A program made the translations under genes and the position numbers. From Priestia megaterium (GTDB taxonomy: Bacteria; Bacillota; Bacilli; Bacillales; Bacillaceae_H), in assembly GCF_009497655.1 (NCBI RefSeq), contig NZ_CP023317.1:3501501-3565500 (forward strand): 64,000 nucleotides of DNA, in the 5' to 3' direction. The notes under the pieces were generated by a model. It ran no database searches. It was not told the origin of the DNA and saw only the letters and a list, made by a program, of their open reading frames with translations. Of the stretch, positions 1 through 64,000 are shown one piece after another. The first letter of the stretch is position 1; every line of letters begins with the position of its first letter.

Positions 1-791
<791 letters not shown>

Positions 792-844
792 TTATCAGCT
801 CCTATGTATTTATATTAAAATGATGTATATATTCTTCTGCTTTT

Positions 845-860
845 ATGGTATCGATACCAT
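845..860. promoter_or_regulatory. LacI-family operator upstream of the glucosidase
   Basis: Perfect 16-bp palindrome ATGGTATCGATACCAT with the central CG typical of LacI-family sites, about 57 bp upstream of the glucosidase start. It shares the TACCAT half-site with the element inside the permease promoter (2404-2420), so one regulator, probably the LacI protein between them, should bind both. Confidence 0.75.
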
Positions 861-1018
861 ATGTAATTAAAAAAATTTATGTTATTAAAAAATCTGATAT
901 AACCCTTTATACCTCACGCTTCTATACTTACCTCAAACTCTTTGTTCTAGTATGCGATAAATAGCTGAATGTAGAGGAACTGTCTTCTGCTTTAAGGTAA
1001 ATTTATTGTATTATATTA

Positions 1019-1032
1019 TGGGAACGGTTTCA
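1019..1032. promoter_or_regulatory. Candidate CcpA cre site
   Basis: TGGGAACGGTTTCA fits the cre consensus TGWNANCGNTNWCA with one mismatch. It would put glucosidase or local transcription under carbon catabolite control. Position relative to a start site is not established. Confidence 0.45.
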
Positions 1033-1052
1033 ATTACTTTTCTGAAAATTTT

Positions 1053-1091
1053 TCAAAAAAGGTGAGAACTAATAGATTTAGCTCTCACCTT
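1053..1091 (-). terminator. Terminator of the lacI-type gene
   Basis: Nine-base-pair stem (AAGGTGAGA / TCTCACCTT) followed on the minus strand by a run of T, 17 bp past the stop of the LacI gene. Confidence 0.75.
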
Positions 1092-1107
1092 CATCTATTA
1101 TCTCCTA

Positions 1108-2100
1108 TCACGTTGAGCTTCGAACAACTAGCTCGATTGGGAGTTCAAACGTTTCTACTGTCGATTCAGAATCATTCAGCATATCGATCAGGATTTCCAT
1201 TGCTTTAATCCCCATTTGATCAATCGGTTGTCGTATAGTTGTTAGCTTTGGATCTAACATTTGTGCAAGAGGTTGGTCATCAAATCCAATAATCGCCAAA
1301 TCATTAGGTATACTTAGACCAGACTCTTTGGCTTCGATCATCATTCCTCCAGCAATTTCATCACTTCCTGTAAATATAGCCGTTGGGCGATCCTCCATTG
1401 ACAGGATTTTTTTAACTACTTGTTTTCCGTCTTCAATACTATGTTGATTAACAAAAATCCATTTTGGATCCGGCTGAATTCCTGCCTCTTGAAGTGCTTT
1501 TTGATAACCTTGGTTACGGTCCTTGTCCTTACCTTCCTCAGCGAACAATCCACCTGTACAGTACCCGATTTTCCGGTGTCCCTTTTCAAGTAAATGCTTT
1601 ACGCCTATATACGCACCCTTATATTGATTTAATCGAACGATTGGAACATTTGCGTTGTTTACATATTCGTTGCACAACAAAATAGGACCATACTCAGTAA
1701 AAGGCTCTATGAGACTCCAGTCATTTTCAATGGACGTCATAATAATTCCGTCAACTTGCTTTGTTTTCAGTAAATTTAAAAATGCTAATTCTTTCTCTTT
1801 ATCTTCATTACTTTGAAAGATTAATACATGATAGTCCTTTTTATAAGCAACTTGTTCAATTGAATCGACTAAATAAGAGAAAAATGGATTTATAATCCTT
1901 GGTACAATAACACCAATTGTAGTCGTTACCTGTCCTCTTAACTTTCTTGCCGAAGGATTTGGCGTATAATTAAGCTCTTTCATTGCTTTTAGCACACGAT
2001 TTTTTTTCTCTTCTGAAACATACGAATGATTGTTTATAACACGGGAAACCGTTGTTTTTGATAACCCCGATAATTTGGCTACGTCGTATATTGTAGGCAT
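1108..2100 (-). CDS. LacI/GalR-family transcriptional regulator
   Basis: A 330-residue repressor of the usual family length. Residues 1-50 form the LacI helix-turn-helix (TIYDVAKLSGLSKTTVSRVI) with the hinge segment YTPNPSARKLRG; residues about 60-325 are the periplasmic-binding-protein-like effector domain (TIGVIVPRI, DGIIMTSIE, AIFTGSDEIAGGMM, IGFDDQPLAQMLDPKLTTIRQP). It lies between the glucosidase (same strand, downstream) and the divergent permease, and palindromes of its family flank both. Likely role: repression of the alpha-glucoside locus, relieved by sugar; this is inferred from position. A TGAAATCAGTTTCA palindrome directly upstream suggests autoregulation. Confidence 0.93.
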   Translation of the reverse strand: MPTIYDVAKLSGLSKTTVSRVINNHSYVSEEKKNRVLKAMKELNYTPNPSARKLRGQVTTTIGVIVPRIINPFFSYLVDSIEQVAYKKDYHVLIFQSNEDKEKELAFLNLLKTKQVDGIIMTSIENDWSLIEPFTEYGPILLCNEYVNNANVPIVRLNQYKGAYIGVKHLLEKGHRKIGYCTGGLFAEEGKDKDRNQGYQKALQEAGIQPDPKWIFVNQHSIEDGKQVVKKILSMEDRPTAIFTGSDEIAGGMMIEAKESGLSIPNDLAIIGFDDQPLAQMLDPKLTTIRQPIDQMGIKAMEILIDMLNDSESTVETFELPIELVVRSST

Positions 2101-2123
2101 GTGTTTATCACTCCATCACTAAC

Positions 2124-2137
2124 TGAAATCAGTTTCA
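2124..2137. promoter_or_regulatory. Palindromic operator upstream of lacI-type gene
   Basis: TGAAATCAGTTTCA, 24 bp upstream of the LacI start codon, resembles the degenerate half-sites at 2315-2330 and 2404-2420. Probable autoregulatory site, or a weak cre. Confidence 0.5.
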
Positions 2138-2396
2138 TACTTATTTTACGTTAAAAAAGAGGCAAAATGCAATGAATGAATTCGTTTGCAACTCTATACC
2201 ATCTGTTCAATAAGAATACAGTAGAATCCCTATAGGTCTTTGAAACAGCCCTTTTTATATAAAATGTTTCATGATTAATAAATCAGTACATATCAAATTG
2301 TTTATTTTATATGTAAGAAATCAGTACCATATTAAAAAAACACATTACACTTAAACAAACCTTTTTTGGAAGGTATTTTTGTTAATTATTTTCTTG

Positions 2397-2449
2397 TTGA
2401 CATATGAAATCGGTACCATATATAATACAATCAATCGAAAACGCTTTCT
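2397..2449 (+). promoter_or_regulatory. Sigma-A promoter of the permease with embedded operator and cre-like site
   Basis: TTGACA (2397-2402) and TATAAT (2421-2426) are separated by 18 bp, a near-consensus housekeeping promoter. The spacer contains ATGAAATCGGTACCAT, matching the operator at 845-860 in its right half, so the repressor would block RNA polymerase directly. A second palindromic element, CGAAAACGCTTTCT (2436-2449), just past the -10 resembles a cre. Another half-match, AAGAAATCAGTACCAT, is at 2315-2330. Confidence 0.8.
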
Positions 2450-2490
2450 AAATAATATTTAGATACATAAACAGCAAAGGGGATTTAAAT

Positions 2491-3720
2491 ATGGAAAACA
2501 ATAAACTTTATTGGAAACTAAGCAGTTTCTTTTTCTTATTCTTCTTATCTATTGCCTCTATTTTTACTTTTTTTGCTATCTGGTTGGGACAAAGCCTTAA
2601 CCTTTCCGGAGCACAAACAGGTATTGTTTTTTCTGTAAACGCTGTCTTTACTATGCTTTTTCAACCTCTTTATGGATATATCTCTGATAAATTGGGGTTA
2701 CGAAAGAATTTATTATACTTCATTTCAATTTTAGTTATTTTATCTGGACCGTTTCTAATTTTCATCTATCAACCTCTTTTAAACTGGAATTTTTGGGTAG
2801 GAGCTCTGACAGGCGGAGCTTATCTTGCCATCACCTTTTTAGCTGGAATCTCAGTCATCGAGTCATATATCGAAAAAGTTGGCAGAAAGTATGCGTTTGA
2901 ATTCGGTCGTGCAAGACTTTGGGGATCAATAGGAGCTGCCGTTGCTGCTGCTATTGGAGGACGAATGCTTAATATTAACCCTGATATCAACTTTTGGATT
3001 GCATCGGGATCAGGCGTTATCTTATTACTTGTTATTTTCCTTACAAAAGTAGAAGTATCCACTATTGAAGAAAAGAAAGCAAAGTCCCTTTCTATTCAAG
3101 ATTTAGGTAGCTTATTTAAACGAAAAGACTTCTGGATTTTTATGATTTTTATGCTCGGGACTGGCTGCATTTATAATGTTTTTGACCAGCAATTTCCTGT
3201 ATATTATGCCTCCCTGTTCCCAACAGAACAATTAGGAAATCAAATCTTTGGTTACTTGAATGCAGGTCAAGTCTTTTTAGAATCCGGGATGTTATTAGTT
3301 GCTCCATTCATTGTGCGCAAAGTAGGTCCTAAAGGCGGTTTAATTTTAGCGGGAATCATTATGATTTTACGCGTAGTAGGTTCAGGGCTAGTATCCGATC
3401 CATACAGCATTTCCTTTATCAAGCTTCTTAACGCACCAGAGTTTGCCATTATCATCGTTTCTGTATTTAAATATCTGGCTACACATTTTGATACGAAATT
3501 CTCTTCCATCTTATATTTAGTTGGATACCAATTCGCAATGCAACTAGGAGCGGTTATACTCTCCCCTATTGTAGGAAACCTATACGATTCCATTGGCTTT
3601 CGTCACACATACTTAATCATGGGGGTTATCGTGACTGTCTTTACTCTATTTGGTGCATTTCTTTTAAGAAACAACAATCAAGCATCTAAAGATAATAATG
3701 ATTCAAAGCTTACTGCTTAG
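2491..3720 (+). CDS. MFS oligosaccharide:H+ symporter (LacY/CscB-type)
   Basis: A 409-residue permease with 12 predicted membrane helices. It aligns by eye with E. coli LacY over its length: the segment IEKVGRKYAFEFGRAR carries the equivalents of LacY Glu126 and Arg144; VFDQQF keeps Asp240; ILRVVGSG keeps Arg302; IKLLNAPEF keeps Lys319 and Glu325 but has Asn in place of His322; and NVFDQQF has Asn where LacY has Asp237. The helix after FGYLNAG reads QVFLES, as in sucrose permease CscB rather than LacY. These differences favour a sucrose/maltose-type glucoside over lactose. The promoter has an operator inside it, and the gene is divergent from lacI and the glucosidase. Confidence 0.9.
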   Translation: MENNKLYWKLSSFFFLFFLSIASIFTFFAIWLGQSLNLSGAQTGIVFSVNAVFTMLFQPLYGYISDKLGLRKNLLYFISILVILSGPFLIFIYQPLLNWNFWVGALTGGAYLAITFLAGISVIESYIEKVGRKYAFEFGRARLWGSIGAAVAAAIGGRMLNINPDINFWIASGSGVILLLVIFLTKVEVSTIEEKKAKSLSIQDLGSLFKRKDFWIFMIFMLGTGCIYNVFDQQFPVYYASLFPTEQLGNQIFGYLNAGQVFLESGMLLVAPFIVRKVGPKGGLILAGIIMILRVVGSGLVSDPYSISFIKLLNAPEFAIIIVSVFKYLATHFDTKFSSILYLVGYQFAMQLGAVILSPIVGNLYDSIGFRHTYLIMGVIVTVFTLFGAFLLRNNNQASKDNNDSKLTA

Positions 3721-3761
3721 AACAAGGAAAAATATTTATTAACTGTGATTCTCATAATTTT

Positions 3762-3797
3762 GAAAGCCCTTGCTAATTTTAGCAAGGGCTTCTTTTT
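3762..3797 (+). terminator. Terminator of the permease gene
   Basis: Strong hairpin with stem AGCCCTTGCT / AGCAAGGGCT and a T-rich tail, 40 bp after the permease stop. Confidence 0.85.
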
Positions 3798-3964
3798 GAT
3801 GAGTTTCTTCTATTAATAATATATGGAACTAAAGTATATATCTTTTCAAAAGAGTTCATGGATAAAAACAAAAAATAAAACGCTTTCATTTTTTTATTCT
3901 ATTAACTCATTTCCTTTGTTAGAATGAAATTATAGGGATTATAGCAGAAGGGCAGATGGGACAT

Positions 3965-4054
3965 ATGAGTACAAATCTATTGATCATTTTAGGGGTTATA
4001 TTTCTGACAACAGTTGCTATCACTATTTTAATTAAGATTCCTGAAGAGGAATAA
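3965..4054 (+). CDS. Short single-pass membrane peptide (29 aa)
   Basis: MSTNLLIILGVIFLTTVAIT then five more mostly hydrophobic residues and a charged end (PEEE). One transmembrane helix. AGAAGGG precedes by 12 nt; an in-frame ATG at 3956 (MGH...) is too close to that site. A terminator follows at 4077. Function unknown. The opposite strand also has an open frame here, but without hydrophobic logic or a ribosome site. Confidence 0.45.
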   Translation: MSTNLLIILGVIFLTTVAITILIKIPEEE

Positions 4055-4076
4055 ACTACATCATAAAATAAAATAA

Positions 4077-4121
4077 AAAGCCACCTCATTCTTTTGATAT
4101 TAAAAAGTGAGATGGCTTTTT
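4077..4121 (+). terminator. Terminator
   Basis: AAAAGCCACCTCA paired with TGAGATGGCTTTTT, one mismatch, T-tail on the plus strand. Closes the 29-residue ORF. Confidence 0.7.
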
Positions 4122-4527
4122 CGAATTTTAAGCATTGCAAAAGTTTAAGAAAGATTAGGTCTATAAATAATTATAGCATATTAATTGAAAGGTTGTCATA
4201 CAATTTTAGATAGAAAGAATCCCCTTCTAGTAAGGTATATACGTAAACATTGTGTGAAAAAACAAGAATTTTATTATGTCGTTGCTGTACATACTACATT
4301 TTAAGGAATTCATATGATAGTTAATTAAAAAAGAACTCTACTTATGGGAACTAATGATATAATTACCTTTAATTGTATAATAGGTGATTTTGTTGATAGA
4401 AGATTTATTTGGAGGAACACTACCGTTTTTGCCTTCCAAGAAAACAATTGCTGCTAAAAAGAAACTTAGTCTATTAAGTAAGCAAGAATGGTTTAGAACT
4501 ACTTAACTGAGGAAGGATCTACGAACA
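4122..4527. other. Gene-poor stretch
   Basis: AT-rich. It contains a possible TTG-start ORF at 4390-4506 (37-38 codons, basic C-terminus) behind a weak AGGTGA, which I do not call as a gene. Nothing else recognised. Confidence 0.3.
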
Positions 4528-4677
4528 ATGAAAAAATCGAATAAAGATCATTTACTTTGGAACATGTTAAAGCTGTGGATTTCTATACCTAGAAATATTC
4601 GTGTAGCATTTCTTTGGGCTTTTATTTTAGGAATCTCTTACTTGGGGTGGGGCAAGCTAGCCCACAGATTTATTTAG
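4528..4677 (+). CDS. Small single-pass membrane protein (49 aa)
   Basis: Starts ATG after GAGGAAGGA at good spacing. Basic N-terminal half (MKKSNKDHLLWNMLKLW), then one hydrophobic helix (VAFLWAFILGISYLGW) and a short basic tail. No family recognised. The clear ribosome site and basic-then-hydrophobic plan support a real gene; role unknown. Confidence 0.5.
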   Translation: MKKSNKDHLLWNMLKLWISIPRNIRVAFLWAFILGISYLGWGKLAHRFI

Positions 4678-4775
4678 CATTAGTGATTTACCTCTACTAA
4701 AATTCATTTTAAGCAAACAAGAAGACTAGAAAAGATAAAAAGCTGAACTAAGTATAAAATTAAAGGAGCACTGTC

Positions 4776-5207
4776 TTGAGTCGTTTTATAAAATTAGTTG
4801 TTACTTCCCTTTTATCTACTGCTATTTTTGGTGCTGTCTACGGGATAATCAGCTTAACACCTGAAAGTGAAAAAGAACCTAATATTTATTACTTCAGCTT
4901 TACAGATACATTCGTATTTACATTTATGTATACTTTACCCGTTTATATAGTTGTTGGAATTATTTGTTCCTATCTAATTGATATGCTAGCACATAACAGG
5001 CAGACAAGAAAAATGTACTTGTCTAAACTCTTAATGTACTCGTTAGCAGGAATAGTTCCTGGTTTAGCATTTTACTTTCTGTTTGAAGGAATTCAGTTAG
5101 ATTATCAATTGTTATTTTATTTTTTTGCCCTGGGTATTTTTGCATCTAATACTTTTTATCATGTTTTGCTACTTATAAATAAGGTTTTTAATAAGCAGAA
5201 AATTTAA
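4776..5207 (+). CDS. Four-helix membrane protein of unknown function (143 aa)
   Basis: TTG start preceded by AAGGAG with 7-nt spacing. Hydropathy by eye gives four transmembrane segments near residues 5-25, 45-68, 84-104 and 110-133, joined by short polar loops (NRQTRK in the middle loop). No catalytic motif and no family I can name. It is followed by, and slightly overlaps, a tiny ORF (5207-5272). Confidence 0.65.
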   Translation: MSRFIKLVVTSLLSTAIFGAVYGIISLTPESEKEPNIYYFSFTDTFVFTFMYTLPVYIVVGIICSYLIDMLAHNRQTRKMYLSKLLMYSLAGIVPGLAFYFLFEGIQLDYQLLFYFFALGIFASNTFYHVLLLINKVFNKQKI

Positions 5208-5272
5208 TGAAAGAACCTGTAGCAACGATGAGCATTTCTGTTGTTGGAGTCTCTCTGATTTTTATTTCGTAA
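5207..5272 (+). CDS. Possible translationally coupled micro-ORF (21 aa)
   Basis: The stop of the preceding gene overlaps an ATG (TAATG). The peptide MKEPVATMSISVVGVSLIFI is mainly one hydrophobic helix. No independent ribosome site, so translation would depend on coupling. Weak call based only on overlap and hydrophobicity. Confidence 0.22.
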   Translation: MKEPVATMSISVVGVSLIFIS

Positions 5273-5351
5273 AGAATTGTTATAGTAAAAATATTCACTA
5301 GTCCTATGTTAAACTGTACATAGAAATATCGATGAGTCTGGAGGCAAGGTA

Positions 5352-5585
5352 ATGAAACGTGCAATAGGAATATTTCTTATTGCTCAAGCTTTATTAACGT
5401 ACTTAACTATTAATATGATTTATACTCCTTATACAACTACAACAGTGAATAACAATACGGGAGCAGTGACAGTTTCGTATAGTTACCCTTGGGTATATTG
5501 GTTAGGTTTTATTGGCTTGGGCATTATGCTTATAGTGGGAACATATTTAGTTTTTGCCAAAGAAAAGAAGCAGATCTTTAATTAA
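5352..5585 (+). CDS. Small two-helix membrane protein (77 aa)
   Basis: ATG after GGAGGCAAGG. Helix near residues 4-22, an extracytoplasmic Thr/Asn/Val-rich loop (TTTTVNNNTGAVTVSYSY), a second helix near 48-68, then a basic tail. The stop codon lies inside its own terminator hairpin. Family not recognised. Confidence 0.65.
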   Translation: MKRAIGIFLIAQALLTYLTINMIYTPYTTTTVNNNTGAVTVSYSYPWVYWLGFIGLGIMLIVGTYLVFAKEKKQIFN

Positions 5586-5599
5586 AGATCTGCTTTTGT
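5568..5599 (+). terminator. Terminator overlapping the stop codon of the 77-aa gene
   Basis: Near-perfect inverted repeat GCAGATCTTTA / TAAAGATCTGC then TTTTGTTT. The TAA stop is in the loop. Confidence 0.8.
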
Positions 5600-5696
5600 T
5601 TCTATCGACAAATTACATTATAATACATACGTCTTTATAAGGATTTTGATATATAATGAACACTAAAAAAGAATGATTTCAGGAAGAGGAAAATGT

Positions 5697-6290
5697 GTGA
5701 AACGTAGTCGTTTGTTGCTTTTATCGTTAATGAGTAGTTTGTTAATTATTTCAGTATCGTTGTTCCAGTGGGATCTGGTTGATATGATAACGGAATTTTT
5801 AATGTTGCCTGTTTGGTTATTTGTATATGCCTTCTTTATCATCATAACTGTATGGGCATTGATTCATCTTTTTAAAAATAGAAAGTGGCAGCCGCTTGTT
5901 ATTCAGCTCATTACTATTATATTATGGTTCTTCTTTCCCTTTACTCAAGTCAACTTGGATTTGAACTTTAAAATCCATCAAGAGAAGAGAGAAGAAGCTG
6001 CGGCTAAAATAGAAAATGGCATGATTAAACCTAACGTACCCGATAGTCCATCACTTATTCAATTGCCAAAAGAGTATACTCAATTGTCTAAAGGCGGAGG
6101 CGACATTGAAGTAGAGACAAAAGGAAAGTCGACATCAATTCTTTTCTTTACGTACCGCGGGATGCTAGACAATTTCTCAGGATTTGTTTATGACCCAAAT
6201 GATCATAAACCTTCAAAAAGCGATTTTGACGGAGATTTTAAACAGATAGAAAAAGTACATAAGAACTGGTATTATGTATCTTCTTATTAA
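5697..6290 (+). CDS. Membrane protein with soluble C-terminal domain, unknown function
   Basis: I choose the GTG at 5697 because AGGAAGAGGA ends 6 nt before it; the ATG at 5673 has no ribosome site. The product is 197 residues: three membrane helices in the first ~85 residues (VKRSRLLLLSLMSSLLII onwards, LMLPVWLFVYAFFIIITVWA, PLVIQLITIILWFFFPF), then a soluble tail rich in Lys/Asp with a TSILFFTYRG strand. Single-gene unit closed by a hairpin at 6306. No family recognised. Confidence 0.6.
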   Translation: MKRSRLLLLSLMSSLLIISVSLFQWDLVDMITEFLMLPVWLFVYAFFIIITVWALIHLFKNRKWQPLVIQLITIILWFFFPFTQVNLDLNFKIHQEKREEAAAKIENGMIKPNVPDSPSLIQLPKEYTQLSKGGGDIEVETKGKSTSILFFTYRGMLDNFSGFVYDPNDHKPSKSDFDGDFKQIEKVHKNWYYVSSY

Positions 6291-6305
6291 AAATAGATAC
6301 TACTT

Positions 6306-6357
6306 AAAAACTAGCCCCAAATCGTTAGACACTGTCTGACAATTAGGGCTAGTTTTT
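6306..6357. terminator. Bidirectional terminator
   Basis: Outer stem AAAAACTAGCCC / GGGCTAGTTTTT with a second small hairpin in the loop. It sits between convergent genes and can end both. Confidence 0.8.
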
Positions 6358-6369
6358 AATTTTCATTCT

Positions 6370-7572
6370 TTACTTCAAGCTCTCTACTTCAGAATGCCGT
6401 TTTTTATCTACACGGTCAAAGTAAGCTTGTTCAAGAATTTGCATATAATCAGCCTCGGTAATTAAGCGGACGTTACTTGGCGTTGAGTTGTTTTGCATAG
6501 CCAACTTTACAATGCTCGGAAAGTCTTCTTTCTTTACACCCTCTAGCTCTTTTAATTTAGGAATATTTAATGATTCTGTTAATTCTATAATTCCTTGAAT
6601 TAATTTTTCAACAGCTATTTCATCTGAATCTAAATCTTTGGCAAAACTCATATACCTTGCTAATGTAGCATGCAGCTGCTTATTCTCCATAGAATTAAAT
6701 CGTAATACGTATGGTAAAAATACTGCGTTAGCAACTCCATGCGGGGTATCATAAAGTCCTCCAAGCGCTTCTGCTAGGCAGTGTACCGAAGCAACATCTG
6801 CAGATCCGAAACACAAGCCAGCTAAGAGACTTCCTTCCAGCATATCTTGACGAGCCGCTTCATTTTTACCATCTCGGAAAACGATAGGCAATGCTGAAAC
6901 AATCGTTCTCATTGCTTGAGCCCCAAGCGCTTGTGATATAGGATTTGTTACTTTACACGTATAACCTTCAATCGCATGAACGAGTGCATCAATGCCAGTC
7001 GCAGCCGTAACAGAAGGAGGAAGACTTAATGTTAGTTCAGCATCAAGAATCGCCAAGACAGGTCTTAATGAAGCATGTTTGAGCGTCATCTTTCGATGTG
7101 TAGATGCTTCCGTAATTACAGCAGACCGAGTAACCTCTGAGCCCGTACCTGAAGTAGTTGGAATACAAATAACTGGTGCGACGTTTGAATACAGAAGTCG
7201 GCCGTCTGCATAGTCAGATGGTTCTCCGCCGTTTGGGCCGCACAGCGCAATAGCTTTTCCCGTGTCCATCGCACTCCCGCCACCAATGGCAACAACTGCA
7301 TCCGCACTAAAGTCATGAAATAACTTAGCACCTTCCAAGCAGTTCGTATCTCGAGGGTTTTGTTCAATTGAATCAAATACCAGCACCCGGTAACCAGAAT
7401 CCTCCAGGGAAGTTACAATTGGTGAAACTAATCCTGCACGAACTACACCAGGGTCACTCACGACTAAAATTGATGAACCAATATTTAAAGATGTCAGCAT
7501 TTCTGGTAATTCTCTAGCTTTCCCCATTCCTACCTCAATTTGAGTAGAACAAAAATAGTTATAAGATTTCAT
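6370..7572 (-). CDS. Iron-containing alcohol dehydrogenase
   Basis: A 400-residue type III (Fe-ADH) dehydrogenase, expected to interconvert alcohols and aldehydes with NAD(P)H. The dinucleotide-binding GGGS is at residues 97-100, the PTTSGTGSE motif near 139-146, and the four metal ligands are visible: Asp195 and His199 in GIDALVHAIEGY, His264 in SVHCLAEALGG and His278 in DTPHGVANA. Length and motif order match the family. Substrate cannot be read from sequence. It is a single gene; the minus-strand GNAT gene starts about 0.6 kb upstream of its start codon and is not obviously co-transcribed. Confidence 0.93.
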   Translation of the reverse strand: MKSYNYFCSTQIEVGMGKARELPEMLTSLNIGSSILVVSDPGVVRAGLVSPIVTSLEDSGYRVLVFDSIEQNPRDTNCLEGAKLFHDFSADAVVAIGGGSAMDTGKAIALCGPNGGEPSDYADGRLLYSNVAPVICIPTTSGTGSEVTRSAVITEASTHRKMTLKHASLRPVLAILDAELTLSLPPSVTAATGIDALVHAIEGYTCKVTNPISQALGAQAMRTIVSALPIVFRDGKNEAARQDMLEGSLLAGLCFGSADVASVHCLAEALGGLYDTPHGVANAVFLPYVLRFNSMENKQLHATLARYMSFAKDLDSDEIAVEKLIQGIIELTESLNIPKLKELEGVKKEDFPSIVKLAMQNNSTPSNVRLITEADYMQILEQAYFDRVDKKRHSEVESLK

Positions 7573-7652
7573 TTATACCCCTCCCGTTGTCTAAAATCAA
7601 ATACATATCTTAAGAAGTACTAGTTTTTAAAATTTCATCATGGCCGGTAAGC

Positions 7653-8162
7653 TTACTTATTCCACTCTGAAGCTAATATACCCATAAAATATGTATCTAC
7701 GTATTTCCCATCCACATAGGCATGGTTTCTTAATTTTCCTTCGGTAACAAAACCAATCTTTTCATATAGTGCAATGGCCTGTTCGTTTATTCCCCTTGTG
7801 GTTAAATAGATTTTATTTAGACGAAGCTGTTTAAACCCTAGATCAATCATTTGCTCCATAGCCATTCGACCATATCCGTGACCTCTAGATTCTGAAGATA
7901 GGAGAATTCCTATACTAGCTCTTCCATGTGCATAGTCTATATCCTTCAGAAATACCCATCCGACTAATTCTTTTTCATTGCTTTCAATTCCTAAAATTAA
8001 ATCGTTGTTCATTCTTTTGTTTTCTACTTCTTGTACCACCTCTTCATAAGTTAAAGGTGTTCTGCCTATCATTCGTATTGCCCGTTCATCATTTAACCAT
8101 TTATGTAAGTATTGAATGTGAGTAGTTTCAAATGGCGTAAGATGTATTCTTTTTGTACTCAT
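7653..8162 (-). CDS. GNAT N-acetyltransferase (RimJ/RimL type)
   Basis: A 169-residue single-domain acetyl-CoA-dependent acetyltransferase. The acetyl-CoA-binding loop reads ESRGHGYGRMAMEQMIDLGF (R-G-x-G-Y/x-G near residues 93-99), followed by LNKIYLTTRGINEQAIALYE and the motif-B tail KIGFVTEGKLRNHAYVDGKY, the usual ending of the RimJ/RimL/SpeG branch. Substrate unknown: a ribosomal protein N-terminus, amino acid or polyamine are all possible. Confidence 0.88.
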   Translation of the reverse strand: MSTKRIHLTPFETTHIQYLHKWLNDERAIRMIGRTPLTYEEVVQEVENKRMNNDLILGIESNEKELVGWVFLKDIDYAHGRASIGILLSSESRGHGYGRMAMEQMIDLGFKQLRLNKIYLTTRGINEQAIALYEKIGFVTEGKLRNHAYVDGKYVDTYFMGILASEWNK

Positions 8163-8573
8163 TGATTTATCTTCTCCTTCTAAAGAAATGCAATCACAAA
8201 TTACAATTCATTCCATACTTGATTCCATAAATATCGCTGACAAAGGTAAATGTGTATTTCTACTTACGATATACAACAGCCAAATTAAAATAAGTAGGTG
8301 CATAATTGAATGAAGCCATTAATCTGTTTAAATAGAACACTTTTGTATATAATTCTGGAATCAATAAAAAAACCCTCTCTTACATTTTACGTATAGTTAA
8401 TCTTTGTTTTTAATTAGGGTTAATTCATCGGTTTGAGCTATTAAATCAATTTTCTCTAATCTGAGGTTGGTTCTTCTAATAAACCCCATTACGTTAATCC
8501 GATGTAATAGAAGAAGGATTTTTACTTTTTAAGGTAGAATAGTTCCTTAAAGAATCATAAAGGAGTTGATTTC
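8163..8573. other. Divergent intergenic region
   Basis: Spacer between the GNAT gene (minus) and the 63-aa gene (plus). No convincing ORF, hairpin or operator found. Confidence 0.4.
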
Positions 8574-8765
8574 ATGTCTAAACAAACAAAAGATAGAAAA
8601 GAAATAAAGCTTTTGGATTCTCAACTTTACTTATGTGAGGAAATTAGAAAGCTGTTGAGGAAAAAAGAAAAAAGAAGTCTAGCCTTTGAACAAGAGTATA
8701 CAGAACATGATATATTACACATTGCTTTAAACAGATTAATGAGTGAGCTAATCTCTAGACATTAA
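8574..8765 (+). CDS. Small charged protein of unknown function (63 aa)
   Basis: ATG behind AAAGGAGTTGATTTC. Strongly charged helical protein: MSKQTKDRKEIKLLDSQLYL then CEEIRKLLRKKEKRSLAFEQ and a C-terminal DILHIALNRLMSELISRH. The pattern of amphipathic helices could suit a ribbon-helix-helix or partner-binding protein, but no family is recognised. A degraded fragment of a second copy (YLCEEIRKLL region) is present at 16687-16745, so the gene belongs to a small paralogous family in this genome. Confidence 0.55.
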   Translation: MSKQTKDRKEIKLLDSQLYLCEEIRKLLRKKEKRSLAFEQEYTEHDILHIALNRLMSELISRH

Positions 8766-8851
8766 AAATTTCATCTATTATATTTGATATTATTCGAAAT
8801 AGATACGTTTAATATAAAAATAGACAGAATATTTCATTAATATCTTTACTT

Positions 8852-8865
8852 TGTAAACGTTTTCG
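8852..8865. promoter_or_regulatory. cre-like site
   Basis: TGTAAACGTTTTCG fits the CcpA cre consensus with one end mismatch. No recognised gene follows closely; the next feature is a short unassigned segment ending in a terminator. Confidence 0.35.
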
Positions 8866-9066
8866 TTTATACTAAGTATAGGTTGGATGGCATGAGTGGC
8901 TGTCATAGTATTTAGCGTAGGCGGGGCTGATATGAGGGAACAGGGCATAGAAGAAATGTCCTTTTTTTGTTTGGGCAACATTTGTTAGAAACTAGGAAAT
9001 GTTATAAAACTTCTTTCAAACGCTTTTTTTGTTTCATATGCCCTATCCAGTCTAGAAATTGAAAAA

Positions 9067-9102
9067 GACCACCTCTTCCCAGTCAAAAGAGGTAGCTTTT
9101 TT
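9067..9102 (+). terminator. Terminator
   Basis: Stem ACCTCTT / AAGAGGT flanked by partly paired bases, then a run of seven T on the plus strand. Confidence 0.7.
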
Positions 9103-9166
9103 TAAAAATTGAATGAACAGTAGTCATTAAATAATGCTTTATTGCTTCTTGAGTAAGTTGCTTAAC

Positions 9167-9334
9167 TTAAGAAATGGTATTCGTAGACAGCATATTAACC
9201 GCTTTTTCCAACAGTAAAATATCTTCTTCAACCATTCTTTTCATATCATCGAGATCAAGTTGAATATATTCTTCTTTTAAACGTTCTAATTCCCTGACGA
9301 ACAGGGATCCCGTATAGTACCTATAATTTGTCAC
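9167..9334 (-). CDS. Small acidic coiled protein (55 aa), GTG start
   Basis: Hand-found ORF. GTG start with AAAGGGG ten bases upstream. The product begins VTNYRYYTGSLFVRELERLK and continues with an acidic helical stretch (EEYIQLDLDDMKRMVEEDIL) ending LSTNTIS. Heptad-like Leu/Met spacing suggests a short coiled coil. No family recognised. It may be overlooked by automated annotation because of its size and GTG start. Confidence 0.5.
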   Translation of the reverse strand: MTNYRYYTGSLFVRELERLKEEYIQLDLDDMKRMVEEDILLLEKAVNMLSTNTIS

Positions 9335-9420
9335 TACTATTTATCCCCTTTGTATGCTCTTACTAGATGTAATTCCCCTTTATTCAGATTAACAACCAAT
9401 AAATGCAAAATTTTTTAAAA

Positions 9421-9452
9421 AAATCCTTCCCTGATGTAGGCAAAGGATTTTT
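9421..9452 (-). terminator. Terminator downstream of the lipoprotein gene
   Basis: AAATCCTT / AAAGGATTT stem with T-run on the minus strand, about 80 bp past the lipoprotein stop. Confidence 0.6.
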
Positions 9453-9530
9453 AACTTGATTAGAATAGGAAAAATATGTTATTAACGTGGCCAGATTTTT
9501 AGTTTCATATACATACAACGTTTTATCGTT

Positions 9531-9914
9531 CTACTTTGATGTTAAATCAAATTTATCTTCTTTCCCATTCCATTTTATTGTCACGTGATAAGGAGCGTTG
9601 CTGCTTTGAGTCGAACACCCGCTGCAGCTTCCATTTAAATTAATTTTCCCTTCTGTCTCGTCATCCGTACCTGATAATTTGCTTGTTTCCCCTTCAACAA
9701 CATAAGAAACTTTTCCTACTTTCTCCTTGTCTTTTCCTTTATAGATGATACTGCCTTGCCCATTTTCAGTATTCTCTCCTTTATTTAAAAGATATAAAGC
9801 TTTCCAATGATCTCCTTCACCTTCGAAACGCACACTTTCTTCTTTGCTGCCACAGCTACCCAATACTAATAAAAAAATAGATATAAGTCCTAAAAACAAA
9901 AACTTCCTTTTCAA
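9531..9914 (-). CDS. Lipoprotein of unknown function
   Basis: I place the start at TTG 9914, 7 nt after AGGAGG, giving 127 residues. The N-terminus LKRKFLFLGLISIFLLVLGS ends in a lipobox (LGS-C), so the mature protein is lipid-anchored on the outer face of the membrane. The mature part is polar, with a Cys pair (GSCSGCST) near residue 98 that could form a disulfide or bind metal, and a beta-rich end (YHVTIKWNGKEDKFDL). No named family recognised. Confidence 0.75.
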   Translation of the reverse strand: MKRKFLFLGLISIFLLVLGSCGSKEESVRFEGEGDHWKALYLLNKGENTENGQGSIIYKGKDKEKVGKVSYVVEGETSKLSGTDDETEGKINLNGSCSGCSTQSSNAPYHVTIKWNGKEDKFDLTSK

Positions 9915-9937
9915 TTTAAATCCTCCTACACGATAAA

Positions 9938-9970
9938 AAAGCACCCAACTATCCTATTAGGTGATTTTTT
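9938..9970 (-). terminator. Terminator of the 42-aa gene
   Basis: CACCTAA / TTGGGTG stem (one G-T pair) with T-tract on the minus strand, just past the stop at 9972. Confidence 0.55.
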
Positions 9971-9971
9971 G

Positions 9972-10100
9972 TTAGTATCTGTTCTTTTTTTCAAGTAATT
10001 TAATTAATCTATCATTTTGTTTCACTATCGTTCTTAGCTTAGCTTCTAACGAACATAAAGTGATAAAGACGGCTATAAATCCTATAATGACAAAAAACAT
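9972..10100 (-). CDS. Small single-pass membrane protein with coiled-coil tail (42 aa)
   Basis: Hand-found. MFFVIIGFIAVFITLCSLEA forms one helix, followed by KLRTIVKQNDRLIKLLEKKN, an amphipathic basic tail. GGGGG lies 12 nt before the ATG. The same plan (membrane helix plus short coiled coil) recurs in many Bacillus small proteins. Function unknown. Confidence 0.5.
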   Translation of the reverse strand: MFFVIIGFIAVFITLCSLEAKLRTIVKQNDRLIKLLEKKNRY

Positions 10101-10522
10101 ATTAGCTGATATCCCCCATACATCATTTTATTTTCAGAACAATATCTATATAATAACATTTTTTCTATATTTTATATCATAATGTTGTTTCTTAGTTAAC
10201 ATAATAAATAAAAGGAATAGGAAAGTGTTCTCTTAAAGAAAACCTTCAGGGCCGCCATTTAAACGTTCTAGCTATACCAAAATACAGAATGAATTTGCCT
10301 TCATCCACGAACTCAACAGCTTTCCTTTATAATAAATACCCTTTCTCTAGCTAATAATAAGTAAGTAAAATATGTATATACTATAAACTAACACCATTCT
10401 TAAAAGTATGATGGTTACGAACATCTACCTATAATTGAGCAATGTTTCTATCTAAATCATGGTTTCTCTTCTTCTATTAAAGGGAATTAAACCCTAAAAG
10501 TGAACCTTAAAAGGAGACCACC
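10101..10522. other. Divergent intergenic region
   Basis: AT-rich spacer upstream of the plus-strand membrane protein gene. No ORF or clear hairpin; promoter-like AT tracts only. Confidence 0.35.
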
Positions 10523-11236
10523 ATGGTTACAATTGAATCAATTATAATAGGTATTGTTTTTATCCTCATTCAATTATACGCATTAACGATTGTCGAACGT
10601 TCTCCAATCGGGGAGCAAAAGCTGCTCTCATTATCAGGCGGTGTAGCTATTGCTTATGTATTTATTTATATCTTACCGACGCTTCATAAGAAACAAGAAG
10701 AGTTTGGAGGATCGCTAGCCCTTGATACTGAACTATATTTTCTTGGTCTTCTCGGCTTACTCGTCTATTTTTCAGTGTATTCATTTGCTCAGACAAAAGC
10801 AGCCACTCACCTAACGGAACTGACCGTTTATATGGTACAGGCTAGTTTTTTTATGATTTATTCTTTTATCATTTCTTATGTCGTGTTTTCAACCGATGTT
10901 AAGCGAGTTGAATCAGTATTCTACGGACTGGCTATCAGCCTTCATTTTATCGGGTGGTCTTACCATCTAGGAAAAAAACATCCGCGCTTACACAAAACTA
11001 GAGGTCGCTATATGCTTGCCGGAGCAACTTTTCTTGGGTCAATTTTGGGCGTCTTTGGCCCCTCATCAGGCCTGCTTATTGAGTCGATGATTGCTTTTAG
11101 TTCAGGTGCAATGTTATTTAACGTCATCAGTAAAGAGCTCCCTTTTGAAAAACATGCGCATTTGCCAACCTTTTTAATCTCATCTCTTGTCTACGCGGCT
11201 ACAATGATTTCGTTAAAAGCTTTTTTCAATTGGTAG
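10523..11236 (+). CDS. Multi-pass membrane protein, possibly ZIP-like
   Basis: 237 residues, ATG behind AAAAGGAGACC. Seven to eight predicted helices. The segments SLSGGVAIAYVFIYILPTLH near residue 37 and SSGAMLFNVISKELPFEKHA near 195 resemble the paired small-residue/proline helices of ZIP-type metal transporters (G-x-A...LP...E), and His residues cluster in HKTRGR and FEKHAH. The resemblance is suggestive only; the classic HxxxE motif of helix 5 is not evident. Ends in a bidirectional terminator. Confidence 0.6.
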   Translation: MVTIESIIIGIVFILIQLYALTIVERSPIGEQKLLSLSGGVAIAYVFIYILPTLHKKQEEFGGSLALDTELYFLGLLGLLVYFSVYSFAQTKAATHLTELTVYMVQASFFMIYSFIISYVVFSTDVKRVESVFYGLAISLHFIGWSYHLGKKHPRLHKTRGRYMLAGATFLGSILGVFGPSSGLLIESMIAFSSGAMLFNVISKELPFEKHAHLPTFLISSLVYAATMISLKAFFNW

Positions 11237-11262
11237 TTGCGTGCGCGTGTTTTTACAAAATA

Positions 11263-11291
11263 AAAAGAGCAGCCTTTAAGGCTGCTCTTTT
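11263..11291. terminator. Bidirectional terminator
   Basis: AAAAGAGCAGCCTT / AAGGCTGCTCTTTT, a perfect inverted repeat between convergent genes. Confidence 0.88.
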
Positions 11292-11436
11292 AAAGTATGG
11301 TTTTTATTACTAGATATACTGCAGCAATCGATGCAAGAACGATAAGCACATTTAAAATGCGATGTTGAGTAGCTAAGTGGCCCCGCTTCATTTCTGCACG
11401 AGTCAATGGTTTATTTTCATCGTGATTTCCACTCAC
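11290..11436 (-). CDS. Small single-pass membrane protein (48 aa)
   Basis: GTG at 11436 is chosen because AGGAGAT lies 8 nt before it; an upstream in-frame ATG at 11487 has no such site and overlaps the preceding gene. The product starts with a polar, basic region (SGNHDENKPLTRAEMKRGHL) and ends in one helix (ILNVLIVLASIAAVYLVI). It follows the CPBP protease gene on the same strand and may be co-transcribed. Function unknown. Confidence 0.55.
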   Translation of the reverse strand: MSGNHDENKPLTRAEMKRGHLATQHRILNVLIVLASIAAVYLVIKTIL

Positions 11437-11479
11437 TCTGTTACATCTCCTATCCTGTTTAGGTATTGGTTCTACTAAT

Positions 11480-12400
11480 TTAAGCAATAAGCTGATCTTT
11501 GTCAGCTGCTTCTTCCTTTTTTATCTTCCCTCTACATAAGATATAGAAAACACTGAACATAACAATCGACCAAATAAGGTTAGCTCCTGGCTCAGTGTTA
11601 GCTACCTTAAACAAACTCGGTATAGACCCGAAAACAGAATCATTCGTTGTAAGGAACAGAGCGAGAAACATGTTGTTGGCTGCGTGTGCGCCAATGGTAA
11701 TTTCTAAGCTTTTTGTTTTAACCGCGATATATGTAAGAGCAAAACCAGCTACAATATAATCTAGTCCCACCAATATAATGGATTTATTCATTTCGGGATT
11801 AGCAAAATGACCTATTGAAAACATTAGCCCAACAATAATAGCAAGTAAAATTGGACGCTTCACTTTCTTACTCACCCATTGAAGAAGAAGTCCTCTAAAA
11901 AACAGCTCCTCCGTTGTTGTTTGAATAGGTACTAACAAAAGCGTAATCAGTACTAACAGGACATACTCTTTTAAACTTACATGATTCCATGAATAATCCG
12001 AGTGGTTAAACACGACATCAATTAACTGTGAAACGATTAGTAACAGACTAAAAGCTCCAAAAGACCATATTACTTTCTTCCAGTTCACACGTTTGTTAGC
12101 AGTGATTAGTGATTTCATTTTTCGTTTGTGAATAAAACGAATCCCGATCCATAAACCAAAAATCCAGCATATGTACATAATATGAGACAACAGAAAATCA
12201 AGATTAGCATTGATTCCTACAGCTAATCCGCTATCAAAATCAACATATGATTTTCCACTTTCATCAGCTGCAACCATTATCATTTCAGCAATAATATAAA
12301 TAATGGATCCTAACAGCATAAACACAGAAGCAAGGATTGTTGTACTTACATAACGCTTCCAGCTATTTTTTCCTTCTTCCAAATTTAAATAGTTTTTCAT
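11480..12400 (-). CDS. CPBP-family intramembrane metalloprotease
   Basis: 306 residues with about eight membrane helices. The family motifs are present in order: EELFFRG (EExxxR), FSIGHF (FxxxH), and GAHAANN (HxxxN/B). These supply the catalytic Glu and metal ligands of Abi/CAAX-type proteases that cleave within or beside the membrane. In Bacillus such proteins act in prenyl-protein processing, anti-sigma cleavage (PrsW-like roles) or bacteriocin self-immunity; no bacteriocin gene is nearby, so the target is unknown. Confidence 0.9.
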   Translation of the reverse strand: MKNYLNLEEGKNSWKRYVSTTILASVFMLLGSIIYIIAEMIMVAADESGKSYVDFDSGLAVGINANLDFLLSHIMYICWIFGLWIGIRFIHKRKMKSLITANKRVNWKKVIWSFGAFSLLLIVSQLIDVVFNHSDYSWNHVSLKEYVLLVLITLLLVPIQTTTEELFFRGLLLQWVSKKVKRPILLAIIVGLMFSIGHFANPEMNKSIILVGLDYIVAGFALTYIAVKTKSLEITIGAHAANNMFLALFLTTNDSVFGSIPSLFKVANTEPGANLIWSIVMFSVFYILCRGKIKKEEAADKDQLIA

Positions 12401-12621
12401 TTTATTCTTACTCCCTCAGCCTTCTCTTCTCAACTACATCGTTCTTCTCTACTTCGTTGTTGTCTAGGCAATGTAAAAATCTATTAGGACCCGAGGTCCT
12501 GCAATTATGTTAACTACCGCCTGCTTTTTACCTTTGAAGATAAGGGAAGAGACTGACAACATTAAGAAATTACAACTCTACCCATTACCTCTTTATATAA
12601 AATTTAGCGCCTTAAAAGCCG

Positions 12622-12780
12622 TCAAAAAACAGCTTCTTCTAAAAGAAGACTCGACACTAAGTCATCGTTAACCTTTATATCCTGCTCATACGTGCCCGCA
12701 TACACATAATTTTGAAGAAAATACTTGCTACTCAAGAATATATATCCTAGAACAACTAAAATAAATATTTTTTTCAACAT
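12622..12780 (-). CDS. Small membrane or secreted peptide (52 aa)
   Basis: Hand-found. ATG follows AGGTGAGGACG. MLKKIFILVVLGYIFLSSKY is a basic start plus a hydrophobic helix, compatible with a signal anchor; the rest (YAGTYEQDIKVNDDLVSSLL) is acidic. No family recognised. Confidence 0.5.
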   Translation of the reverse strand: MLKKIFILVVLGYIFLSSKYFLQNYVYAGTYEQDIKVNDDLVSSLLLEEAVF

Positions 12781-13164
12781 CGTCCTCACCTTTTTATCTA
12801 AAGTTTTCCCCTCGCGGCTGCTTCGACAATCGCTAAGGGCTTATCCATAAATAGCTTTTCATTTTTTAAAATTAGCTACCATTCTATCTAACACCGCAAA
12901 AATGTATATAAGTTACAATTATATTACATTATTATTACAAATGTAACAATTACATTATAACTAAGAAAATGAGGATAATCAATATGAAGTGTTTAGTAAA
13001 GCAAATAAAATTGCTAGATTAATATGATGCGTGTAAATAAATCCAAAACATGTTGGAAAAGACGTTTGTTATTAAACAGGAATATTTAAAGAACAAAAAA
13101 AGCAAACTCCCTACCGTTAGGAGTTTACTTCTTTTATTCAAGAGTTTTTATAACCTCTCTCATC
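12781..13164. other. Intergenic region upstream of the bio operon
   Basis: Contains a cluster of TTACAT/TTACAA motifs in both orientations (about 12910-12960), a very short ORF, and a hairpin (13099-13131). No recognised gene. Confidence 0.4.
13099..13131 (+). terminator. Terminator before the bio operon
   Basis: AAACTCC / GGAGTTT core stem with extra flanking pairs and T-rich tail. Insulates the bio promoter from upstream transcription. Confidence 0.6.
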
Positions 13165-13226
13165 TTGACACTCTTCTAAAGGAGTGATTAGATATATATG
13201 TTAACTATTTAAAAATTAAAGTTAAC
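13165..13226 (+). promoter_or_regulatory. bio operon promoter with BirA operator
   Basis: -35 TTGACA (13165-13170) and a -10 like TAGATA (13189-13194, 18-bp gap). Immediately downstream are two GTTAAC half-sites (13200-13205 and 13221-13226) separated by 15 bp, the arrangement of Bacillus BirA boxes. Biotinoyl-AMP-bound BirA would repress transcription when biotin is sufficient. Confidence 0.85.
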
Positions 13227-13254
13227 TTATTTCATTGTCGGTGGTGAGAGTGTA

Positions 13255-14433
13255 TTGTATTGGGAAGAAGATATTAAGAGAGAACTTGCCTATTTAGATG
13301 AAATTTTTCAAAAACGGCACCTTGTTACTACAGAATTTGCTGAACAACCATGGCTTACAGTCAATGGACGTAAAATGTTAAACCTTGCCTCTAATAACTA
13401 TTTAGGCTATGCAGGAGATAGTGGACTGAAGAAAACAATGAGTGATGCTGTGATGACGTATGGAGTAGGAGCAACAGCTTCACGCTTAATAGTAGGAAAT
13501 CACTTCCTTTACGAGAAAGCAGAAAGAGCCCTTGTTAATTGGAAAAAAGCTGAGGCAGGACTTATTATCAATAGTGGTTATAATGCAAACCTAGGAATCG
13601 TCTCAGCCTTGGTTCCGCGTAATGGCTTCATCTTCAGCGATAAGTTAAATCATGCAAGTATCATTGATGGGGCCCTACTAAGCCGTGCAAAACTTCAACG
13701 CTATCGCCATAACGATATGAACCATCTAGAAAATTTATTAAAAAAAGTTCCCTTAGAGTCACGGAAGTTAGTTGTAACAGATACTGTTTTCAGCATGGAT
13801 GGTGATTTCGCCAAGCTCAAGGAGCTTGTTAAATTAAAAGAGCAATATAACGCCCTACTAATGGTTGATGAGGCTCATGCAAGCGGTGTATACGGAAGAA
13901 ATGGTGAAGGATATGCACATTTTCTTAATCTGCAAGATAAAATTGATATTCAAATGGGAACGTTTAGTAAAGCGCTAGGGTCATTTGGAGCTTATGTTAC
14001 GGGAAAACAGTGGCTCATAGATTATTTGAAAAATAGAATGCGAGGACTCATTTATTCAACTGCTCTTCCCCCTGCTATACTCGGTGCAATAACGGCTGCA
14101 ATTGAAAAGGTGCAACAAGACACAGAGCGCCGCGCACTTCTTCAAGAACATGCACTATTTTTTAGGAAGGCACTTACATACGAAGGATTTAACACATGTA
14201 ATAGTCAATCTCAAATCATTCCAATTTTAACGGGAGAAAACAAAAGAACAATGCAGTTTGCAGAGCGTTTACAGAAAGAAGGAATTGCTGCTATTGCAGT
14301 TAGGCCTCCTACTGTTCCTGAAAATAAAGCAAGAATTCGTTTTACTGTAACAGCCGATCATACGCGAGAAGATTTAGATTGGGCCATAAAGAGAATTTCT
14401 CTAATTGGAAAAGAAATGAGTGTGATTCAATGA
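13255..14433 (+). CDS. bioF: 8-amino-7-oxononanoate synthase
   Basis: PLP enzyme condensing pimeloyl-ACP (or -CoA) with L-alanine to give KAPA, the first ring-forming step of biotin synthesis. 392 residues, the usual length. Signature segments: LNLASNNYLGYA (residues 42-53), DKLNHASIIDGALLSRA with the stacking His133, VVTDTVFSMDGD, VDEAHASGVYG with Asp205 for the pyridine nitrogen, and TFSKALGS with the Schiff-base Lys239. TTG start behind GGTGAGAG. First gene of a three-gene operon; its stop overlaps the next start (ATGA). A BirA box sits in its promoter. Confidence 0.95.
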   Translation: MYWEEDIKRELAYLDEIFQKRHLVTTEFAEQPWLTVNGRKMLNLASNNYLGYAGDSGLKKTMSDAVMTYGVGATASRLIVGNHFLYEKAERALVNWKKAEAGLIINSGYNANLGIVSALVPRNGFIFSDKLNHASIIDGALLSRAKLQRYRHNDMNHLENLLKKVPLESRKLVVTDTVFSMDGDFAKLKELVKLKEQYNALLMVDEAHASGVYGRNGEGYAHFLNLQDKIDIQMGTFSKALGSFGAYVTGKQWLIDYLKNRMRGLIYSTALPPAILGAITAAIEKVQQDTERRALLQEHALFFRKALTYEGFNTCNSQSQIIPILTGENKRTMQFAERLQKEGIAAIAVRPPTVPENKARIRFTVTADHTREDLDWAIKRISLIGKEMSVIQ

Positions 14434-15176
14434 AACCATCAACTATTATAATATTTCCCGGATGGGGAATGGAAAAAGCAGCGTTTCAACCAATCATAAA
14501 ATCATTGTCTACTATATGTAACGTTTTGTGTACAGACTGGAGAGGCGTAAAAGAACTAAGTGACTTTAGAGAACGAGCAATCCAATTGCTTATTTCTACT
14601 CCAGGTACTGTTTATTTAATGGGTTGGTCATTAGGTTCTCTTGTAACGCTTGAACTTGCAAATTTATACCCTAACAAGATAGAAGGACTCATATTAATTG
14701 GCGGAACTAGTCGCTTTATAAACGACATGCATAATACATTTGGATGGGAGCAACGCATCGTTGAACGTATGAAAAAACAACTACAGCGTAATAAAGAAAA
14801 AACCCTTACTGCATTTTATAACGCCATGTTCACTAAATCTGAAAAAGAAGAAGAATTTCATCATCAATTTATTGAAGTTGTTCAGCGTGATTATCAAGGA
14901 GACAGTACGTACTCTCTCCTTAAAGGGCTAGATTATTTACTTCAAAAAGATGTTAGAATGCACCTCAATCAAATTCAAACTCCTTGTTTGTTGATCCATG
15001 GAAGAGATGATCAAATATGTTTGACTGAGTCTTCTTCTTTCATAGCTGAAAGAATTGGTGGAAAAGCGCAGCTGTGTATTTTAGAAAAAGCTGGCCATAT
15101 TCCTTTTTTTACAAAGCCTCACCAATGTACGCAACTTATAGAGAAATTTCTCGAAAAGGAGCTCATTTATGATTAA
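14430..15176 (+). CDS. bioH: Pimeloyl-ACP methyl ester esterase-type alpha/beta hydrolase
   Basis: Expected to remove the methyl ester from pimeloyl-ACP methyl ester, ending the BioC-BioH route to the pimelate moiety. I use the ATG at 14430, which overlaps the bioF stop as ATGA; an earlier in-frame ATG at 14379 lies inside bioF. 248 residues with an alpha/beta-hydrolase fold: oxyanion segment FPGWGMEKAAF, nucleophile elbow GWSLGS (Ser68), acid in HGRDDQ and catalytic His in AGHIPFF. It is diverged from E. coli BioH, so assignment rests on fold plus position between bioF and bioC. Confidence 0.85.
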   Translation: MKPSTIIIFPGWGMEKAAFQPIIKSLSTICNVLCTDWRGVKELSDFRERAIQLLISTPGTVYLMGWSLGSLVTLELANLYPNKIEGLILIGGTSRFINDMHNTFGWEQRIVERMKKQLQRNKEKTLTAFYNAMFTKSEKEEEFHHQFIEVVQRDYQGDSTYSLLKGLDYLLQKDVRMHLNQIQTPCLLIHGRDDQICLTESSSFIAERIGGKAQLCILEKAGHIPFFTKPHQCTQLIEKFLEKELIYD

Positions 15177-15990
15177 TAAGCAACTTTTAAAGAAAAGATT
15201 CAATAATCATGCTAAAACTTATGATGCTTATGCCGATGTACAAAAAAGCATGGCAAACCAATTAATAGATCAGCTTTCCACCAATTTCTTTAACGAGGAA
15301 ATAGCTATTCTTGAAATTGGCTGCGGCACAGGTTATTTAACACAATTATTGTGCGAAAAATTCCCTAAGGCTGCTATTACAGCAGTTGATTTGTCATCAG
15401 GAATGATTGAGTTAGCAAAGGAAAAAGTAAGGGAAGATCGAGTTTCTTTCATATGCGGAGATATCGAGGAACTAAGTATAGAAAGACATTATGACCTTAT
15501 TATTTCGAATGCAACATTTCAGTGGTTTAATAGTCTTCATACGACAATTAAAAAATTGTATAAACAACTTAAGCCTACAGGCAGCCTGCTATTTTCAACC
15601 TTTGGTAACCGTACATTTCAAGAGCTTCATTCATGCTACAGCCATGTGAAACAAAAGCTTGGTCTTTTCAGTAACAGTTCACCTGGCCAATCGTTTTTTT
15701 CTCTTGAAGAGTTGTCTCAAATTTGTGAACAAGCATTAGTTCCATTGAGAGAGCATCCATTTAAACTATCAAAAACTGAGGAGCTAGAGGTTCAATACTT
15801 TCCGACGGTTAAGGCATTTTTTACATCAATAAAAAAGATTGGAGCAAGTAACAGTAACGAGGAAAGCTACTGTCAGCGCCCTTCCTTTTTTCGTGAATTA
15901 ATCAACCTATACGAAAATAATCATCGTGACAAAAATGGCGTAAAAGTAACCTATCATTGCTTAATGTTTAATATTACAAAAACGAACTAA
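15169..15990 (+). CDS. bioC: Malonyl-ACP O-methyltransferase
   Basis: SAM-dependent methyltransferase that caps malonyl-ACP as a methyl ester so that fatty-acid synthesis can extend it to pimeloyl-ACP. 273 residues. The opening NKQLLKKRFNNHAKTYDAYA is typical of BioC, followed by motif I ILEIGCGTGYLTQLL (residues 48-61), AVDLSSGMIELAK and NATFQWFNSL. It overlaps the bioH gene by 8 bp. bioA, bioD, bioB and bioW/bioI are not in the window, so the rest of the pathway must be elsewhere. A terminator follows. Confidence 0.93.
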   Translation: MINKQLLKKRFNNHAKTYDAYADVQKSMANQLIDQLSTNFFNEEIAILEIGCGTGYLTQLLCEKFPKAAITAVDLSSGMIELAKEKVREDRVSFICGDIEELSIERHYDLIISNATFQWFNSLHTTIKKLYKQLKPTGSLLFSTFGNRTFQELHSCYSHVKQKLGLFSNSSPGQSFFSLEELSQICEQALVPLREHPFKLSKTEELEVQYFPTVKAFFTSIKKIGASNSNEESYCQRPSFFRELINLYENNHRDKNGVKVTYHCLMFNITKTN

Positions 15991-16044
15991 TAGCCAATCC
16001 AGCCCTGGCTACTCTCTAGAAGTGATGAATTACCGCCAGTAAAA

Positions 16045-16076
16045 AAGGGTACTCTTCTATTTAGAAAAGTACCCTT
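16045..16076. terminator. Terminator of the bio operon
   Basis: AAGGGTACT / AGTACCCTT stem between convergent genes, about 55 bp past the bioC stop. Confidence 0.75.
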
Positions 16077-16101
16077 AAATAATCAATTAGATTTAATTAA
16101 C

Positions 16102-16584
16102 TTACTGTTTTTTAGAAGCTAATTCAATAATATTTGTTATACCTTGCTCATTGTACCCTGTTTTTAATAACTGTATTTGATTATGTTCAGATAAATTTGT
16201 AAAAATGATTGGTGTAACAAGTGATTTAGCATTTTCTTTAATGTAGTTTAGGTCTATTTTTAAAAGCGGGGTTCCTTGTGTAACCTTTTCTCCCTCTTTA
16301 ATTAGACATGTAAACCCTTTCCCATTCAAGTTCACTGTTTCTAACCCTACGTGAATTAATAACTCTAGACCTTGATCTGTTTTTAGACCTATGGCATGTT
16401 TTGTAGGAAAGATGCTAACAACCTCCCCATTGATAGGAGAAATAAGAGTATTATTAGTTGGTTCGATGGCAAAACCGTCTCCCATCATCTTTGAAGAAAA
16501 AACAGCATCAGGGACTTCTTCTAGAGGCACAATATATCCATCAAACGGAAGTTTGAATACGCTTCCTAAAGTTGTATCCTTCAT
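16102..16584 (-). CDS. Stand-alone PTS glucose-type EIIA protein
   Basis: 160-residue EIIA of the Crr/glucose superfamily. It accepts phosphate from HPr-P and passes it to an EIIB. The phosphorylated His is His78 in LLIHVGLETVNLNG, and the supporting His63 is in FPTKHAIGL, 15 residues apart as in E. coli EIIA-Glc. The fold signatures GDGFAIEP and SPINGEVVSIFPTKHAI are intact. Upstream on the same strand only the tail of an EIIBC gene survives, so this EIIA has lost its cognate membrane component and may serve another EIIBC or be regulatory. Confidence 0.9.
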   Translation of the reverse strand: MKDTTLGSVFKLPFDGYIVPLEEVPDAVFSSKMMGDGFAIEPTNNTLISPINGEVVSIFPTKHAIGLKTDQGLELLIHVGLETVNLNGKGFTCLIKEGEKVTQGTPLLKIDLNYIKENAKSLVTPIIFTNLSEHNQIQLLKTGYNEQGITNIIELASKKQ

Positions 16585-16593
16585 TTCTTTTTT

Positions 16594-16689
16594 CTAACCT
16601 GTTGCAGCAACTTCAGTTTTTGTCTTCGCTTCAAGTACTTCTTTGTTATTAGAGCCTTCTGTAATAGCCTCTTTTGGTATGCCAAATTC
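16594..16689 (-). pseudogene. Remnant of PTS EIIBC gene (C-terminal tail only)
   Basis: In the frame just upstream of EIIA the sequence reads EFGIPKEAITEGSNNKEV, then a charged Ala/Thr/Lys tail and TAG. EFGIPKEA is the typical extreme end of glucose/trehalose-family EIIC. The rest of the gene is absent: homology stops at about 16689, where an unrelated fragment begins. This is a deletion or rearrangement junction. Confidence 0.6.
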
Positions 16690-16745
16690 ACTTATGTGAG
16701 GAGATTAGAAAATTGTTAAGAGAAAAAGCAAAAAGAAATCTCATA
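16687..16745 (+). pseudogene. Fragment of a paralogue of the 63-aa gene
   Basis: About 55 bp align closely with the middle of the gene at 8574-8765: encoded HLCEEIRKLLREKAKRNL versus YLCEEIRKLLRKKEKRSL, with mostly synonymous changes. Both ends of the gene are missing. It is fused directly to the EIIC remnant on its left. Confidence 0.6.
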
Positions 16746-16858
16746 AAAATAATGCGTTTATCTATTTATTCTTCGTGCGGACAAATGATTGGATATTTCA
16801 AACTCAAATTACTAATAATACCGTTACATGTCTTTGGCGTAAAAGGAGCTACGTAACG

Positions 16859-17971
16859 ATGGAACTGAAAAGAATAATAGGCATCACCTGTTTATCAAGC
16901 GTTATCTTATTTTCGGGACCTTTATCATTGGTCAATGCATCTATAAATGATTCTAAAATGACTGTAAAACATTCAGTGAAAGAAGAGTTGCCCAATATAA
17001 AGATTTTGGCCACTGGAGGTACGATTGCAGGTTCTTCTGAAAGCAGCACAGACACAACTGGATATGAATCAGGAGCCCTTGATATTAAAACCATCATTAA
17101 AGCTGTTCCTGAGTTAAAAAAACTAGCGAATGTAAGCGGAGAACAAGTTGTAAATATCGGAAGTCAAAATATAGATAACAGCATTTTGTTAAAGTTAGCC
17201 AAACGAATTAATACGCTATTAGCGTCTAAGGATGTTGACGGGATTGTCGTGACACACGGATCTGATACGATGGAGGAAACGGCTTATTTTCTAAACTTAG
17301 TAGTAAAGAGTGACAAGCCTGTGGTTGTGGTTGGTTCAATGAGACCCGCTACCGCTATAAGTGCAGATGGACCGCTAAACTTGTATAACGCAGTAAAAAT
17401 TGCTTCTACAAAAGAAGCACGAAATAACGGCGTTTTAGTAGCGCTTAACGATCGAATTGGCGCAGCTCGTTATATAACGAAAACACATACAACGGCAGTG
17501 GATACGTTTAAATCCCCTGAACAGGGATATGTAGGAGAAATAGCTGGAGATCAGGTATTATTTTATAATAAAGCAACTCGTAAGCATACAACGCAATCAC
17601 TATTCGATGTATCAAAATTAGATAAGCTTCCTCGAGTAGACATCATATATGGGTATCAAAACGACTCTAGGAACTTTTATGACGCAGCCGTAAAAGCCGG
17701 AGCAAAAGGAATAGTCGTCGCAGGAGCAGGAAATGGGCTGCTATCCGATGCTGCTCTAGCAGGTGCTAGAGATGCGGTAAAAAAAGGCGTAGTTATTGTG
17801 AGATCCAGCCGCGTAGGAAGCGGGGTTGTGACACATGAAGAATCAGATGATAAAGATACGTTTGTTACATCGGATTCATTAAATCCACAAAAAGCCCGTA
17901 TTCTTTTAATGCTTGCTTTAACGAAAACAAAGGATCCTAAAAAGATTCAAGAATATTTTAATGAGTATTAA
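16859..17971 (+). CDS. ansZ: Secreted type II L-asparaginase
   Basis: Hydrolyses asparagine to aspartate and ammonia outside the membrane. Start ATG 16859 follows AAAGGAG; earlier in-frame codons lack a ribosome site. 370 residues: a signal peptide (basic start, hydrophobic core, likely cleavage after LVNA near residue 27), then TGGTIAG with the nucleophilic Thr55, and VTHGSDTMEETAYFL, whose HGSDT carries the second catalytic pair with Ser in place of the usual Thr. VGSMRPATAISADGP and the C-terminal SSRVGSG segment also match. No lipobox Cys is visible, so it may be released rather than anchored. The gene symbol follows B. subtilis AnsZ. Confidence 0.9.
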   Translation: MELKRIIGITCLSSVILFSGPLSLVNASINDSKMTVKHSVKEELPNIKILATGGTIAGSSESSTDTTGYESGALDIKTIIKAVPELKKLANVSGEQVVNIGSQNIDNSILLKLAKRINTLLASKDVDGIVVTHGSDTMEETAYFLNLVVKSDKPVVVVGSMRPATAISADGPLNLYNAVKIASTKEARNNGVLVALNDRIGAARYITKTHTTAVDTFKSPEQGYVGEIAGDQVLFYNKATRKHTTQSLFDVSKLDKLPRVDIIYGYQNDSRNFYDAAVKAGAKGIVVAGAGNGLLSDAALAGARDAVKKGVVIVRSSRVGSGVVTHEESDDKDTFVTSDSLNPQKARILLMLALTKTKDPKKIQEYFNEY

Positions 17972-18030
17972 TCAAAAATATCTTTTCTCCTCTATTTTGG
18001 TATTTTAAGAACAATCGGTAACAAAAGTAT

Positions 18031-18079
18031 AAACAGGCCGAGACACCACCACTAGCATACTTTTGTCTCAGCCTGTTTT
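18031..18079. terminator. Bidirectional terminator
   Basis: AAACAGGCCGAGACA pairs with TGTCTCAGCCTGTTTT; sits between convergent genes. Confidence 0.75.
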
Positions 18080-18105
18080 CATAAGAAGAAACATCAGCAG
18101 GTCCC

Positions 18106-18492
18106 TTATTCATTTCCCCAGTTCTTGCTTTCTATAATTAAATGATTGGATGTGGCGTCTAGCACACGCCATACCAAGGTCTTACCTTCTATATCTTTTA
18201 GTTCAATAGTTCCCTCGAGCTTATTGGTATTCACATGGACACGCTTCTCGTCTATTCTTTGCGCACTTTTTAATCTCGTTCCAAATGTTGCAGGACTTTC
18301 TTCCGTTAGCTTTACAATTACATCTATCATACGTTTGTCAGAAATATAGTTTTCGCTGTTTTCATAGTTTTGATCAGCAGGTTTAATAGCGTGTTCTAAC
18401 CCAGTTTCATATTGACGCCAATCAACAATTAAAAAAAGCGCAAATACTAAAGACACTGTTAGTAATAAGCCATACACAACATTTCGTTTCAT
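18106..18492 (-). CDS. Membrane-anchored protein of unknown function (128 aa)
   Basis: One N-terminal helix (MKRNVVYGLLLTVSLVFALF) then a soluble extracytoplasmic domain with beta-strand-rich segments (IDVIVKLTEESPATFGTRLK, ELKDIEGKTLVWRVLDATSN). AGGAGC precedes the start. No family recognised; no lipobox. Monocistronic, ending at a shared terminator. Confidence 0.65.
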   Translation of the reverse strand: MKRNVVYGLLLTVSLVFALFLIVDWRQYETGLEHAIKPADQNYENSENYISDKRMIDVIVKLTEESPATFGTRLKSAQRIDEKRVHVNTNKLEGTIELKDIEGKTLVWRVLDATSNHLIIESKNWGNE

Positions 18493-18877
18493 TTACTTTT
18501 GCTCCTTTCAATAGCGATTTATAGGTAAAACAAAGAAACCACCTGTTGTAAGAATAGGTTGTATCAGAAAATAGTATCGTACAACTCTGAAAAATATTCC
18601 GGTTTCCGAGTAAAAGAAGGTATATTTTTAAAGATTTCTACCTACAGAGACTATAAATATCTAGACAATCAGCTTAATATAGGTCAAGCACTAACAATCC
18701 ATTAATTAAGAAAAACAAGAGATAAATCATGGTAGAAAACGGACGAATTTATCCTTCTCTATCACAAACTTCTCATCGGATTGTAAGAGCCCGTAAACAT
18801 ATGTTTACGGGCTCTTGTTTCTCGTTCATAAGATATAAATATAATTAGTCAAGTATACATATTTTATTTAACCTACG
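18493..18877. other. Intergenic region
   Basis: No ORF. Contains the strong terminator of the downstream transport operon (18783-18819). Confidence 0.5.
18783..18819 (-). terminator. Terminator of the GltS-type transporter operon
   Basis: Perfect 16-bp inverted repeat AAGAGCCCGTAAACAT / ATGTTTACGGGCTCTT with flanking T/A runs. Confidence 0.85.
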
Positions 18878-20296
18878 TTATTTTTCAATATGTTCTCCCG
18901 ATATCCGAATAAAGCCTTCATTTCTATCTAATGGAACAGGAGGACGCTCGCCTAAAGGAACCTTCCAGTGCCACCATTTGAAGATTCGAGCGATGACGAA
19001 ACATAGAATTGATATGCCTGCAAAAATTCCAACAAACGTCCAGTGCTGTCCGCTTAGCAGCATAACAGGCCCCGCTGACCATGCAAATAATTCTAATGGC
19101 GTATTAAGCGGTCCAACTACCGCTGTGTCTGTAAGTGTTTTTGATTTATTGTTAGGATCAATAATTCTTAGTAATGTAAGTCCGATAGCGAATACACCTG
19201 TTGAGTAGCCATACACGAATATAGAACGTTCAAACCAGCTTTCATAGTTCATAGCAGGTCCAATTACGACTAACATCACCACCACTACTACTATGCCTGA
19301 AAGCATTAATAAACCAAGCGGAAGTGCATATTCAACCACAATCGGTAATTTAATTGACGCTACACCGAAAAATACAAGAAAATCGGTTGCTGCACTTCCT
19401 AAACGATCGACTATCTTACTATCAACGTATTTGTAAACGCCTTTTTCTCCTTTGCCTAGAAATATGTACATAAGCAGTGCTATCAAAAATGCTATTGTAA
19501 ACGTTGGGAATTCTAGTCCCCAAGCAGTAGCAATATAGTTATTTAATAGATAGCCCAAACCTGACGGCACAACTAATAATGCTAAATGAAAAGCTAATGG
19601 ATCCATGGCAATTGGTGAAATCGTGTCATTCCCCATTGCCGTTCTATTTTTAGGCTGAACTAATCCTGTTTTTAGATCCTCCGAAATTTCCGAAAAATCT
19701 TTCACATAGTGAGTATAACCTTTTCGCGTTGCCCATTTTATAAAGATAAGTCCACCAAAAATACCTGCTAAAATACCGCCGGTAGCAGCTGTCATTCCTA
19801 AGTCAGTTGCATTTTCCCATCCTAAATTTTCAAAGGTTGTACCTACCGCTGCCGCCGTTCCATGACCTCCATAAAATCCGGCTGCTAAAAGCAAACCAAA
19901 TCCGTTATTAATCTCCGGGGCAAACTTTGAAATCACTAAAATAGAAAAAACAATTGGAATAGACATTTGAAGACCTATACAAAGAATTTTATAAGTGGCA
20001 TATGCGCCCATTCGATTAATATCCTTTTTCATATTGCCTGGTGAAAAAGAAAACCCGTTTATCCCAACTGCCGCAAACACAAAGATGGTGATGATTCCTG
20101 CATAGGAGCTAATATCTTCAGAAAAAGGTAGAACATTTAGAAAGCTAGGTCCTAGTGCTAAACCTAAAAAACCTGCCAATAAGCTTGCTGGAATGAAGCT
20201 TCTTTGAATAAATTTAAATTTTGCGCGAAGCAGCATGCCTATTAGAATCAGGACGCTGGCACAAGCAAAATCTACTAGTATCGTATATACAGTCAT
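18878..20296 (-). CDS. GltS/ESS-type sodium:amino-acid (glutamate-like) symporter
   Basis: 472-residue transporter with 10-12 membrane helices in two inverted halves. The first half contains GLLLAAGFYGGHGTAAAVGT and the second a matching small-residue helix (STGVFAIGLTLLRI with DTAVVGPLNTP), the re-entrant motifs of the glutamate:Na+ symporter family. A hydrophilic linker is near residues 190-225. It is the second gene of a two-gene operon, 21 bp after the dehydrogenase-like gene, so it probably imports the substrate of that enzyme. The substrate need not be glutamate. Confidence 0.85.
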   Translation of the reverse strand: MTVYTILVDFACASVLILIGMLLRAKFKFIQRSFIPASLLAGFLGLALGPSFLNVLPFSEDISSYAGIITIFVFAAVGINGFSFSPGNMKKDINRMGAYATYKILCIGLQMSIPIVFSILVISKFAPEINNGFGLLLAAGFYGGHGTAAAVGTTFENLGWENATDLGMTAATGGILAGIFGGLIFIKWATRKGYTHYVKDFSEISEDLKTGLVQPKNRTAMGNDTISPIAMDPLAFHLALLVVPSGLGYLLNNYIATAWGLEFPTFTIAFLIALLMYIFLGKGEKGVYKYVDSKIVDRLGSAATDFLVFFGVASIKLPIVVEYALPLGLLMLSGIVVVVVMLVVIGPAMNYESWFERSIFVYGYSTGVFAIGLTLLRIIDPNNKSKTLTDTAVVGPLNTPLELFAWSAGPVMLLSGQHWTFVGIFAGISILCFVIARIFKWWHWKVPLGERPPVPLDRNEGFIRISGEHIEK

Positions 20297-20317
20297 TCAT
20301 ATCCTCCTTTCGTAACG

Positions 20318-21484
20318 TTACATGCTTAAAAAATTAGTTGATCTTGTTGATGTAGCCGGTGGTGCTGGGTCTAGTTTTTCTTCTTTTATATGTAATACGT
20401 CTTCTGGTTTGATCCAAGGTCTATTTTGGATAGCACTTGTTTCTTCATGTGTAAGGTATCCTTTATAAGCGGTTAAGCTTCGTCTTAAAAATCCGTCTTT
20501 AATACAGGCTGATTTCACACCTGAATTTAGGATAGATTGGATATGTGGCAATACAGATGCCGCATAAGCTACAGAAGTAGAATTAGCAATAGCTCCAGGA
20601 ATATTGCTGACACAATAATGAACGACACCATTTTCGATATATGTAGGATTTTCATGAGTTGTTTCACGGAAGGACTCAATCGCACCGTCAGTATCATTGC
20701 TAATATCTACAATAACTGATCCTTTTTCCATTAAATTGAGCATATCACGATCTATTAAATAATCTTCGCGTTCCTTTGGCCATTTAACACAGTTAATCAC
20801 CATATCAATTTCAGGAAGCAATTTTTTAATATTTTGCTTAGTTGATAGCTGCGTATTTACTTTTTCATTATACGTTTTGCCAATATCTCTTAATGTTCCG
20901 TAATTGATATCCATTACAGTACACCACGCGCCTAAAGAATGTAGCACCTGCAGCGCCGACCTTCCTACTAGTCCTCCTCCAAGGATAAGTACCTTCATAC
21001 CAGGGGCTCCGGCTAAGCCACTAACAAATTTCCCTTTCCCGCCGTTAATCGTCAGCATAGCCTGCAGACCCATTAATGCACCTTGTTTTCCCGCTGCTTC
21101 ACAGTTAACTGAACCAAATCTATGAGAATCCTCTGCTGTGAACGCAATACATTTGCTATCAAGTATAGCTTGTACCTGCTCTTTGTGTGCAGCTGGATGT
21201 ATACACGTATAGATAATTTGATTTTCCTTAAGCAGCTTATACTCATTTTCTTCAATTTCTTTAACTTTTGCGATAAAGTCACATCTTTCATACATCTCTT
21301 CTGTTGTTTCTACTATTTCCGCCCCTTCTTTTTCATACTGTTCATTCGTAAATCCCGCTAGTACGCCCGCATCTTTTTGAACAAGAACCGTATGACCATC
21401 ATCTTTAATAGCAGCAGCCTCCACAGGCGTCATAATTACTCGATACTCTCCCACTTTATTATCTTTCAATACACCAAATATCAT
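20318..21484 (-). CDS. Alanine dehydrogenase/PNT-family oxidoreductase
   Basis: 388 residues from ATG 21484, chosen because AGGGGGAACAAC precedes it; an earlier ATG at 21529 has no such site. NAD(P)-dependent fold: GVLKDNKVGEYRVIMTPVEA with the substrate-binding Arg (Arg15 of alanine dehydrogenase), AKVKE with the catalytic Lys, YTCIHPAA with the catalytic His, and VLILGGGLVGRSALQVLHSL as the Rossmann motif. VHYCVSNIPGAIANSTSVAY matches the VHYAVANMPGAVPRTST block. The middle (FTAEDSHRFGSVNCEAAG) differs strongly from true Ald, so the substrate may be another amino acid or an N-carboxyalkyl amino acid. Co-transcribed with a GltS-type symporter. Confidence 0.82.
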   Translation of the reverse strand: MIFGVLKDNKVGEYRVIMTPVEAAAIKDDGHTVLVQKDAGVLAGFTNEQYEKEGAEIVETTEEMYERCDFIAKVKEIEENEYKLLKENQIIYTCIHPAAHKEQVQAILDSKCIAFTAEDSHRFGSVNCEAAGKQGALMGLQAMLTINGGKGKFVSGLAGAPGMKVLILGGGLVGRSALQVLHSLGAWCTVMDINYGTLRDIGKTYNEKVNTQLSTKQNIKKLLPEIDMVINCVKWPKEREDYLIDRDMLNLMEKGSVIVDISNDTDGAIESFRETTHENPTYIENGVVHYCVSNIPGAIANSTSVAYAASVLPHIQSILNSGVKSACIKDGFLRRSLTAYKGYLTHEETSAIQNRPWIKPEDVLHIKEEKLDPAPPATSTRSTNFLSM

Positions 21485-21819
21485 GTTGTTCCCCCTAAAG
21501 TCGTTTTTTTGAATGCTTCTCCCTCTCATTCCTGCGTGATATCAAAGTTAATTAAACTATTAATAATATTCAGATTAAAATGAATACAGCTTGTTTTTCT
21601 AGCACGCAAGTTTTGGAATAATTGTTCTATCAGAACCTTATTCTGCATTCACTTACCAAATTATAAATTAAAATGAATAAAAATTCAAAATAATATAATA
21701 TTACTATCTATTTTTTGTGTAGTAACAAGCTTTTAGCTTATTAATCTTGCATAGAAAAAAGGTTCCACTCATTAACGTTCAATGAGTAAAACCTTTTTAA
21801 TTTAGTTATAGCTAATAGG
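21485..21819. other. Upstream region of the dehydrogenase operon
   Basis: Very AT-rich. A direct repeat ATTAAAATGAATA occurs near 21574 and 21668, a possible regulator site. A terminator for the DUF4097 operon is at 21755-21799. Confidence 0.4.
21755..21799 (-). terminator. Terminator of the padR-DUF1700-DUF4097 operon
   Basis: AAAAAGGTT..ACTCATT pairs with AATGAGT..AACCTTTTT, 20 bp past the DUF4097 stop. Confidence 0.75.
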
Positions 21820-22683
21820 TTACTTTATTACTGAAATATTGCCATTGTGAGTACCTAGTTTAATGATATTCTTTCCATTTCCAATAACAGCGTCCCTATC
21901 ATATTTATTCAGAATATCGACTTTTCCATTGTCGACAGAAACGTTAAATTGAACGTTACTTGGTTGTTTTTCCGTTGTAATTTTAATCTTTCCATTGTTC
22001 GTTTTAAAGTCAATATCTCGATCAAGTTCTTCTGTTTCGAGAGCGATACTTCCGTTATGCGTTTCGCCTTTTAAACTACCTTGCACGTTACTCAGCGTTA
22101 TTTTTCCGTTATTTCCTTTTGCTTGAACTGTTTTGGCTGCAGCATTTTTTATGCTCGTAAGTCCATTGTGTACGCTGGTGGTCAGGTTTTGTGAATCAAT
22201 GTCCTCTAATTCTACACGTCCATTGTTTGCACGAACAGAAACATCTGCTGCACGTAATTTTTTAACAGACACATATCCGTTGTTACTGGAAATCCCCAAT
22301 GAATTATACTGTTTTTCAGGCAGATAAACGTTGATGGATAGCGGGTTTAATACACTAACAATATCAAAATTGACCCAGCTGCGCTGCTGTTCATTATAGG
22401 AGATAAAAAGGGTTGAATTTTTAACGTCAGTAGTGAAGTCTCTTTTTATATTAGGAGATGTTTCGCCTTTTAATGTTACTTTGATATTATCGCCTTTGAT
22501 AGGATACACGTGAACACGAGTATTATCCGTATCGATGTTTACCTTGGATACTTGATTGCTGTTAATAACTTTTTCTTTTGAAATAGGTTCAGGATCAATA
22601 GCACGATAAGTAAGGAGACTTCCTATAACCCCAATAAGGATGAGAATGCCTGCAAGAACGGAGAGTTTCTTTTTATTCAACAC
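21820..22683 (-). CDS. DUF4097-family membrane-anchored beta-repeat protein
   Basis: 287 residues: one N-terminal helix (LSVLAGILILIGVIGSLLTY), then a repetitive extracytoplasmic beta-helix typical of DUF4097. Repeats centre on xNNGxV/I phrases: ISSNNGYVSVKKL, RANNGRVELEDI, VHNGLTSIKNA, GNNGKITLSNV, THNGSIALETE, TNNGKIKI, VDNGKVDI, THNGNISVI. Its start overlaps the end of the DUF1700 gene. Such proteins are usual third members of PadR/DUF1700/DUF4097 envelope-stress operons (compare LiaX in enterococci). Confidence 0.9.
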   Translation of the reverse strand: MLNKKKLSVLAGILILIGVIGSLLTYRAIDPEPISKEKVINSNQVSKVNIDTDNTRVHVYPIKGDNIKVTLKGETSPNIKRDFTTDVKNSTLFISYNEQQRSWVNFDIVSVLNPLSINVYLPEKQYNSLGISSNNGYVSVKKLRAADVSVRANNGRVELEDIDSQNLTTSVHNGLTSIKNAAAKTVQAKGNNGKITLSNVQGSLKGETHNGSIALETEELDRDIDFKTNNGKIKITTEKQPSNVQFNVSVDNGKVDILNKYDRDAVIGNGKNIIKLGTHNGNISVIK

Positions 22684-23236
22684 GTTTTAAACCGCCTTTC
22701 ACCAATGATACATTGTATTTCAGATAACGTACAAAGCCTTTTATAGCTAGCTTCGTTACAACGAACATACCTAGCATAATAAAATATCCAATTCCGCAAA
22801 ATGCTAACGACATAAATAAATTAAAGAGAAAAAAGCCGCTCAAATGTACAATAGCTTCACCGAGAACTAGAATAGGAGATAGCAAGAAACATAGACCTAT
22901 GGCCCAAGCTGATAAAATAAAGCCAGCTAATGCAACGGCCGGACCAAGAACAATTACTACATTAAAAAAAGCTAAACCAATTACGGCCCAAGTGGCTCTC
23001 AAAATATTTTGAGTTGTTGCCTTAGCTGTTGCTTGCTCAACGTGATAATCTGCCAGCAATTCTTTGGCTATTTGATTCGGGGAGCCTAGCGACGCTACAA
23101 TTTCTTCTTCTGTTTTTCCTTCTTCTAAGCCAATGGAAAAATGTTCTTCATAATCTTGTAAAATATCTGCTCGTTCTTTTGAGGATAATGGTTTTAAGGA
23201 TTCATTTAATTGCTGTAAAAATTTACTCTTCGACAT
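22673..23236 (-). CDS. DUF1700-family membrane protein
   Basis: 187 residues. The N-terminal 70 residues are the HAAS/DUF1700 signature ([53 protein letters not shown]), followed by about four helices. It overlaps the padR gene by 14 bp and the DUF4097 gene by 11 bp, a tight operon. It is expected to work with PadR and DUF4097 in sensing or adjusting to envelope conditions. Confidence 0.9.
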
Positions 23237-23552
23237 TGTTCACACCTTCTTTGATTAATTGATTAACACCTCTTGAAAACTCATTCCATTCATCGATAAG
23301 TTCGTATAAATACTCCCTGCCTTTATCGGTAAGCTGATAATATTTCCTTGAAGGACCTTCTGTAGATTCCTTTAAATACGTTGTAAAATATTCTTCTTTT
23401 GTTAATCGGCGCAGAAGAGGATATACCGACCCTTCTGATATTTCAATTTGATCGGAGATTTTTTGAACTAATTCATATCCATAGCGGTCTTTCTTATCCA
23501 GTAATACAAGGACACAAAGCTCTAAAACTCCTTTTTTAAATTGCACGTTCAC
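23223..23552 (-). CDS. PadR-family transcriptional regulator
   Basis: 109 residues, winged helix of the PadR type: [48 protein letters not shown] (recognition helix), [17 protein letters not shown] (wing). First gene of its operon, so it is probably autoregulated through the repeated site at 23586-23667. Confidence 0.92.
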
Positions 23553-23585
23553 TGTTCTTCACCCTTTTCTTTTCACAGTCCACTA

Positions 23586-23667
23586 CTGTTTATTGTATAG
23601 TACTGATTTATAATAACTTCCTAATAATTACAATATATCACCAGCTATTGTTTATTGCAAGGTACTG
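23586..23667 (-). promoter_or_regulatory. Two copies of a putative PadR operator
   Basis: CTGTTTATTGTATAGTACTG (23586-23605) and TTGTTTATTGCAAGGTACTG (23648-23667) are direct repeats 62 bp apart upstream of padR. The proximal copy covers a likely -10 on the minus strand. Confidence 0.55.
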
Positions 23668-23879
23668 TTTAATATTTTTTTAAATTTTAACCATTTTATA
23701 GCGAGTATGATCAAACTAGAATAACTTATTGGAAAAAGATACATGGCGTGCTAAATTCAGCTAGATAATAACTACGTAAGGTGTTTTTTAAAAAGAAGGT
23801 CCTAGATAGAATTATTTTTAATGCAGCAAAATAAAAAGCAGCCTATAACTATAGACTACTCAGCAGCGAACATTCTAGG
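23668..23879. other. Intergenic region
   Basis: No gene. An imperfect hairpin around 23833-23885 may terminate the 51-aa gene downstream on the minus strand. Confidence 0.3.
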
Positions 23880-24035
23880 CTATTTTTCTTTTGCTTGCTT
23901 GATAAATAAAAAGAAAATCGTAATTAAGATAAAATAATTTAGCGGGTTTTTAAAGATATTACCATCTAAAGCTAATTGTAATAAGATCCATAAAGCGAAG
24001 ATAACTAATATGGCTGGTATTGTAAGTTTGTTCAT
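23880..24035 (-). CDS. Small two-helix membrane protein (51 aa)
   Basis: Hand-found. ATG behind AAGGA with 10-nt spacing. Helices MNKLTIPAILVIFALWILLQ and NYFILITIFFLFIKQ are separated by a short polar turn, and the end is KEK. Typical Bacillus small membrane protein; family not recognised. Confidence 0.55.
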   Translation of the reverse strand: MNKLTIPAILVIFALWILLQLALDGNIFKNPLNYFILITIFFLFIKQAKEK

Positions 24036-24527
24036 ACATTGCTCATCCTTAGTCTCAGAGTAATACAGTAATCATGACTCTCAATATTTTTTATACTGTA
24101 AAAATTAAATCCACAAATGGCTTTGAAAGTATATTGATTGAATTCCTGTAAGAATATCACTTTTTAAGATAAAATTTAACAGTTTTCGCCACAATCGATA
24201 GAAATGGATCAATTTCATTTGATTTTTTTGTAATAAGTTCAAGAAAAAAGTAACCGTTATTTTACATTTTCTAATAATAAAAACAGTCAATTTTATGACT
24301 GTTTTAAGTAGAATGCTATCAAAAATTTCATTTCCTAGGTGGTGTATCATCTTTATAAAAAATGCAGTTCTTATAGATTCGTTTTTTATTCCCCCTACTG
24401 AAAAAACGTCCATAAATCAATGCTGGCTTTTCATATCAGTACTTTTGATAATCCACACTTAATTATGAAGCCAGTCACTTGCATCCTTAGCCTATATGAT
24501 TATTTCCGTGTTGATATATCATGGTAT
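24036..24527. other. Gene-poor stretch
   Basis: A minus-strand open frame of about 100 codons covers 24105-24413 but has no ribosome site, odd composition and contains a terminator, so I do not call it. A hairpin AAAACAGTCA / TGACTGTTTT lies at 24280-24305. Confidence 0.4.
24280..24305. terminator. Hairpin terminator
   Basis: AAAACAGTCAattttaTGACTGTTTT, perfect 10-bp stem with A/T flanks usable in either direction. Confidence 0.55.
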
Positions 24528-25205
24528 TCATTCTTTACTTTGAGTAGATCTTCTTTGCTCAACCTTCTTCTCCTGATAGCGTTGATAGAACCAAATAGCA
24601 ATAGCTAGCCAGCAGCCGCTAGCAAAATAGCCTCCAATAACGTCGCTAGGATAATGCACGCCTAAGTAAATACGACTAATACCTATTGCTAGAATCATTG
24701 TAGTGGTAATAACGATTAAAAGTGTACGTCCCCAGCGAGTAGAAATATGACGCCAGAGCAAAAATGAAAGGACGCCGTAAACAGCAAAAGCACTCATAGC
24801 ATGCCCACTTGGAAAGCTATAACCATTGATTTCGATTAATCGATGGAAATCAGGACGTGCACGATGAAAAAGTAGTTTTAGCAGCTCATTGAGGATTGGA
24901 GAACCTACAATAATCGCGATAAATAAAATAAGCTCCGTTCGATGTTTTAATACCTTATAGAGAAAAAACAAACTAAAGAGAGAAATCACTGCAACAGATG
25001 GCGTAGAGCCAATAAAAGTAAAGCATTTCATAATAGTCGTTAGCCCAGGAGTTTCGAACCCTTGAATTAGCGATATAATAGACCGATCAAATGCGACAAT
25101 TTTTGATCCATTAATTAAAAGAGCCATCCCACTAAAACAAATAAGGGACAACAGGCTTAATATAAAAGCAAGTGTAAATTGAAACTTCAACTTCATACTA
25201 GACAC
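24528..25205 (-). CDS. PAP2-family membrane phosphatase
   Basis: 225 residues, six membrane helices. The three phosphatase motifs are intact: KLLFHRARPD (KxxxxxxRP), YSFPSGHAM (PSGH) and SRIYLGVHYPSDVIGG (SRxxxxxHxxxD). Enzymes of this type dephosphorylate undecaprenyl pyrophosphate or phosphatidylglycerophosphate on the outer membrane face. It lies just downstream of, and on the same strand as, the ArlS-like kinase and may be part of its regulon. Confidence 0.92.
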   Translation of the reverse strand: MSSMKLKFQFTLAFILSLLSLICFSGMALLINGSKIVAFDRSIISLIQGFETPGLTTIMKCFTFIGSTPSVAVISLFSLFFLYKVLKHRTELILFIAIIVGSPILNELLKLLFHRARPDFHRLIEINGYSFPSGHAMSAFAVYGVLSFLLWRHISTRWGRTLLIVITTTMILAIGISRIYLGVHYPSDVIGGYFASGCWLAIAIWFYQRYQEKKVEQRRSTQSKE

Positions 25206-25336
25206 CTCTACTTTCTGTGCTTTATCAAGCTACTTTTGATGAAATGTGATAAGGTCATTTTACTTTTAGATTTTGATGCTTCTTTGCTTTTGAAGTTAGG
25301 AGTATTAAAAATAAAGAGCTTGTTTTATATGCACAT

Positions 25337-26755
25337 TTATAGAGAGTTAGTAAACAGAGGCCATACAGCCGTTACATTTGTTCCTTCGCCCTCTTTACTC
25401 TCGATGTTAATCGTACCGTGGTACTTTTCAATCCATCGTTTGGCTATAGCCAGTCCTAAGCCAAGTCCTCCTTGTTTTCTGCTCCTTGCCTTATCCACTC
25501 GGTAAAATCTATTTAAAATATAAGGTATATCCTCTTCTGGAATTCCAATTCCTTTATCCATTATTTTAAGGGATACCTTTTCATTGATGAGAGAACAGTC
25601 TATAACTACCTCTTTCTCTTCCTTCTTAGAATATTTGACTGCATTATCTAACAAAATGATTAATATTTGTTCTAGATGGCGAGAAGAAATATTCACGTAC
25701 AGATTTTCATGTGAGTGTCTTATTTTAAACTCATAGTTGTTATACAGTACTTCAAAATTCCTTACAACATGTTGAACAGTGGCCAATACGTTAATAGGTT
25801 CAACATCTACAGGATTTATCAGACTATTTTCAGCTCGGGATAGCTCCAATAATTCTTGCACAAGATTCGTTAAACGCTCTACTTCTTTCAGACTGGATTT
25901 CAAGGATTTATCTAATACTGCTGCTTCATTTTTCCCCCAGCGATTTAACAATGTCAAATGTCCTTGGATAATGGCTAACGGAGTTCTTAATTCATGTGAA
26001 GCATCCTCTACAAACTGTTTTTGCTGTAAAAAAGAGTCTTCGAGGCTATCCATCAACTCATTAAATAAACTGCCTAATTGAGCAAATTCATCGTTTTTTT
26101 CATTAACTGGAACACGTTCTTCAAGGCCATTTGTTTTTATTTTTTTCATCGTCAATGTTAACGCTTGAACGTTAGATAGTATTTTCTTTGCTAGAATGGT
26201 TCCACCTAGAATACTAAAGATTAGTGAGCCTATCCCTGCAGCAAGCATTAATAAAAAAATCTTGTCCATAAAAGCATCAGACATCTCCATATTTCTAACA
26301 ATTTCAACCGTTCCAGTGAAGTTGTCGGTGACAATTGGAGAACGAAGAACGAGTAGACGTTCATCGTGGTTTCGAATCACTTTATACTCTTGGTGCTTCA
26401 CCGCCTTCGGTTGCTGCCAATTTGGTGAAACATTGTTTGAGGTACTGGTTATAATGTTCCCTTTCCTATCAAGAACACGAATCAACTGATTCTTTTCATT
26501 AATTTTCGATAAGTATCCTTCACTGCTTTCAATTTGTTTTAAGGATAAAGGTTCATCATCAGATTGAATAAAAGCGAGAACCTCGTTTAATTGATGAATA
26601 CCATTTTGCTTCTCATAATTTAAAATACCGTTATCAATCACAATGTATTGAAAGAGGTTATAAGAGAGAAAAAGAAAAAATAAAAACATGGAAGACCATA
26701 ACGTTATCTTCCATCTTATAGGCAAATCTTTTATACACTTTATCCACTTTCTCAT
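25337..26755 (-). CDS. Sensor histidine kinase (ArlS/YkoH-type)
   Basis: 472 residues. TM helices near 17-40 and 165-188 bracket an extracytoplasmic sensor; a HAMP linker follows (to about 240); the HisKA box FVEDASHELRTPLAIIQGHL contains the phospho-accepting His254; the HATPase domain shows LLDNAVKYS (N box), MDKGIGIPEEDIP (G1) and KQGGLGLGLAIAKRW (G2). The gene begins directly after the stop of the response regulator gene, so the two are translated together. The closest look-alikes are S. aureus ArlS and B. subtilis YkoH. Confidence 0.93.
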   Translation of the reverse strand: MRKWIKCIKDLPIRWKITLWSSMFLFFLFLSYNLFQYIVIDNGILNYEKQNGIHQLNEVLAFIQSDDEPLSLKQIESSEGYLSKINEKNQLIRVLDRKGNIITSTSNNVSPNWQQPKAVKHQEYKVIRNHDERLLVLRSPIVTDNFTGTVEIVRNMEMSDAFMDKIFLLMLAAGIGSLIFSILGGTILAKKILSNVQALTLTMKKIKTNGLEERVPVNEKNDEFAQLGSLFNELMDSLEDSFLQQKQFVEDASHELRTPLAIIQGHLTLLNRWGKNEAAVLDKSLKSSLKEVERLTNLVQELLELSRAENSLINPVDVEPINVLATVQHVVRNFEVLYNNYEFKIRHSHENLYVNISSRHLEQILIILLDNAVKYSKKEEKEVVIDCSLINEKVSLKIMDKGIGIPEEDIPYILNRFYRVDKARSRKQGGLGLGLAIAKRWIEKYHGTINIESKEGEGTNVTAVWPLFTNSL

Positions 26756-27439
26756 TTAAACATCACGCATCACGTATCCAACCCCTCTGATGGTTTGAAT
26801 ATATAACTCTTTGTCCTGCGCACTTAATTTATTTCTTAAATATCTAACATATACATCGACAACATTCGTTTCAACAACTGAATCGTACCCCCACACTTGC
26901 TCTAAAAGTATGTCTCTCGTTAATACTTTGTTAATGTTACGCATAAAAATGGCTAGGAGTTCAAATTCTTTATTCGTGAGTTCAATTAGTTTTTTTTCTT
27001 TTATCACTGTTCTTGATTCCAAATCAAGTTCAATATCTTTAAATGTTAATAGTAGCTTCTGATCCAGCATCTTGTTGTTTTCTTGACGTCTAAAAATGAC
27101 TCGCATTCTTGCAAATAATTCTTCAATTGCAAATGGTTTGGACAAATAATCGTCAGCTCCATTATCAAGCCCCATTACCCTATCCATGACACTATCCTTA
27201 GCTGTGAGCATAATAACAGGAGTATCCTTAGTTGTTCTTAGTCTTCTGCATACCTCAATTCCATTTAATCCAGGCATCATTAAATCCAATAATATAATAT
27301 CGTACTTCTGCTTGGTTGCTTTATCTAAACCAGTACGACCATCGTAAGCTACGTCAACTAAATATCCTTCATATTTTAGTTCTAATTCTAAAAATTCTAC
27401 TAATCCTTCTTCATCCTCTACAATTAGTACCTTTTGCAT
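26756..27439 (-). CDS. OmpR-family response regulator (ArlR/YkoG-type)
   Basis: 227 residues. Receiver domain with acidic pair VEDEEG and phospho-acceptor Asp52 in LLDLMMPG, Thr in MLTAKD and Lys in YLSKPFAIEEL. C-terminal winged helix ends with VVETNVVDVYVRYLRNKL and TIRGVGYVMRD, very similar to ArlR. First gene of the pair with the kinase; preceded by AAAGGAGAG. Targets likely include the downstream PAP2 gene and envelope functions, by inference. Confidence 0.94.
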   Translation of the reverse strand: MQKVLIVEDEEGLVEFLELELKYEGYLVDVAYDGRTGLDKATKQKYDIILLDLMMPGLNGIEVCRRLRTTKDTPVIMLTAKDSVMDRVMGLDNGADDYLSKPFAIEELFARMRVIFRRQENNKMLDQKLLLTFKDIELDLESRTVIKEKKLIELTNKEFELLAIFMRNINKVLTRDILLEQVWGYDSVVETNVVDVYVRYLRNKLSAQDKELYIQTIRGVGYVMRDV

Positions 27440-27631
27440 ATAAAGTACTCTCCTTTGTCTAAAAATTAAAAACGTAAAAACTGCTTCTACAAATGAATAT
27501 GAGTACTAGTACTATATCCCTCAATTTTGAAAGATAATAAGAAGAAATATGAAATAAGTTTTCTATGACTTTCTTCTTTATAGGCTTTTCTTCAATTTAT
27601 CAAATAAAAATTAGATTTGAATAAAAAAGAG

Positions 27632-27663
27632 ATTAAGAATAAATGAATTTATTTCTTAATCTT
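27632..27663. terminator. Bidirectional hairpin between the two response regulator genes
   Basis: Long AT-rich inverted repeat (AGATTAAGAATAAAT / ATTTATTTCTTAATCT) just past the stop of the orphan regulator. Confidence 0.55.
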
Positions 27664-27700
27664 CTTTAATGAATCATATAAAGTTGCTTTCCTTGTTTCT

Positions 27701-28396
27701 TTAACTTTCTTTAATGGTGTATCCTATACCTCGAACAGTCTCAATGAGTGAGGGACTAAATCCTTCTTCAATTTTCTTTCTCAAATAACTTATATAAACA
27801 TCAAGTATATTTGTATCTCCTTCGTATTCATATCCCCATACATTTAGTAAGATTCCTTCACGAGTAACCGTCTTATTTTTATGGATGACTAAGTAAATTA
27901 ATAAATCATACTCTTTAGGGGTTAAGCTGATTTTTTGCCCAGCTCTAGTTACTTCTCTTGATTCAGTATTTATAACCATATCTTCAATTAATAATAACGA
28001 GTCTTTTTCTACCTTATTCCTAATAACAAGGTGCTTATAACGTAGTAAAGAACGTATCCGAGCCAGCAATTCTTCAGTTTTAAATGGCTTAGTTATATAA
28101 TCGTTTGCGCCATGATCTAACCCCAGTATTTTGTCTAGAGTTGAGTTGCGAGCTGTCAAAAGAATAATAGGCACGTAATTTTCTCTCTTTCTTACTTTAC
28201 GCAAGACCTCTATACCACTCATTTCCGGTAGCATAATGTCAAGTAAAATTAAATCAAACATATTTGATAAGGCCATTTCGAGACCATCTCTTCCATTGTT
28301 TTTAATTTTCACTTGGTAACCTTCATGTTCAAGTTCCATTTTTAATATATTGCCTATTTCTACTTCATCTTCCACAATTAAAATACTTTCTTTCAT
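27701..28396 (-). CDS. Orphan OmpR-family response regulator
   Basis: 231 residues with complete receiver (Asp53 in LLDIMLPE, LLTARN, DYITKPFKTEEL) and winged-helix DNA-binding domain (EGDTNILDVYISYLRKKI, ETVRGIGYTIKE). No histidine kinase gene adjoins it: the ArlS-like kinase follows its own regulator 0.26 kb downstream. The sequence is paralogous to that regulator, so cross-talk with the ArlS-like kinase is possible. Upstream on the same strand is an MreC paralogue. Confidence 0.92.
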   Translation of the reverse strand: MKESILIVEDEVEIGNILKMELEHEGYQVKIKNNGRDGLEMALSNMFDLILLDIMLPEMSGIEVLRKVRKRENYVPIILLTARNSTLDKILGLDHGANDYITKPFKTEELLARIRSLLRYKHLVIRNKVEKDSLLLIEDMVINTESREVTRAGQKISLTPKEYDLLIYLVIHKNKTVTREGILLNVWGYEYEGDTNILDVYISYLRKKIEEGFSPSLIETVRGIGYTIKES

Positions 28397-28577
28397 CTAA
28401 CTAACCCCTCTTTTCAATCTCTATATTTTTGCTTTGCATATCGATCGCTCTTTCCAATAATAAAGAGAAGTGTATAGCTATCACAAACCAACATCTCAGT
28501 GGACAATAAGAAGTTTTAAGTGCTGAACATAAAAACATAAGATAAAAGACTTCTATTAGAATGTGATATTAAATTCC

Positions 28578-29369
28578 CTACCCATTGTTCTTTGCTTTAA
28601 TAACAATTACTTCACTAATATCATTAAAGTTGGATGAGGGTTTTACAACGGCCAATTGGGTTAATCCATATTCATCAGGCTTTACTTTGATGACTTTTCC
28701 TAAGGCTAACTTCCTTTGAAAGATTGAACTGATAGGAGAGGTTTGAACTTTATCTCCTACATTAACCTCAGCCTCACTAGGGATTTTTCTAATAATTAAA
28801 TTACCTTTTTTATCATCGTAGCCTTCTAATGTTCCATTCACGCTTTTCCTATCCTTTAACATTACCGCCATACGATTTGTCCTAAGGTTTGAGCTAATTA
28901 GTTCTACGATAGAGGTTGACGAAAAAACTTTGGATACCTTCCCAACGACTCCATTTGTACCTAGCACATTCATATCTATTTTTAACCCCTGCTTCTTTCC
29001 TTTATCAATTGTTAATTCATTGTTCCAGTTGTTCGTTGAGCGGCCAATTACGGTAGCTGTTACAGGATTATAGGTTTTCACCTGATCTTCTGTTTTTAAA
29101 ATTTTTTTTAAGACTTTGTTTTCATATTCCAACTTATAAGCATTTGCTTCCTCCTGATTTTCAGTGGCTAGCTTATTCTTTAAGATAGAGTTTTCTTTGT
29201 AAGTGGAAAATAATTGACTCACTTGTTGAGGTTCAGTCCAAGAAAGATTGTCTAAAGAAAGTAAGCTATCTTTGTACAAGGTTCCAACAAAAATAAGTCC
29301 TCCTACAGTAAGAATCCCTCCTATCAAAATATATGTATGTCTTTTCTTCTTTCTTTGAAAACGTATCAC
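28578..29369 (-). CDS. MreC paralogue
   Basis: 263 residues. One N-terminal helix (YILIGGILTVGGLIFVGTLY), a coiled-coil stretch (about 60-95), then the paired beta-barrel MreC core: VTATVIGRSTNNWNNELTID, KGKKQGLKIDMNVLGTNGVV, GKVSKVFSSTSIVELIS, NVGDKVQTSPISSIF. MreC links MreB to the wall-synthesis machinery outside the membrane. mreB and mreD are absent here, so this is a second, stand-alone copy. It lacks the long C-terminal tail of some MreC proteins. Neighbouring signal-transduction genes suggest conditional expression. Confidence 0.85.
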   Translation of the reverse strand: MIRFQRKKKRHTYILIGGILTVGGLIFVGTLYKDSLLSLDNLSWTEPQQVSQLFSTYKENSILKNKLATENQEEANAYKLEYENKVLKKILKTEDQVKTYNPVTATVIGRSTNNWNNELTIDKGKKQGLKIDMNVLGTNGVVGKVSKVFSSTSIVELISSNLRTNRMAVMLKDRKSVNGTLEGYDDKKGNLIIRKIPSEAEVNVGDKVQTSPISSIFQRKLALGKVIKVKPDEYGLTQLAVVKPSSNFNDISEVIVIKAKNNG

Positions 29370-29866
29370 AATGGCACCTTCCTACCAATAGTCATGCTAT
29401 TTATAATCTTACTAGCTGTTTCTTAAAAATTTCTTAAGTATCATCATCTTTGACCTCTTAACAACTGTTCAACGTTCTCCTTCTTTTAATGAATTGTACT
29501 TATTTTCTAGTTTCAAAAGCTGAAGGCATAACGTTATGTTTAAAAAACTTGGCTCACATAATTTAAATTTAATACTGTGTAATGAAATTTAAATGAAATT
29601 AAAATGAGAATTCGATAAAAAATAAATATTTTATTTTTATAAAAACATCATGGTGCAACAGAGTTGATAAAACATTAATAAAAAGTTTTTTATAAAAATC
29701 TCATTAAATTCTTATTTATTTTTCATTTTGATTTTAGAAAAAGACTGTACAGTTTGAATTGCAGCGATGAAGCTTTTAAAAAATTTCTTTAAGAAAAACG
29801 TTAGGCAAGTGTGCCGTTTATTTAAGAGAATAAACACTTAGCACAGGAAGGAGAGAAAAATTAAAA
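29370..29866. other. Divergent regulatory region
   Basis: 497 bp of AT-rich DNA between mreC-like (minus) and the four-repeat membrane protein (plus). Contains repeated ATTTAAAT/AAATTTAA tracts near 29560-29600; several TTAAG/TTAAA elements could be OmpR-type sites, but I cannot define one. Confidence 0.4.
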
Positions 29867-30631
29867 ATGCAAGCATCTTCGCCAATGAATAAAATTGCAC
29901 AAATTACCCTTGTTTTTTGGATTATGAAGATTTCTGCTACGACACTGGGTGAAACCGCAGGTGACTTATTAGCACAAACATTAGGAGTTGGATATGCAGT
30001 TAGTACGCTGATCTTTTTTAGCATATTTTTAATTACACTTGTAGCTCAACTAAGCTCTAAGAGATATATTCCGGCCCTTTATTGGACTGTTATTCTGTCA
30101 ACTAGCGTAGCTGGCACAACTATGTCTGATTTTATGGATCGTACACTGGCATTAGGTTACGCAAAAGGCTCGATGATATTAATCACTATATTGTTGTCGA
30201 TATTTGCATACTGGTATTTTAGCGAGCGTTCATTAAATATCAACTATATTAGAAACCGCAAGGCTGAAATACTTTATTGGATTGCCATCCTTTTCTCAAA
30301 CACATTAGGTACAGCTTTAGGAGATTTTTTGTCTGATACGTCTGGCCTTGGATATATAGGTGGAGCTATTTTAATTGGCAGCTTACTAGCATTCATTGTT
30401 ATATGTACCTTCTATACAAAGATTTCTCGTGTATTTTTATTTTGGGTAGCATTCGTTTTGACTCGCCCTTTCGGAGCAACATTTGGAGATCTTTTGACAA
30501 AGCCACATGAAAAAGGTGGTTTAGACTTAGGTACGGCAGGCTCTTCTCTAGTCCTAGCCTCCATTCTTATTGCCTTTATGATTCATACGACATTTAAACA
30601 AAATAACGTAAGCTCAGAACAAGCGCTGTAG
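29867..30631 (+). CDS. Membrane protein with four internal repeats (COG4705-like)
   Basis: 254 residues, eight predicted helices arranged as four helix pairs. Each pair has a T-x-GD-x-L-type motif: TTLGETAGDLLAQTLGVGYA, GTTMSDFMDRTLALGYAKGS, GTALGDFLSDTSGLGYIGGA and GATFGDLLTKPHEKGGLDLG. Acidic residues placed in membrane repeats suggest transport or proton/metal sensing. The protein matches what is known as COG4705, an uncharacterised membrane protein. Ribosome site GGAAGGAGAG. Divergent from the MreC paralogue. Confidence 0.8.
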   Translation: MQASSPMNKIAQITLVFWIMKISATTLGETAGDLLAQTLGVGYAVSTLIFFSIFLITLVAQLSSKRYIPALYWTVILSTSVAGTTMSDFMDRTLALGYAKGSMILITILLSIFAYWYFSERSLNINYIRNRKAEILYWIAILFSNTLGTALGDFLSDTSGLGYIGGAILIGSLLAFIVICTFYTKISRVFLFWVAFVLTRPFGATFGDLLTKPHEKGGLDLGTAGSSLVLASILIAFMIHTTFKQNNVSSEQAL

Positions 30632-30744
30632 ATTTCCTTTTTTATTTAATACATTACAAAACCCATAAAAAGAAAAAATCTAACGAAGTGACTAATTGCA
30701 TGAACCACCTCTTTTTCACACATACTCGTAAGGAGGTGGTGTTT

Positions 30745-31226
30745 ATGGTTAATCAGTTAGAAGTTCTTACCCAGCGTGTTAATGATAAACAATACGATTA
30801 CTGGCTTCATCATGATTTATTTAGTGCTCAATGGTGGCTAATTATCATTTTAAGTGCGCTTTTCTATTCGTTTTTTATCTCCTCATTGACCGACAACGAA
30901 TAATATTTATTCTCTTAGTATTTTTCATTAGCTTTGTTTTAGTTGGTACTGTGGATGAACTCGGGAAGTTCTTTGGCGTATGGAGCTACCCTCATCAATT
31001 ATTGGTCTTTACTCATCGTTTTAATTCCGTTGATTTTGCAGTTATCCCGGTTATACTTACATTAGTTTACCAATTCTTTAGCAAATGGAAGTTTTATTGG
31101 ATTGCTTCTCTTATTGCTTCAGCTTTTATCGCTTTTATTGGAGTGCCTATATTTACTTTTTTCCATATTCTATGGAGCATATTAATTGCAGACACAAAAA
31201 AAGCTCACCTTAAAAGGTCAGCCTAA
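30745..31226 (+). pseudogene. CBO0543-family membrane protein gene, frameshifted
   Basis: ATG 30745 follows AAGGAGGTGGTG. The first frame encodes MVNQLEVLTQRVNDKQYDYW...WWLIIILSALF and would stop at 30903. The next frame continues with FVFYLLIDRQRIIFILLVFF, VDELGKFFGVWSYPHQLL and several more helices to 31226. Together they make one CBO0543-type protein of about 160 residues. The shift lies at about 30850-30870, by the run CTTTTC. It may be a real null mutation, a sequencing error or slippage. Confidence 0.7.
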
Positions 31227-31677
31227 ATAGGGGAGTTCTATAGAAAATGTTATATTGCATTACTGATATTTATACTAGCATCTAATAGTGAAAATTGGTG
31301 AAATGTTCGTCTCACTTATCTTTTTAAAAATTTCTTCTTTGAAAAATGAAGTCTACGTTTTAAGCTCTCACTATAAAAGCGTGAACTCGTGACAGGCTAC
31401 GCTTTTATACATCTATATTCCATTAAGATCTATGAAAGTTAACCGGTCTCTAATCAGCGCTTACTCGTTCAAGCCTGCTATTTTTAGGTACGTCTCTTTT
31501 ATCTTCAATCGCTCCCCGTATTAGATATGCAGCTATGCAAATTTTTCAGCGTTAGTTATTCATGAATCTTCCATCCATTTAAAGTCTTAGCCGTATCGGC
31601 GGTAAAATGATCAATGATGTCACTTTTAAGAGATCGCTAAAGCTCAATTAAAGGAAGCTAAAAGAACTGTAAAATCT
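31227..31677. other. Gene-poor stretch
   Basis: No intact gene. A hairpin AAAAGCGT / ACGCTTTT (31376-31407) may terminate the CBO0543-like transcript. Confidence 0.4.
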
Positions 31678-31782
31678 ATGGACGAAAAAGCTAATCATTA
31701 TCTTGATATTATTAACGGTTTATCCCCAGATGACACTAACCCTGGCGAATGGGAGTTAATACATCCTAATAAAACATCCTAA
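31678..31782 (+). pseudogene. Short ORF, possible gene remnant (34 aa)
   Basis: Encodes MDEKANHYLDIINGLSPDDT then NPGEWELIHPNKTS. The same frame is open upstream (KAQLKEAKRTVKS) back to a stop at 31628 but has no start codon there. The charged helical composition looks protein-coding; probably the end of a decayed gene. Family not recognised. Confidence 0.3.
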
Positions 31783-31810
31783 GGCTCTTAACATCACCTC
31801 CATACCCGCA

Positions 31811-31854
31811 GTAAAAAGACTTATCTACCATACCGTATAGATAAGTCTTTTTAC
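31811..31854. terminator. Strong bidirectional terminator
   Basis: AGTAAAAAGACTTATCTA and its exact complement TAGATAAGTCTTTTTACT form an 18-bp stem with an 8-nt loop. It ends the LysR gene on the minus strand. Confidence 0.88.
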
Positions 31855-31884
31855 TCCATTTGTTTGAACTAGACCGATGCGCTG

Positions 31885-32772
31885 TCAGTTTAGAGTTTGT
31901 GAAAATTTCCCCTGCAGTTCTTTTAAAAACGCATCAGCTGCAGCTGAAAGAACATGATGCTTTTTCCACACAATATTTAAACCCGATTCAAGTCTTGGCT
32001 GTAACGGCCTGAAACAAAGGTTGCTATTAGTAGACGTATTGACTATTTTATCAAGTGTTATGGCATACCCAATGCCTTCTTCAACCATAATGGCAGCATT
32101 ATATGCAAGATTGTATGTAGTAACGATGTTTAATTTATGAAAGTCTTCGCCAAACCAATCCGAAAATTCATTTTTTGAAAATGTCTGCTTCATGGCCTGT
32201 CGTGAACAGATTAGTGGAGCGTTTAATAAATCCGCAGCTTGAATGCTTTCTTTGAGGGCAAGAGAACTGTCTCTTCTCATCACAACGCCCCAAACATCTT
32301 TGGCAGGGATATTAAGATAATTATATTTTGAAATATCAGCCGGTTGAATTAAAATGCCAAAGTCAAGCAGCCCCTTGTCAAGCCGTTCCGTTATATCTTC
32401 TTCGTTTCCGCTGTAGAGGTGATATCGTATATTTGGATAACGTAACTGCACATCTTTTGCGACTCGTGCAATATGTTTCATTGCTTCTGTCTCCCCGCCC
32501 CCTATATAGATATCACCACCTATTGTTTCTTCCATGGAACTAAACTCCGCCTCTAATTTATCGACCATATTAACAATTTCCTCTGCCCTGTTTCGCAGAA
32601 GCATTCCTTCATCTGTCAAAATGATACTGTGACTGCTGCGAATAAATAATTTTTTGCCCAACTCTTGTTCAAGATCTTTTAATTGTCTAGACAGTGTTGG
32701 CTGTGTCACATGCAAAACATCAGCGGCCTTCGTGATGTTTCCTTCTCTTGCAACTGTAAGAAAATACCGCAA
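31885..32772 (-). CDS. LysR-family transcriptional regulator
   Basis: 295 residues from TTG 32772. N-terminal winged helix-turn-helix: RYFLTVAREGNITKAADVLH, VTQPTLSRQLKDLEQELGKK; effector domain to the end. Family members usually begin MEIRVLRYFLTVA; here that text is present but the M codon is ATA (32787-32785), eight nt after a perfect AGGAGG. TTG 32772 is 23 nt from that site. Thus either ATA is the initiator, giving 300 residues, or an ATG has mutated. It may control the plus-strand MFS exporter and the redox genes beyond it; no operator was identified. Confidence 0.9.
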   Translation of the reverse strand: MRYFLTVAREGNITKAADVLHVTQPTLSRQLKDLEQELGKKLFIRSSHSIILTDEGMLLRNRAEEIVNMVDKLEAEFSSMEETIGGDIYIGGGETEAMKHIARVAKDVQLRYPNIRYHLYSGNEEDITERLDKGLLDFGILIQPADISKYNYLNIPAKDVWGVVMRRDSSLALKESIQAADLLNAPLICSRQAMKQTFSKNEFSDWFGEDFHKLNIVTTYNLAYNAAIMVEEGIGYAITLDKIVNTSTNSNLCFRPLQPRLESGLNIVWKKHHVLSAAADAFLKELQGKFSQTLN

Positions 32773-32965
32773 AACTCGAATTTCTATATCCCTCTCCTCC
32801 TTTCATAAGCTTTAGTATATACACTCCAGAAATGCTTATCAAACATATCATGATATAAGATATAAGTATTTTTTATATTTGGAAGAAGCCGTTAGAATAA
32901 ACAACAAAGAAGTTCATGTCACACCAGCAACATCTTTAATAATTCAATGTGGAAAGGATCTTAAG

Positions 32966-33475
32966 ATGAAAAAAATGTTACATCTGCCTTCTATCTTAGT
33001 AATAAGCGCTGCACTCGCTGCTTGCGGCAACAATCATTCTTCTGCAACCGACCATAATGCCAGTAAGCATTTAAACCGAGTACCAGAACAAACAGAAGAA
33101 GATAGTATTTCAAATACAAGAATAAAGTTAACGTTCAACAACAAAGAAGTGTTTGTTAGGATGTACGATAACCCAGCAAGTAAGGATTTTCTAGTTCAAC
33201 TGCCTTTAACCGTAACGTTTGAAGATTATATAGGTAAAGAGAAAGTTAGTATTTTACAAAAAAGATTATCTATAGATGATGTACAAGCCGGAGACCTATC
33301 CAAAAAAGGAGACTTTGCTTATTACGCTCCTTGGGGAAATGTAGCTATTTTTTACAAAGGTCTTGAAGATGCTACAAACGACCTTATCATACTAGGTCAA
33401 ATTGAATCAGGAAAAGAAAATGTTGAAAATGTTGATGGTGATTTTACAGGTAGAATTGAAAAATTGACTAAGTAA
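32966..33475 (+). CDS. Lipoprotein with cyclophilin-like domain
   Basis: I start at ATG 32966 behind AAAGGATC, giving 169 residues. Signal peptide MKKMLHLPSILVISAALAAC ends in a lipobox (LAA-C). After an acidic linker, the domain IKLTFNNKEVFVRMYDNPAS, KDFLVQLPLTVTFEDYIGKE, YYAPWGNVAIFYKG and LGQIESGKE matches the bacterial cyclophilin-like family (small cyclophilin fold without isomerase residues). Role at the cell surface unknown. It lies directly before an MFS exporter. Confidence 0.85.
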   Translation: MKKMLHLPSILVISAALAACGNNHSSATDHNASKHLNRVPEQTEEDSISNTRIKLTFNNKEVFVRMYDNPASKDFLVQLPLTVTFEDYIGKEKVSILQKRLSIDDVQAGDLSKKGDFAYYAPWGNVAIFYKGLEDATNDLIILGQIESGKENVENVDGDFTGRIEKLTK

Positions 33476-33556
33476 AAACATGACAATACACCTTTAAACA
33501 ACCCGCTTTACAGCCACGAGAACACAACATTTTTTAGAAAGAAGGATCTTTATTTT

Positions 33557-34726
33557 ATGTCTAAACAAACTAAACTACTTATATTTGTCTTAACTTTAGG
33601 AGCTTTCGGTATTATCAATACCGAAATGGGCGTTATAGGGATATTACCCTACATTGCGGTTCACTTTCATATCAGTGTATCAAAGGCAGGATGGCTGGTG
33701 AGTCTCTTTGCGCTTACCGTGTCAATATCCGGTCCAACGATGCCGTTATTATTTTCAGGAGTCAATCGCAAGAAGGCAATGCTGCTTGTACTTGGTATTT
33801 TCATTTTAGGTAACATTATCTCTATCTTTACTTCTAATTTTGCTATTGCCATCATTGCGCGTGTGATTCCAGCTATTTTTCATCCAATTTATTTTTCAGC
33901 AGCTTTTACAATGGCAGCGAACTCAGTCAGCAAGGAAGAGGCTCCAAAAGCTGTTTCAAAAGTCTTTATTGGCGTATCTGCAGGTATGGTACTTGGTGTG
34001 CCGATCGCAAGTTTTCTTGCAAGTACAGTCTCGTTTCAACTATCAATGACGTTTTTTGCTGTTATTAATGCGATAGTATTTATTGCTACGTGGGCATTCT
34101 TCCCTTCAATGCCTGTTAAAGAAAGACTTTCATACGGAGCACAGCTCAGCGTATTAAAAAAACCTGTTACTTGGCTTTCTATTATTGCCGTCCTTTTACT
34201 GAATTCAGCAGTATTTGGGGTATATAGCTATCTTGCTGAGTATCTTAAAAGCGTTACGAACCTCTCTGGACAATTAATTAGTTTCATGCTGGTTCTGTAC
34301 GGTGTGGCAAATATTATCGGAAACATTATCGCAGGGAAATTACTTACGAAAAATGCCATTAAAACTGTAGTCGTTTTCCCTTTCGCATTGGGAATCGTTT
34401 ACATCATTTTATTCTTCATCGGACAGTTTACTTGGCCTATGGCTATCATGACTTTAGTTTGGGGAATATTTGCTGGTATAGGAACGAATATTAACCAATA
34501 CTGGATTTCATCAGCAGCTCCAGAAGCTCCTGATTTCGCAAACGGACTATTTTTAGCATCCGTTAACTTAGGAACAACAATTGGTACAGCCGTAGGTGGA
34601 CTATTTATATCAGGAATGGGTACACAATATGTTGTACTAGTGGGGATCTTGTCATTAGTATTGAGTGTACTATTCATTTTACCAAGAAGCTACATGCAAC
34701 GTCCTGTAAGGCTACTTTCAAAATAA
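33557..34726 (+). CDS. MFS efflux transporter (DHA1, AraJ/YdhP-type)
   Basis: 389 residues, 12 helices. FGIINTEMGVIGILPYIAVH is the typical first helix of the sugar-efflux/AraJ group (xTEFxxxGxLP). The cytoplasmic loop NRKKAMLL corresponds to motif A. GVPIASFLASTVSFQLSMTF is motif C (antiporter). Likely exports drugs, sugars or arabinose-like metabolites. ATG with AAGGATC upstream; followed by a terminator. Confidence 0.9.
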   Translation: MSKQTKLLIFVLTLGAFGIINTEMGVIGILPYIAVHFHISVSKAGWLVSLFALTVSISGPTMPLLFSGVNRKKAMLLVLGIFILGNIISIFTSNFAIAIIARVIPAIFHPIYFSAAFTMAANSVSKEEAPKAVSKVFIGVSAGMVLGVPIASFLASTVSFQLSMTFFAVINAIVFIATWAFFPSMPVKERLSYGAQLSVLKKPVTWLSIIAVLLLNSAVFGVYSYLAEYLKSVTNLSGQLISFMLVLYGVANIIGNIIAGKLLTKNAIKTVVVFPFALGIVYIILFFIGQFTWPMAIMTLVWGIFAGIGTNINQYWISSAAPEAPDFANGLFLASVNLGTTIGTAVGGLFISGMGTQYVVLVGILSLVLSVLFILPRSYMQRPVRLLSK

Positions 34727-34748
34727 GACATCAACGCAACTTTCTTTC

Positions 34749-34775
34749 GGGATCCCTAGTAGGATCCCTTTGTTT
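34749..34775 (+). terminator. Terminator
   Basis: GGGATCC / GGATCCC stem with 6-nt loop and T-rich tail. Confidence 0.75.
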
Positions 34776-34857
34776 TCTTTTATTAAATCTATGAAAAGCA
34801 GAAATCTGTTCTAATAAATGCTTACAGCATTAATATATATAAAATGGAGGACTTGAA

Positions 34858-35565
34858 ATGGAAAACCACACTAAAGTGGCACTTGTCACCGGCGGAAATC
34901 GGGGTATTGGATATGAACTAGTGAGACAATTGGCGATGAAAGGTTTTAAGGTCATTTTGACGAGCCGAAATTCAGAAACCGGACATAAAGCCGTGCAAAA
35001 ACTTAAAGACTCTCATCTTGATGTTTCATTTTTGACAATGGATATAAACAATCAAACAAGTATCAGTCAAGCTGCGGCTACAGTAAGTGAGCAATGTGGA
35101 AGATTGGATGTGCTAATTAATAACGCGGGCATATATTTAGATAAAAATCAAAAGTTAGTAGATATGGATCCTTCTGTTCTAGAGAAAACGCTAGAAACGA
35201 ATTTCCTCGGTGCCTACCATGTAATCCGTTCCTTTATGCCTCTTATGGAACAGCAAGCCTACGGAAGAATTATTAATGTTTCCTCAGAATATGGAGCCCT
35301 GAGTGAAATGTCATCTCCTGGAGTAGGCGCTTATAAGTTATCTAAGCTCATTTTAAATGGCTTGACGCAGTTAATAGCTGCAGAAAGCACCAAAGATATC
35401 AAAATTAACGCGGTCGATCCGGGATGGGTAAGCTCAGATATGGGTGGACCATCGGCTCCAAGAACGCCACAGCAAGCTGCTCGTTCTATCCTTTGGTTAG
35501 CAACGATTGGACCCGAAGGACCTTCCGGAGGCTTTTTTAAAGACGGAAAACAAATCGATTGGTGA
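34858..35565 (+). CDS. Short-chain dehydrogenase/reductase
   Basis: 235 residues, NAD(P)H-dependent classical SDR. VALVTGGNRGIGYELVRQLA is the glycine-rich cofactor motif, LINNAGIYLD the NNAG motif, IINVSSEYGAL holds the catalytic Ser, and GAYKLSKLILN the YxxxK pair. INAVDPGWVSSDMGG follows the usual P-G turn. It resembles plant-type carbonyl reductases (Arg after TGGN suggests NADPH). Likely reduces reactive carbonyls, consistent with aldo/keto reductase and cupin genes next door. Confidence 0.92.
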   Translation: MENHTKVALVTGGNRGIGYELVRQLAMKGFKVILTSRNSETGHKAVQKLKDSHLDVSFLTMDINNQTSISQAAATVSEQCGRLDVLINNAGIYLDKNQKLVDMDPSVLEKTLETNFLGAYHVIRSFMPLMEQQAYGRIINVSSEYGALSEMSSPGVGAYKLSKLILNGLTQLIAAESTKDIKINAVDPGWVSSDMGGPSAPRTPQQAARSILWLATIGPEGPSGGFFKDGKQIDW

Positions 35566-35613
35566 ACTTTTATAGCGTTAAGGCTATTTCCTATGACATC
35601 TTGAATTTATAAT

Positions 35614-35654
35614 AAAAACCCTACGGATTACTAGGAATAATCCGTAGGGTTTTT
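35614..35654. terminator. Bidirectional terminator
   Basis: AAAAACCCTACGGATTA / TAATCCGTAGGGTTTTT, perfect 17-bp stem between convergent genes. Confidence 0.9.
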
Positions 35655-35677
35655 GCTTCTAAGATACATACGATCTA

Positions 35678-36088
35678 TTATTTTATGCTATTATATTCCT
35701 CATCCGTTACTGGTTCTAACCATTCCGGCGTACCGGCAGTGATGGCAATGTGTTCAAACCAGCTGTCTTTTGCAGCACCATGCCAATGTTTGACACCATC
35801 ATGCGTCACAATAACATCTCCAGCTTTTAAGAATTGTGCAGGTTTTCCTTCTTCTTGGTACCAACCTTCGCCCCCTGTTACTAATAGAAGCTGAAATCCA
35901 TCACGATGAATATGCCAGTTATTGCGGCATCCAGGTTCAAAGGTTACATTTCCAACTCCAACGTTCACTTTAGGATCTGCGATTAAGGTTTGGAGATAAC
36001 TTTGTCCAACAAAAAATTGTGCATACGCTTCATTCTTTTCACCTACTGGAAAAATAACGCCATTTTTTACTTCTTCATGTTTTGCCAT
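35678..36088 (-). CDS. Cupin-domain protein
   Basis: 136 residues from ATG 36088, chosen for TTGGAGGAATCAAA upstream. Single cupin barrel: the metal motif appears as GCRNNWHIHRDGFQLLLVTG (HxH...Q/E) and GDVIVTHDGVKHWHGAAKDS (PxGxxH-like with His). Similar proteins are commonly encoded beside carboxymuconolactone-decarboxylase and aldo/keto reductase genes, as here. It follows the aldo/keto reductase by 57 bp and is probably co-transcribed. Enzymatic role unknown. Confidence 0.87.
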   Translation of the reverse strand: MAKHEEVKNGVIFPVGEKNEAYAQFFVGQSYLQTLIADPKVNVGVGNVTFEPGCRNNWHIHRDGFQLLLVTGGEGWYQEEGKPAQFLKAGDVIVTHDGVKHWHGAAKDSWFEHIAITAGTPEWLEPVTDEEYNSIK

Positions 36089-36145
36089 TTTGATTCCTCC
36101 AATACTATCATTCATTGCTATAAAAAGTCCTCATTCGTTAGCCGT

Positions 36146-37009
36146 TTATTTTAATTTCCCGCCAAATACCGGGAAGTAGCTATGCTCACCATAATCTCGA
36201 ATAGGTTCTACATTTTTCAAAGTCTCCATATCTGCATCGCTGATCCCAAAATCAAGCTTTGCATTGATTCTCATATGATCTGGATTTGCCGTCTTAGGAA
36301 TGACTGCAAGACCAAGCTGAATATCATAGCGCAGGCAAAGTTGAGCCACAGACACTCCGTATTTATCAGCTATTACCTTCACTTCTTTATTATCAAGAAC
36401 CGCACCGTGCGCAATTGGTGAATATGCTTCTACCAAGATGCCATTCTTCTGGCAGAACTCAATTAACTCCAAAGGCGTATTGCTCACATGTGCCAATATT
36501 TGATTGACCATAGGCTTGATTTCACAGCTAGAAAGAATATTCTCTATATCATCCTGAAGGAAGTTAGAAAGGCCGATTGCCTTTACCTTCCCTGCCTTAT
36601 AAGCATCCTCCATTGCTTTCCATGCCTCTTTGTTTTCTTCGAAGTAACGTTTCTCTTCTCTAAACTCCGTCCAAGGCTGTGGACTGTGGATAATTAGAAG
36701 ATCAATGTAATCCAGCCCCAACTTTGTTAAAGACTCATCAATGGAATTCGTAACTTCCTCATAAGTTTTTGCTTCTGCTGCAACCTTTGTTGTAATAAAA
36801 AGTTCTTCTCTTGCAACACCGCATGAACGGATTCCTTCGCCTATACCAGCTTCATTCATATAAGCTTGTGCCGTATCAATATGACGATACTCGCTAGATA
36901 CCGCATCACGCACTGCCTGCGCTGCCTGTTCATCATCAAGCAGCCAAGTACCCAGGCCTAATAGCGGAATTTCTATACCGTTTGATAATTTATACGTTTC
37001 ATTAAACAT
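36146..37009 (-). CDS. Aldo/keto reductase
   Basis: 287 residues, TIM-barrel NADPH-dependent reductase. The catalytic tetrad is visible: Asp and Tyr in HIDTAQAYMNEAGIGEGIR, Lys in FITTKVAAE, His in LLIIHSPQPW. Cofactor-end motifs IPKTANPDHMRINAKL match the family (R/N after the Ser/Thr-x-Asn). It resembles the 2,5-diketo-gluconate reductase/methylglyoxal reductase branch (B. subtilis YvgN/YtbE). Between the CMD-like gene upstream and the cupin downstream, all on the minus strand. Confidence 0.93.
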   Translation of the reverse strand: MFNETYKLSNGIEIPLLGLGTWLLDDEQAAQAVRDAVSSEYRHIDTAQAYMNEAGIGEGIRSCGVAREELFITTKVAAEAKTYEEVTNSIDESLTKLGLDYIDLLIIHSPQPWTEFREEKRYFEENKEAWKAMEDAYKAGKVKAIGLSNFLQDDIENILSSCEIKPMVNQILAHVSNTPLELIEFCQKNGILVEAYSPIAHGAVLDNKEVKVIADKYGVSVAQLCLRYDIQLGLAVIPKTANPDHMRINAKLDFGISDADMETLKNVEPIRDYGEHSYFPVFGGKLK

Positions 37010-37126
37010 GTTTTTTATCTCCTTTGAATTGTTTATTTTTTGTAGTAGCTTGTCTTATATGCTTTGGTTTCCCATTTCTTATCAGGAAGTTCTTCACATA
37101 AAACAGAAATTTTCCACTCTCTTCTC

Positions 37127-37882
37127 TTAGTTTTCAAGGCTAATTTCATTAATACAAGCTAATGCATTTAGTGTTCTTGGAAACCCCATATATGGAAGAC
37201 AGTGAGTAATTGCATCAATCAATCGTCCCTTGTCATTTCCAACATTCAGGTTACCTTGTACATGTGCCTTCACTTGACCTTCAGCACCGCCTAACGCACT
37301 TACAATACAGAGAGTTAATAGCTCTCTTGTTTTCAAATCAAGTCCGCTGCGGGTGTAGAAATCTCCGAAGCAAAAAGCAGAAAGATATTCCTGTATATGC
37401 GTTTGATTCAATGGAGCATTCTTCTGCATTTTTTTAATAACATCTCCGAAAATCTCTACTTGAGTAGCCAGCCCTTTTTGCAAACGATTCTGTTCATCTA
37501 TCGCCTTTTGGCTTTCAAGCGGTAACGCGATATGGTTTGCTTTAAAAACCTCATTCACTTCATTGACGGCATTTAACGTTTTTGGAAAGCCAATATATGG
37601 CGCACACTGATAAACAGCCTCTTTAATTTCTACAGGCGTTAGCCCAACATTCAGCGCTGCGCTAACATGTGCTTTTAACTGAGATAACGTCTGGTTAGTA
37701 ACCAGAACGACCAGTGTAATTAGTTCACGTTGCTTATCGTCTAGGTCACCTTGATAAAAAACTTCTCCAAAAATGAAATGGCTCAGAATGTCTTGAAAAT
37801 CCGGATCGGTAACATGTGTAGCCGGAACACCATCGCCAAACAGCTGTTTATATTTTTCTGCACTCTTATCAATACGGTTCAT
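37127..37882 (-). CDS. Tandem carboxymuconolactone decarboxylase-like protein
   Basis: 251 residues from ATG 37882, 7 nt after AGGAGG (the ATG two codons earlier is too close). Two CMD domains: LITLVVLVTNQTLSQLKAHV, SAALNVGLTPVEIKEAVYQC, GFPKTLNAVNEV and, in the second half, LLTLCIVSALGGAEGQVKAH, GNLNVGNDKGRLIDAITHCL, GFPRTLNALA. The AhpD CxxC redox pair is absent, so peroxidase activity is not expected; gamma-carboxymuconolactone decarboxylase-like or quinone/aldehyde chemistry is more likely. Divergent from the TetR gene, with a palindrome between. Confidence 0.9.
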   Translation of the reverse strand: MNRIDKSAEKYKQLFGDGVPATHVTDPDFQDILSHFIFGEVFYQGDLDDKQRELITLVVLVTNQTLSQLKAHVSAALNVGLTPVEIKEAVYQCAPYIGFPKTLNAVNEVNEVFKANHIALPLESQKAIDEQNRLQKGLATQVEIFGDVIKKMQKNAPLNQTHIQEYLSAFCFGDFYTRSGLDLKTRELLTLCIVSALGGAEGQVKAHVQGNLNVGNDKGRLIDAITHCLPYMGFPRTLNALACINEISLEN

Positions 37883-37950
37883 ACACATCCCTCCTCTTGA
37901 ATTTCATTTTTTTATACTTTTAAAACTCTCTATCTTTCTGTTGAAAAAAT

Positions 37951-37964
37951 AATCAATATTGATT
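37951..37964. promoter_or_regulatory. Putative TetR operator
   Basis: Perfect palindrome AATCAATATTGATT, overlapping a second dyad GATTGATTAATCAAC just to its right, in the region shared by the divergent CMD-like and tetR genes. Best candidate site for the TetR protein. Confidence 0.6.
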
Positions 37965-38098
37965 GATTAATCAACATCTGTCTATAATTATAAAAGCAAA
38001 TAAAATCCTTTCAATCGTTAATTGAAGGCGATTCGTTGATTGCTCAACAAATGAAGAGGTATTGTTGAATATCTTTTAAAAAAAGTGAGGTTGTTAAA

Positions 38099-38647
38099 AT
38101 GGCGAAAGTGGATAGAAGAATACTAAAGAGCCAAGAGGCTATAAAAAACGCAGTGACTGAATTAATGACCCAAAAACGATTTGATGACATTACCATTCAG
38201 GATATTGCTGACAAAGCAAACGTTAACCGAGGCACGATTTATCTTCACTATATGGATAAATATGATTTATTAGATAAGATGATTGAAGAACATATGAACA
38301 ACCTCGAAGAACTATGTCATTCGGCTGCTGATATGACGTTCCAAGAAGGAAATTATGTTTGGTTTGAATATTTTGAGCGTCACCATCTCTTCTTTTCAAC
38401 CATGTTAGAAAGTAAAGGCGCTCATTATTTCCGCAGCCGTTTTCTCGAGTTAGTCATCCAAGAGTATGGTCCTGAAGTTGATACAACTGAAGGAGAAAAC
38501 AAAGGGTTGCGTAAAGAGGTTGTTATTCAGTTCTTTGCCTCGGCCGTTGTAGGGACAGTAGAATGGTGGTTTAAAAACGGGATGCACGTTCCAACCGATG
38601 TAATAGCCGAGCAAACCGGCATATTGTTAGATCGGAATTTGGAATAA
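38099..38647 (+). CDS. TetR-family transcriptional regulator
   Basis: 182 residues. N-terminal helix-turn-helix: AIKNAVTELMTQKRFDDITI, QDIADKANVNRGTIYLHYMD, KYDLLDKMIEEHM. The C-terminal ligand domain is of the TetR_C_33/YbiH-like type (FASAVVGTVEWWFKNGMH is a typical ending). Likely represses the divergent CMD-AKR-cupin operon and itself, released by a reactive carbonyl or quinone (inference from gene content). Confidence 0.92.
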   Translation: MAKVDRRILKSQEAIKNAVTELMTQKRFDDITIQDIADKANVNRGTIYLHYMDKYDLLDKMIEEHMNNLEELCHSAADMTFQEGNYVWFEYFERHHLFFSTMLESKGAHYFRSRFLELVIQEYGPEVDTTEGENKGLRKEVVIQFFASAVVGTVEWWFKNGMHVPTDVIAEQTGILLDRNLE

Positions 38648-38952
38648 TTTCATCCGTTTTACACGTACACATAAATGAAAATTCCCCCAAAGTGTAAAAG
38701 TGGCAGAAACTTTCTTATTAGAAGATTATGTTAATAAGCTGAGTTAGAGATGATATGACTTGCAGTCAGATAAAGAGATCATCTCAACATAAAAGAACAG
38801 CACTAAACCTGCTGAGTATCCATAGGTTTAGTGCTGCTCGAACATTTTGTTTTTTTAAAAACAGATATTGATTTTTACAGAAAGATTCATTTCTATCGGG
38901 AATAACTCTTTATTTTTTAGTTAATTTATAAACAATGTTTAGCTAGTAAAAA
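38648..38952. other. Intergenic region
   Basis: No ORF. Contains the hairpin at 38797-38838 between the convergent tetR and acetyltransferase genes. Confidence 0.4.
38797..38838. terminator. Hairpin between convergent genes
   Basis: CAGCACTAAACCT / AGGTTTAGTGCTG, 13-bp stem; a T-run follows 15 bp later on the plus strand. Confidence 0.6.
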
Positions 38953-39510
38953 TTAATCCAACTTTTTTATAATTTTTGCGGGGTTCCCTCCCACTACTAC
39001 ATGATCTGGAACATCTTTTATCACAACAGCTCCGGAAGCGATTACAGCATTATGTCCAATTGTAACGCCTGGATTGATGACAGCTCGTCCCCCAATCCAT
39101 ACATTATCTCCAATCGTGACGGGCTTGGTATATTCAACTTCTGTAATTCGCTGTTCTGCATTCACAGGATGAGTATTCGTATAAATATGTACGCCCGGTG
39201 CCATCATGCAGTTCTTACCTATTGTAATTCGTCCCCCATCTAAAAGTGTGCAGTCAAAGTTCGCATAAAAATTTTCTCCTACGTGGATATTGTATCCGTA
39301 GTCGCATCGAAAGTTAGATTCAAGGTAAATGCGTTCTCCTGTTGAACCAAATAGTTCCTTTAGTAACTCGGTACGCTTTTCATAATTCGTCTCATCTGTA
39401 CCGTTAAACGAACGAACAAGCCTTCTTGCATCTTCCCGGTCCTTTACTAATTCTTGGTCTGCTGGAAAATACAGCTCGCCATCCACCATTTTTTCTTTTT
39501 CAGTTTTCAT
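38953..39510 (-). CDS. maa: Maltose/galactoside O-acetyltransferase-type enzyme
   Basis: 185 residues from ATG 39510 (GGAG nine nt upstream). N-terminal Mac domain ([20 protein letters not shown]) followed by a left-handed beta-helix of hexapeptide repeats: [52 protein letters not shown], ending in NPAKIIKKL. The acetyl-acceptor His is in THPVNAEQR. Uses acetyl-CoA to acetylate maltose or other sugars, perhaps to detoxify non-metabolised sugar. It is downstream of the sugar transporter gene on the same strand. Confidence 0.92.
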
Positions 39511-39676
39511 TGATTCATTCTCCATTCTTGTTATCAAATTTCCCACTAGATTGAATTCGTTTACATTTTATCATGATAGTCAATACAAAAATAAGATGTT
39601 TATAGATTCCGGTCAATAGCTCGAACACAAAAAAACTAAGAAACCACGCTGCTTTTGTACCATGGACAGCTACTAA

Positions 39677-41035
39677 TTACTTTGTATATGTTTCCTTAAT
39701 AATCGAAACAGACGCTGCTCCCGTAGCAAGTAAAATACCTGAGATTAAAATCATGCCCGGCATAGAAGATCCGATTATTGGGAACAAAGCAAAACTCAAG
39801 CAAGAAGCTATAATTTGCGGCAAACAAATACTTCCATTAAATAACCCTAGATATGTTCCCATATTCTTTCCTGACAGGGCGTTGGTAAGCATCGTGAACG
39901 GAAACGTCATCATAGCAGCCCAAGCGATGCCAATTAAAATAAATGAAGCAATCAGCATCCATTGATTGTGAATAAAAAAGACAGATCCAAAACCAATACC
40001 GCCTAGCAGTAAACTAAAAGCATACGCTGGCTTACGTTTGTTGTTGGCTACGCGTGACAAAACTAGTGACCAAATGACTGCGGCAATCGACTGTACAGCT
40101 GATAAAATGCCGAACCAGTTGCCAGCTGCTTGATAGCCGGAGCTAGACGGCTGATTCGTATACCAAACGTTTTCAGCGACTGCACCTGTACCGTATGTCC
40201 ATAAATATTGAAAGCCCATCCAGCAGAAAAATTGAACAAGTGTGACCGTCCAAAAAACCTTTGGAGCGTTGCGAAGCAGTTTAAAAACGTTTACATTTTC
40301 TTTTGTAGCTTCATCTGGAATACCATGGTATGCTGCAAATTCTGCAGGTGAATATTCTTTTACTTTAAGTATTGTAAATAAACTACAAATAATTAACACA
40401 ACGGCTCCAACATAAAATGAAATAACAACTGATTGTGGTACTACTCCTTTTGGTGCACTATTTGATACGCCTAATACCGTTAAAACAAAAGGGAAAATAC
40501 AGGCTAGCACAGCACCGCTGTTTGATAGAAAACTTTGAATAGAATAGGCAAAACCTTTTTGCTCTTCATTGACCATGTCTCCAACCATCATCTTAAATGG
40601 CTGCATGGCTACATTTGATGATACGTCCATAAACAAAATAGTGATGGCGCCAAAAGTCATAGCAGCCACCGCACTAAAACCAAAACTGCCGGCGTTTGGC
40701 AGCAAACACATAACAATTACGGCTACAATTGCGCCAATCAGTAGATAGGGTATACGACGGCCAAGCCTTGGCATCCAGGTGCGATCTGAAAAATAACCAA
40801 CTAAGGGCTGAACCACTAAACCGGCCAACGGCGGTAAAATAAAGAAAAAGCCTAATGTAGTTGGATCAGCACCGATTGTTTGAAATATACGTCCCATATT
40901 TGAACTCTGTAATGAGAATGCCATTTGTACACCTAAAAATCCAAAACTAATTAACCATATGGTACTGATCGGTAGATAAGGTAAGTTTGGCTGAACGCTT
41001 TTTTCACTGGTTTCAACGATTCTTTCTTCTAACAT
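39677..41035 (-). CDS. SLC45-like MFS sugar transporter
   Basis: 452 residues, 12 helices. SFGFLGVQMAFSLQSSNMGR and PPLAGLVVQPLVGYFSDRTW with MPRLGRRIPYLLIG correspond to the glycoside-pentoside/SLC45 (plant sucrose transporter-like) group; GYFSDRxxxxxGRRxP is its motif. Homologues in bacteria are proton- or cation-coupled maltose/sucrose carriers (compare MalY of Caulobacter). With the acetyltransferase gene downstream and LacI/cre sites upstream it forms a probable maltose-type uptake unit. Confidence 0.88.
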   Translation of the reverse strand: MLEERIVETSEKSVQPNLPYLPISTIWLISFGFLGVQMAFSLQSSNMGRIFQTIGADPTTLGFFFILPPLAGLVVQPLVGYFSDRTWMPRLGRRIPYLLIGAIVAVIVMCLLPNAGSFGFSAVAAMTFGAITILFMDVSSNVAMQPFKMMVGDMVNEEQKGFAYSIQSFLSNSGAVLACIFPFVLTVLGVSNSAPKGVVPQSVVISFYVGAVVLIICSLFTILKVKEYSPAEFAAYHGIPDEATKENVNVFKLLRNAPKVFWTVTLVQFFCWMGFQYLWTYGTGAVAENVWYTNQPSSSGYQAAGNWFGILSAVQSIAAVIWSLVLSRVANNKRKPAYAFSLLLGGIGFGSVFFIHNQWMLIASFILIGIAWAAMMTFPFTMLTNALSGKNMGTYLGLFNGSICLPQIIASCLSFALFPIIGSSMPGMILISGILLATGAASVSIIKETYTK

Positions 41036-41107
41036 AACTGCCTCCTATGATTCAATTAACAGCCGCAAAAGATAGATGTTCTGATGTAAAGTGCTACGAC
41101 ATTCGTT

Positions 41108-41121
41108 GTGAACGTTTTCAA
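41108..41121. promoter_or_regulatory. CcpA cre site
   Basis: TGTGAACGTTTTCA matches TGWNANCGNTNWCA at every position. It lies 73 bp upstream of the sugar transporter start. Confidence 0.65.
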
Positions 41122-41373
41122 AACAACGATGAATACTGTAAATGCTAGTGTCTTTGGCTGGCTGTTTTCTATTTTGCTAGATTACCTCAGGAATACGGCA
41201 TAACTAATAGTCCTGTCTAAAAATGCTGTTTGAGTATGTAAGAATTTTCACTATCTGCTCATCCGTAAGCTGCTGACTATCGCTTATACCTTCTTGAAAG
41301 TTTCATAAAATCTAATTATTAAAAACATTAGAATACTTTTATTTGAACATTATATACTAAACTAATAATTTAA

Positions 41374-41387
41374 TGCAATCGTTTGCA
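41374..41387. promoter_or_regulatory. LacI-family/cre-type palindrome
   Basis: TGCAATCGTTTGCA, almost perfectly symmetric around CG, 340 bp upstream of the transporter gene. Could be the site of a LacI-family sugar regulator encoded elsewhere or a distal cre. Confidence 0.5.
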
Positions 41388-41491
41388 CAAATTATTTTTT
41401 AAATATTTAAAGACCTTCGAATCTCGTGACACTTTGCTTACATACTCATTATCATCGCTTTAATATTTCTAAGTAAAAGGAGGCTTTACTC

Positions 41492-41608
41492 TTGAAATCT
41501 TATAAAAAACCCAAAGAATATACGTATTCCTTGGGTTTGAGTTCCTTTAATTCACTTAATTTCCTTCTGGAGCAATCCATAATAGAACAGAGATTATCTG
41601 TAATATAA
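41492..41608 (+). CDS. Possible short ORF carrying an internal hairpin (38 aa)
   Basis: TTG start eight nt after AAAAGGAGG, an excellent ribosome site. The peptide is LKSYKKPKEYTYSLGLSSFN then SLNFLLEQSIIEQRLSVI. Codons 5-16 form a stable inverted repeat (AACCCAAAGAATA / TATTCCTTGGGTT, 41506-41538). The layout could be a leader peptide with a regulatory hairpin, or a terminator of upstream transcription overlapped by chance. No family known. Confidence 0.35.
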   Translation: MKSYKKPKEYTYSLGLSSFNSLNFLLEQSIIEQRLSVI

Positions 41609-41610
41609 CT

Positions 41611-41784
41611 TTAACTGAAGGTTTTTGTAACCATAAGGATTATAAAGAAGATAACCGCGAAGAAAAATCCTTGACTGACAGGGCTAGTAGTCTTTTTATC
41701 TAAGGATTTTCGGGTAAATAGCTTGAAGAACAATGGAAACAGAATGCCTCCAATGATTGCTGTAATTAGTGCTTTAACTAACAT
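41611..41784 (-). CDS. Small two-helix membrane protein (57 aa), paralogue A
   Basis: Hand-found. ATG behind AAAGGAG. MLVKALITAIIGGILFPLFF is the first helix, a basic loop follows (KLFTRKSLDKK), then GFFFAVIFFIILMVTKTF. The same plan and alignable residues are seen in the next gene upstream (41929-42129), and both share the leader AGAAAGGAGT. Function unknown. Confidence 0.6.
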   Translation of the reverse strand: MLVKALITAIIGGILFPLFFKLFTRKSLDKKTTSPVSQGFFFAVIFFIILMVTKTFS

Positions 41785-41928
41785 CCAATACTCCTTTCTA
41801 AAAACTGTTAATATCCGTATATAGCTGGTTCAGTAGAGAAAACAACATCGCTCCATTTCCCGGGCAAATATTTTGGTAACCAATAGGAATGTTTAAGAAT
41901 TGATCCCTTTAGCTATAACACTATTTTC

Positions 41929-42129
41929 TTATGTAAAAGGTTTTACAATTAAAAGCATAATAAACATGATAATCGCAAACAAAGCTCCCTGAAGAACAAA
42001 GTTTATTGGCCTATGAGTAGCTTCATTTGCTTTTAGAAAATACTTTGAACATCTTGTATGCATCATTATTTTTGCACATAAGCTAAATAAAACACCCGCA
42101 CTGATTGAAGCAACTGCTGTTTTTAAGAT
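41929..42129 (-). CDS. Small two-helix membrane protein (66 aa), paralogue B, possible ATC start
   Basis: Open frame ILKTAVASISAGVLFSLCAK, basic loop with HTRCSKYFLKANEATHRP, second helix NFVLQGALFAIIMFIMLLIV, ending KPFT. The ribosome site AAAGGAG is nine nt before an ATC codon that aligns with the ATG of paralogue A; no ATG, GTG or TTG lies nearby. Either ATC (or ATT 42135) initiates at low level or the start codon has been lost. Coordinates assume ATC. Confidence 0.45.
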   Translation of the reverse strand: MLKTAVASISAGVLFSLCAKIMMHTRCSKYFLKANEATHRPINFVLQGALFAIIMFIMLLIVKPFT

Positions 42130-42185
42130 ATAAATTCACTCCTTTCTAAAACAATTGAAGGATACCCATAACTTAACATAAAAAC

Positions 42186-42422
42186 CTAAATCCTACAAAA
42201 AATCATAGAATTGAAAACGTATGGTAATCGCCCGTAAACCATTCGTTTACAGACGAAGACGAAACTGTGAATTAGGCTAAGAAATTTTGTGGAAAACCGC
42301 TTATTTTCCCACTTATAGACGGCTTGTCTAGATACATTCATTTCCCCAGCTAAGTCTTCCCTGGACATCTTTTTCTCTTCTCTTAACTTCTGCAGCTGTT
42401 CCCCTAAATTCACTTTCATCAC
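42186..42422 (-). pseudogene. Truncated Xre-family HTH gene
   Basis: The first ~40 residues are a good Xre domain: LGEQLQKLREEKKMSREDLA, GEMNVSRQAVYKWEN. After KWEN the usual continuation is lost and the frame runs into unrelated sequence (RFSTKFLSLIHSF...). The recognition helix is intact but dimer and effector parts are missing, so this is probably a 3'-truncated gene. Confidence 0.55.
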
Positions 42423-42547
42423 CTCTAAGGCTTAGCTTACAATAAATATGTAAAAAATTTCATAAATGCTTAGTAACAAGCTGCAAACCATTGGTTAACA
42501 CGGCAGATATAAAGCGTACTCACTGGACATGTACAAATTCAACAAAG

Positions 42548-42577
42548 AAAAAAAGCTAGCATAAAGCTAACTTTTTT
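42548..42577 (-). terminator. Terminator of the first yjcZ-like gene
   Basis: AAAGTTAGC / GCTAGCTTT stem on the minus strand (one G-T pair) with T-run. Confidence 0.65.
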
Positions 42578-42604
42578 AAGTTAGAGATAAAGGCAGGCTA
42601 ATAA

Positions 42605-42757
42605 TTAGCAACCGCCAAATCCTCCCCAACAAGCACAGCCGATAATGATTAATAAGATAAACAGCACGATAATTAAAGCAAAACCACTGCCACCTCCGTA
42701 ACCGCAGCCGCCGCCGTAACCATAGCCACAACCTCCGCCATAACCGCCAAAGAACAT
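42605..42757 (-). CDS. YjcZ-family sporulation protein (50 aa)
   Basis: Read by hand in the Gly-rich frame: [20 protein letters not shown], then [20 protein letters not shown] and [10 protein letters not shown]. Gly/Tyr/Cys-rich head plus one hydrophobic helix is diagnostic of the YjcZ/SscA-like group of short spore-associated membrane proteins. ATG behind GAAGGAGGTGAAG. A longer Arg/Trp-rich frame overlapping it is an artefact of the repetitive sequence. Confidence 0.85.
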
Positions 42758-42999
42758 AAACTTCACCTCCTTCTTCTTCATACATTTAGCATATGATGAA
42801 AAACGAAATGTGCTCCACGAAGTGGATAAACTACGTTTTATATCACTATAAAAAAAACAATAACCTTTTAGTTTCTTTTACATACAATGAAGCATCCTCA
42901 GATCCCATATATGAGTTTTACACCCTCTGCAATAGAGTGTTTGAATTCCGCCCAATCAGTTCTATTGCGTATAAAAGCACTCCCTCACAACCTCGAATA

Positions 43000-43034
43000 A
43001 AAAAGTCTTTCTCAAATTAGAGAAAGACTTTTTT
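43000..43034. terminator. Bidirectional terminator
   Basis: AAAAAGTCTTTCTC / GAGAAAGACTTTTT, 14-bp stem just past the second yjcZ-like stop. Confidence 0.85.
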
Positions 43035-43041
43035 ATTGTTA

Positions 43042-43149
43042 TTAACAGCCAAATCCGCGGCCGTAACAGCTGCATCCAATAATGACAAGAAGAATAAACA
43101 GAACAACTAATAAAGCAAAACCAGAACCAGCTCCACCATAACTAGACAT
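43042..43149 (-). CDS. YjcZ-family sporulation protein (35 aa)
   Basis: MSSYGGAGSGFALLVVLFIL then LVIIGCSCYGRGFGC. A shorter paralogue of the preceding gene with the same SGFAL-helix-GC plan. Ribosome site AAAGGAAG. Such proteins are made late in the mother cell or forespore and localise to the spore in Bacillus. Confidence 0.85.
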   Translation of the reverse strand: MSSYGGAGSGFALLVVLFILLVIIGCSCYGRGFGC

Positions 43150-43310
43150 ACAAACACTTCCTTTCGTGATATTTAACTAAAGGAAAAAACTTTAAACTTA
43201 CATGGGTTAAGGTATTATATGTAGACATAGCTCATATCGATTGGATTTTGGTCTAAAATGGGCTATTTTGTTTAACGATAGCTAAATAACATCCTAAGTT
43301 TCACATAGTA

Positions 43311-43345
43311 AAAACCCTTCATTGTTAAAATGAAGGAGCTTTTTT
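43311..43345 (-). terminator. Terminator of the CotD-like gene
   Basis: CCTTCATT / AATGAAGG stem with flanking A/T runs, next to the stop at 43351. Confidence 0.65.
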
Positions 43346-43350
43346 GGCTA

Positions 43351-43689
43351 TCAGCACCAAAGACGAGGTCTAGGAGGACAGCTTGGAGCACAAAAATGTT
43401 GGTGCGTTTCCTGACATACAACGGATTCTGTATGCGGGAATGAGTGCATATATTTATAATTTTTTTGATAAACATTTGTAGTATGACTCGGATGCATCAC
43501 TGGCACAAACACATCTTGACCAGTAAAAGATGTATTTTGTTTAACTGGGTCATACTGAGCAGGCATGGTTTGAGGAGGCAATTGACCACAAGGTTTAGCT
43601 TGAGGATAACCACAGTTACCTTGCTGAGGATACATAGCGCCGTGATAACCACCGTAATTAGAGTGCTGATAAGGATAGTTGTTTCTCAT
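43351..43689 (-). CDS. cotD: CotD-family spore coat protein
   Basis: 112 residues rich in Tyr, Pro, His, Gln and Cys. The conserved block VPVMHPSHTTNVYQKNYKYM followed by HSFPHTESVVCQETHQHFC matches B. subtilis CotD (HPxHTTNVNH...HxFPHT...THQHF). The N-terminal 50 residues are a Tyr/Gly/Gln-rich extension longer than in CotD. Expected in the inner spore coat, made in the mother cell. Ribosome site AAGGAGAAGA. A Cys-Pro-rich tail (CAPSCPPRPRLWC) may crosslink. Confidence 0.85.
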   Translation of the reverse strand: MRNNYPYQHSNYGGYHGAMYPQQGNCGYPQAKPCGQLPPQTMPAQYDPVKQNTSFTGQDVFVPVMHPSHTTNVYQKNYKYMHSFPHTESVVCQETHQHFCAPSCPPRPRLWC

Positions 43690-43769
43690 ATTAAAAATCT
43701 TCTCCTTTCTGTTAGTAGACTCCTATTACTGTATGTGAAACAACCATAGAATGTTTGGACAAATACCTA

Positions 43770-43800
43770 AAAAAGACCCTAAATAGTTAGGGTCTTTTTT
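43770..43800. terminator. Terminator
   Basis: AAAAAAGACCCTAA / TTAGGGTCTTTTTT hairpin. Confidence 0.75.
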
Positions 43801-43872
43801 ACTAAGAGAAAAAATGTGTATCCTTAGTAACATAGCTATGATACTAAGAAATAAAAGGTTTTTTAATGCCCA

Positions 43873-44061
43873 TTATTCCTCAAGATTAACATCCATCGCT
43901 CCGTTATCAATATTATTTAAAATGGTTTTGTTTTTATCGTCTAATTCATTACGTAAAAGTGAATTACGCGTCGCTTCGTATAAATCGTAGCTTCTTTCAT
44001 CAACTGGAGAATTATGATCTTCACATATCATTTTTTCTGATTCTTTGGATTGACCTCCCAT
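43873..44061 (-). CDS. Small acidic hydrophilic protein (62 aa)
   Basis: Start ATG 44061 is preceded by GAGGAGGTGACT. MGGQSKESEKMICEDHNSPV DERSYDLYEATRN... is polar and acidic throughout, with no membrane helix, ending NNIDNGAMDVNLEE. Composition and surroundings (coat and SASP genes) suggest a spore or sporulation protein. No family recognised. Confidence 0.6.
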   Translation of the reverse strand: MGGQSKESEKMICEDHNSPVDERSYDLYEATRNSLLRNELDDKNKTILNNIDNGAMDVNLEE

Positions 44062-44186
44062 ATCAGTCACCTCCTCTGTATAGTATGTGAGTTGATTAGA
44101 AAAAACATAATAACTTTATCTGCCCACTGTTGAGTAAGGTTTAATCAACGGTTAGCTGTTTCTGTATATTGTGTTTACATATGACC

Positions 44187-44930
44187 TTAGGTGGACACAA
44201 CCATTTCTTGAGCGTGCTTTTGGATGATTTCTGGAACTTCCAGCAGTGAATGAACGGTTATTAATTTACCTTTTGGCGCAATATCAATTTCAACTTGGTT
44301 ATAGCTCCACTCCAGTTCAGAAGGTACGTGAATCGCATGTATTCCAACCTCTACTGCCGGTCTTATATCGGTTTTTAATGAATTGCCAATCATCCAAGTT
44401 TTTTTTGGATCGTACTTAATTTGGTTTAGTATTTCTTTTAATGCAGGCGTATCTTTTTGTTCAGAAATAAATGCCCTTTTTTCAAAGTATTTAGCTAGCT
44501 CTAGCTGAACAATTTTTCTACCTTGGTTTTCCTCGTCTCCACCTGTGTGTAAGTAGAGATTATGTCCTTGTTCTTTAAGCTTATCTAATACTTCATACAT
44601 ATTTGGCAGAGGCTCTATCGGTACTTCAAATACACTTTGGCCAATTTTTTTGACTCTTTCGACTCTATCTTCATGAATATCTTGATGATTTTGTTCACTA
44701 AAAAATAAATAAGTAGCTACTAATGATTCTGGAAAACGGGAAGAGTGAAGGCCATACTTTTCGATACTTTTTAAATCTATCTCTAACTGCTTTTGTTTTA
44801 TCTCTTCCTTAGTCAGATTTTCAAACCATTCCTGCAATTGAGCCACAAAAGCATTTATGGTGTCTCTAAAATATTTATTACAGTGAATAAGCGTATCGTC
44901 TAAATTAAAAAGTAAGGTTTGCTTCTGCAT
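44187..44930 (-). CDS. HAD-superfamily protein with altered nucleophile
   Basis: 247 residues with a HAD phosphatase layout: motif I FNLDDTLIHC (residues 8-17), motif II LYLHTGGDE, motif III/IV KKTWMIGNSLKTDIRPAVEV. In motif I the nucleophilic Asp (first D of DxDxT) is Asn9, read from codon AAT; the general acid Asp11 is kept. Without the nucleophile classical phosphoryl transfer should fail, unless deamidation restores Asp. It may have become a binding or regulatory protein, or carry a recent point mutation. ATG start with AAAGGAT upstream. Confidence 0.85.
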   Translation of the reverse strand: MQKQTLLFNLDDTLIHCNKYFRDTINAFVAQLQEWFENLTKEEIKQKQLEIDLKSIEKYGLHSSRFPESLVATYLFFSEQNHQDIHEDRVERVKKIGQSVFEVPIEPLPNMYEVLDKLKEQGHNLYLHTGGDEENQGRKIVQLELAKYFEKRAFISEQKDTPALKEILNQIKYDPKKTWMIGNSLKTDIRPAVEVGIHAIHVPSELEWSYNQVEIDIAPKGKLITVHSLLEVPEIIQKHAQEMVVST

Positions 44931-45148
44931 TTCGTGAAATCCTTTCTACAATGGATGTACAGACAATATATATATATAAATACTAACCGCTTTACCTATC
45001 CACGCCTAAAACCAAGATGAATTTTCCAATACCTTAGGCACAAGCAATTGATTACTACACTGAAATAAGAATATTTAGTGGAAAGATCCTTCTAACATAT
45101 AAAATAGAAGGATCTTTTTATAAAATAAAACGCTGCAGAATATTCCTG

Positions 45149-45331
45149 CTAATAAATATAACGTTCAAAATGTTCTCTATTCATATTTGTTTTGAACGTA
45201 GAAGTACTCAGTCCTGAACGATTTATTAGCGGTTGGTTGCCTTCGTTTTCTTTAGGTATATTCATTTCAAGACCTTGTATAGTGAAAGGATCATACATAT
45301 ACGTTGTTCGTTCAGTTTCCGTATGCGACAT
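45149..45331 (-). CDS. Small hydrophilic protein (60 aa)
   Basis: ATG 45331 behind AGAGGTGAAG. MSHTETERTTYMYDPFTIQG then LEMNIPKENEGNQPLINRSG and a Ser/Thr-Lys-rich end NREHFERYIY. No membrane segment, no known domain. Neighbouring spore genes suggest a sporulation role; this is inference only. Confidence 0.55.
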   Translation of the reverse strand: MSHTETERTTYMYDPFTIQGLEMNIPKENEGNQPLINRSGLSTSTFKTNMNREHFERYIY

Positions 45332-45465
45332 TAACTTCACCTCTATTAATAGCCCTCGTTTTTTTAAATCATGTTAACTCGTTTACAGCAGATCCTCGAA
45401 TAAAAATAGCTACGTTTCATAGGTCTTTTCGCTAAAAAAAGATCCGCCGTTTTCTACTTTTTTTA

Positions 45466-45672
45466 TTACGTTGTAATTTCTTGTGGCTCTTCGCCTTCAA
45501 GGTCAGTAAAGAAATTTTCTAAGGATTCCCTTGGGTCAAGAGCACGTCCGTCTTCTTCGACAATACGGTTAAGCGTAGGGTCATTATTGCTATCTTTATT
45601 TTTATAGTTGTTATAATCAACTCTTTCTGCAATTCCTGAATTATCAACGTCTTTAAAGTCTTTCTTTGGCAT
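45466..45672 (-). CDS. Small acidic hydrophilic protein (68 aa)
   Basis: ATG behind AGGAGGTG. MPKKDFKDVDNSGIAERVDY, NNYKNKDSNNDPTLNRIVEE, then an acidic end with ENFFTDLEGEEP. Asp/Asn-rich, probably disordered. Family not recognised; strong ribosome site supports expression. Confidence 0.6.
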   Translation of the reverse strand: MPKKDFKDVDNSGIAERVDYNNYKNKDSNNDPTLNRIVEEDGRALDPRESLENFFTDLEGEEPQEITT

Positions 45673-46185
45673 AAAAACACCTCCTAGCCCTATTGTTTGA
45701 AAATTTGAAGATAAAATAAGTGGAAGGTTAAGTTATATTTTTATTTCCCCAGAATTAATTAGATACTTGTTGCTAAGAGATATGTACAACATGCTTAATT
45801 GTTTTACGAAATGGGGAAACTAAAACGTCAAAACTGAATTTACAGAGGAAGAATAACTAAACACACTTCTTAAAATAGCTATAAAAAGCAATCATTTTTA
45901 TTAATCCAAAGACTAATTCTTTAAAGAGTTAGTCCTTTGTCATTCAATTAGTATACTCATGAACATGAAAAAAGAATGACAAATGAACTGTCATTCTTTC
46001 TCCTACACATGGCAAGCGTATAGTTTTCTTCACAAGGAAATGAAACATGTAATTCCACTTTTCACAGCGCAACTTGTTTCTACTCTTTAGTATCATTAAA
46101 TGATAAGGTCTAAACATCCACAAATTACCATGTATATACTTCTTGGCCTCTAGGAAACTTAAGTAAAACAAGGAGGTGACACAAC
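45673..46185. other. Upstream region of the SASP gene
   Basis: About 510 bp with no called gene. Two hairpins: GACTAATTCT / AGAGTTAGTC (45909-45932) and AGAATGACA / TGTCATTCT (45971-45996, T-run on the minus strand). The second implies a minus-strand transcript; an open frame there (45944-46246) is not convincing. The SASP promoter should be forespore sigma-G dependent, but I could not fix its boxes. Confidence 0.4.
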
Positions 46186-46395
46186 ATGGCAAACAACAAA
46201 AGCAGCAACAACAACGAATTATTAGTATACGGTGCTGAACAAGCAATCGATCAAATGAAATATGAAATCGCTAGCGAATTTGGTGTAAACCTTGGTGCTG
46301 ATACAACTGCACGTGCAAACGGATCAGTAGGCGGCGAAATCACAAAACGTCTTGTGCAATTAGCTCAGCAACAACTTGGCGGCGGACGCTTCTAA
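46186..46395 (+). CDS. Small acid-soluble spore protein, alpha/beta type
   Basis: 69 residues. [60 protein letters not shown] is the complete alpha/beta SASP pattern. It coats spore DNA in an A-like form and protects it from UV; the GPR protease cleaves at germination in the EIASEFGV segment. Ribosome site AAGGAGGTGACAC. B. megaterium has many such ssp genes, so I give no letter. Confidence 0.96.
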
Positions 46396-46423
46396 CTAAG
46401 ACAACTTTATAATTGATGGCTGA

Positions 46424-46453
46424 AGGAAGAATGGATCTCCATTCTTCCTTTTT
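46424..46453 (+). terminator. Terminator of the SASP gene
   Basis: GGAAGAATGG / CCATTCTTCC stem with TTTTT tail. Confidence 0.85.
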
Positions 46454-46482
46454 GTACGAATAAAAAAGGAAGGAGAGATTAT

Positions 46483-46641
46483 ATGCAGCAAAATCAACCG
46501 GCTAAAGAAAATGCGGGCTTTACTGAAAAATCAGCAGCTTCTGCAACAAATGCACAACAAGTAAAACAAGAAATCCAAAGAGACATAAATGAAGGGCAAG
46601 GTGCAATGACTTCTCGAGAAGCAGGCGCAATGCGCGATTAA
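46483..46641 (+). CDS. Small Gln/Ala-rich protein, SASP-like (52 aa)
   Basis: Hand-found. ATG behind AAGGAAGGAGAG. MQQNQPAKENAGFTEKSAAS, ATNAQQVKQEIQRDINEGQG, AMTSREAGAMRD. Low hydrophobicity, Gln/Ala/Asn-rich composition like gamma-type SASP but without their repeats. Position directly after the SASP gene suggests a spore protein; it may be read through weakly from it. No firm family. Confidence 0.6.
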   Translation: MQQNQPAKENAGFTEKSAASATNAQQVKQEIQRDINEGQGAMTSREAGAMRD

Positions 46642-46689
46642 AAAAACACTTTAAGCAGTTTTTAATCACGGACTCTTTGTATAAGAACC

Positions 46690-46722
46690 TATAAAAGTAC
46701 CTCAATTAACCGAGGTACTTTT
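46690..46722. terminator. Bidirectional terminator
   Basis: AAAAGTACCTC / GAGGTACTTTT stem; it overlaps the last codon of the minus-strand 55-aa ORF. Confidence 0.8.
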
Positions 46723-46888
46723 AGCAGTCTACTCTATTTCGACGGGGGAAATACTGTGACTTCGGGTGTGTTTCATTAGGTCTATACTGGTGAAACACAA
46801 AGGCAAACGGTCTAATCCCCAATATATAAAAGGCGAGCCTGCCTTGTCCACCTGAAAAATAATTAGTTTGTATTTTGTCCCTCGCCAT
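46721..46888 (-). CDS. Small basic aromatic-rich ORF (55 aa)
   Basis: Hand-found. ATG with GAAGGG four to five nt upstream. [40 protein letters not shown], then [15 protein letters not shown]. Aromatic and basic, with no clear membrane helix. It converges on the preceding plus-strand gene and shares its terminator. No family recognised; moderate doubt. Confidence 0.4.
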
Positions 46889-47229
46889 TCAGCCCTTCTT
46901 TTATGTACGCGTTAACCTGACTATTTGAAAGCAACCCAATATGTCCAATGCCATAAAGTTGAATATATTTCTATATCTTGAACAAACGAATCAAGACGCC
47001 GTGAAGCATCTAACCATCTCTTTATTAACATAATACCAATTGTTAGAAACAACATGTAAAAAAGCTCTCTATCGAAAGATAAAGAGCTTTTTCTTATCAA
47101 CGAGTTCTCCATTTTGACAAAGATTAAGTGTATATCAATGGATATTGCATAAAATAAGTAAACAAGACCATATTAAATATGAATGATAGGTATAAAAGTG
47201 TATTTTCTTCCAATCATAGGAGATCGTAT
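46889..47229. other. Intergenic region
   Basis: A minus-strand frame of 63 codons (46921-47112) covers a terminator hairpin (47058-47093) and is not called. Upstream part may hold the promoter of the 262-aa gene. Confidence 0.35.
47058..47093. terminator. Hairpin terminator
   Basis: AAAAAGCTCTCTATC / GATAAAGAGCTTTTT with 4-nt loop; orphan hairpin with no called gene immediately upstream on either strand. Confidence 0.6.
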
Positions 47230-48018
47230 ATGAATAATTATAAAAATGACAATACTGCAAGACGCTATATTGCTCATGTCAGTATATTTGGAACGACTCA
47301 AATTCATTTAAGAAACCCCTATATTGTTGCTTGGTGGTCAGCAGCTTTTCCTGGGTTTGGACACTTGCTACTGTCTAAATACCTTCGCGGCTTTGTGTTA
47401 TTTATATGGGAGGTCGTCATAAACCTTAAATCTCATGTAAATTTAGCAATGATTTATTCTTTTCAAGGAAACATTGATATGGCCAAAGACGTGCTTAATA
47501 CAAGATGGCTTCTTATTTATATTCCCGTTTATATTTTTGCTATATGGGATAGTTACCGAACAACCGTTGATTTAAATAAAATATACGTGTTAGCTGAAAG
47601 AGAAAATCATCGGTTCAACTCCTTTAGTATAGGAGCCATGGAAATAAACTATTTAGATAAACGGAATCCCATCTTGTCCGTTGCCTGGTCCTTTTTGATG
47701 CCAGGTCTAGGACAACTTTATATTCATCGGATCATTGGTGCTTTCTTTGTTATCATTTGGGCAGTCATTTTCTTTTATTATTCCCATCTACTTGAAGGGA
47801 TTTCTCTGCTATTTTTAGGAGAAATAAAACAGGCTACTTCCGCTTTAAATAAAGAATGGCTGTTATTTTTCCCTTCCCTATATGGTTTTGCTACTTTTGA
47901 TTCCTACATGAATACTGTTGAGAACAATAAACTTGTGGAAAGAGAGCAAAAAAACTTCTTCGAGAAAACGTATCAACATCCAAGCTTTTGTATTGTGAAA
48001 GGAAAAAAGGTGGAGTGA
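47230..48018 (+). CDS. Membrane protein with two TM2-like repeats
   Basis: 262 residues from ATG 47230, which has AGGAGATCG upstream (ATG 47179 does not). Two homologous halves: PYIVAWWSAAFPGFGHLLLS followed by KYLRGFVLFIWEVVIN, and PILSVAWSFLMPGLGQLYIH followed by RIIGAFFVIIWAVIF. The P-G-x-G-x-L/Y turn between paired helices recalls TM2 domains. Both halves end with WLL...P...Y.F..(W/F)DSY. Near spore genes and co-transcribed with the next gene (4-bp gap). Function unknown. Confidence 0.72.
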   Translation: MNNYKNDNTARRYIAHVSIFGTTQIHLRNPYIVAWWSAAFPGFGHLLLSKYLRGFVLFIWEVVINLKSHVNLAMIYSFQGNIDMAKDVLNTRWLLIYIPVYIFAIWDSYRTTVDLNKIYVLAERENHRFNSFSIGAMEINYLDKRNPILSVAWSFLMPGLGQLYIHRIIGAFFVIIWAVIFFYYSHLLEGISLLFLGEIKQATSALNKEWLLFFPSLYGFATFDSYMNTVENNKLVEREQKNFFEKTYQHPSFCIVKGKKVE

Positions 48019-48022
48019 AAAC

Positions 48023-48493
48023 ATGCAGATCTTTTCTACATTTGAATACTCCAGTTACATAGAGTTAGCTGTTTCGGAGCTAGAGAGAAAAGGGATAAAG
48101 AAAAGGGATATATTTATTGTTCCTCTTAATAATCGAACAGAAAATCGCCGGATTTTTGATAGCCTTCATCGAGCAGATGGAGTTTCTCTTATTGATTTAG
48201 GAATGGCTTTAGCCACAGCCTTTTCCGTCATTGGTGCAAGCATTGGCTTTAAACTAAGCTGGGGCCCTATTTATTGGGGAATTATTAGTGCTTTTATCGG
48301 ATTTAGCTTAGGATTGGGAATTAAACTATTTATATTTAAAGTAATCAGGAAAAATCAACGACTTCTGCGTGGCAAACATTCAGAAGTCATACTCATTGTG
48401 GATTGTCGTACGGTGGATGCCGAAATGGTTGAACAAACTTTGTGGAAAAACCTTGCCTTAGGTGTTTCAAAAGTTAGATCTGATGGCTTATAA
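48023..48493 (+). CDS. Two-helix membrane protein, co-transcribed (156 aa)
   Basis: N-terminal ~55 residues look like a small alpha/beta domain (STFEYSSYIELAVSELERKG, IKKRDIFIVPL), then two helices joined by a short turn (MALATAFSVIGASIGF, IYWGIISAFIGFSLGLGI), then a second soluble part (HSEVILIVDCRTVDAEMVEQ). The soluble-helix-helix-soluble plan is seen in proteins of the DUF1269 type, where each end packs as a ferredoxin-like half. Starts 4 bp after the preceding stop, so the two products likely interact. Confidence 0.65.
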   Translation: MQIFSTFEYSSYIELAVSELERKGIKKRDIFIVPLNNRTENRRIFDSLHRADGVSLIDLGMALATAFSVIGASIGFKLSWGPIYWGIISAFIGFSLGLGIKLFIFKVIRKNQRLLRGKHSEVILIVDCRTVDAEMVEQTLWKNLALGVSKVRSDGL

Positions 48494-48647
48494 AAATAAG
48501 TCACCATCGTACAATACAATAGCGAGATGCAGGATGAATGAATCACTATTCAGGATTAGAGATAACTTCCTTAACGGTTTGAGGGATTGAGGGAGTTTTC
48601 CTGTTTTTAAGCTGTATACTCTTCAATTAGCATAATTTCATTTATTA

Positions 48648-48684
48648 GAACCAAAAAAGCTCTTAAAAAGAGCTTTTTTGGTTC
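48648..48684. terminator. Bidirectional terminator
   Basis: GAACCAAAAAAGCTCTT / AAGAGCTTTTTTGGTTC, a perfect 17-bp stem between convergent genes. Confidence 0.88.
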
Positions 48685-48705
48685 TAACATATGTTAAATG
48701 CCATT

Positions 48706-49224
48706 CTACCATCCTCTTTGATTTCTTAATGTGGTAATATGAGCAATATGATGCTTTCCATGCCAAGCGTAAGTGGCTATTAATTGCTCAATCGTCACTT
48801 CCCCATTTTCAGGATGGTGGATCATTTTCTTCAAATCTTTTTCATCAAGTGAGTTTAAAACTTTATGAAGACGCTTATGTAAAGCTGAAAAAAGTTGAAG
48901 AGAAACTTCTATCGGTAAATCATTATCAGGCAGAGTGGACCAAGCTACTTCATCATAGGCCTTAATAGTAGGTGCTTGCTCTGTTAAGCCTAATTTAAAA
49001 CGAGTATAAGCATTCATATGTGAGTCAGCTAAATGATGGACAACTTGACTTAATTTCCAACCGCCTTCTCGATAAGGCGTAGCTAACTGCTCGTTTGTCA
49101 GCCCTTCTACAGCATAAGCTAATTGCTTTGGTGCATCTCCAATGTCATGAATCCAACCTTGAATATCTTCTTTCTGAATATTTTCCTTCACGGTAAATTT
49201 TCCAATAGGATATTGATTAAACAT
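48706..49224 (-). CDS. bstA: DinB-family bacillithiol transferase (YfiT/BstA-type)
   Basis: 172 residues. Four-helix DinB bundle with the metal-binding His set: LSQVVHHLADSHMNAYTRFK (His64 and neighbours) and ATYAWHGKHHIAHITTLRNQ (His158 and His162), the pattern of B. subtilis YfiT, now named BstA. It conjugates the thiol bacillithiol to electrophiles such as haloalkanes. FTVKENIQKEDIQGWIHDIG and the LTNEQLATPYREGGW segment are characteristic. Monocistronic. Confidence 0.87.
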   Translation of the reverse strand: MFNQYPIGKFTVKENIQKEDIQGWIHDIGDAPKQLAYAVEGLTNEQLATPYREGGWKLSQVVHHLADSHMNAYTRFKLGLTEQAPTIKAYDEVAWSTLPDNDLPIEVSLQLFSALHKRLHKVLNSLDEKDLKKMIHHPENGEVTIEQLIATYAWHGKHHIAHITTLRNQRGW

Positions 49225-49333
49225 ACTTCTTCCTCCCTTTCTAATTTTGTTAATATCTAGTATAGCACTCTATATGAAAATAAACTTGAATATTCAGAAT
49301 AAACAACAGACGGATAAAGTGTTAAAAATAAAT

Positions 49334-49368
49334 AAAAAAAGATCTTCAGCTATTGGAAGATCCTTTTT
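49334..49368 (-). terminator. Terminator overlapping the end of the 177-aa gene
   Basis: AAAGATCTTCcagctattgGAAGATCCTTT stem; the stop codon (49346) is inside it. Confidence 0.7.
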
Positions 49369-49879
49369 GGATAGTTGCTTTAAGCACTTGTAATCTTGAC
49401 TGAGAATCATTGGTTTGCCTAATTACTTTTTCCACAATGTACTGATATCCATATAAAACAACGGCTAAAACCGTAGTCATCCCCCAGTACATGCTTGGCG
49501 ACATCTTTTTCATTTTAAAGATGCCCACTTTTTTCAAAGCACCGCCAAAAGGGAAAATATTAAACCAGTCTAACACCGTATTGGCAAGTATGTATTTTAG
49601 AAAAGAGCCGTACGTTAGCTTAAATATCCAAAGCGTTCCTATTAAGTGCGGACCTAAAATATAAGTAAAATCTATAGGTGCTTTAGGAAATAAAGGATTG
49701 TTGTTTCTAAACCATTTTTTCTGATTAGCAATGACGGTAAACACAATGATGAATAAGTTAGCGAAAGTAGCTACAGGCAAAAAGCGGACAAATGATTTTG
49801 TTCCTATAAAAGGCGCAGTTAACCATGGAAAGATTAGCACGCTTAAAGAAATGATCAATTTTCTTTTATACTTACGCAT
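49346..49879 (-). CDS. Multi-pass membrane protein of unknown function (177 aa)
   Basis: ATG 49879 is chosen because GAGGAGAC lies just before it. Four to five helices (LIISLSVLIFPWLTAPFIGT, RFLPVATFANLFIIVFTVIA, ILGPHLIGTLWIFKLTYGSF, YWGMTTVLAVVLYGYQYIV) with a basic cytoplasmic loop (KKVGIFKMKKMSPS). The order resembles small Bacillus integral membrane proteins without assigned function. Confidence 0.65.
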   Translation of the reverse strand: MRKYKRKLIISLSVLIFPWLTAPFIGTKSFVRFLPVATFANLFIIVFTVIANQKKWFRNNNPLFPKAPIDFTYILGPHLIGTLWIFKLTYGSFLKYILANTVLDWFNIFPFGGALKKVGIFKMKKMSPSMYWGMTTVLAVVLYGYQYIVEKVIRQTNDSQSRLQVLKATIQKGSSNS

Positions 49880-50037
49880 GAATTGTCTCCTCAAACTGTA
49901 TTTTCGTAAATATTATTACCTAAAATTGAAAGTTTATGTAATATACCACAACGATTCCAGACAAAGATAACCTAGCTAACGATGACATACGTTTATTTCT
50001 AGTGACGATGGCATTAAAATCCAATCCTCAAAAAAAG

Positions 50038-50069
50038 AAGCATCTAGTCTTTAAAGACTAAATGCTTCT
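50038..50069 (-). terminator. Terminator of the 50-51 kb small-gene unit
   Basis: GAAGCATcTAGTCTTT / AAAGACTAaATGCTTC with T-run on the minus strand. Confidence 0.8.
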
Positions 50070-50075
50070 CCTCCT

Positions 50076-50357
50076 TTACACCTTATAGATTTCATTAGAC
50101 GACAGCCAGTCAACGAATTGATGATACGGATAATATGTAGTCCCTTTCAGCTCTATTTTTGGAGCTCCAGGATATTTAGTTAACAGTTCTTCAATTTCAC
50201 CCTTACTCAAATGAAAGTGATAGTGTAGATCTTTTTCTTTAATCAAATAAGGATATTTTGATTTCCTTTGAGGTTTACTAAAATTTTTTAAACCATCGCC
50301 TATAAAATAACCAAGGGCAGCTAATCCTAACGCTAACCAAAAAAAGTTCATTTCCAA
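50076..50357 (-). CDS. Membrane-anchored protein with excisionase-like C-terminal domain
   Basis: Start is uncertain: TTG 50357 has GGGGGG nine nt upstream; ATG 50351 and ATG 50393 are alternatives. About 93 residues: one helix (MNFFWLALGLAALGYFIGDG), a basic linker (KNFSKPQRKSKYPYL), and a helix-turn-helix/wing of the excisionase or MerR-like type (HLSKGEIEELLTKYPGAPKI, ELKGTTYYPYHQFVDWLSS). A membrane-tethered DNA- or protein-binding module; function unknown. Last of a run of small minus-strand genes. Confidence 0.6.
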   Translation of the reverse strand: MEMNFFWLALGLAALGYFIGDGLKNFSKPQRKSKYPYLIKEKDLHYHFHLSKGEIEELLTKYPGAPKIELKGTTYYPYHQFVDWLSSNEIYKV

Positions 50358-50438
50358 AACAGGATACCCCCCAAACATTTCTAATAAATACATTCTAGCG
50401 TAAGATTCATAACAAAGAGATCTTACTTTATAAGATCT

Positions 50439-50624
50439 CTACAAATTAGCCAGTTTTTCATCAGCTATAAACTTCATAAGTATACCTGCCCCTGAAACAT
50501 TTAATAATATGCTGCTTCCTAAAATAACACCATATAATAATCCAGCTATATGTAATGTTAAAGCTAAAATCAAAAAGACTGTTCCTATACCAACTAAAAA
50601 TAATCCCAAGCTTCGATTATCCAT
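50439..50624 (-). CDS. Small two-helix membrane protein (61 aa)
   Basis: MDNRSLGLFLVGIGTVFLIL and LLYGVILGSSILLNVSGAGI give two helices with a short turn; tail KFIADEKLANL. GGTGAAATAG precedes the ATG. Part of a minus-strand run that begins with the 25-aa microprotein at 51008. Confidence 0.6.
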   Translation of the reverse strand: MDNRSLGLFLVGIGTVFLILALTLHIAGLLYGVILGSSILLNVSGAGILMKFIADEKLANL

Positions 50625-50689
50625 CTATTTCACCACCAAAAAAATAAATATAGTTATATTTTAACATAATTATAATTATTTCACTTATC

Positions 50690-50733
50690 AAAAAGAAGGA
50701 GAAGCTAAGCTATGTTAGTTTCCCCTTCTTTTT
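50690..50733 (-). terminator. Terminator after the 57-aa gene
   Basis: AAAAAGAAGG / CCTTCTTTTT stem around the stop codon at 50715. Confidence 0.55.
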
Positions 50734-50888
50734 GTAACTCCAGTTTTCATTAAAAACCCTGCGGATATAATACAGGCAGCAGATAAAAGCAACCCTGTTA
50801 ATCCCTGTTTTAAAATAAACCCAAAGATTATAATAGAAAATGATCCTAAAAAGAACATCAACTTGACTAAAACATTTCTTTTGCTCAT
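50715..50888 (-). CDS. Small two-helix membrane protein (57 aa)
   Basis: Hand-found. MSKRNVLVKLMFFLGSFSII then a helix-turn-helix membrane pair ending FLMKTGVTKRRGN. The ribosome site is weak (ATTGGGTAA). It begins 43 bp after the 25-aa microprotein gene and follows the positive-inside rule. No family known. Confidence 0.5.
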   Translation of the reverse strand: MSKRNVLVKLMFFLGSFSIIIFGFILKQGLTGLLLSAACIISAGFLMKTGVTKRRGN

Positions 50889-50930
50889 TTACCCAATCAT
50901 CTCGATTCTATATACAAATAATACATATAG

Positions 50931-51008
50931 TTACTCCCTCTGTTCTCTTTGTCCAGCACTCCAAGCTAACGCTAATATAGAAATCGTTACTACTAGTGCA
51001 GTCACCAT
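50931..51008 (-). CDS. Membrane microprotein (25 aa), copy 1
   Basis: Hand-found. MVTALVVTISILALAWSAGQ REQRE: one helix and a charged tail. Ribosome site AGAGGTGG. Its homologue at 58001-58084 shares the pattern M-x-TA-x-VVT-x-SIL-x-LAW and a nearly identical 5' leader, which strongly supports that both are genes. The copy here leads a unit of small membrane proteins. Confidence 0.55.
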   Translation of the reverse strand: MVTALVVTISILALAWSAGQREQRE

Positions 51009-51010
51009 AA

Positions 51011-51050
51011 CTATATCCACCTCTTATTCCTTATAATTACATTTTAACAT
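51011..51050 (-). promoter_or_regulatory. Conserved 40-bp leader of microprotein copy 1
   Basis: Identical to 58087-58126 except for 2 of 40 positions. Contains the ribosome site AGAGGTGG and an AT-rich block GTAATTATAA, probably promoter plus leader. Confidence 0.6.
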
Positions 51051-51116
51051 AGTTTTAGAATACTGTTGGAACGGAGATTATCCGAAACTGACTAGTATAA
51101 AACGGATTACCAGCAC

Positions 51117-51153
51117 AAAAAGAGCATCTAATTACTATAAGTGCTCCTTTTTT
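51117..51153 (-). terminator. Terminator of the DUF3267 gene
   Basis: AGAGCA / TGCTCC(T) stem with flanking AAAA/TTTTTT runs. Confidence 0.6.
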
Positions 51154-51183
51154 AGGTATTAGTACAACTAGACCCCTGTCCTA

Positions 51184-51693
51184 CTACTTTACTTGGTAAT
51201 AACCTCTGCAAAAAAACGAGTTCTTCGGTTTAATAGCAATTAAAAATGAGTTATAGATATCTGAGCCAGAAATGAATGTATTTATCCAACATACAAATAA
51301 TAGGATGGATCTAATGTTTCCTGATACATAGAACGACGTAATAGCAGGAACTATCGATAATACAAGAAAAGGCAAGCTCATAAAGATCCAATATCTCGTT
51401 TTAGATAGAGTTGCATTTGTATTGAGCCAGAAAAATATTCCGCTAAATGTCAAGCTCACATCACCTTTTTTATATACGACTAAAACGTGCAGACATTCAT
51501 GAATAGCAAAGACAATCATACCCATTATAATAAGATAAAAGAGATTGATGTGAGTAAAGCCTGCTCCAAAGAAATAAGGTATTGATAGAATAATAATCTG
51601 AAGCAAATGTACAAACTTCATATAGTGTTTTCGATACCACGTATTCTGGATAAAAGGTGTCCATTCAGAAAAGTCCATGCTTATTTGTGGCAA
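51184..51693 (-). CDS. DUF3267-type zinc metalloprotease-like membrane protein
   Basis: 169 residues with four helices. MIVFAIHECLHVLVVYKKGD carries an HExxH zinc motif inside the second helix region, as in DUF3267/site-2-protease-like proteins; LTFSGIFFWLNTNATLSKTR follows as in the family. No PDZ domain. Start is uncertain: TTG 51693 is poorly spaced; AAGGAGAGGG farther upstream would fit an in-frame ATT at about 51714. Ends with CRGYYQVK. Substrate unknown. Confidence 0.75.
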   Translation of the reverse strand: MPQISMDFSEWTPFIQNTWYRKHYMKFVHLLQIIILSIPYFFGAGFTHINLFYLIIMGMIVFAIHECLHVLVVYKKGDVSLTFSGIFFWLNTNATLSKTRYWIFMSLPFLVLSIVPAITSFYVSGNIRSILLFVCWINTFISGSDIYNSFLIAIKPKNSFFCRGYYQVK

Positions 51694-51779
51694 GTGACGA
51701 AACCAAATGATAATAGGCGTTCCCTCTCCTTCATGTAAACTTCCGCTAATTTCATTAACATAAAATCTCCTACTCTATA

Positions 51780-52277
51780 TTAAGCTTTATGATTTAAATA
51801 CTGAGTAAGTAAATGAACTGCGCCGTCTTGTTTTTTCTCTACTGCAACCTCTAAAGGTGTTTTACCATCATCTTTTTGTATATCGATATCTGCACCTTTT
51901 TCGATGAGAAGTTTAATCATATTTTCATCTCCTAGCAACGAGGCCTCATGAAGGCTAGTCCATCCACCGCTTTGTTTTGCATTTACATCTGCGCCTTTTG
52001 TAAGCAACAAGTCTACAGCTTGAATTTGCTGATTTGCTACTGCTGCATGAAGAGGCAGGTTTTCATTCGAATTTTTAGCCTTAATATGAATATCCGCCCC
52101 TAGCGACAACAATAACTTAGTGCTATCCACTTGTCCAAAATAACAAGCTAAATGTAAAGGCGTCCATCCATCTGAATTAAAAGCGTTAAGTAAAGATGGC
52201 TCTTTATTTAATAAAACTCTTATCTCTTCGCTTTTCCCATTCACTGCAGCATTTGTTATTTGATCAATATATTCCAC
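51780..52277 (-). CDS. Ankyrin-repeat protein
   Basis: 165 residues, four ankyrin repeats: DGWTPLHLACYFGQVDSTKL (about 36-65), ENLPLHAAVANQQIQAVDLL (72-100), GGWTSLHEASLLGDENMIKL (105-133) and DGKTPLEVAVEKKQDGAVHL (138-160). Cytoplasmic, no signal peptide. Ribosome site AGGGGGATG. Serves protein-protein binding; partner unknown. Confidence 0.92.
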   Translation of the reverse strand: MEYIDQITNAAVNGKSEEIRVLLNKEPSLLNAFNSDGWTPLHLACYFGQVDSTKLLLSLGADIHIKAKNSNENLPLHAAVANQQIQAVDLLLTKGADVNAKQSGGWTSLHEASLLGDENMIKLLIEKGADIDIQKDDGKTPLEVAVEKKQDGAVHLLTQYLNHKA

Positions 52278-52445
52278 TTTACATCCCCCTAATATATAGA
52301 AATACCTTGATTATATTTCCATTTTATCATAGTTTAGTGGATGAACACGATATACAAACTCAGTTATATAAGCAAGAAGGACAATAAGGAATACGATGAT
52401 AAAATTAATAATTATGGTTCCTTTAGTTAAGAATGGAGAGTTGGT

Positions 52446-52898
52446 ATGAAAACGAATAAAACCGGAAAATTAGATAGCCACTGGTATGGAGTAAAGGTTC
52501 TTTATCAGTACTTCATGGTGGATAAACCTAATCCAGAAAACATTGATGAAAACTACGAAGAACATCAGATATTTGAAGAAAGCATTTTATTAATTAACGC
52601 TCCATCATTTGATCAAGCCTATGAAATTGCAGAAAAAAAAGCAAAAGAATGTGAAGACAGCTATACCAACGTTTATGATCAGACTGTAAAGTTCCAATTT
52701 ATTGAGAGTTTAGATGCCTTCCTCTTATGTGAAGAAGAGGAGTTACCAAATGGTACGGAAGTATATTCACGTTTTTTACACGTACCTAAAAAAGAAAGTC
52801 TAGCTAATGTCTTATCTAGGTACTATCCGGAAGTTACAGAGGATGAAACAGACCTGATACGTAAAAACTTCATTTTAAGGAATAGAGATTTTAATTAA
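52446..52898 (+). CDS. DUF4288-family protein
   Basis: 150 residues. SHWYGVKVLYQYFMVDKPNP and the acidic middle EEHQIFEESILLINAPSFDQ match the DUF4288 pattern (WYGVKxLY... EERxxLxxAxSFxEA). Highly acidic, soluble. C-terminal part YYPEVTEDETDLIRKNFILR is an extension. GAGAGTTGGT precedes the ATG. Function of the family unknown; often found near toxin-immunity or phage-related loci, but no such genes are seen here. Confidence 0.75.
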   Translation: MKTNKTGKLDSHWYGVKVLYQYFMVDKPNPENIDENYEEHQIFEESILLINAPSFDQAYEIAEKKAKECEDSYTNVYDQTVKFQFIESLDAFLLCEEEELPNGTEVYSRFLHVPKKESLANVLSRYYPEVTEDETDLIRKNFILRNRDFN

Positions 52899-52976
52899 AA
52901 ATTCATATTAAATATAAAGACAAGATGTATACGATATACGAACTTGATCAACATAATGTACTAACTTAAAACATAA

Positions 52977-53016
52977 GGAAGAGACGCCACTTGCTTTAAA
53001 TGGCGTGTCTTCTTTT
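52977..53016 (-). terminator. Terminator of the YtaF gene
   Basis: GAAGACACGCCA / TGGCGTCTCTTC-type stem with T-run on the minus strand (plus strand TCTTCTTTT). Confidence 0.7.
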
Positions 53017-53596
53017 AAAATATTTGAGTAAAAGCTACAATTAAAATCGTAATCCCGCTTATCAACGTTCCGCATTGACCTAATGTAAAGCTGCCGATTT
53101 GAACATTTGCTGCTTTTTGCCCCACCATTACTCCTAGCCATACCGTTATAAAACTACCAAATGCTGATGTAAGCGAAATAGCTAAAGGTGATAAACCAAG
53201 TAAACCCGCTCCTAGACCGTTTGTAAGTGCATTGGCTGAAAGTGCAACACCTAGCACACTGCTTTCAACCCAGCCAATATATCGTACGTTTTCTTGACCA
53301 CTACTATCTAGTTCATCAATTCCATTATTTTTTTGGGAACCAACTAATAAAATAATTCGAATTCCAATTAGCGTTAATAATACGACGGCTACAATAACAT
53401 GGAACACTCCCGGTAAGATTGTTGAAATCCACCTGCCAAACATAATTCCCACCATGCTAAAGAGGAAACAAATAGCTGCTATTAGTAAATTCGAAAGCCA
53501 TTTGATCCTGATTTTTCGTACTCCATAAGATATTCCTACACCAAAGTTATCTATACTTGATGATAGGGCAAAACCTAAAATGAATAACCATTCCAT
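53015..53596 (-). CDS. ytaF: Sporulation membrane protein YtaF (MntP-like)
   Basis: 193 residues from ATG 53596, which follows AAAGGAGAATAC. Six helices in two halves: LFILGFALSSSIDNFGVGIS, SYGVRKIRIKWLSNLLIA, and later WVESSVLGVALSANALTNGL, GAGLLGLSPLAISLTSAFGS. The SSSIDNFGVGISYG and LSANALTNGLGAG repeats carry the paired Asp/Asn of the MntP/YtaF fold. B. subtilis YtaF is a sporulation-expressed protein. Divergent from the Xre-DUF1232 gene. Confidence 0.87.
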   Translation of the reverse strand: MEWLFILGFALSSSIDNFGVGISYGVRKIRIKWLSNLLIAAICFLFSMVGIMFGRWISTILPGVFHVIVAVVLLTLIGIRIILLVGSQKNNGIDELDSSGQENVRYIGWVESSVLGVALSANALTNGLGAGLLGLSPLAISLTSAFGSFITVWLGVMVGQKAANVQIGSFTLGQCGTLISGITILIVAFTQIF

Positions 53597-53715
53597 TTTG
53601 TATTCTCCTTTTGATGATAATATTGAGGAAATTTGCTTACTTGTTGCATATATTGTTGATAAACCTTCAATAAAATGAGTACTGCGCGTTGAAAAATATA
53701 AAGAGGTGAATCGCA

Positions 53716-54357
53716 ATGTCTAACATCCAAAATGAACAAAGCCTTGGTCTGTTATTACGGTCTTTATTAAAGGAAAATGCTTTATCTATGCGGAAACTAA
53801 GCTCACTTACGGGGATTGATACGGCAACTATTTCACGGATTATAAATGGAAAGCAGCAAGCAAATCTACATCATTTAAAGCAATTTGCACACTATTTAAA
53901 TACGCCTCTTGAAGCATTGATTGATCCTGCTGAAGCTGCTTCAAACCATACAGAAAATGAACTAGAAACAGGCATTCATTACTCCATCGATAAAATTCAA
54001 GAAATACTTAAATTTTTTAATATAGCAGATACCAACTTTACGATTGAACGTGTAAAACAAGAACTAACAAAATATAAGCAATATGCACAGACAGACGAAG
54101 GACACAGCATGATCATAAATAACTTTCAATCCAAAATAGAGCAAGTAGGAAGCGTTGGTACTTTCATCGACCAATTAAAGCAAATGTATCTTGAATATTG
54201 TAGCGAAGAAACCTCAGCCGCCAAGCGCTCTATATTGGGAAGTGCGCTATTGTATTTTATTTTGCCTACCGATATTATTCCAGACTACGTCTTTCCAATC
54301 GGTTATTTAGACGATGCAATAGCTGTACAACTAGTGATGAATCAACTTACGGAATAA
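53716..54357 (+). CDS. Xre HTH fused to DUF1232 (YkvA-type) domain
   Basis: 213 residues. Residues 8-65 form an Xre domain (LGLLLRSLLKENALSMRKLS, GIDTATISRIINGKQQANLH). A helical linker follows, and residues about 165-210 are DUF1232: RSILGSALLYFILPTDIIPD, YVFPIGYLDDAIAVQLVMNQ. The motif ILPxDxIPDxxPxxGxLDDA is diagnostic and forms a hydrophobic hairpin that can insert in membranes. A DNA-binding domain joined to a membrane-hairpin domain suggests a membrane-linked regulator. Ribosome site AGAGGTGAATC. Divergent from ytaF, which it may regulate. Confidence 0.88.
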   Translation: MSNIQNEQSLGLLLRSLLKENALSMRKLSSLTGIDTATISRIINGKQQANLHHLKQFAHYLNTPLEALIDPAEAASNHTENELETGIHYSIDKIQEILKFFNIADTNFTIERVKQELTKYKQYAQTDEGHSMIINNFQSKIEQVGSVGTFIDQLKQMYLEYCSEETSAAKRSILGSALLYFILPTDIIPDYVFPIGYLDDAIAVQLVMNQLTE

Positions 54358-54400
54358 AAACTGAGTTTTATTAAGGGAACTGAACGCGGCATTCCGCTAT

Positions 54401-54673
54401 TTATTGTGAAAATGGAACTTTTTCTGAACCATGACGATGAGCAGGTAAATACTCTATTGCCTTCTTTAATTTAGATAATTCCTTTGGCACAATCTTTTTA
54501 ATAATTTTTTCTTTTTTACATGGCTCGCATGACTCATGGTTGCATCTATGTGCACACATACCTAAAGGGATTTTCTCTCCTACAAATGGATCTATATAGA
54601 CTCCATTTTCAAATAACTTACTCTTAATAAGATGTTCATTTTGCAATCTGCAGCAATTAACACAATAGTACAT
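54401..54673 (-). CDS. Cysteine-rich small protein (90 aa)
   Basis: Contains CVNCC near the N-terminus (residues 4-8) and CAHRCNHESCEPC in the middle (residues 40-52), the spacing of a zinc-binding module, then a basic region (KKEKIIKKIVPKELSKLKKA). Could be a zinc-ribbon DNA/RNA-binding or metal-handling protein. AAAGAGAGTG precedes the ATG. No family recognised. Confidence 0.65.
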   Translation of the reverse strand: MYYCVNCCRLQNEHLIKSKLFENGVYIDPFVGEKIPLGMCAHRCNHESCEPCKKEKIIKKIVPKELSKLKKAIEYLPAHRHGSEKVPFSQ

Positions 54674-54862
54674 TTGTTTTCACTCTCTTTCTTATACTTG
54701 ATTTTGAAACATCTTATGAGAACTCATCAACAGAAGTGCTTGTTCCTACATGAAAAGTTGAAAAAATCTCAACAGGCGTTGATGAATACTCAACACACGT
54801 TACTTACAAACATATAGTTTAATCATGACATCACTACGAGTGTCATAATTTGAGGAGAGATA

Positions 54863-55207
54863 ATGATGAAAGCAAGAGGAATTGCTAACGCTTTAATCGG
54901 TATTTGGTTTGTTATGGCCCCGTGGATGCTTGGGTTTTCATACGATGCAGGGGCTACGTCAGCAAGTATTGTATTTGGAACCCTTCAAGTGATTATGTCT
55001 TTTTGGGGAGTTACTAAACCCGGATGGAATTCATGGCAAAATTGGATTTCGCTCATTACCGGATTATGGTTTATTCTTTTTCCCTTTATTTATTCATTAA
55101 CAGACGGTGTGTTTTGGTCTAGCGTCATACTTGGGTTAATGACCGTATTACTTAGTTTATGGAGCTTGAACTCTAAAGCAAGATTAAAATTAAAAGCTGT
55201 AAGTTAA
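54863..55207 (+). CDS. SPW-repeat membrane protein
   Basis: 114 residues (or 113 from the second ATG, better spaced from GAGGAGAG). Four helices in two repeats: IANALIGIWFVMAPWMLGFS and WISLITGLWFILFPFIYSL; the W-x(6)-P-W/F pattern is the SPW repeat. Role unknown; such proteins occur in many bacteria and archaea as short membrane proteins. Closed by a strong hairpin. Confidence 0.88.
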   Translation: MMKARGIANALIGIWFVMAPWMLGFSYDAGATSASIVFGTLQVIMSFWGVTKPGWNSWQNWISLITGLWFILFPFIYSLTDGVFWSSVILGLMTVLLSLWSLNSKARLKLKAVS

Positions 55208-55287
55208 AAAGCGAATAATATTCCAGTGTTTGCTTAAACTACTCAAGATACCGCAACGTATCGACTATGTGAGAAATAATTCTCCTA

Positions 55288-55326
55288 GCAGAAAAGCTCC
55301 CTACGGAAATAGGGAGCTTTTTCTGC
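55288..55326 (+). terminator. Terminator of the SPW gene
   Basis: GCAGAAAAGCTCCCTA / TAGGGAGCTTTTTCTGC stem. Confidence 0.85.
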
Positions 55327-55394
55327 TTTTTATGTAAGGACGGTACATATTTATTTAGTCAACGTAATGTAGTTGATAGAAAGCTATAAAGTAG

Positions 55395-55426
55395 CAAAGG
55401 TAGATCACATTTGCGATCTACCTTTG
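55395..55426 (-). terminator. Terminator of the AraC-type gene
   Basis: CAAAGGTAGATC / GATCTACCTTTG, perfect 12-bp stem downstream of the stop at 55448. Confidence 0.75.
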
Positions 55427-55447
55427 CTCTCCATTACGGAGTCATCA

Positions 55448-56320
55448 TTACTTTTTTAACACGGGTATCCATATTTCACTTTTAAAGGTTGGCGACGTTA
55501 CATTTTTATGTTCATTCCATAAGATTTCCGGTCCTTCTACTTGTTCATAAGTTGAGGCCGGAAACCATTCTGAATAAATTCGTCCCCATACATCTTGTAA
55601 TGTGTCAGGAAATGGTCCGACTGCTTCGAATACAGCCCATGTTCCAGCTGGCACTTCAAGTTGTACTAAATGATCGGGACAATCCTTAGTTGTGGCTACA
55701 CCGATATAATGGTCCAGCTGCCCTTTTTCCTCCATTCTCCCTTCAGAAAAGTTCACAGATGCACTAAGCAAACCTAATGGTGTAACATTAGAAAGTTCTT
55801 TTAATTCACGTATTGTTTCATCGTTCAAGCTTTCCCACATAGCAGCAATCTTTGGATTGACTCCATGAAAGATTATTGGAACTCTTTCTTTAATACCGAC
55901 TATATGAAAGGCCTCTTTTTCCTCAATTCGATAATTCATTTCATTTCCTCCTTTAATTGATAACTGAAAGGTCATTTTTGGAAATGCTTTAAGTGAACTC
56001 CCATTTTTTTTAGCTTCCGAAGGAGTTATACCGTGTAGATTTTGAAAAGCCCTTGTAAACGAATCGGGTGAGCTGTAATTGTACTTGATCGCAACATCAA
56101 TGACTTTGATGTTACTATCTTTAAGTTCAAATGCTGCAAGTGTAAGTCGTCTTCGGCGAATATATTCTGATAAAGTAATACCTGCAAGAAAAGAAAACAT
56201 TCTTTTAAAGTGATACTCAGAGCAAAGAGCCAGTCTTGCTACTTCTCTAAAATCGATATCATTGGTTAAATTCTCCTCAATATAGTCTAAAGCTCTATTC
56301 ATATTTCTAAGCAAATCCAT
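55448..56320 (-). CDS. AraC-family regulator with GyrI-like effector domain
   Basis: 290 residues. Residues 1-105 are the double AraC helix-turn-helix ([60 protein letters not shown]). Residues 125-288 are a GyrI-like/BmrR-type effector-binding domain ([50 protein letters not shown]). This design senses hydrophobic or drug-like ligands. B. subtilis YdeE/YdeC-type homologues have the same order. AGGGAGGTC precedes the start. No transporter adjoins it. Confidence 0.93.
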
Positions 56321-56482
56321 TTATATGACCTCCCTTATTATCAGAATAGCAGGATTTGAATAGACCTATCCGACATTTCATGCACAGTTATGCAGGCTTT
56401 TTTCTTCTGTTCATAAGTTTTCACAAACTTAAACAAGCTATTCAAAATGCAATTTTAGTTAACATAATAACTTTCGAAAACA

Positions 56483-56520
56483 ACCAATAAAGAGCCTTAA
56501 AGTATAAGGCTCTTTATTGG
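56483..56520. terminator. Terminator
   Basis: CCAATAAAGAGCCTTA / TAAGGCTCTTTATTGG, perfect 16-bp stem; serves the MEDS gene on the minus strand. Confidence 0.8.
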
Positions 56521-56569
56521 TTCTCTATTCACCTGTGTTTTTATGAGCAAATCCCAACCAAAATAGCAA

Positions 56570-57139
56570 TTACACTGCATCTGTCATTACATATAAATGG
56601 GATGGCGCAATTTTATTTTCTAAAATTACGTATGGATGGCATTTCATTAAAGCGAGCTTAAGAACTTCTGGTACTCTCTCTTCATCATAAGCGCATACTA
56701 AATACAATCCGCCTTTATTTACTAATTTATCGGCTTCATTTTCAAACTCTTCTAGAATAGGTATAATTCCTTCTTGCTGTCCCCATTCTACATGAGCCCA
56801 TATTTGAAAAGATGTATTGTTTTTATAGAAAGGATCTAAGTGTCTAGAAAGGTGTTCAAAGATTATGGCAGGCTGAAAACTTCCACTTGAACAGTAATAA
56901 TCAAAATTATTAATAGTATGTATATAGGTTAATTGATCTTTAGTTAGAATTCCCTCTAATTTTTCAAAAATTAATGGAATTAATCTTTCACTTTCTATAA
57001 CTAAAGTATGTCTCTTCTGTTCAATACCCGAAACAATATAAGACACAAGATTGTCTAAGTAACTTTTCATATCGTCAATGTTGTAGTAAATATGAACGCT
57101 TTCATTATTCTGTATTAATTGAGCAAACTGATTTTTCAA
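56570..57139 (-). CDS. MEDS-domain protein (DcmR-like sensory domain), stand-alone
   Basis: 189 residues covering one MEDS domain: HIYYNIDDMKSYLDNLVSYI, VSGIEQKRHTLVIESERLIP, NNFDYYCSSGSFQPAIIFEH, IWAHVEWGQQEGIIPILEEF, GGLYLVCAYDEERVPEVLKL and KCHPYVIL. The domain (KaiC/RecA-like fold without a P-loop) is usually attached to histidine kinases or regulators; here it is alone. HPY...L near the end is typical. Likely a sensor or adaptor. No partner gene adjoins. Confidence 0.8.
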   Translation of the reverse strand: MKNQFAQLIQNNESVHIYYNIDDMKSYLDNLVSYIVSGIEQKRHTLVIESERLIPLIFEKLEGILTKDQLTYIHTINNFDYYCSSGSFQPAIIFEHLSRHLDPFYKNNTSFQIWAHVEWGQQEGIIPILEEFENEADKLVNKGGLYLVCAYDEERVPEVLKLALMKCHPYVILENKIAPSHLYVMTDAV

Positions 57140-57400
57140 ATATGTACGCTCCCTTATATAAAATCAACCTAAATTTTAAGCCTCTTGAAATAGTAATTTG
57201 TTTATCTGTTAGAAAGATTCTACGCTTTGCGTTCCTGCATGTCAAAATTGGATGTTCTTCCCTTTGTTTTGGGGTGGACAGCTGTTTTTAGAACAGTGTA
57301 TCTATATTGATTGCAAACGTTTGCGACAATTATTCTAGCAGCTTGACTAAAGGATACTATACCCTTTTCAAATACGATTAAAACCTAACAAGAAGTAATT

Positions 57401-57660
57401 ATGGAATTAAACTTAAAAGAGAAGCTCCAACGTTTCTTCTATATTCACTTATGTCCTCTCAAAACCTTCAATTAAAAGAGTTAGAAAAAGACGGGATTGT
57501 TCACCGTGAAATCTATAAAGAAATCCCCCCAAAAGTAGAGTACTCCCTAACCGAATTCGGAAGATCTCTCGAACCAATCATTTTACTTATGAAAGACTGG
57601 GGAGAAACGCATAAGAACAGAATTATTAATGCGAGAGCAATGAAAAAAGAAGAAATTTAA
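57401..57660 (+). pseudogene. Degraded HxlR-family regulator gene
   Basis: The last ~50 residues are a clear HxlR ending: QLKELEKDGIVHREIYKEIP, PKVEYSLTEFGRSLEPIILL. The preceding recognition region is scrambled by a frameshift and deletion (frame one reads LKEKLQRFFYIHLCPLKTFN then stops near 57475), and the N-terminal third is absent. Not expected to produce a functional regulator. Confidence 0.7.
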
Positions 57661-57739
57661 ATATAAATTATATTTATTAATAGATTCGTGTACTTTAGAT
57701 ATAGCCTATACACGAGTAGTTACTGTAATGTAATAAGCT

Positions 57740-57776
57740 AAAAAAGTGCTTGGATAATGTTTATCCAAGCACTTTT
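57740..57776. terminator. Bidirectional terminator
   Basis: AAAAGTGCTTGGATAA / TTATCCAAGCACTTTT with 4-nt loop. Confidence 0.87.
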
Positions 57777-57784
57777 GAAATTAA

Positions 57785-57970
57785 TTATGTATGACTTTTC
57801 TTTTTAATTTGTACACCTGTATAAATAGAATTACCTATTAATATTGCGGTTCCTAAAAGCCATCCCACCGTAGGAGAGTACTCAAATACATTTTTCAAAG
57901 CCATCCCTAAAGAAATAGCTGCCATTCCTAACATTAATAAAAGGACAGTAATGCCTTGCTGTCTTTGCAT
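57785..57970 (-). CDS. Small two-helix membrane protein (61 aa)
   Basis: ATG 57970 follows GAGGTGG; an ATG three codons earlier overlaps that site. MQRQQGITVLLLMLGMAAIS and VGWLLGTAILIGNSIYTGVQ are two helices, with a basic tail KKKSHT. It lies 30 bp after the second microprotein gene, the same order as at 50.7-51.0 kb. Confidence 0.6.
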   Translation of the reverse strand: MQRQQGITVLLLMLGMAAISLGMALKNVFEYSPTVGWLLGTAILIGNSIYTGVQIKKKSHT

Positions 57971-58000
57971 ATATACCACCTCAGATGCTTTTTCTTCTAA

Positions 58001-58084
58001 TCATTGTTTCCTCGGCTGCTCTTTTTTCCCTACAATCCAAGCTAAAGATAAAATTGAAACAGTTACAACTACTGCCGTCAACAT
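58001..58084 (-). CDS. Membrane microprotein (27 aa), copy 2
   Basis: Hand-found. MLTAVVVTVSILSLAWIVGK KEQPRKQ: one helix and a basic tail. Aligns with the 25-aa copy at 50931-51008 over most of its length and shares its leader. ATG five to eight nt after AGAGGTGGATATAG. Confidence 0.55.
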   Translation of the reverse strand: MLTAVVVTVSILSLAWIVGKKEQPRKQ

Positions 58085-58086
58085 CC

Positions 58087-58126
58087 CTATATCCACCTCT
58101 TCTTCCTTATAATTACATTGTAACAT
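58087..58126 (-). promoter_or_regulatory. Conserved 40-bp leader of microprotein copy 2
   Basis: 38 of 40 bases match 51011-51050, a higher identity than the coding parts show, indicating a shared promoter or RNA leader under selection, or recent duplication. Confidence 0.6.
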
Positions 58127-58201
58127 ACCTATCATAATTAGACTTAGTTAACTTAAAATATGTTGTTGGTACAAAGAAAAAAACCATATTTCTAGGGCTT
58201 T

Positions 58202-58984
58202 TCATTTTAATACATATAGAGCGTAACTCTCTTCATTAGAAAATCCAAGTTTACTAGCTAATACTTTTGACGCTTCATTATTATTATCGCAATCCCAAGC
58301 AGGCATAACGTTCTTTTCTAAACACTTTTTTATAAACTCTTGACCTACTATCTTTCCCAGTCCCCGTCCTCTATAGCTAGGATTAGTCACAATATCGATT
58401 TCAGCTATTGTTCCACTATGAAAGATCGACACACATTCAGCGACAATATTTTCTTTATGGATAACACAAACGCCTAATCCATTTTTCAGAAAATGACTTT
58501 CTGATCCCCAGTAATCCACTATATATGATTCATTCAAATTCTTACTTTTTCTTAAAGCGTCGGAGTTAAAATCTTTTAACTCATAAAGATCGGGAAGATT
58601 ATACTTAGAAGGAACTTTTGAAGCAACAAATCTATACTTAGAACGCATCATTTTCTTTACGTACGGTTCGAAAGTCTCGTCAAAAAAAGCCTCCCAGTCG
58701 GTCGATGGAGTAAAAACAGTAAAACGTTTTTCCTTACCATAAACATTCTCAACGAAGTAACGATAGAGAGATTTATTAAACACCCCATCATTTCCTTTAC
58801 CAAATACATAATAGTCACCTGCAGGTATTCTAAGAAATCCTGACGTTGGCCTCATACGATCATTTACATACACAGATCCTTCAATAACATGATTAACGAC
58901 AGAAAAAGCAAATGTAGGAGTCTTAAATGATGCTTTTAAAATGTTATGTATCTTATCATAATCTTTTGGTTCTAAATAATACAT
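58202..58984 (-). CDS. GNAT-family acetyltransferase (two-domain type)
   Basis: 260 residues. C-terminal half is the acetyl-CoA-binding GNAT fold: IDIVTNPSYRGRGLGKIVGQ, EFIKKCLEKNVMPAWDCDNN, NEASKVLASKLGFSNEESYA. The N-terminal half (YYVFGKGNDGVFNKSLYRYF, WEAFFDETFEPYVKKMMRSK) is typical of the larger 'GNAT acetyltransferase' family with a WDC-x-NxxS/A motif. Substrate unknown. GAGGAGTAG precedes the ATG. Confidence 0.9.
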   Translation of the reverse strand: MYYLEPKDYDKIHNILKASFKTPTFAFSVVNHVIEGSVYVNDRMRPTSGFLRIPAGDYYVFGKGNDGVFNKSLYRYFVENVYGKEKRFTVFTPSTDWEAFFDETFEPYVKKMMRSKYRFVASKVPSKYNLPDLYELKDFNSDALRKSKNLNESYIVDYWGSESHFLKNGLGVCVIHKENIVAECVSIFHSGTIAEIDIVTNPSYRGRGLGKIVGQEFIKKCLEKNVMPAWDCDNNNEASKVLASKLGFSNEESYALYVLK

Positions 58985-59133
58985 TTTATCTACTCCTCCT
59001 TAACAAAGTATATGTTTATATATGTGTTAATTAATACCACACAAGACTATTTTACTGTAAACTGAATACTACAGATTTAACAATATCTAATTTATAAAAA
59101 TATCGTACATCAACATGTTAGCAGGAGGAACTT

Positions 59134-59565
59134 ATGATATCGCTTCATAGAATTTTAAAATTGCGTGATTTAGAAATCTTCCATGTATCAAGAAATGGAA
59201 GAATTATTTCTTATGTAGTTATTGAAGACACTCGAAATCCATTTACAGAAGAAGATAAAAAACTAGATCCATTATGTTATATGGATGCAGAAGATATTGA
59301 CGCGATTTTAAACGTTTTTAGGATTTCGATCATTAATGATGAAAAATTAAACGAAGAAGATTCAGACCTTATAACATCGTTCTTTTCAGACTTTGTTAAT
59401 AATACAAATTTAACAAACTTTATTATTAAGGAATACATTCAAGAAGATTTGTATGATCATGAAGTTAATCTAAAATTCTTCAATAAAATGTTAAAGAATA
59501 TAGGTTCAAATTATAGTATTGAAGAATTTGATGAAATCAACTGGATTTATTTATCTCAGGATTAA
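59134..59565 (+). CDS. Acidic soluble protein of unknown function (143 aa)
   Basis: ATG behind AGGAGGAAC. No signal or membrane segment. Begins ISLHRILKLRDLEIFHVSRN with a strand-rich part (GRIISYVVIEDTRNPF), then acidic helices (YMDAEDIDAILNVFRISIIN, NTNLTNFIIKEYIQEDLYDH). The size and acidity are those of immunity- or adaptor-type proteins, but no family is recognised. Confidence 0.6.
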   Translation: MISLHRILKLRDLEIFHVSRNGRIISYVVIEDTRNPFTEEDKKLDPLCYMDAEDIDAILNVFRISIINDEKLNEEDSDLITSFFSDFVNNTNLTNFIIKEYIQEDLYDHEVNLKFFNKMLKNIGSNYSIEEFDEINWIYLSQD

Positions 59566-59849
59566 AATATAAACTGTGTACACAACCATTCTCTTAGGCA
59601 CACAGCAAAAAAGAGAACCCTTAGGGAAGTAAGAGTTCTGAAAAAGTCACTTTTATAGAATATGCAGCTTTTTATACATCCTTCATTTAGTTGGTTTTTC
59701 ATTAGGAGGACCAATTAAATCGATGAATTAAAAGTGCACCTCTTATTCATATGTTAGAACACATCAAAAGTATTATTTATATTTTAAAATATGTTATAGT
59801 TTAATTCCAATAATCGTTCATACTTGAATACGTGTGAATGAACCCTTAT

Positions 59850-59888
59850 AAAAAGCAGCCTCGCTTGCCAATGCCGAGGCTGCTTTTT
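59850..59888 (+). terminator. Terminator
   Basis: AAAAGCAGCCTCG / CGAGGCTGCTTTTT stem; about 290 bp past the nearest plus-strand gene, so it may belong to an unannotated transcript. Confidence 0.75.
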
Positions 59889-59995
59889 CTTATTTCTTAA
59901 GGACTTTTGTCTTAAAAATGGATGTATGTCCTGTGAACAAATACTTAGAAATCACATATTATAGTGTATCTTCTAATTGAAGGAGGTATGCAATT

Positions 59996-60136
59996 ATAGA
60001 AAACTTGGTTAGTTATATTAAAGAATTAGGCTTTCCAGTTGCGCTATCTTTTTACTTACTCGTGCGCATTGAAAGCAAATTAGATCGAATTACAGAACTG
60101 CTTCAAATTCTTATTGAAAAAAAGGACAAGCAATAA
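59996..60136 (+). CDS. YvrJ-family protein, possible ATA start
   Basis: Hand-found. Frame reads IENLVSYIKELGFPVALSFY, LLVRIESKLDRITELLQILI, EKKDKQ, the complete YvrJ pattern (xGFPxxxxxYLLxRxExKL). The strong ribosome site AGGAGG (59981-59986) is nine nt from an ATA codon where family members have ATG; ATT 59993 is six nt away and TTG 60005 eighteen. Coordinates assume ATA; a TTG start gives 43 residues. Single helix plus amphipathic tail; role of the family unknown. Confidence 0.7.
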   Translation: MENLVSYIKELGFPVALSFYLLVRIESKLDRITELLQILIEKKDKQ

Positions 60137-60150
60137 GCAGACTTCTGCTT

Positions 60151-61416
60151 TTATACCCAAAGCGAACTTGTACCTTCTTTTTCAAGATGCAGCACATCCA
60201 CTTCTATTCCCCTATCGTATCCATGCTCTCCACCCGGAAGAACAATCAAGCCGTTCGCCGCAGCTAAAGATGAAATAGCACCCGACTTGTCCATGCCAAC
60301 AGGCGTTACTAAGAGCCTTCCCCCTTCGTCTGTAATTTTTCCTCGCACCATTCTTGTGAATGCGTTAGGCTCTTTAAAACGGCCGTTTAACACCGCTTTT
60401 GTTTTATGTAAATGAGGCGCCGGTGAATGTAAAAAGCTGCGAACAATCGGACGTACAAACAGTTCAAACCCGACATAGCAAGCAGATGGGTTTCCTGATA
60501 ATCCAAACAACAGCTGTCCGTTTCGTTCTGCGACTGTTGTGACGCTTCCCGGTCGCATCGCAATTTTGTTAAACAGCACGTTCGCGCCAAGCTTTTTATA
60601 AATAGCCGGTAAATAATCATAGTCCCCAACGGATACGCCGCCGGTTGTCAGTAAAATATCCACTTCTTCAAGCGCTTTTTCTACCGCTTCATAGCAGCGG
60701 TCAAAATCATCTTCAAGCTTCCCTAAATATTTCGGAATTCCCCCGCTTCTTACGATTTGTGCAAGTGCCATATAGGAGTTGCTGTTGCGGATTTTCCCTG
60801 GTTCTAGCGGCTCGTTCACATCAAGCAGTTCGCTTCCTGTTGTTAACACGCCAACAATCGGCTGCTTCACCACGGCTACATCCGCATAGCCAAACGTAGC
60901 TAAAAAAGCGGTGACGCCCGGATTGATGCGCGTTCCTTTTGAAACGAGCACGTCTCCTTTTTTTGTTTCTTCTCCTTTTAACGCAATGTGTTCCCACTTT
61001 GAAGCCCGCCTGCTTAACGCCATATACGTTTTGCCTTCTTTTTCATACGACTTCGTTACTTCAAGCATCACAACCGCATCACATGAATGAGGCACTTGTG
61101 CTCCTGTCATAATGCGCACAGCTTGAAACGGCTTTAGTTCTTCTTCAAAGACAGAGCCAGCGCCGATTTCACCTACAACTTCGAACTCGACAGAATGTTC
61201 ATTTGATACTTCTACGCAGTCTTGTGCTCGAACCGCAAAGCCGTCATAAAGCGATTTATTAAAATGAGGCACGTTTTGGTCGGCGATAATATCTTCTCCT
61301 AAATAGCGTCCGTAGCTTTCGGTGATCGATACACGTTCGATGCTGCCTTTTCTTTTATATGTCATAACTTTTTCAATTGCTTCAGGAATTGAAATAGGTG
61401 TTCTGCTTTCTAACAT
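60151..61416 (-). CDS. moeA: Molybdopterin molybdotransferase
   Basis: 421 residues from ATG 61416 (AAGGAAGTGA upstream; an ATG at 61446 lacks one). Inserts molybdate into adenylylated molybdopterin. Signatures: VPHFNKSLYDGFAVRAQD, VRIMTGAQVPHSCDAVVMLE, IVGVLTTGSELLDVNEPLEP, ILLTTGGVSVGDYDYLP, FGLSGNPSACYVGFELFV. All four MoeA domains are present. Divergent from moaC-moaB. Confidence 0.96.
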   Translation of the reverse strand: MLESRTPISIPEAIEKVMTYKRKGSIERVSITESYGRYLGEDIIADQNVPHFNKSLYDGFAVRAQDCVEVSNEHSVEFEVVGEIGAGSVFEEELKPFQAVRIMTGAQVPHSCDAVVMLEVTKSYEKEGKTYMALSRRASKWEHIALKGEETKKGDVLVSKGTRINPGVTAFLATFGYADVAVVKQPIVGVLTTGSELLDVNEPLEPGKIRNSNSYMALAQIVRSGGIPKYLGKLEDDFDRCYEAVEKALEEVDILLTTGGVSVGDYDYLPAIYKKLGANVLFNKIAMRPGSVTTVAERNGQLLFGLSGNPSACYVGFELFVRPIVRSFLHSPAPHLHKTKAVLNGRFKEPNAFTRMVRGKITDEGGRLLVTPVGMDKSGAISSLAAANGLIVLPGGEHGYDRGIEVDVLHLEKEGTSSLWV

Positions 61417-61530
61417 ACATTCTTCACTTCCTTTATGTCTGTTCACTTTTTGCGCTATGGTGTAAAATCATAGCATATCTCACTATTTCTATCATACAAC
61501 AAAATTTACTGAAAAAGGATGAAAACACCG

Positions 61531-62019
61531 ATGTCTTCTTTTACTCATTTTAATGATCAAGGCCGGGCCAATATGGTCGATATTAGCGAAAAATCTATCA
61601 CTCGCCGCGTTGCAACAGCTCGTTCAAGCATACTTGTTAACAAAGAAATTCACGAAGCCATTGTAGAACATAAGATCGGAAAAGGCGATGTGCTTGCTGT
61701 CGCACAAGTAGCAGGGATTATGGCAGCAAAACGCACGTCTGACATTATTCCGATGTGTCACCCTCTTTTATTAAAAGGCGTAAACCTTTCATTTGACTGG
61801 GATACAAGCAATAACGAGTACCGTTTATTAATAGAAGCAACTGTTAAAACGGAAGGCTCAACGGGCGTTGAAATGGAAGCTTTAACTGCCGCTTCTGCCT
61901 GCGCATTAACCGTTTATGATATGTGCAAAGCCATTGATAAAGGCATGATTATCGGCGAAACATATCTGCTTGAAAAATCAGGCGGCAAAAACGGTGACTA
62001 CAAACGTACGGAAGCGTAA
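61531..62019 (+). CDS. moaC: Cyclic pyranopterin monophosphate synthase
   Basis: 162 residues from ATG 61531 (AAAGGATG nine nt upstream; the in-frame ATG four codons earlier overlaps it). Converts 3',8-cyclo-GTP to cyclic pyranopterin monophosphate. [40 protein letters not shown] and [20 protein letters not shown] are the standard MoaC blocks with the catalytic Lys/His residues. 12 bp before moaB; one operon. Confidence 0.96.
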
Positions 62020-62031
62020 AGGAGGTACATA

Positions 62032-62544
62032 ATGAGCGTACATGAACATAAATCCAAAGCAACTCAGCCCGTTCGCTGCAAAGTCATTACGGTATCCGAT
62101 ACACGTACAAAAGAAACCGATAAAAGCGGCGCGCTAATGATCCAACTTCTGAAAGAACACGAGATGCAGGTCGCTTCCTATGAAATTGTAAAAGACGATC
62201 AAACGTCGATTCAACAAGCGATACTTGCCGGATGCAGTGCTGAGGACATTGACGTTGTTCTCACAAACGGCGGCACCGGAATTACAAAACGAGACGTCAC
62301 AATTGAAGCCGTTCAAGTGCTGATTCATAAAGAAATCGTCGGGTTTGGCGAGCTGTTTCGCATGCTGAGCTACACCGAAGACATTGGCAGCGCAGCGATT
62401 ATGAGCCGAGCAATTGCCGGGACGATTAACGAAAAAGCCGTTTTTTCTACACCAGGATCAAGCGGTGCTGTTCGCCTAGCTATGACCAAACTGATTTTGC
62501 CTGAACTTCGCCACGTTGTGTGGGAATTAAACCGCCAGCGCTAA
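62032..62544 (+). CDS. moaB: Molybdopterin adenylyltransferase-type protein
   Basis: 170 residues. VITVSDTRTKETDKSGALMI, VVLTNGGTGITKRDVTIEAV, IMSRAIAGTINEKAVFSTPG, SSGAVRLAMTKLILPELRHV follow MoaB/Mog. It binds molybdopterin and activates it with ATP before MoeA inserts molybdenum. Ribosome site AAAGGAGGTAC. Followed by a terminator. Confidence 0.95.
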   Translation: MSVHEHKSKATQPVRCKVITVSDTRTKETDKSGALMIQLLKEHEMQVASYEIVKDDQTSIQQAILAGCSAEDIDVVLTNGGTGITKRDVTIEAVQVLIHKEIVGFGELFRMLSYTEDIGSAAIMSRAIAGTINEKAVFSTPGSSGAVRLAMTKLILPELRHVVWELNRQR

Positions 62545-62546
62545 CA

Positions 62547-62576
62547 AAATGCCTATGCTTGCGCATAGGCATTTTC
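62547..62576. terminator. Bidirectional terminator
   Basis: AAAATGCCTATGC / GCATAGGCATTTT, 13-bp stem between convergent moaB and the sulfite-oxidase-like gene. Confidence 0.88.
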
Positions 62577-62577
62577 A

Positions 62578-63240
62578 TTAATCATAGTCTTTATGTACCC
62601 ACTCATCTTCTGGAATGCCTAAATCTTCTCCAGAAAAACGCTCTTCTTTAAACGGATCTCCTCTAAGATGAAAGCCGTTTTGCTCCCAAAAGCCCGGATG
62701 GTTTTCATCAATAGCTTCAAAGCCTCGAAGCCATTTGACACTTTTCCAAAAGTACAAATGCGGCACAACCAATCGCAGCGGATATCCATGCTTAGGTGTA
62801 AGCGGCTCTCCGTTAAAGGAATGAGCGAGAAGAATATCGTCTCTCAGTAAATCTTTTACTTCAATGTTTGACGTATAGTCATTATCTCCGTGCAGCATGA
62901 TGTATTTACTTTTCAACTCCACGCCAACTGCTTTTAAAAAGTCTGTAAACAGCACGCCCGTAAATTCATTATCAAGTCTTGTCCATCTCGTTACGCAATG
63001 AATATCACATTTCACCGTTGTTTGAGGCATGTTCAATATATCTTGATACGAAAGCGTCACTTCTTTGTCTACCAACCCAAACACGCGAAGCGTCCACTCC
63101 TCTAAGTTATACTCCGGCACGTCGCCTTCATGTAAAATAGGAAAGCGCTCTGTCACTACTTGCCCCGGAGGCACTCGTCCTTCATACTTTGGATCAATTT
63201 CTGGTGTTTTCATTCGTTTAATACGGTCTGCTTTGTTCAT
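62578..63240 (-). CDS. Sulfite oxidase-like molybdoenzyme (YuiH-type)
   Basis: 220 residues from ATG 63240 (AGAGGTGG upstream). Oxidoreductase molybdopterin-binding domain: YEGRVPPGQVVTERFPILHE, VKCDIHCVTRWTRLDNEFTG with the molybdenum-ligand Cys, GYPLRLVVPHLYFWKSVKWL, GFWEQNGFHLRGDPFKEERF. No heme or dimerisation domain and no twin-Arg signal, so it is a short cytoplasmic member like B. subtilis YuiH. It needs the cofactor made by the neighbouring moa/moe genes. Confidence 0.92.
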   Translation of the reverse strand: MNKADRIKRMKTPEIDPKYEGRVPPGQVVTERFPILHEGDVPEYNLEEWTLRVFGLVDKEVTLSYQDILNMPQTTVKCDIHCVTRWTRLDNEFTGVLFTDFLKAVGVELKSKYIMLHGDNDYTSNIEVKDLLRDDILLAHSFNGEPLTPKHGYPLRLVVPHLYFWKSVKWLRGFEAIDENHPGFWEQNGFHLRGDPFKEERFSGEDLGIPEDEWVHKDYD

Positions 63241-63264
63241 AGGTACCACCTCTTTATTTTTTTA

Positions 63265-64000
63265 TCAGCGTGCACTTTGCTGACTTGTTTGATTCGTTTC
63301 GACACCTTTATCTCGTAAGAAAAACATCGCGGCTAATGTAAGTACGTAAGGGACCATCATCGTAAACTCAGTCGGTATTGAAAAACCTTGCAGTCGTGTG
63401 CTCATGGCATCCATTAAGCCGAAAAGGATACTTGACGCTAAAATACCGAGCGGATGAGACTGACCGAGCATCATCGCAACAAGTGCGATAAATCCACGCC
63501 CTGAAGTCATGCCTTCTGAGAACATCGTGACTTGCCCTAACGAAAGCTGTGCTCCCGCGATCCCGCACAGGATTCCGCATGCTGCAATCGCAAACAGCTG
63601 ATATCTTATTGCTTTCAACCCAAGCGTACTTGCTGCTACTTTATTGTAGCCTACTGCTAGAAGACGAAAACCAAAAATCGTTCGATAAAAGAAGATATAA
63701 AAAGCAATAGCTGCTAAAAAAGCAAAATAGACAAGCGGTGACTGCCCGGAAACAATGTCGCCGATTATAGGTATGTCTTTAATTAAAGGAATATCCCATG
63801 TACCTATCCCGTGCATGTTTTTATCGTAATAGGCACCTTTTGTATGAAAAATAGTCCGGAGTAAAAATGTCGTTAAGCCCAGTGCTAAAAAATTAATAGA
63901 CACCCCAACGACAATTTCATTTGCTTTAAACATCACGACCATCATTCCAAAAAGCAAAGCAAAAAGTAAGCTTGCTCCAGCCGCAATCACGATCGCAAAA
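63265..64000 (-). CDS. ABC transporter permease, nucleoside type (NupQ/YufQ-like), N-terminus cut by window
   Basis: About 245 residues are visible; the frame stays open to the window end, so the true start is outside. Multi-helix permease of the branched-chain/ribose-type family: ANEIVVGVSINFLALGLTTF, YRTIFGFRLLAVGYNKVAAS (EAA-like loop), GLKAIRYQLFAIAACGILCG, GRGFIALVAMMLGQSHPLGI, MMVPYVLTLAAMFFLRDKG. This matches the second permease of BmpA-linked guanosine/nucleoside importers (YufQ, now NupQ). Last gene of its operon on this side. Confidence 0.88.
   Translation of the reverse strand, partial: FAIVIAAGASLLFALLFGMMVVMFKANEIVVGVSINFLALGLTTFLLRTIFHTKGAYYDKNMHGIGTWDIPLIKDIPIIGDIVSGQSPLVYFAFLAAIAFYIFFYRTIFGFRLLAVGYNKVAASTLGLKAIRYQLFAIAACGILCGIAGAQLSLGQVTMFSEGMTSGRGFIALVAMMLGQSHPLGILASSILFGLMDAMSTRLQGFSIPTEFTMMVPYVLTLAAMFFLRDKGVETNQTSQQSAR

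Follow-up and report, generated by a model that had tools for sequence, protein, structure and literature searches.

MreC is normally the product of a chromosomal shape gene that adjoins mreB and mreD. In the soil bacterium Priestia megaterium, an additional mreC gene without these partners lies beside response regulators, a histidine kinase, a lipid phosphatase and a membrane protein of DUF347, whose Pfam entry is a repeat of unknown function. This raises the question of where the group came from and what an MreC would do in it. The window, meaning the whole stretch of 64,000 nucleotides that was analysed (contig NZ_CP023317.1, positions 3,501,501 to 3,565,500), holds the following features.

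24345..31555, strand ".": inserted island, its limits approximate and set by the empty sites of relatives
24528..25205, minus strand: PAP2a, lipid phosphatase (PF01569, 83 bits, cut-off 27.2)
25337..26755, minus strand: ArlS-type histidine kinase (ArlS_N, HAMP, HisKA, HATPase_c)
26756..27439, minus strand: ArlR-type response regulator (Response_reg, Trans_reg_C)
27585..27715, minus strand: deletion scar with the 3' end of the resolvase gene known from the plasmids, plus the sequence that follows it (84-91% by blastn to the resolvase end on the plasmids)
27701..28396, minus strand: RR1, OmpR/PhoB-family response regulator without adjoining kinase (Response_reg, Trans_reg_C)
28397..28512, minus strand: scar with a remnant of the 3' end of plasmid PAP2b (blastn and local alignment)
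28578..29369, minus strand: mreC2, stand-alone MreC paralogue (PF04085, 131.6 bits, cut-off 28)
29582..29608, minus strand: regulator-type box in front of mreC2, made of three direct repeats of 11 bp and lying 7 nt before TATTAA
29700..29726, plus strand: the box in mirrored form with one mismatch, facing DUF347
29867..30631, plus strand: DUF347/COG4705 membrane protein (four PF03988 repeats, 213.9 bits)
30746..31226, plus strand: CBO0543-family gene, looks frameshifted (NF041644, 28.3 bits, below the cut-off of 35)

The additional MreC

The genes named in a sequence-only reading of this DNA were found where that reading had placed them, on the same strands and with domain profiles above the cut-offs, and its stand-alone MreC was borne out. 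MreC2 matches the PF04085 profile from 1 to 147 of 147, with the whole barrel domain kept, and neither mreB nor mreD adjoins the gene in the window. It scores 120 bits against TIGR00219 (cut-off 92.75), its residues 50-259 align with the MreC of structure 2j5u, and its N-terminus holds, by eye, a hydrophobic stretch resembling a membrane anchor. MreC2 thus shares the barrel domain and the apparent N-terminal anchor with the MreC of the canonical mreB-mreC-mreD arrangement, but differs in the missing mreB and mreD, the separate clade, the repeat-box promoter and the location on an island. The host's other MreC is flanked by apparent MreB and MreD frames, after which come apparent MinC and MinD frames; all four were assigned by reading the frames.

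In the tree, MreC2 and its plasmid homologues form a clade apart from 44 other MreC rows, on a branch of 2.04 changes per site, and other MreC proteins among the matches listed are 31-45% identical to MreC2. Recent duplication of the host mreC is ruled out by this separate clade together with identities of at most 45% among the matches listed. In genome searches, nearly all matches of MreC2 to host-type MreC start at residue 48 or later, and therefore its N-terminal part differs from that of host-type MreC. Scans of genome contigs and viral contigs found no MreC2 relative. Among the matches listed, literature searches (titles and abstract openings) on MreC with Priestia or megaterium plasmids gave nothing relevant, and those on second MreC copies no match to this case.

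A chromosomal island with plasmid relatives

The mreC2 neighbourhood is present in one of ten genomes of the genus Priestia and absent from the nine others searched. Empty sites delimit the 7.2-kb island, inside which lie mreC2, RR1, ArlR/ArlS, PAP2a and the divergent DUF347 gene: in two genus relatives (G001 and G008), matches to the window ending at 24344 and resuming at 31556 are only 11 bp apart, while in a further one (G006) 24344 adjoins 31900. An ancestral chromosomal locus since lost in relatives is ruled out by the clean junction in two of them. Comparison of 24301-24460 with 31441-31620 found no common direct or inverted repeat of at least 9 bp.

The module recurs, fuller than in the window, on three Priestia plasmids (L020, L021 and L022), and for this reason the gene arrangement is not due to chance; the neighbourhood, whose conservation the earlier reading had proposed to check, is thus conserved though rare. 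Priestia plasmids carrying other PAP2 genes were searched and the module was not found on them. The most complete plasmid order is DUF347, mreC2, PAP2b (a second PAP2, without catalytic motifs), RR1, resolvase, UptA, ArlR, ArlS and PAP2. ArlR and DUF347 are broken on L020, and on L022 the operon head is without DUF347 and the repeat box stands before mreC2. Relative to all three plasmids, mreC2 is 71-73% identical (dN/dS 0.26-0.27), RR1 84-86% (0.11-0.14) and ArlS 94-97% (0.09-0.16); ArlR is 94-97% identical on L021 and L022, with only a partial frame on L020, and PAP2a is 93% identical on L021 and L022. For the five genes compared dN/dS is well below 1, and these genes are under purifying selection between window and plasmids.

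The island has been acquired and reduced, and the window copy, from which the UptA and PAP2b genes are lost, keeps scars of the missing genes. The scar at 27585..27715 overlaps with its right end the last bases of RR1 and shows a weaker match into the start of uptA by local alignment; at the other scar, blastn segments with RR1 start at 28428-28512, within the plasmid PAP2b end. The CBO0543-family frame is split, by eye, near 30900, and the five remaining signalling and envelope genes and DUF347 are open frames. Most likely, the Priestia chromosome acquired the island horizontally, with the Priestia plasmid pool as the source.

UptA, a plasmid DedA protein, scores on L021 279.7 bits against the NCBIfam equivalog NF052604 (cut-off 250) and is 95.6% identical on the other two plasmids. 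PAP2a has intact motifs by eye, and its best NCBIfam undecaprenyl or PG-phosphatase models give 40-45 bits against cut-offs of 229-261. With UptA and PAP2b lost, lipid recycling in the window would fall to PAP2a alone, as a putative carrier-lipid phosphatase.

Regulators, direct repeats and related DUF347 cassettes

The regulator without its own kinase, as RR1 had been described, holds insofar as none directly adjoins it, but the term "orphan" takes a qualifier: ArlS lies two genes downstream, and the most similar RR1 paralogue of the host genome (64% identity) is adjoined by a kinase. This chromosomal kinase might be the partner of RR1, in which an alignment, inspected by eye, shows the usual receiver residues apparently intact. 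ArlS matches ArlS_N (PF18719) with 79 bits against a cut-off of 27, and the profile search found no metal-binding sensor domain in it. Likened by domain family, the island has in common with staphylococcal ArlRS the ArlS_N sensor family, a HAMP domain and an OmpR-type partner.

The exact box pattern is conserved in four copies, before mreC2 in the window and at the operon heads of all three plasmids, and it occurs once in the host genome. Together with the one-mismatch copy that faces DUF347, a box of this type precedes both mreC2 and DUF347 in the window; these two genes may thus be co-regulated, as the earlier reading would require. At one mismatch, 16 of the 19 genome matches fall outside the island against 3 for a reversed control, which means that with one mismatch allowed the pattern by itself lacks specificity. 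With up to one mismatch, neither the rest of the window nor any of the three plasmid stretches gave a further copy, so that none precedes ArlR, uptA or PAP2a; ArlRS and PAP2a may therefore be regulated separately. The stretches containing the chromosomal RR1 paralogue and the DUF347 gene of host contig C2 did not yield the box either. The box resembles what we take to be an ArlR motif with a TTCTCAT core; a literature search on such a motif with ArlR gave no match.

The sequence-only reading had not recognised the grouping as described. It is not wholly new in kind, because DUF347 with a phosphatase and a two-component system has been published as the mmf ("multiple metal") cassette (PMC4914505, PMC12029693). 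As reported, mmf is carried by Tn6048, in Cupriavidus metallidurans and on IncP plasmids, and is induced by Pb/Zn, and bacitracin tolerance was higher with an mmf-bearing plasmid (PMC4914505, PMC12029693, PMC2864759). The C. metallidurans locus L068, an unannotated record that reads PAP2, DUF347, DUF347, regulator, kinase, is regarded as an mmf copy on account of its gene order and lengths. Common to mmf and the island are DUF347, a PAP2-type phosphatase, an OmpR-type regulator, a histidine kinase and mobile DNA, whereas the island adds an MreC paralogue, two regulators and an ArlS-type sensor domain, and the plasmid versions add UptA and a second PAP2. The counterparts of mmfR/S, namely ArlR/ArlS and RR1, are matched at family level; mmfB is an undecaprenyl pyrophosphate phosphatase, and the island enzyme is of the PAP2 family with undecaprenyl models below cut-off. 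Neither mmfA/PepSY, mmfD nor the Tn6048 transposition genes were found among the island proteins profile-scanned or the plasmid modules annotated or scanned.

The DUF347 genes of mmf are mmfC1 and mmfC2; the window island has one DUF347, mmfC2-like, and L021 one that is mmfC1-like. The window protein is 46% identical to the mmfC2-like and 36% to the mmfC1-like protein of C. metallidurans, hence nearer mmfC2, and 64% to one from Hymenobacter, whereas that of L021 is 59% identical to the mmfC1-like protein of L068. The two, 39% identical to each other and differing in orientation, are not orthologous. Contig C2 carries another mmfC1-like DUF347.

In other phyla, too, DUF347 genes repeatedly stand next to two-component genes, lipid-carrier phosphatase genes or both, mmf being the best described example. 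In the genome G399, UppP/BacA, DUF347, a regulator and a kinase form one run. A two-component gene and/or a PAP2, undecaprenyl-diphosphatase or DedA gene lies within 4 kb of DUF347 in nine of 12 further plasmid loci, while those of Rhizobium, Chroococcidiopsis and Arthrobacter have no such neighbour; the gene tables are incomplete, and several entries behind a regulator, "ATP-binding protein" or "HAMP domain-containing protein", were read as kinases. The 12 loci were drawn from the 60 best of 195 records, one per new genus in list order down to Bradyrhizobium, skipping Rhodoferax and Janthinobacterium (identity and score equal to the Pseudomonas row) and then reaching beyond Burkholderia, Comamonadaceae and Roseibium to take Arthrobacter; the sample is therefore not random. 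Two of the 12, from Pseudomonas and Delftia, look like mmf itself. In an earlier hand-picked set, four of 11 loci were without such neighbours: Paenibacillus L066, and G399 C6, G760 and host contig C2, the last three judged with a small query set only. L066 does have, about 3.3 kb away, a response regulator of 500 aa that belongs to a different type; it was left out of the count. Some DUF347 loci lie near metal or tellurite genes.

In Frankia, lead-induced operons of UppP and DUF347 were reported, for which metal export with precipitation was proposed (PMC4531530). Like the island, these operons couple DUF347 with an undecaprenyl-phosphate-cycle phosphatase, but they belong to other phyla, and the available part of that report describes no MreC or UptA (PMC4531530). 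As judged from gene content, the island resembles cassettes by which other bacteria respond to metals and antibiotics, with an MreC scaffold added.

A proposed role in envelope stress

The suggestion of a cell-wall stress module gains some strength from UptA and the second PAP2 on the plasmids. The reading favoured here, with roughly an even chance of being right, is that of a plasmid-derived accessory cassette for envelope stress, which would support the recycling of undecaprenyl phosphate and bring along an elongasome scaffold of its own. By analogy with mmf, stress at the membrane's outer face, caused by metal ions, by antibiotics that sequester undecaprenyl lipids or by both, would be sensed by ArlS, and perhaps also by the chromosomal kinase of the RR1 paralogue. 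A regulator, most simply RR1, would bind the 11-bp direct repeats by the promoters and switch on mreC2 and DUF347. PAP2a, together with UptA on plasmids, would keep undecaprenyl phosphate recycling, and MreC2 could serve as an additional scaffold, anchored in the membrane, with which the elongation machinery continues to work. In favour of this reading are the gene set conserved on three plasmids, the empty sites in relatives, the exact box pattern, the purifying selection, the DUF347 neighbours in nine of 12 plasmid loci and the published induction and bacitracin phenotype of mmf. Weighing against it are the loss of UptA and PAP2b from the window copy, the absence of the box before ArlR, uptA and PAP2a, the one-mismatch matches elsewhere in the genome, the non-orthologous DUF347 of L021, the DUF347 loci that have no such neighbours and the rarity of MreC2.

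A mainly metal-directed cassette for export-precipitation or tolerance of Pb/Zn, in which DUF347 moves metal, PAP2 frees phosphate or restores the carrier and MreC2 repairs the metal-damaged wall, would fit the lead-induced Frankia operons (PMC4531530) and the DUF347 loci near metal or tellurite genes. It appears rather unlikely: DUF347 transport is a proposal in the Frankia report (PMC4531530), the MreC is left unexplained, and ArlS is without a metal-binding sensor domain in the profile search. More doubtful still is an eroding hitchhiker, a chromosomal plasmid remnant that is losing genes and has no present function. The scars, the apparent frameshift in the CBO0543 gene, the rarity in the genus and the broken ArlR and DUF347 on L020 are in keeping with decay, but the five signalling and envelope genes and DUF347 are still open frames, their dN/dS is well below 1 for the five compared, and the repeat box is kept. 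Equally improbable is that MreC2 competes with and displaces host MreC, slowing or reshaping elongation under stress, to which the long separate branch of 2.04 changes per site and the differing N-terminal part would lend themselves; the whole barrel domain and the alignment of residues 50-259 with the MreC of 2j5u speak against it.

A wider extension of the envelope-stress cassette is offered tentatively, as possible rather than probable. Priestia plasmids may encode a stress-inducible alternative elongasome. In it, a dedicated MreC and the genes for recycling undecaprenyl phosphate (UptA, an active PAP2 and a PAP2 pseudo-enzyme) would stand under a common direct-repeat promoter, and under attack on the lipid cycle both the scaffold and the supply of carrier lipid would be replaced at one stroke; the trait would move between plasmid and chromosome. 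DUF347 is placed in a recurrent context, in several phyla, of a two-component system and undecaprenyl-phosphate enzymes, and its role thereby becomes testable in an innocuous Gram-positive laboratory organism. If the proposal is true, an MreC that is mobile and apparently inducible, and that travels with genes for recycling the lipid carrier, would suggest that a part of the elongation machinery is replaceable as an accessory trait.

Gene order and insertion of the island

The gene grouping noted in the sequence-only reading proved real: frames and profile matches place five minus-strand genes one after another leftward from 29369, with a DUF347 gene divergent from them.

28578-29369 (-), mreC2, a stand-alone MreC paralogue
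27701-28396 (-), RR1, an OmpR/PhoB-family response regulator without adjacent kinase
next leftward (-), ArlR, then ArlS
24528-25205 (-), PAP2a, a PAP2 phosphatase
start 29867, divergent, DUF347 protein

The host genome comprises 5.24 Mb in three contigs, and the window lies on the 5.03-Mb contig. From another contig, C2, 14 kb of sequence gave matches in 101 plasmid records, every one from Priestia (the best 100% over 7.8 kb), and the host is accordingly treated as a Priestia. An empty site was sought by flank searches in 10 genus genomes, host included, followed by alignment of three loci. The equivalents of 24344 and 31556 are separated by 11 bp in relatives G001 and G008, and in G006 24344 is directly joined to 31900; no comparable flank pair was found by this search in the remaining genus genomes. 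Since the flanks nearly touch in relatives, the island genes constitute a 7.2-kb insertion. A PadR/HAAS-domain/DUF4097 (LiaG-like) operon (21820-23552) abuts it, its DNA common to G001, G006 and G008, which lack the island. At 31627/31628, about 1.4 kb present in G008 is absent from the window, which indicates a further rearrangement next to the island, by deletion or insertion. The island's CBO0543-family gene (30746-31226) appears frameshifted.

MreC2 proper was found in one of 10 genus genomes, the nine others each giving one match, host-type MreC, at 38-41% identity. At E <= 1e-50 it matched 6 of 397 genomes of the order sample (the host, and five others at 41-45%), and at 1e-20 it matched 5 of 72,556 plasmid records, namely three from Priestia (71-73% over 99% of length) and two from Listeria (35%). 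ArlS matched only the same three Priestia plasmids at E <= 1e-100 (94-97% identity); at E <= 1e-70 it was not found in the nine other genus genomes and matched at 37-41% in 4/6 other family genomes.

Plasmid form and the reduced window copy

The three Priestia plasmid stretches (L020, L021, L022) carry a longer module.

L021: DUF347, mreC2, PAP2b, RR1, resolvase, uptA, ArlR, ArlS, PAP2a
L020: order as in L021, with DUF347 and ArlR broken
L022: no DUF347 at the head; a DUF347 match (66% to the L021 one) immediately after PAP2a
PAP2b, PAP2-family, unannotated in the plasmid gene tables: L020 9803-10534, L021 9850-10524, L022 9841-10518

Behind PAP2a, L020 likewise has a CBO0543 gene, and at the corresponding place on L022 there is a 40-bp match to it. 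The DedA protein of L021 scores above the UptA equivalog cut-off. The resolvase, with dN/dS of 0.39-1.31 on few changes, gives no clear sign of constraint. By eye, PAP2b is without the catalytic motifs that PAP2a keeps; because its PAP2 profile score (31.3 bits, cut-off 27.2) and its dN/dS among the three plasmids (0.25-0.39) hold up despite the missing motifs, it may be a pseudo-phosphatase rather than a dead gene.

Over the stretch 27482 to about 24430, window and plasmid DNA are 92-96% identical; over mreC2 and RR1 the figure is 80-84%. Synonymous divergence follows the same trend: 0.08-0.24 for ArlS, 0.19-0.26 for PAP2a and 0.23-0.37 for ArlR, as against 0.57-0.61 for mreC2 and 0.63-0.69 for RR1. 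Furthermore, the end of the PAP2b gene persists in the window between mreC2 and RR1, and that of the resolvase gene between RR1 and ArlR (84-91%); a weaker match reaches into the uptA start. From these alignments the window copy is read as reduced and mosaic, in that its lineage would have lost genes and one half would have been partly exchanged. Gain on the plasmids alone would leave both gene ends unexplained.

MreC2 and its promoter box

Residues 50-259 of MreC2 align with the MreC of structure 2j5u, a Listeria protein. Window against plasmids, mreC2 shows dN/dS of 0.26-0.27, and the protein is thus constrained. Five of the ten genus genomes, the host among them, share an identical copy of the host-type MreC. 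A quick maximum-likelihood tree (48 rows) groups the four MreC2 sequences in one clade (SH-aLRT 100, branch 2.04) apart from the 44 other MreC rows; with several long rows, SH-aLRT support without bootstrap and arbitrary rooting, this tree does not settle the origin of MreC2.

The operon of each of the three plasmids and the window mreC2 are preceded by three direct repeats of 11-bp period, YTCAT N6 YTCAT N6 YTCAT; on L022, where DUF347 is absent from the head, these repeats precede mreC2. Seven nucleotides after the box comes TATTAA (window, L021, L022) or CATTAG (L020). OmpR/PhoB-type regulators use direct repeats of this spacing beside a -10 element, and a regulator of this type would presumably bind the box. 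The exact pattern occurs once in the host genome, before mreC2. With up to one mismatch it gives 19 matches, against 3 for a reversed control pattern; three of the 19, two of them overlapping, lie in the mreC2-DUF347 intergenic region and 16 elsewhere, and near the one of these 16 that was inspected there was no recognisable island relative. The DUF347-facing copy carries one mismatch and belongs to a 42-nt inverted repeat (76% complementary) within AT-rich sequence that holds 24 such pairs in all.

A chromosomal paralogue of RR1 (64% identical) has its own kinase, and its neighbours include a glycosyltransferase gene and one of the PAP2 family. Because, aligned by eye, the first receiver helix of RR1 is nearer to the paralogue's than to that of ArlR, the chromosomal kinase may serve RR1.

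DUF347 cassettes elsewhere

A search at the strict limit E <= 1e-15 detected DUF347 in 4 of 398 phylum-sample genomes, host included, and in none of 14 control genomes. At loci picked by hand, the gene orders around DUF347 were as follows.

C. metallidurans: PAP2-DUF347-DUF347-regulator-kinase
Genome G399, contig C5: UppP/BacA-DUF347-regulator-kinase
Hymenobacter: PAP2-PAP2-DUF347
Acinetobacter: DUF347-PAP2
Rhodococcus: DedA-DUF347
Anabaena: DUF347-regulator-kinase
Genome G550 (L093 2548-3756): VTT (DedA) domain protein whose C-terminal part matches PAP2 weakly (17.2 bits, below cut-off), flanked by two DUF347 genes

A neighbour of two-component or lipid-phosphatase type was absent at 4 of the 11 hand-picked loci that formed the first set. 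Among 12 further plasmid loci, taken mostly one record per genus in list order and not at random, a two-component and/or PAP2/undecaprenyl-diphosphatase/DedA gene lies within 4 kb at nine by raw count (Enterobacter, Klebsiella, Streptomyces, Mesorhizobium, Pseudomonas, Delftia, Ideonella, Thioclava and, with kinase pieces only, Bradyrhizobium) and at three does not; four (Streptomyces, Pseudomonas, Delftia, Thioclava) have a lipid phosphatase, and none of the 12 has an annotated MreC. Closest to the gene set of the Priestia plasmids comes a Streptomyces plasmid (L131 1-4816) with regulator, PAP2, PAP2, DedA, glycosyltransferase and DUF347, again without annotated MreC. The host bears a second DUF347 gene (G000:C2:74314-75000; L090 6249-7457), mmfC1-like with a long C-terminal extension, and no box was found in the stretch around it.

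According to PMC4914505, the mmf cassette of Tn6048 comprises mmfA, B (undecaprenyl pyrophosphate phosphatase), C1, D, C2 (DUF347), R and S. With plasmid pHB44 the bacitracin MIC of its host rose from 40 to 300 ug/ml, for which mmfB is the tentative explanation, and pMBUI8, carrying mmfA and mmfB only, raised it from 40 to 200; pBS64 had no effect in a host resistant beforehand. The authors themselves favoured metal capture (Fe, V) as the mmf role (PMC4914505). Other papers report that Pb and Zn upregulate mmf (PMC12029693), that lead induces UppP and DUF347 operons, for which metal export-precipitation was proposed (PMC4531530), and that lead is bound by phosphate released by PbrB (PMC8195591); PBP2-MreC is treated in PMC5626683. 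A literature search, with most subscription journals outside its reach, found no published MreC in such a cassette. In conclusion, the analysis adds weight to the cell-wall stress module, a function that we infer for the cassette, and what is new in the grouping is its MreC and the box before it, set within an otherwise recognisable DUF347/phosphatase/two-component cassette.
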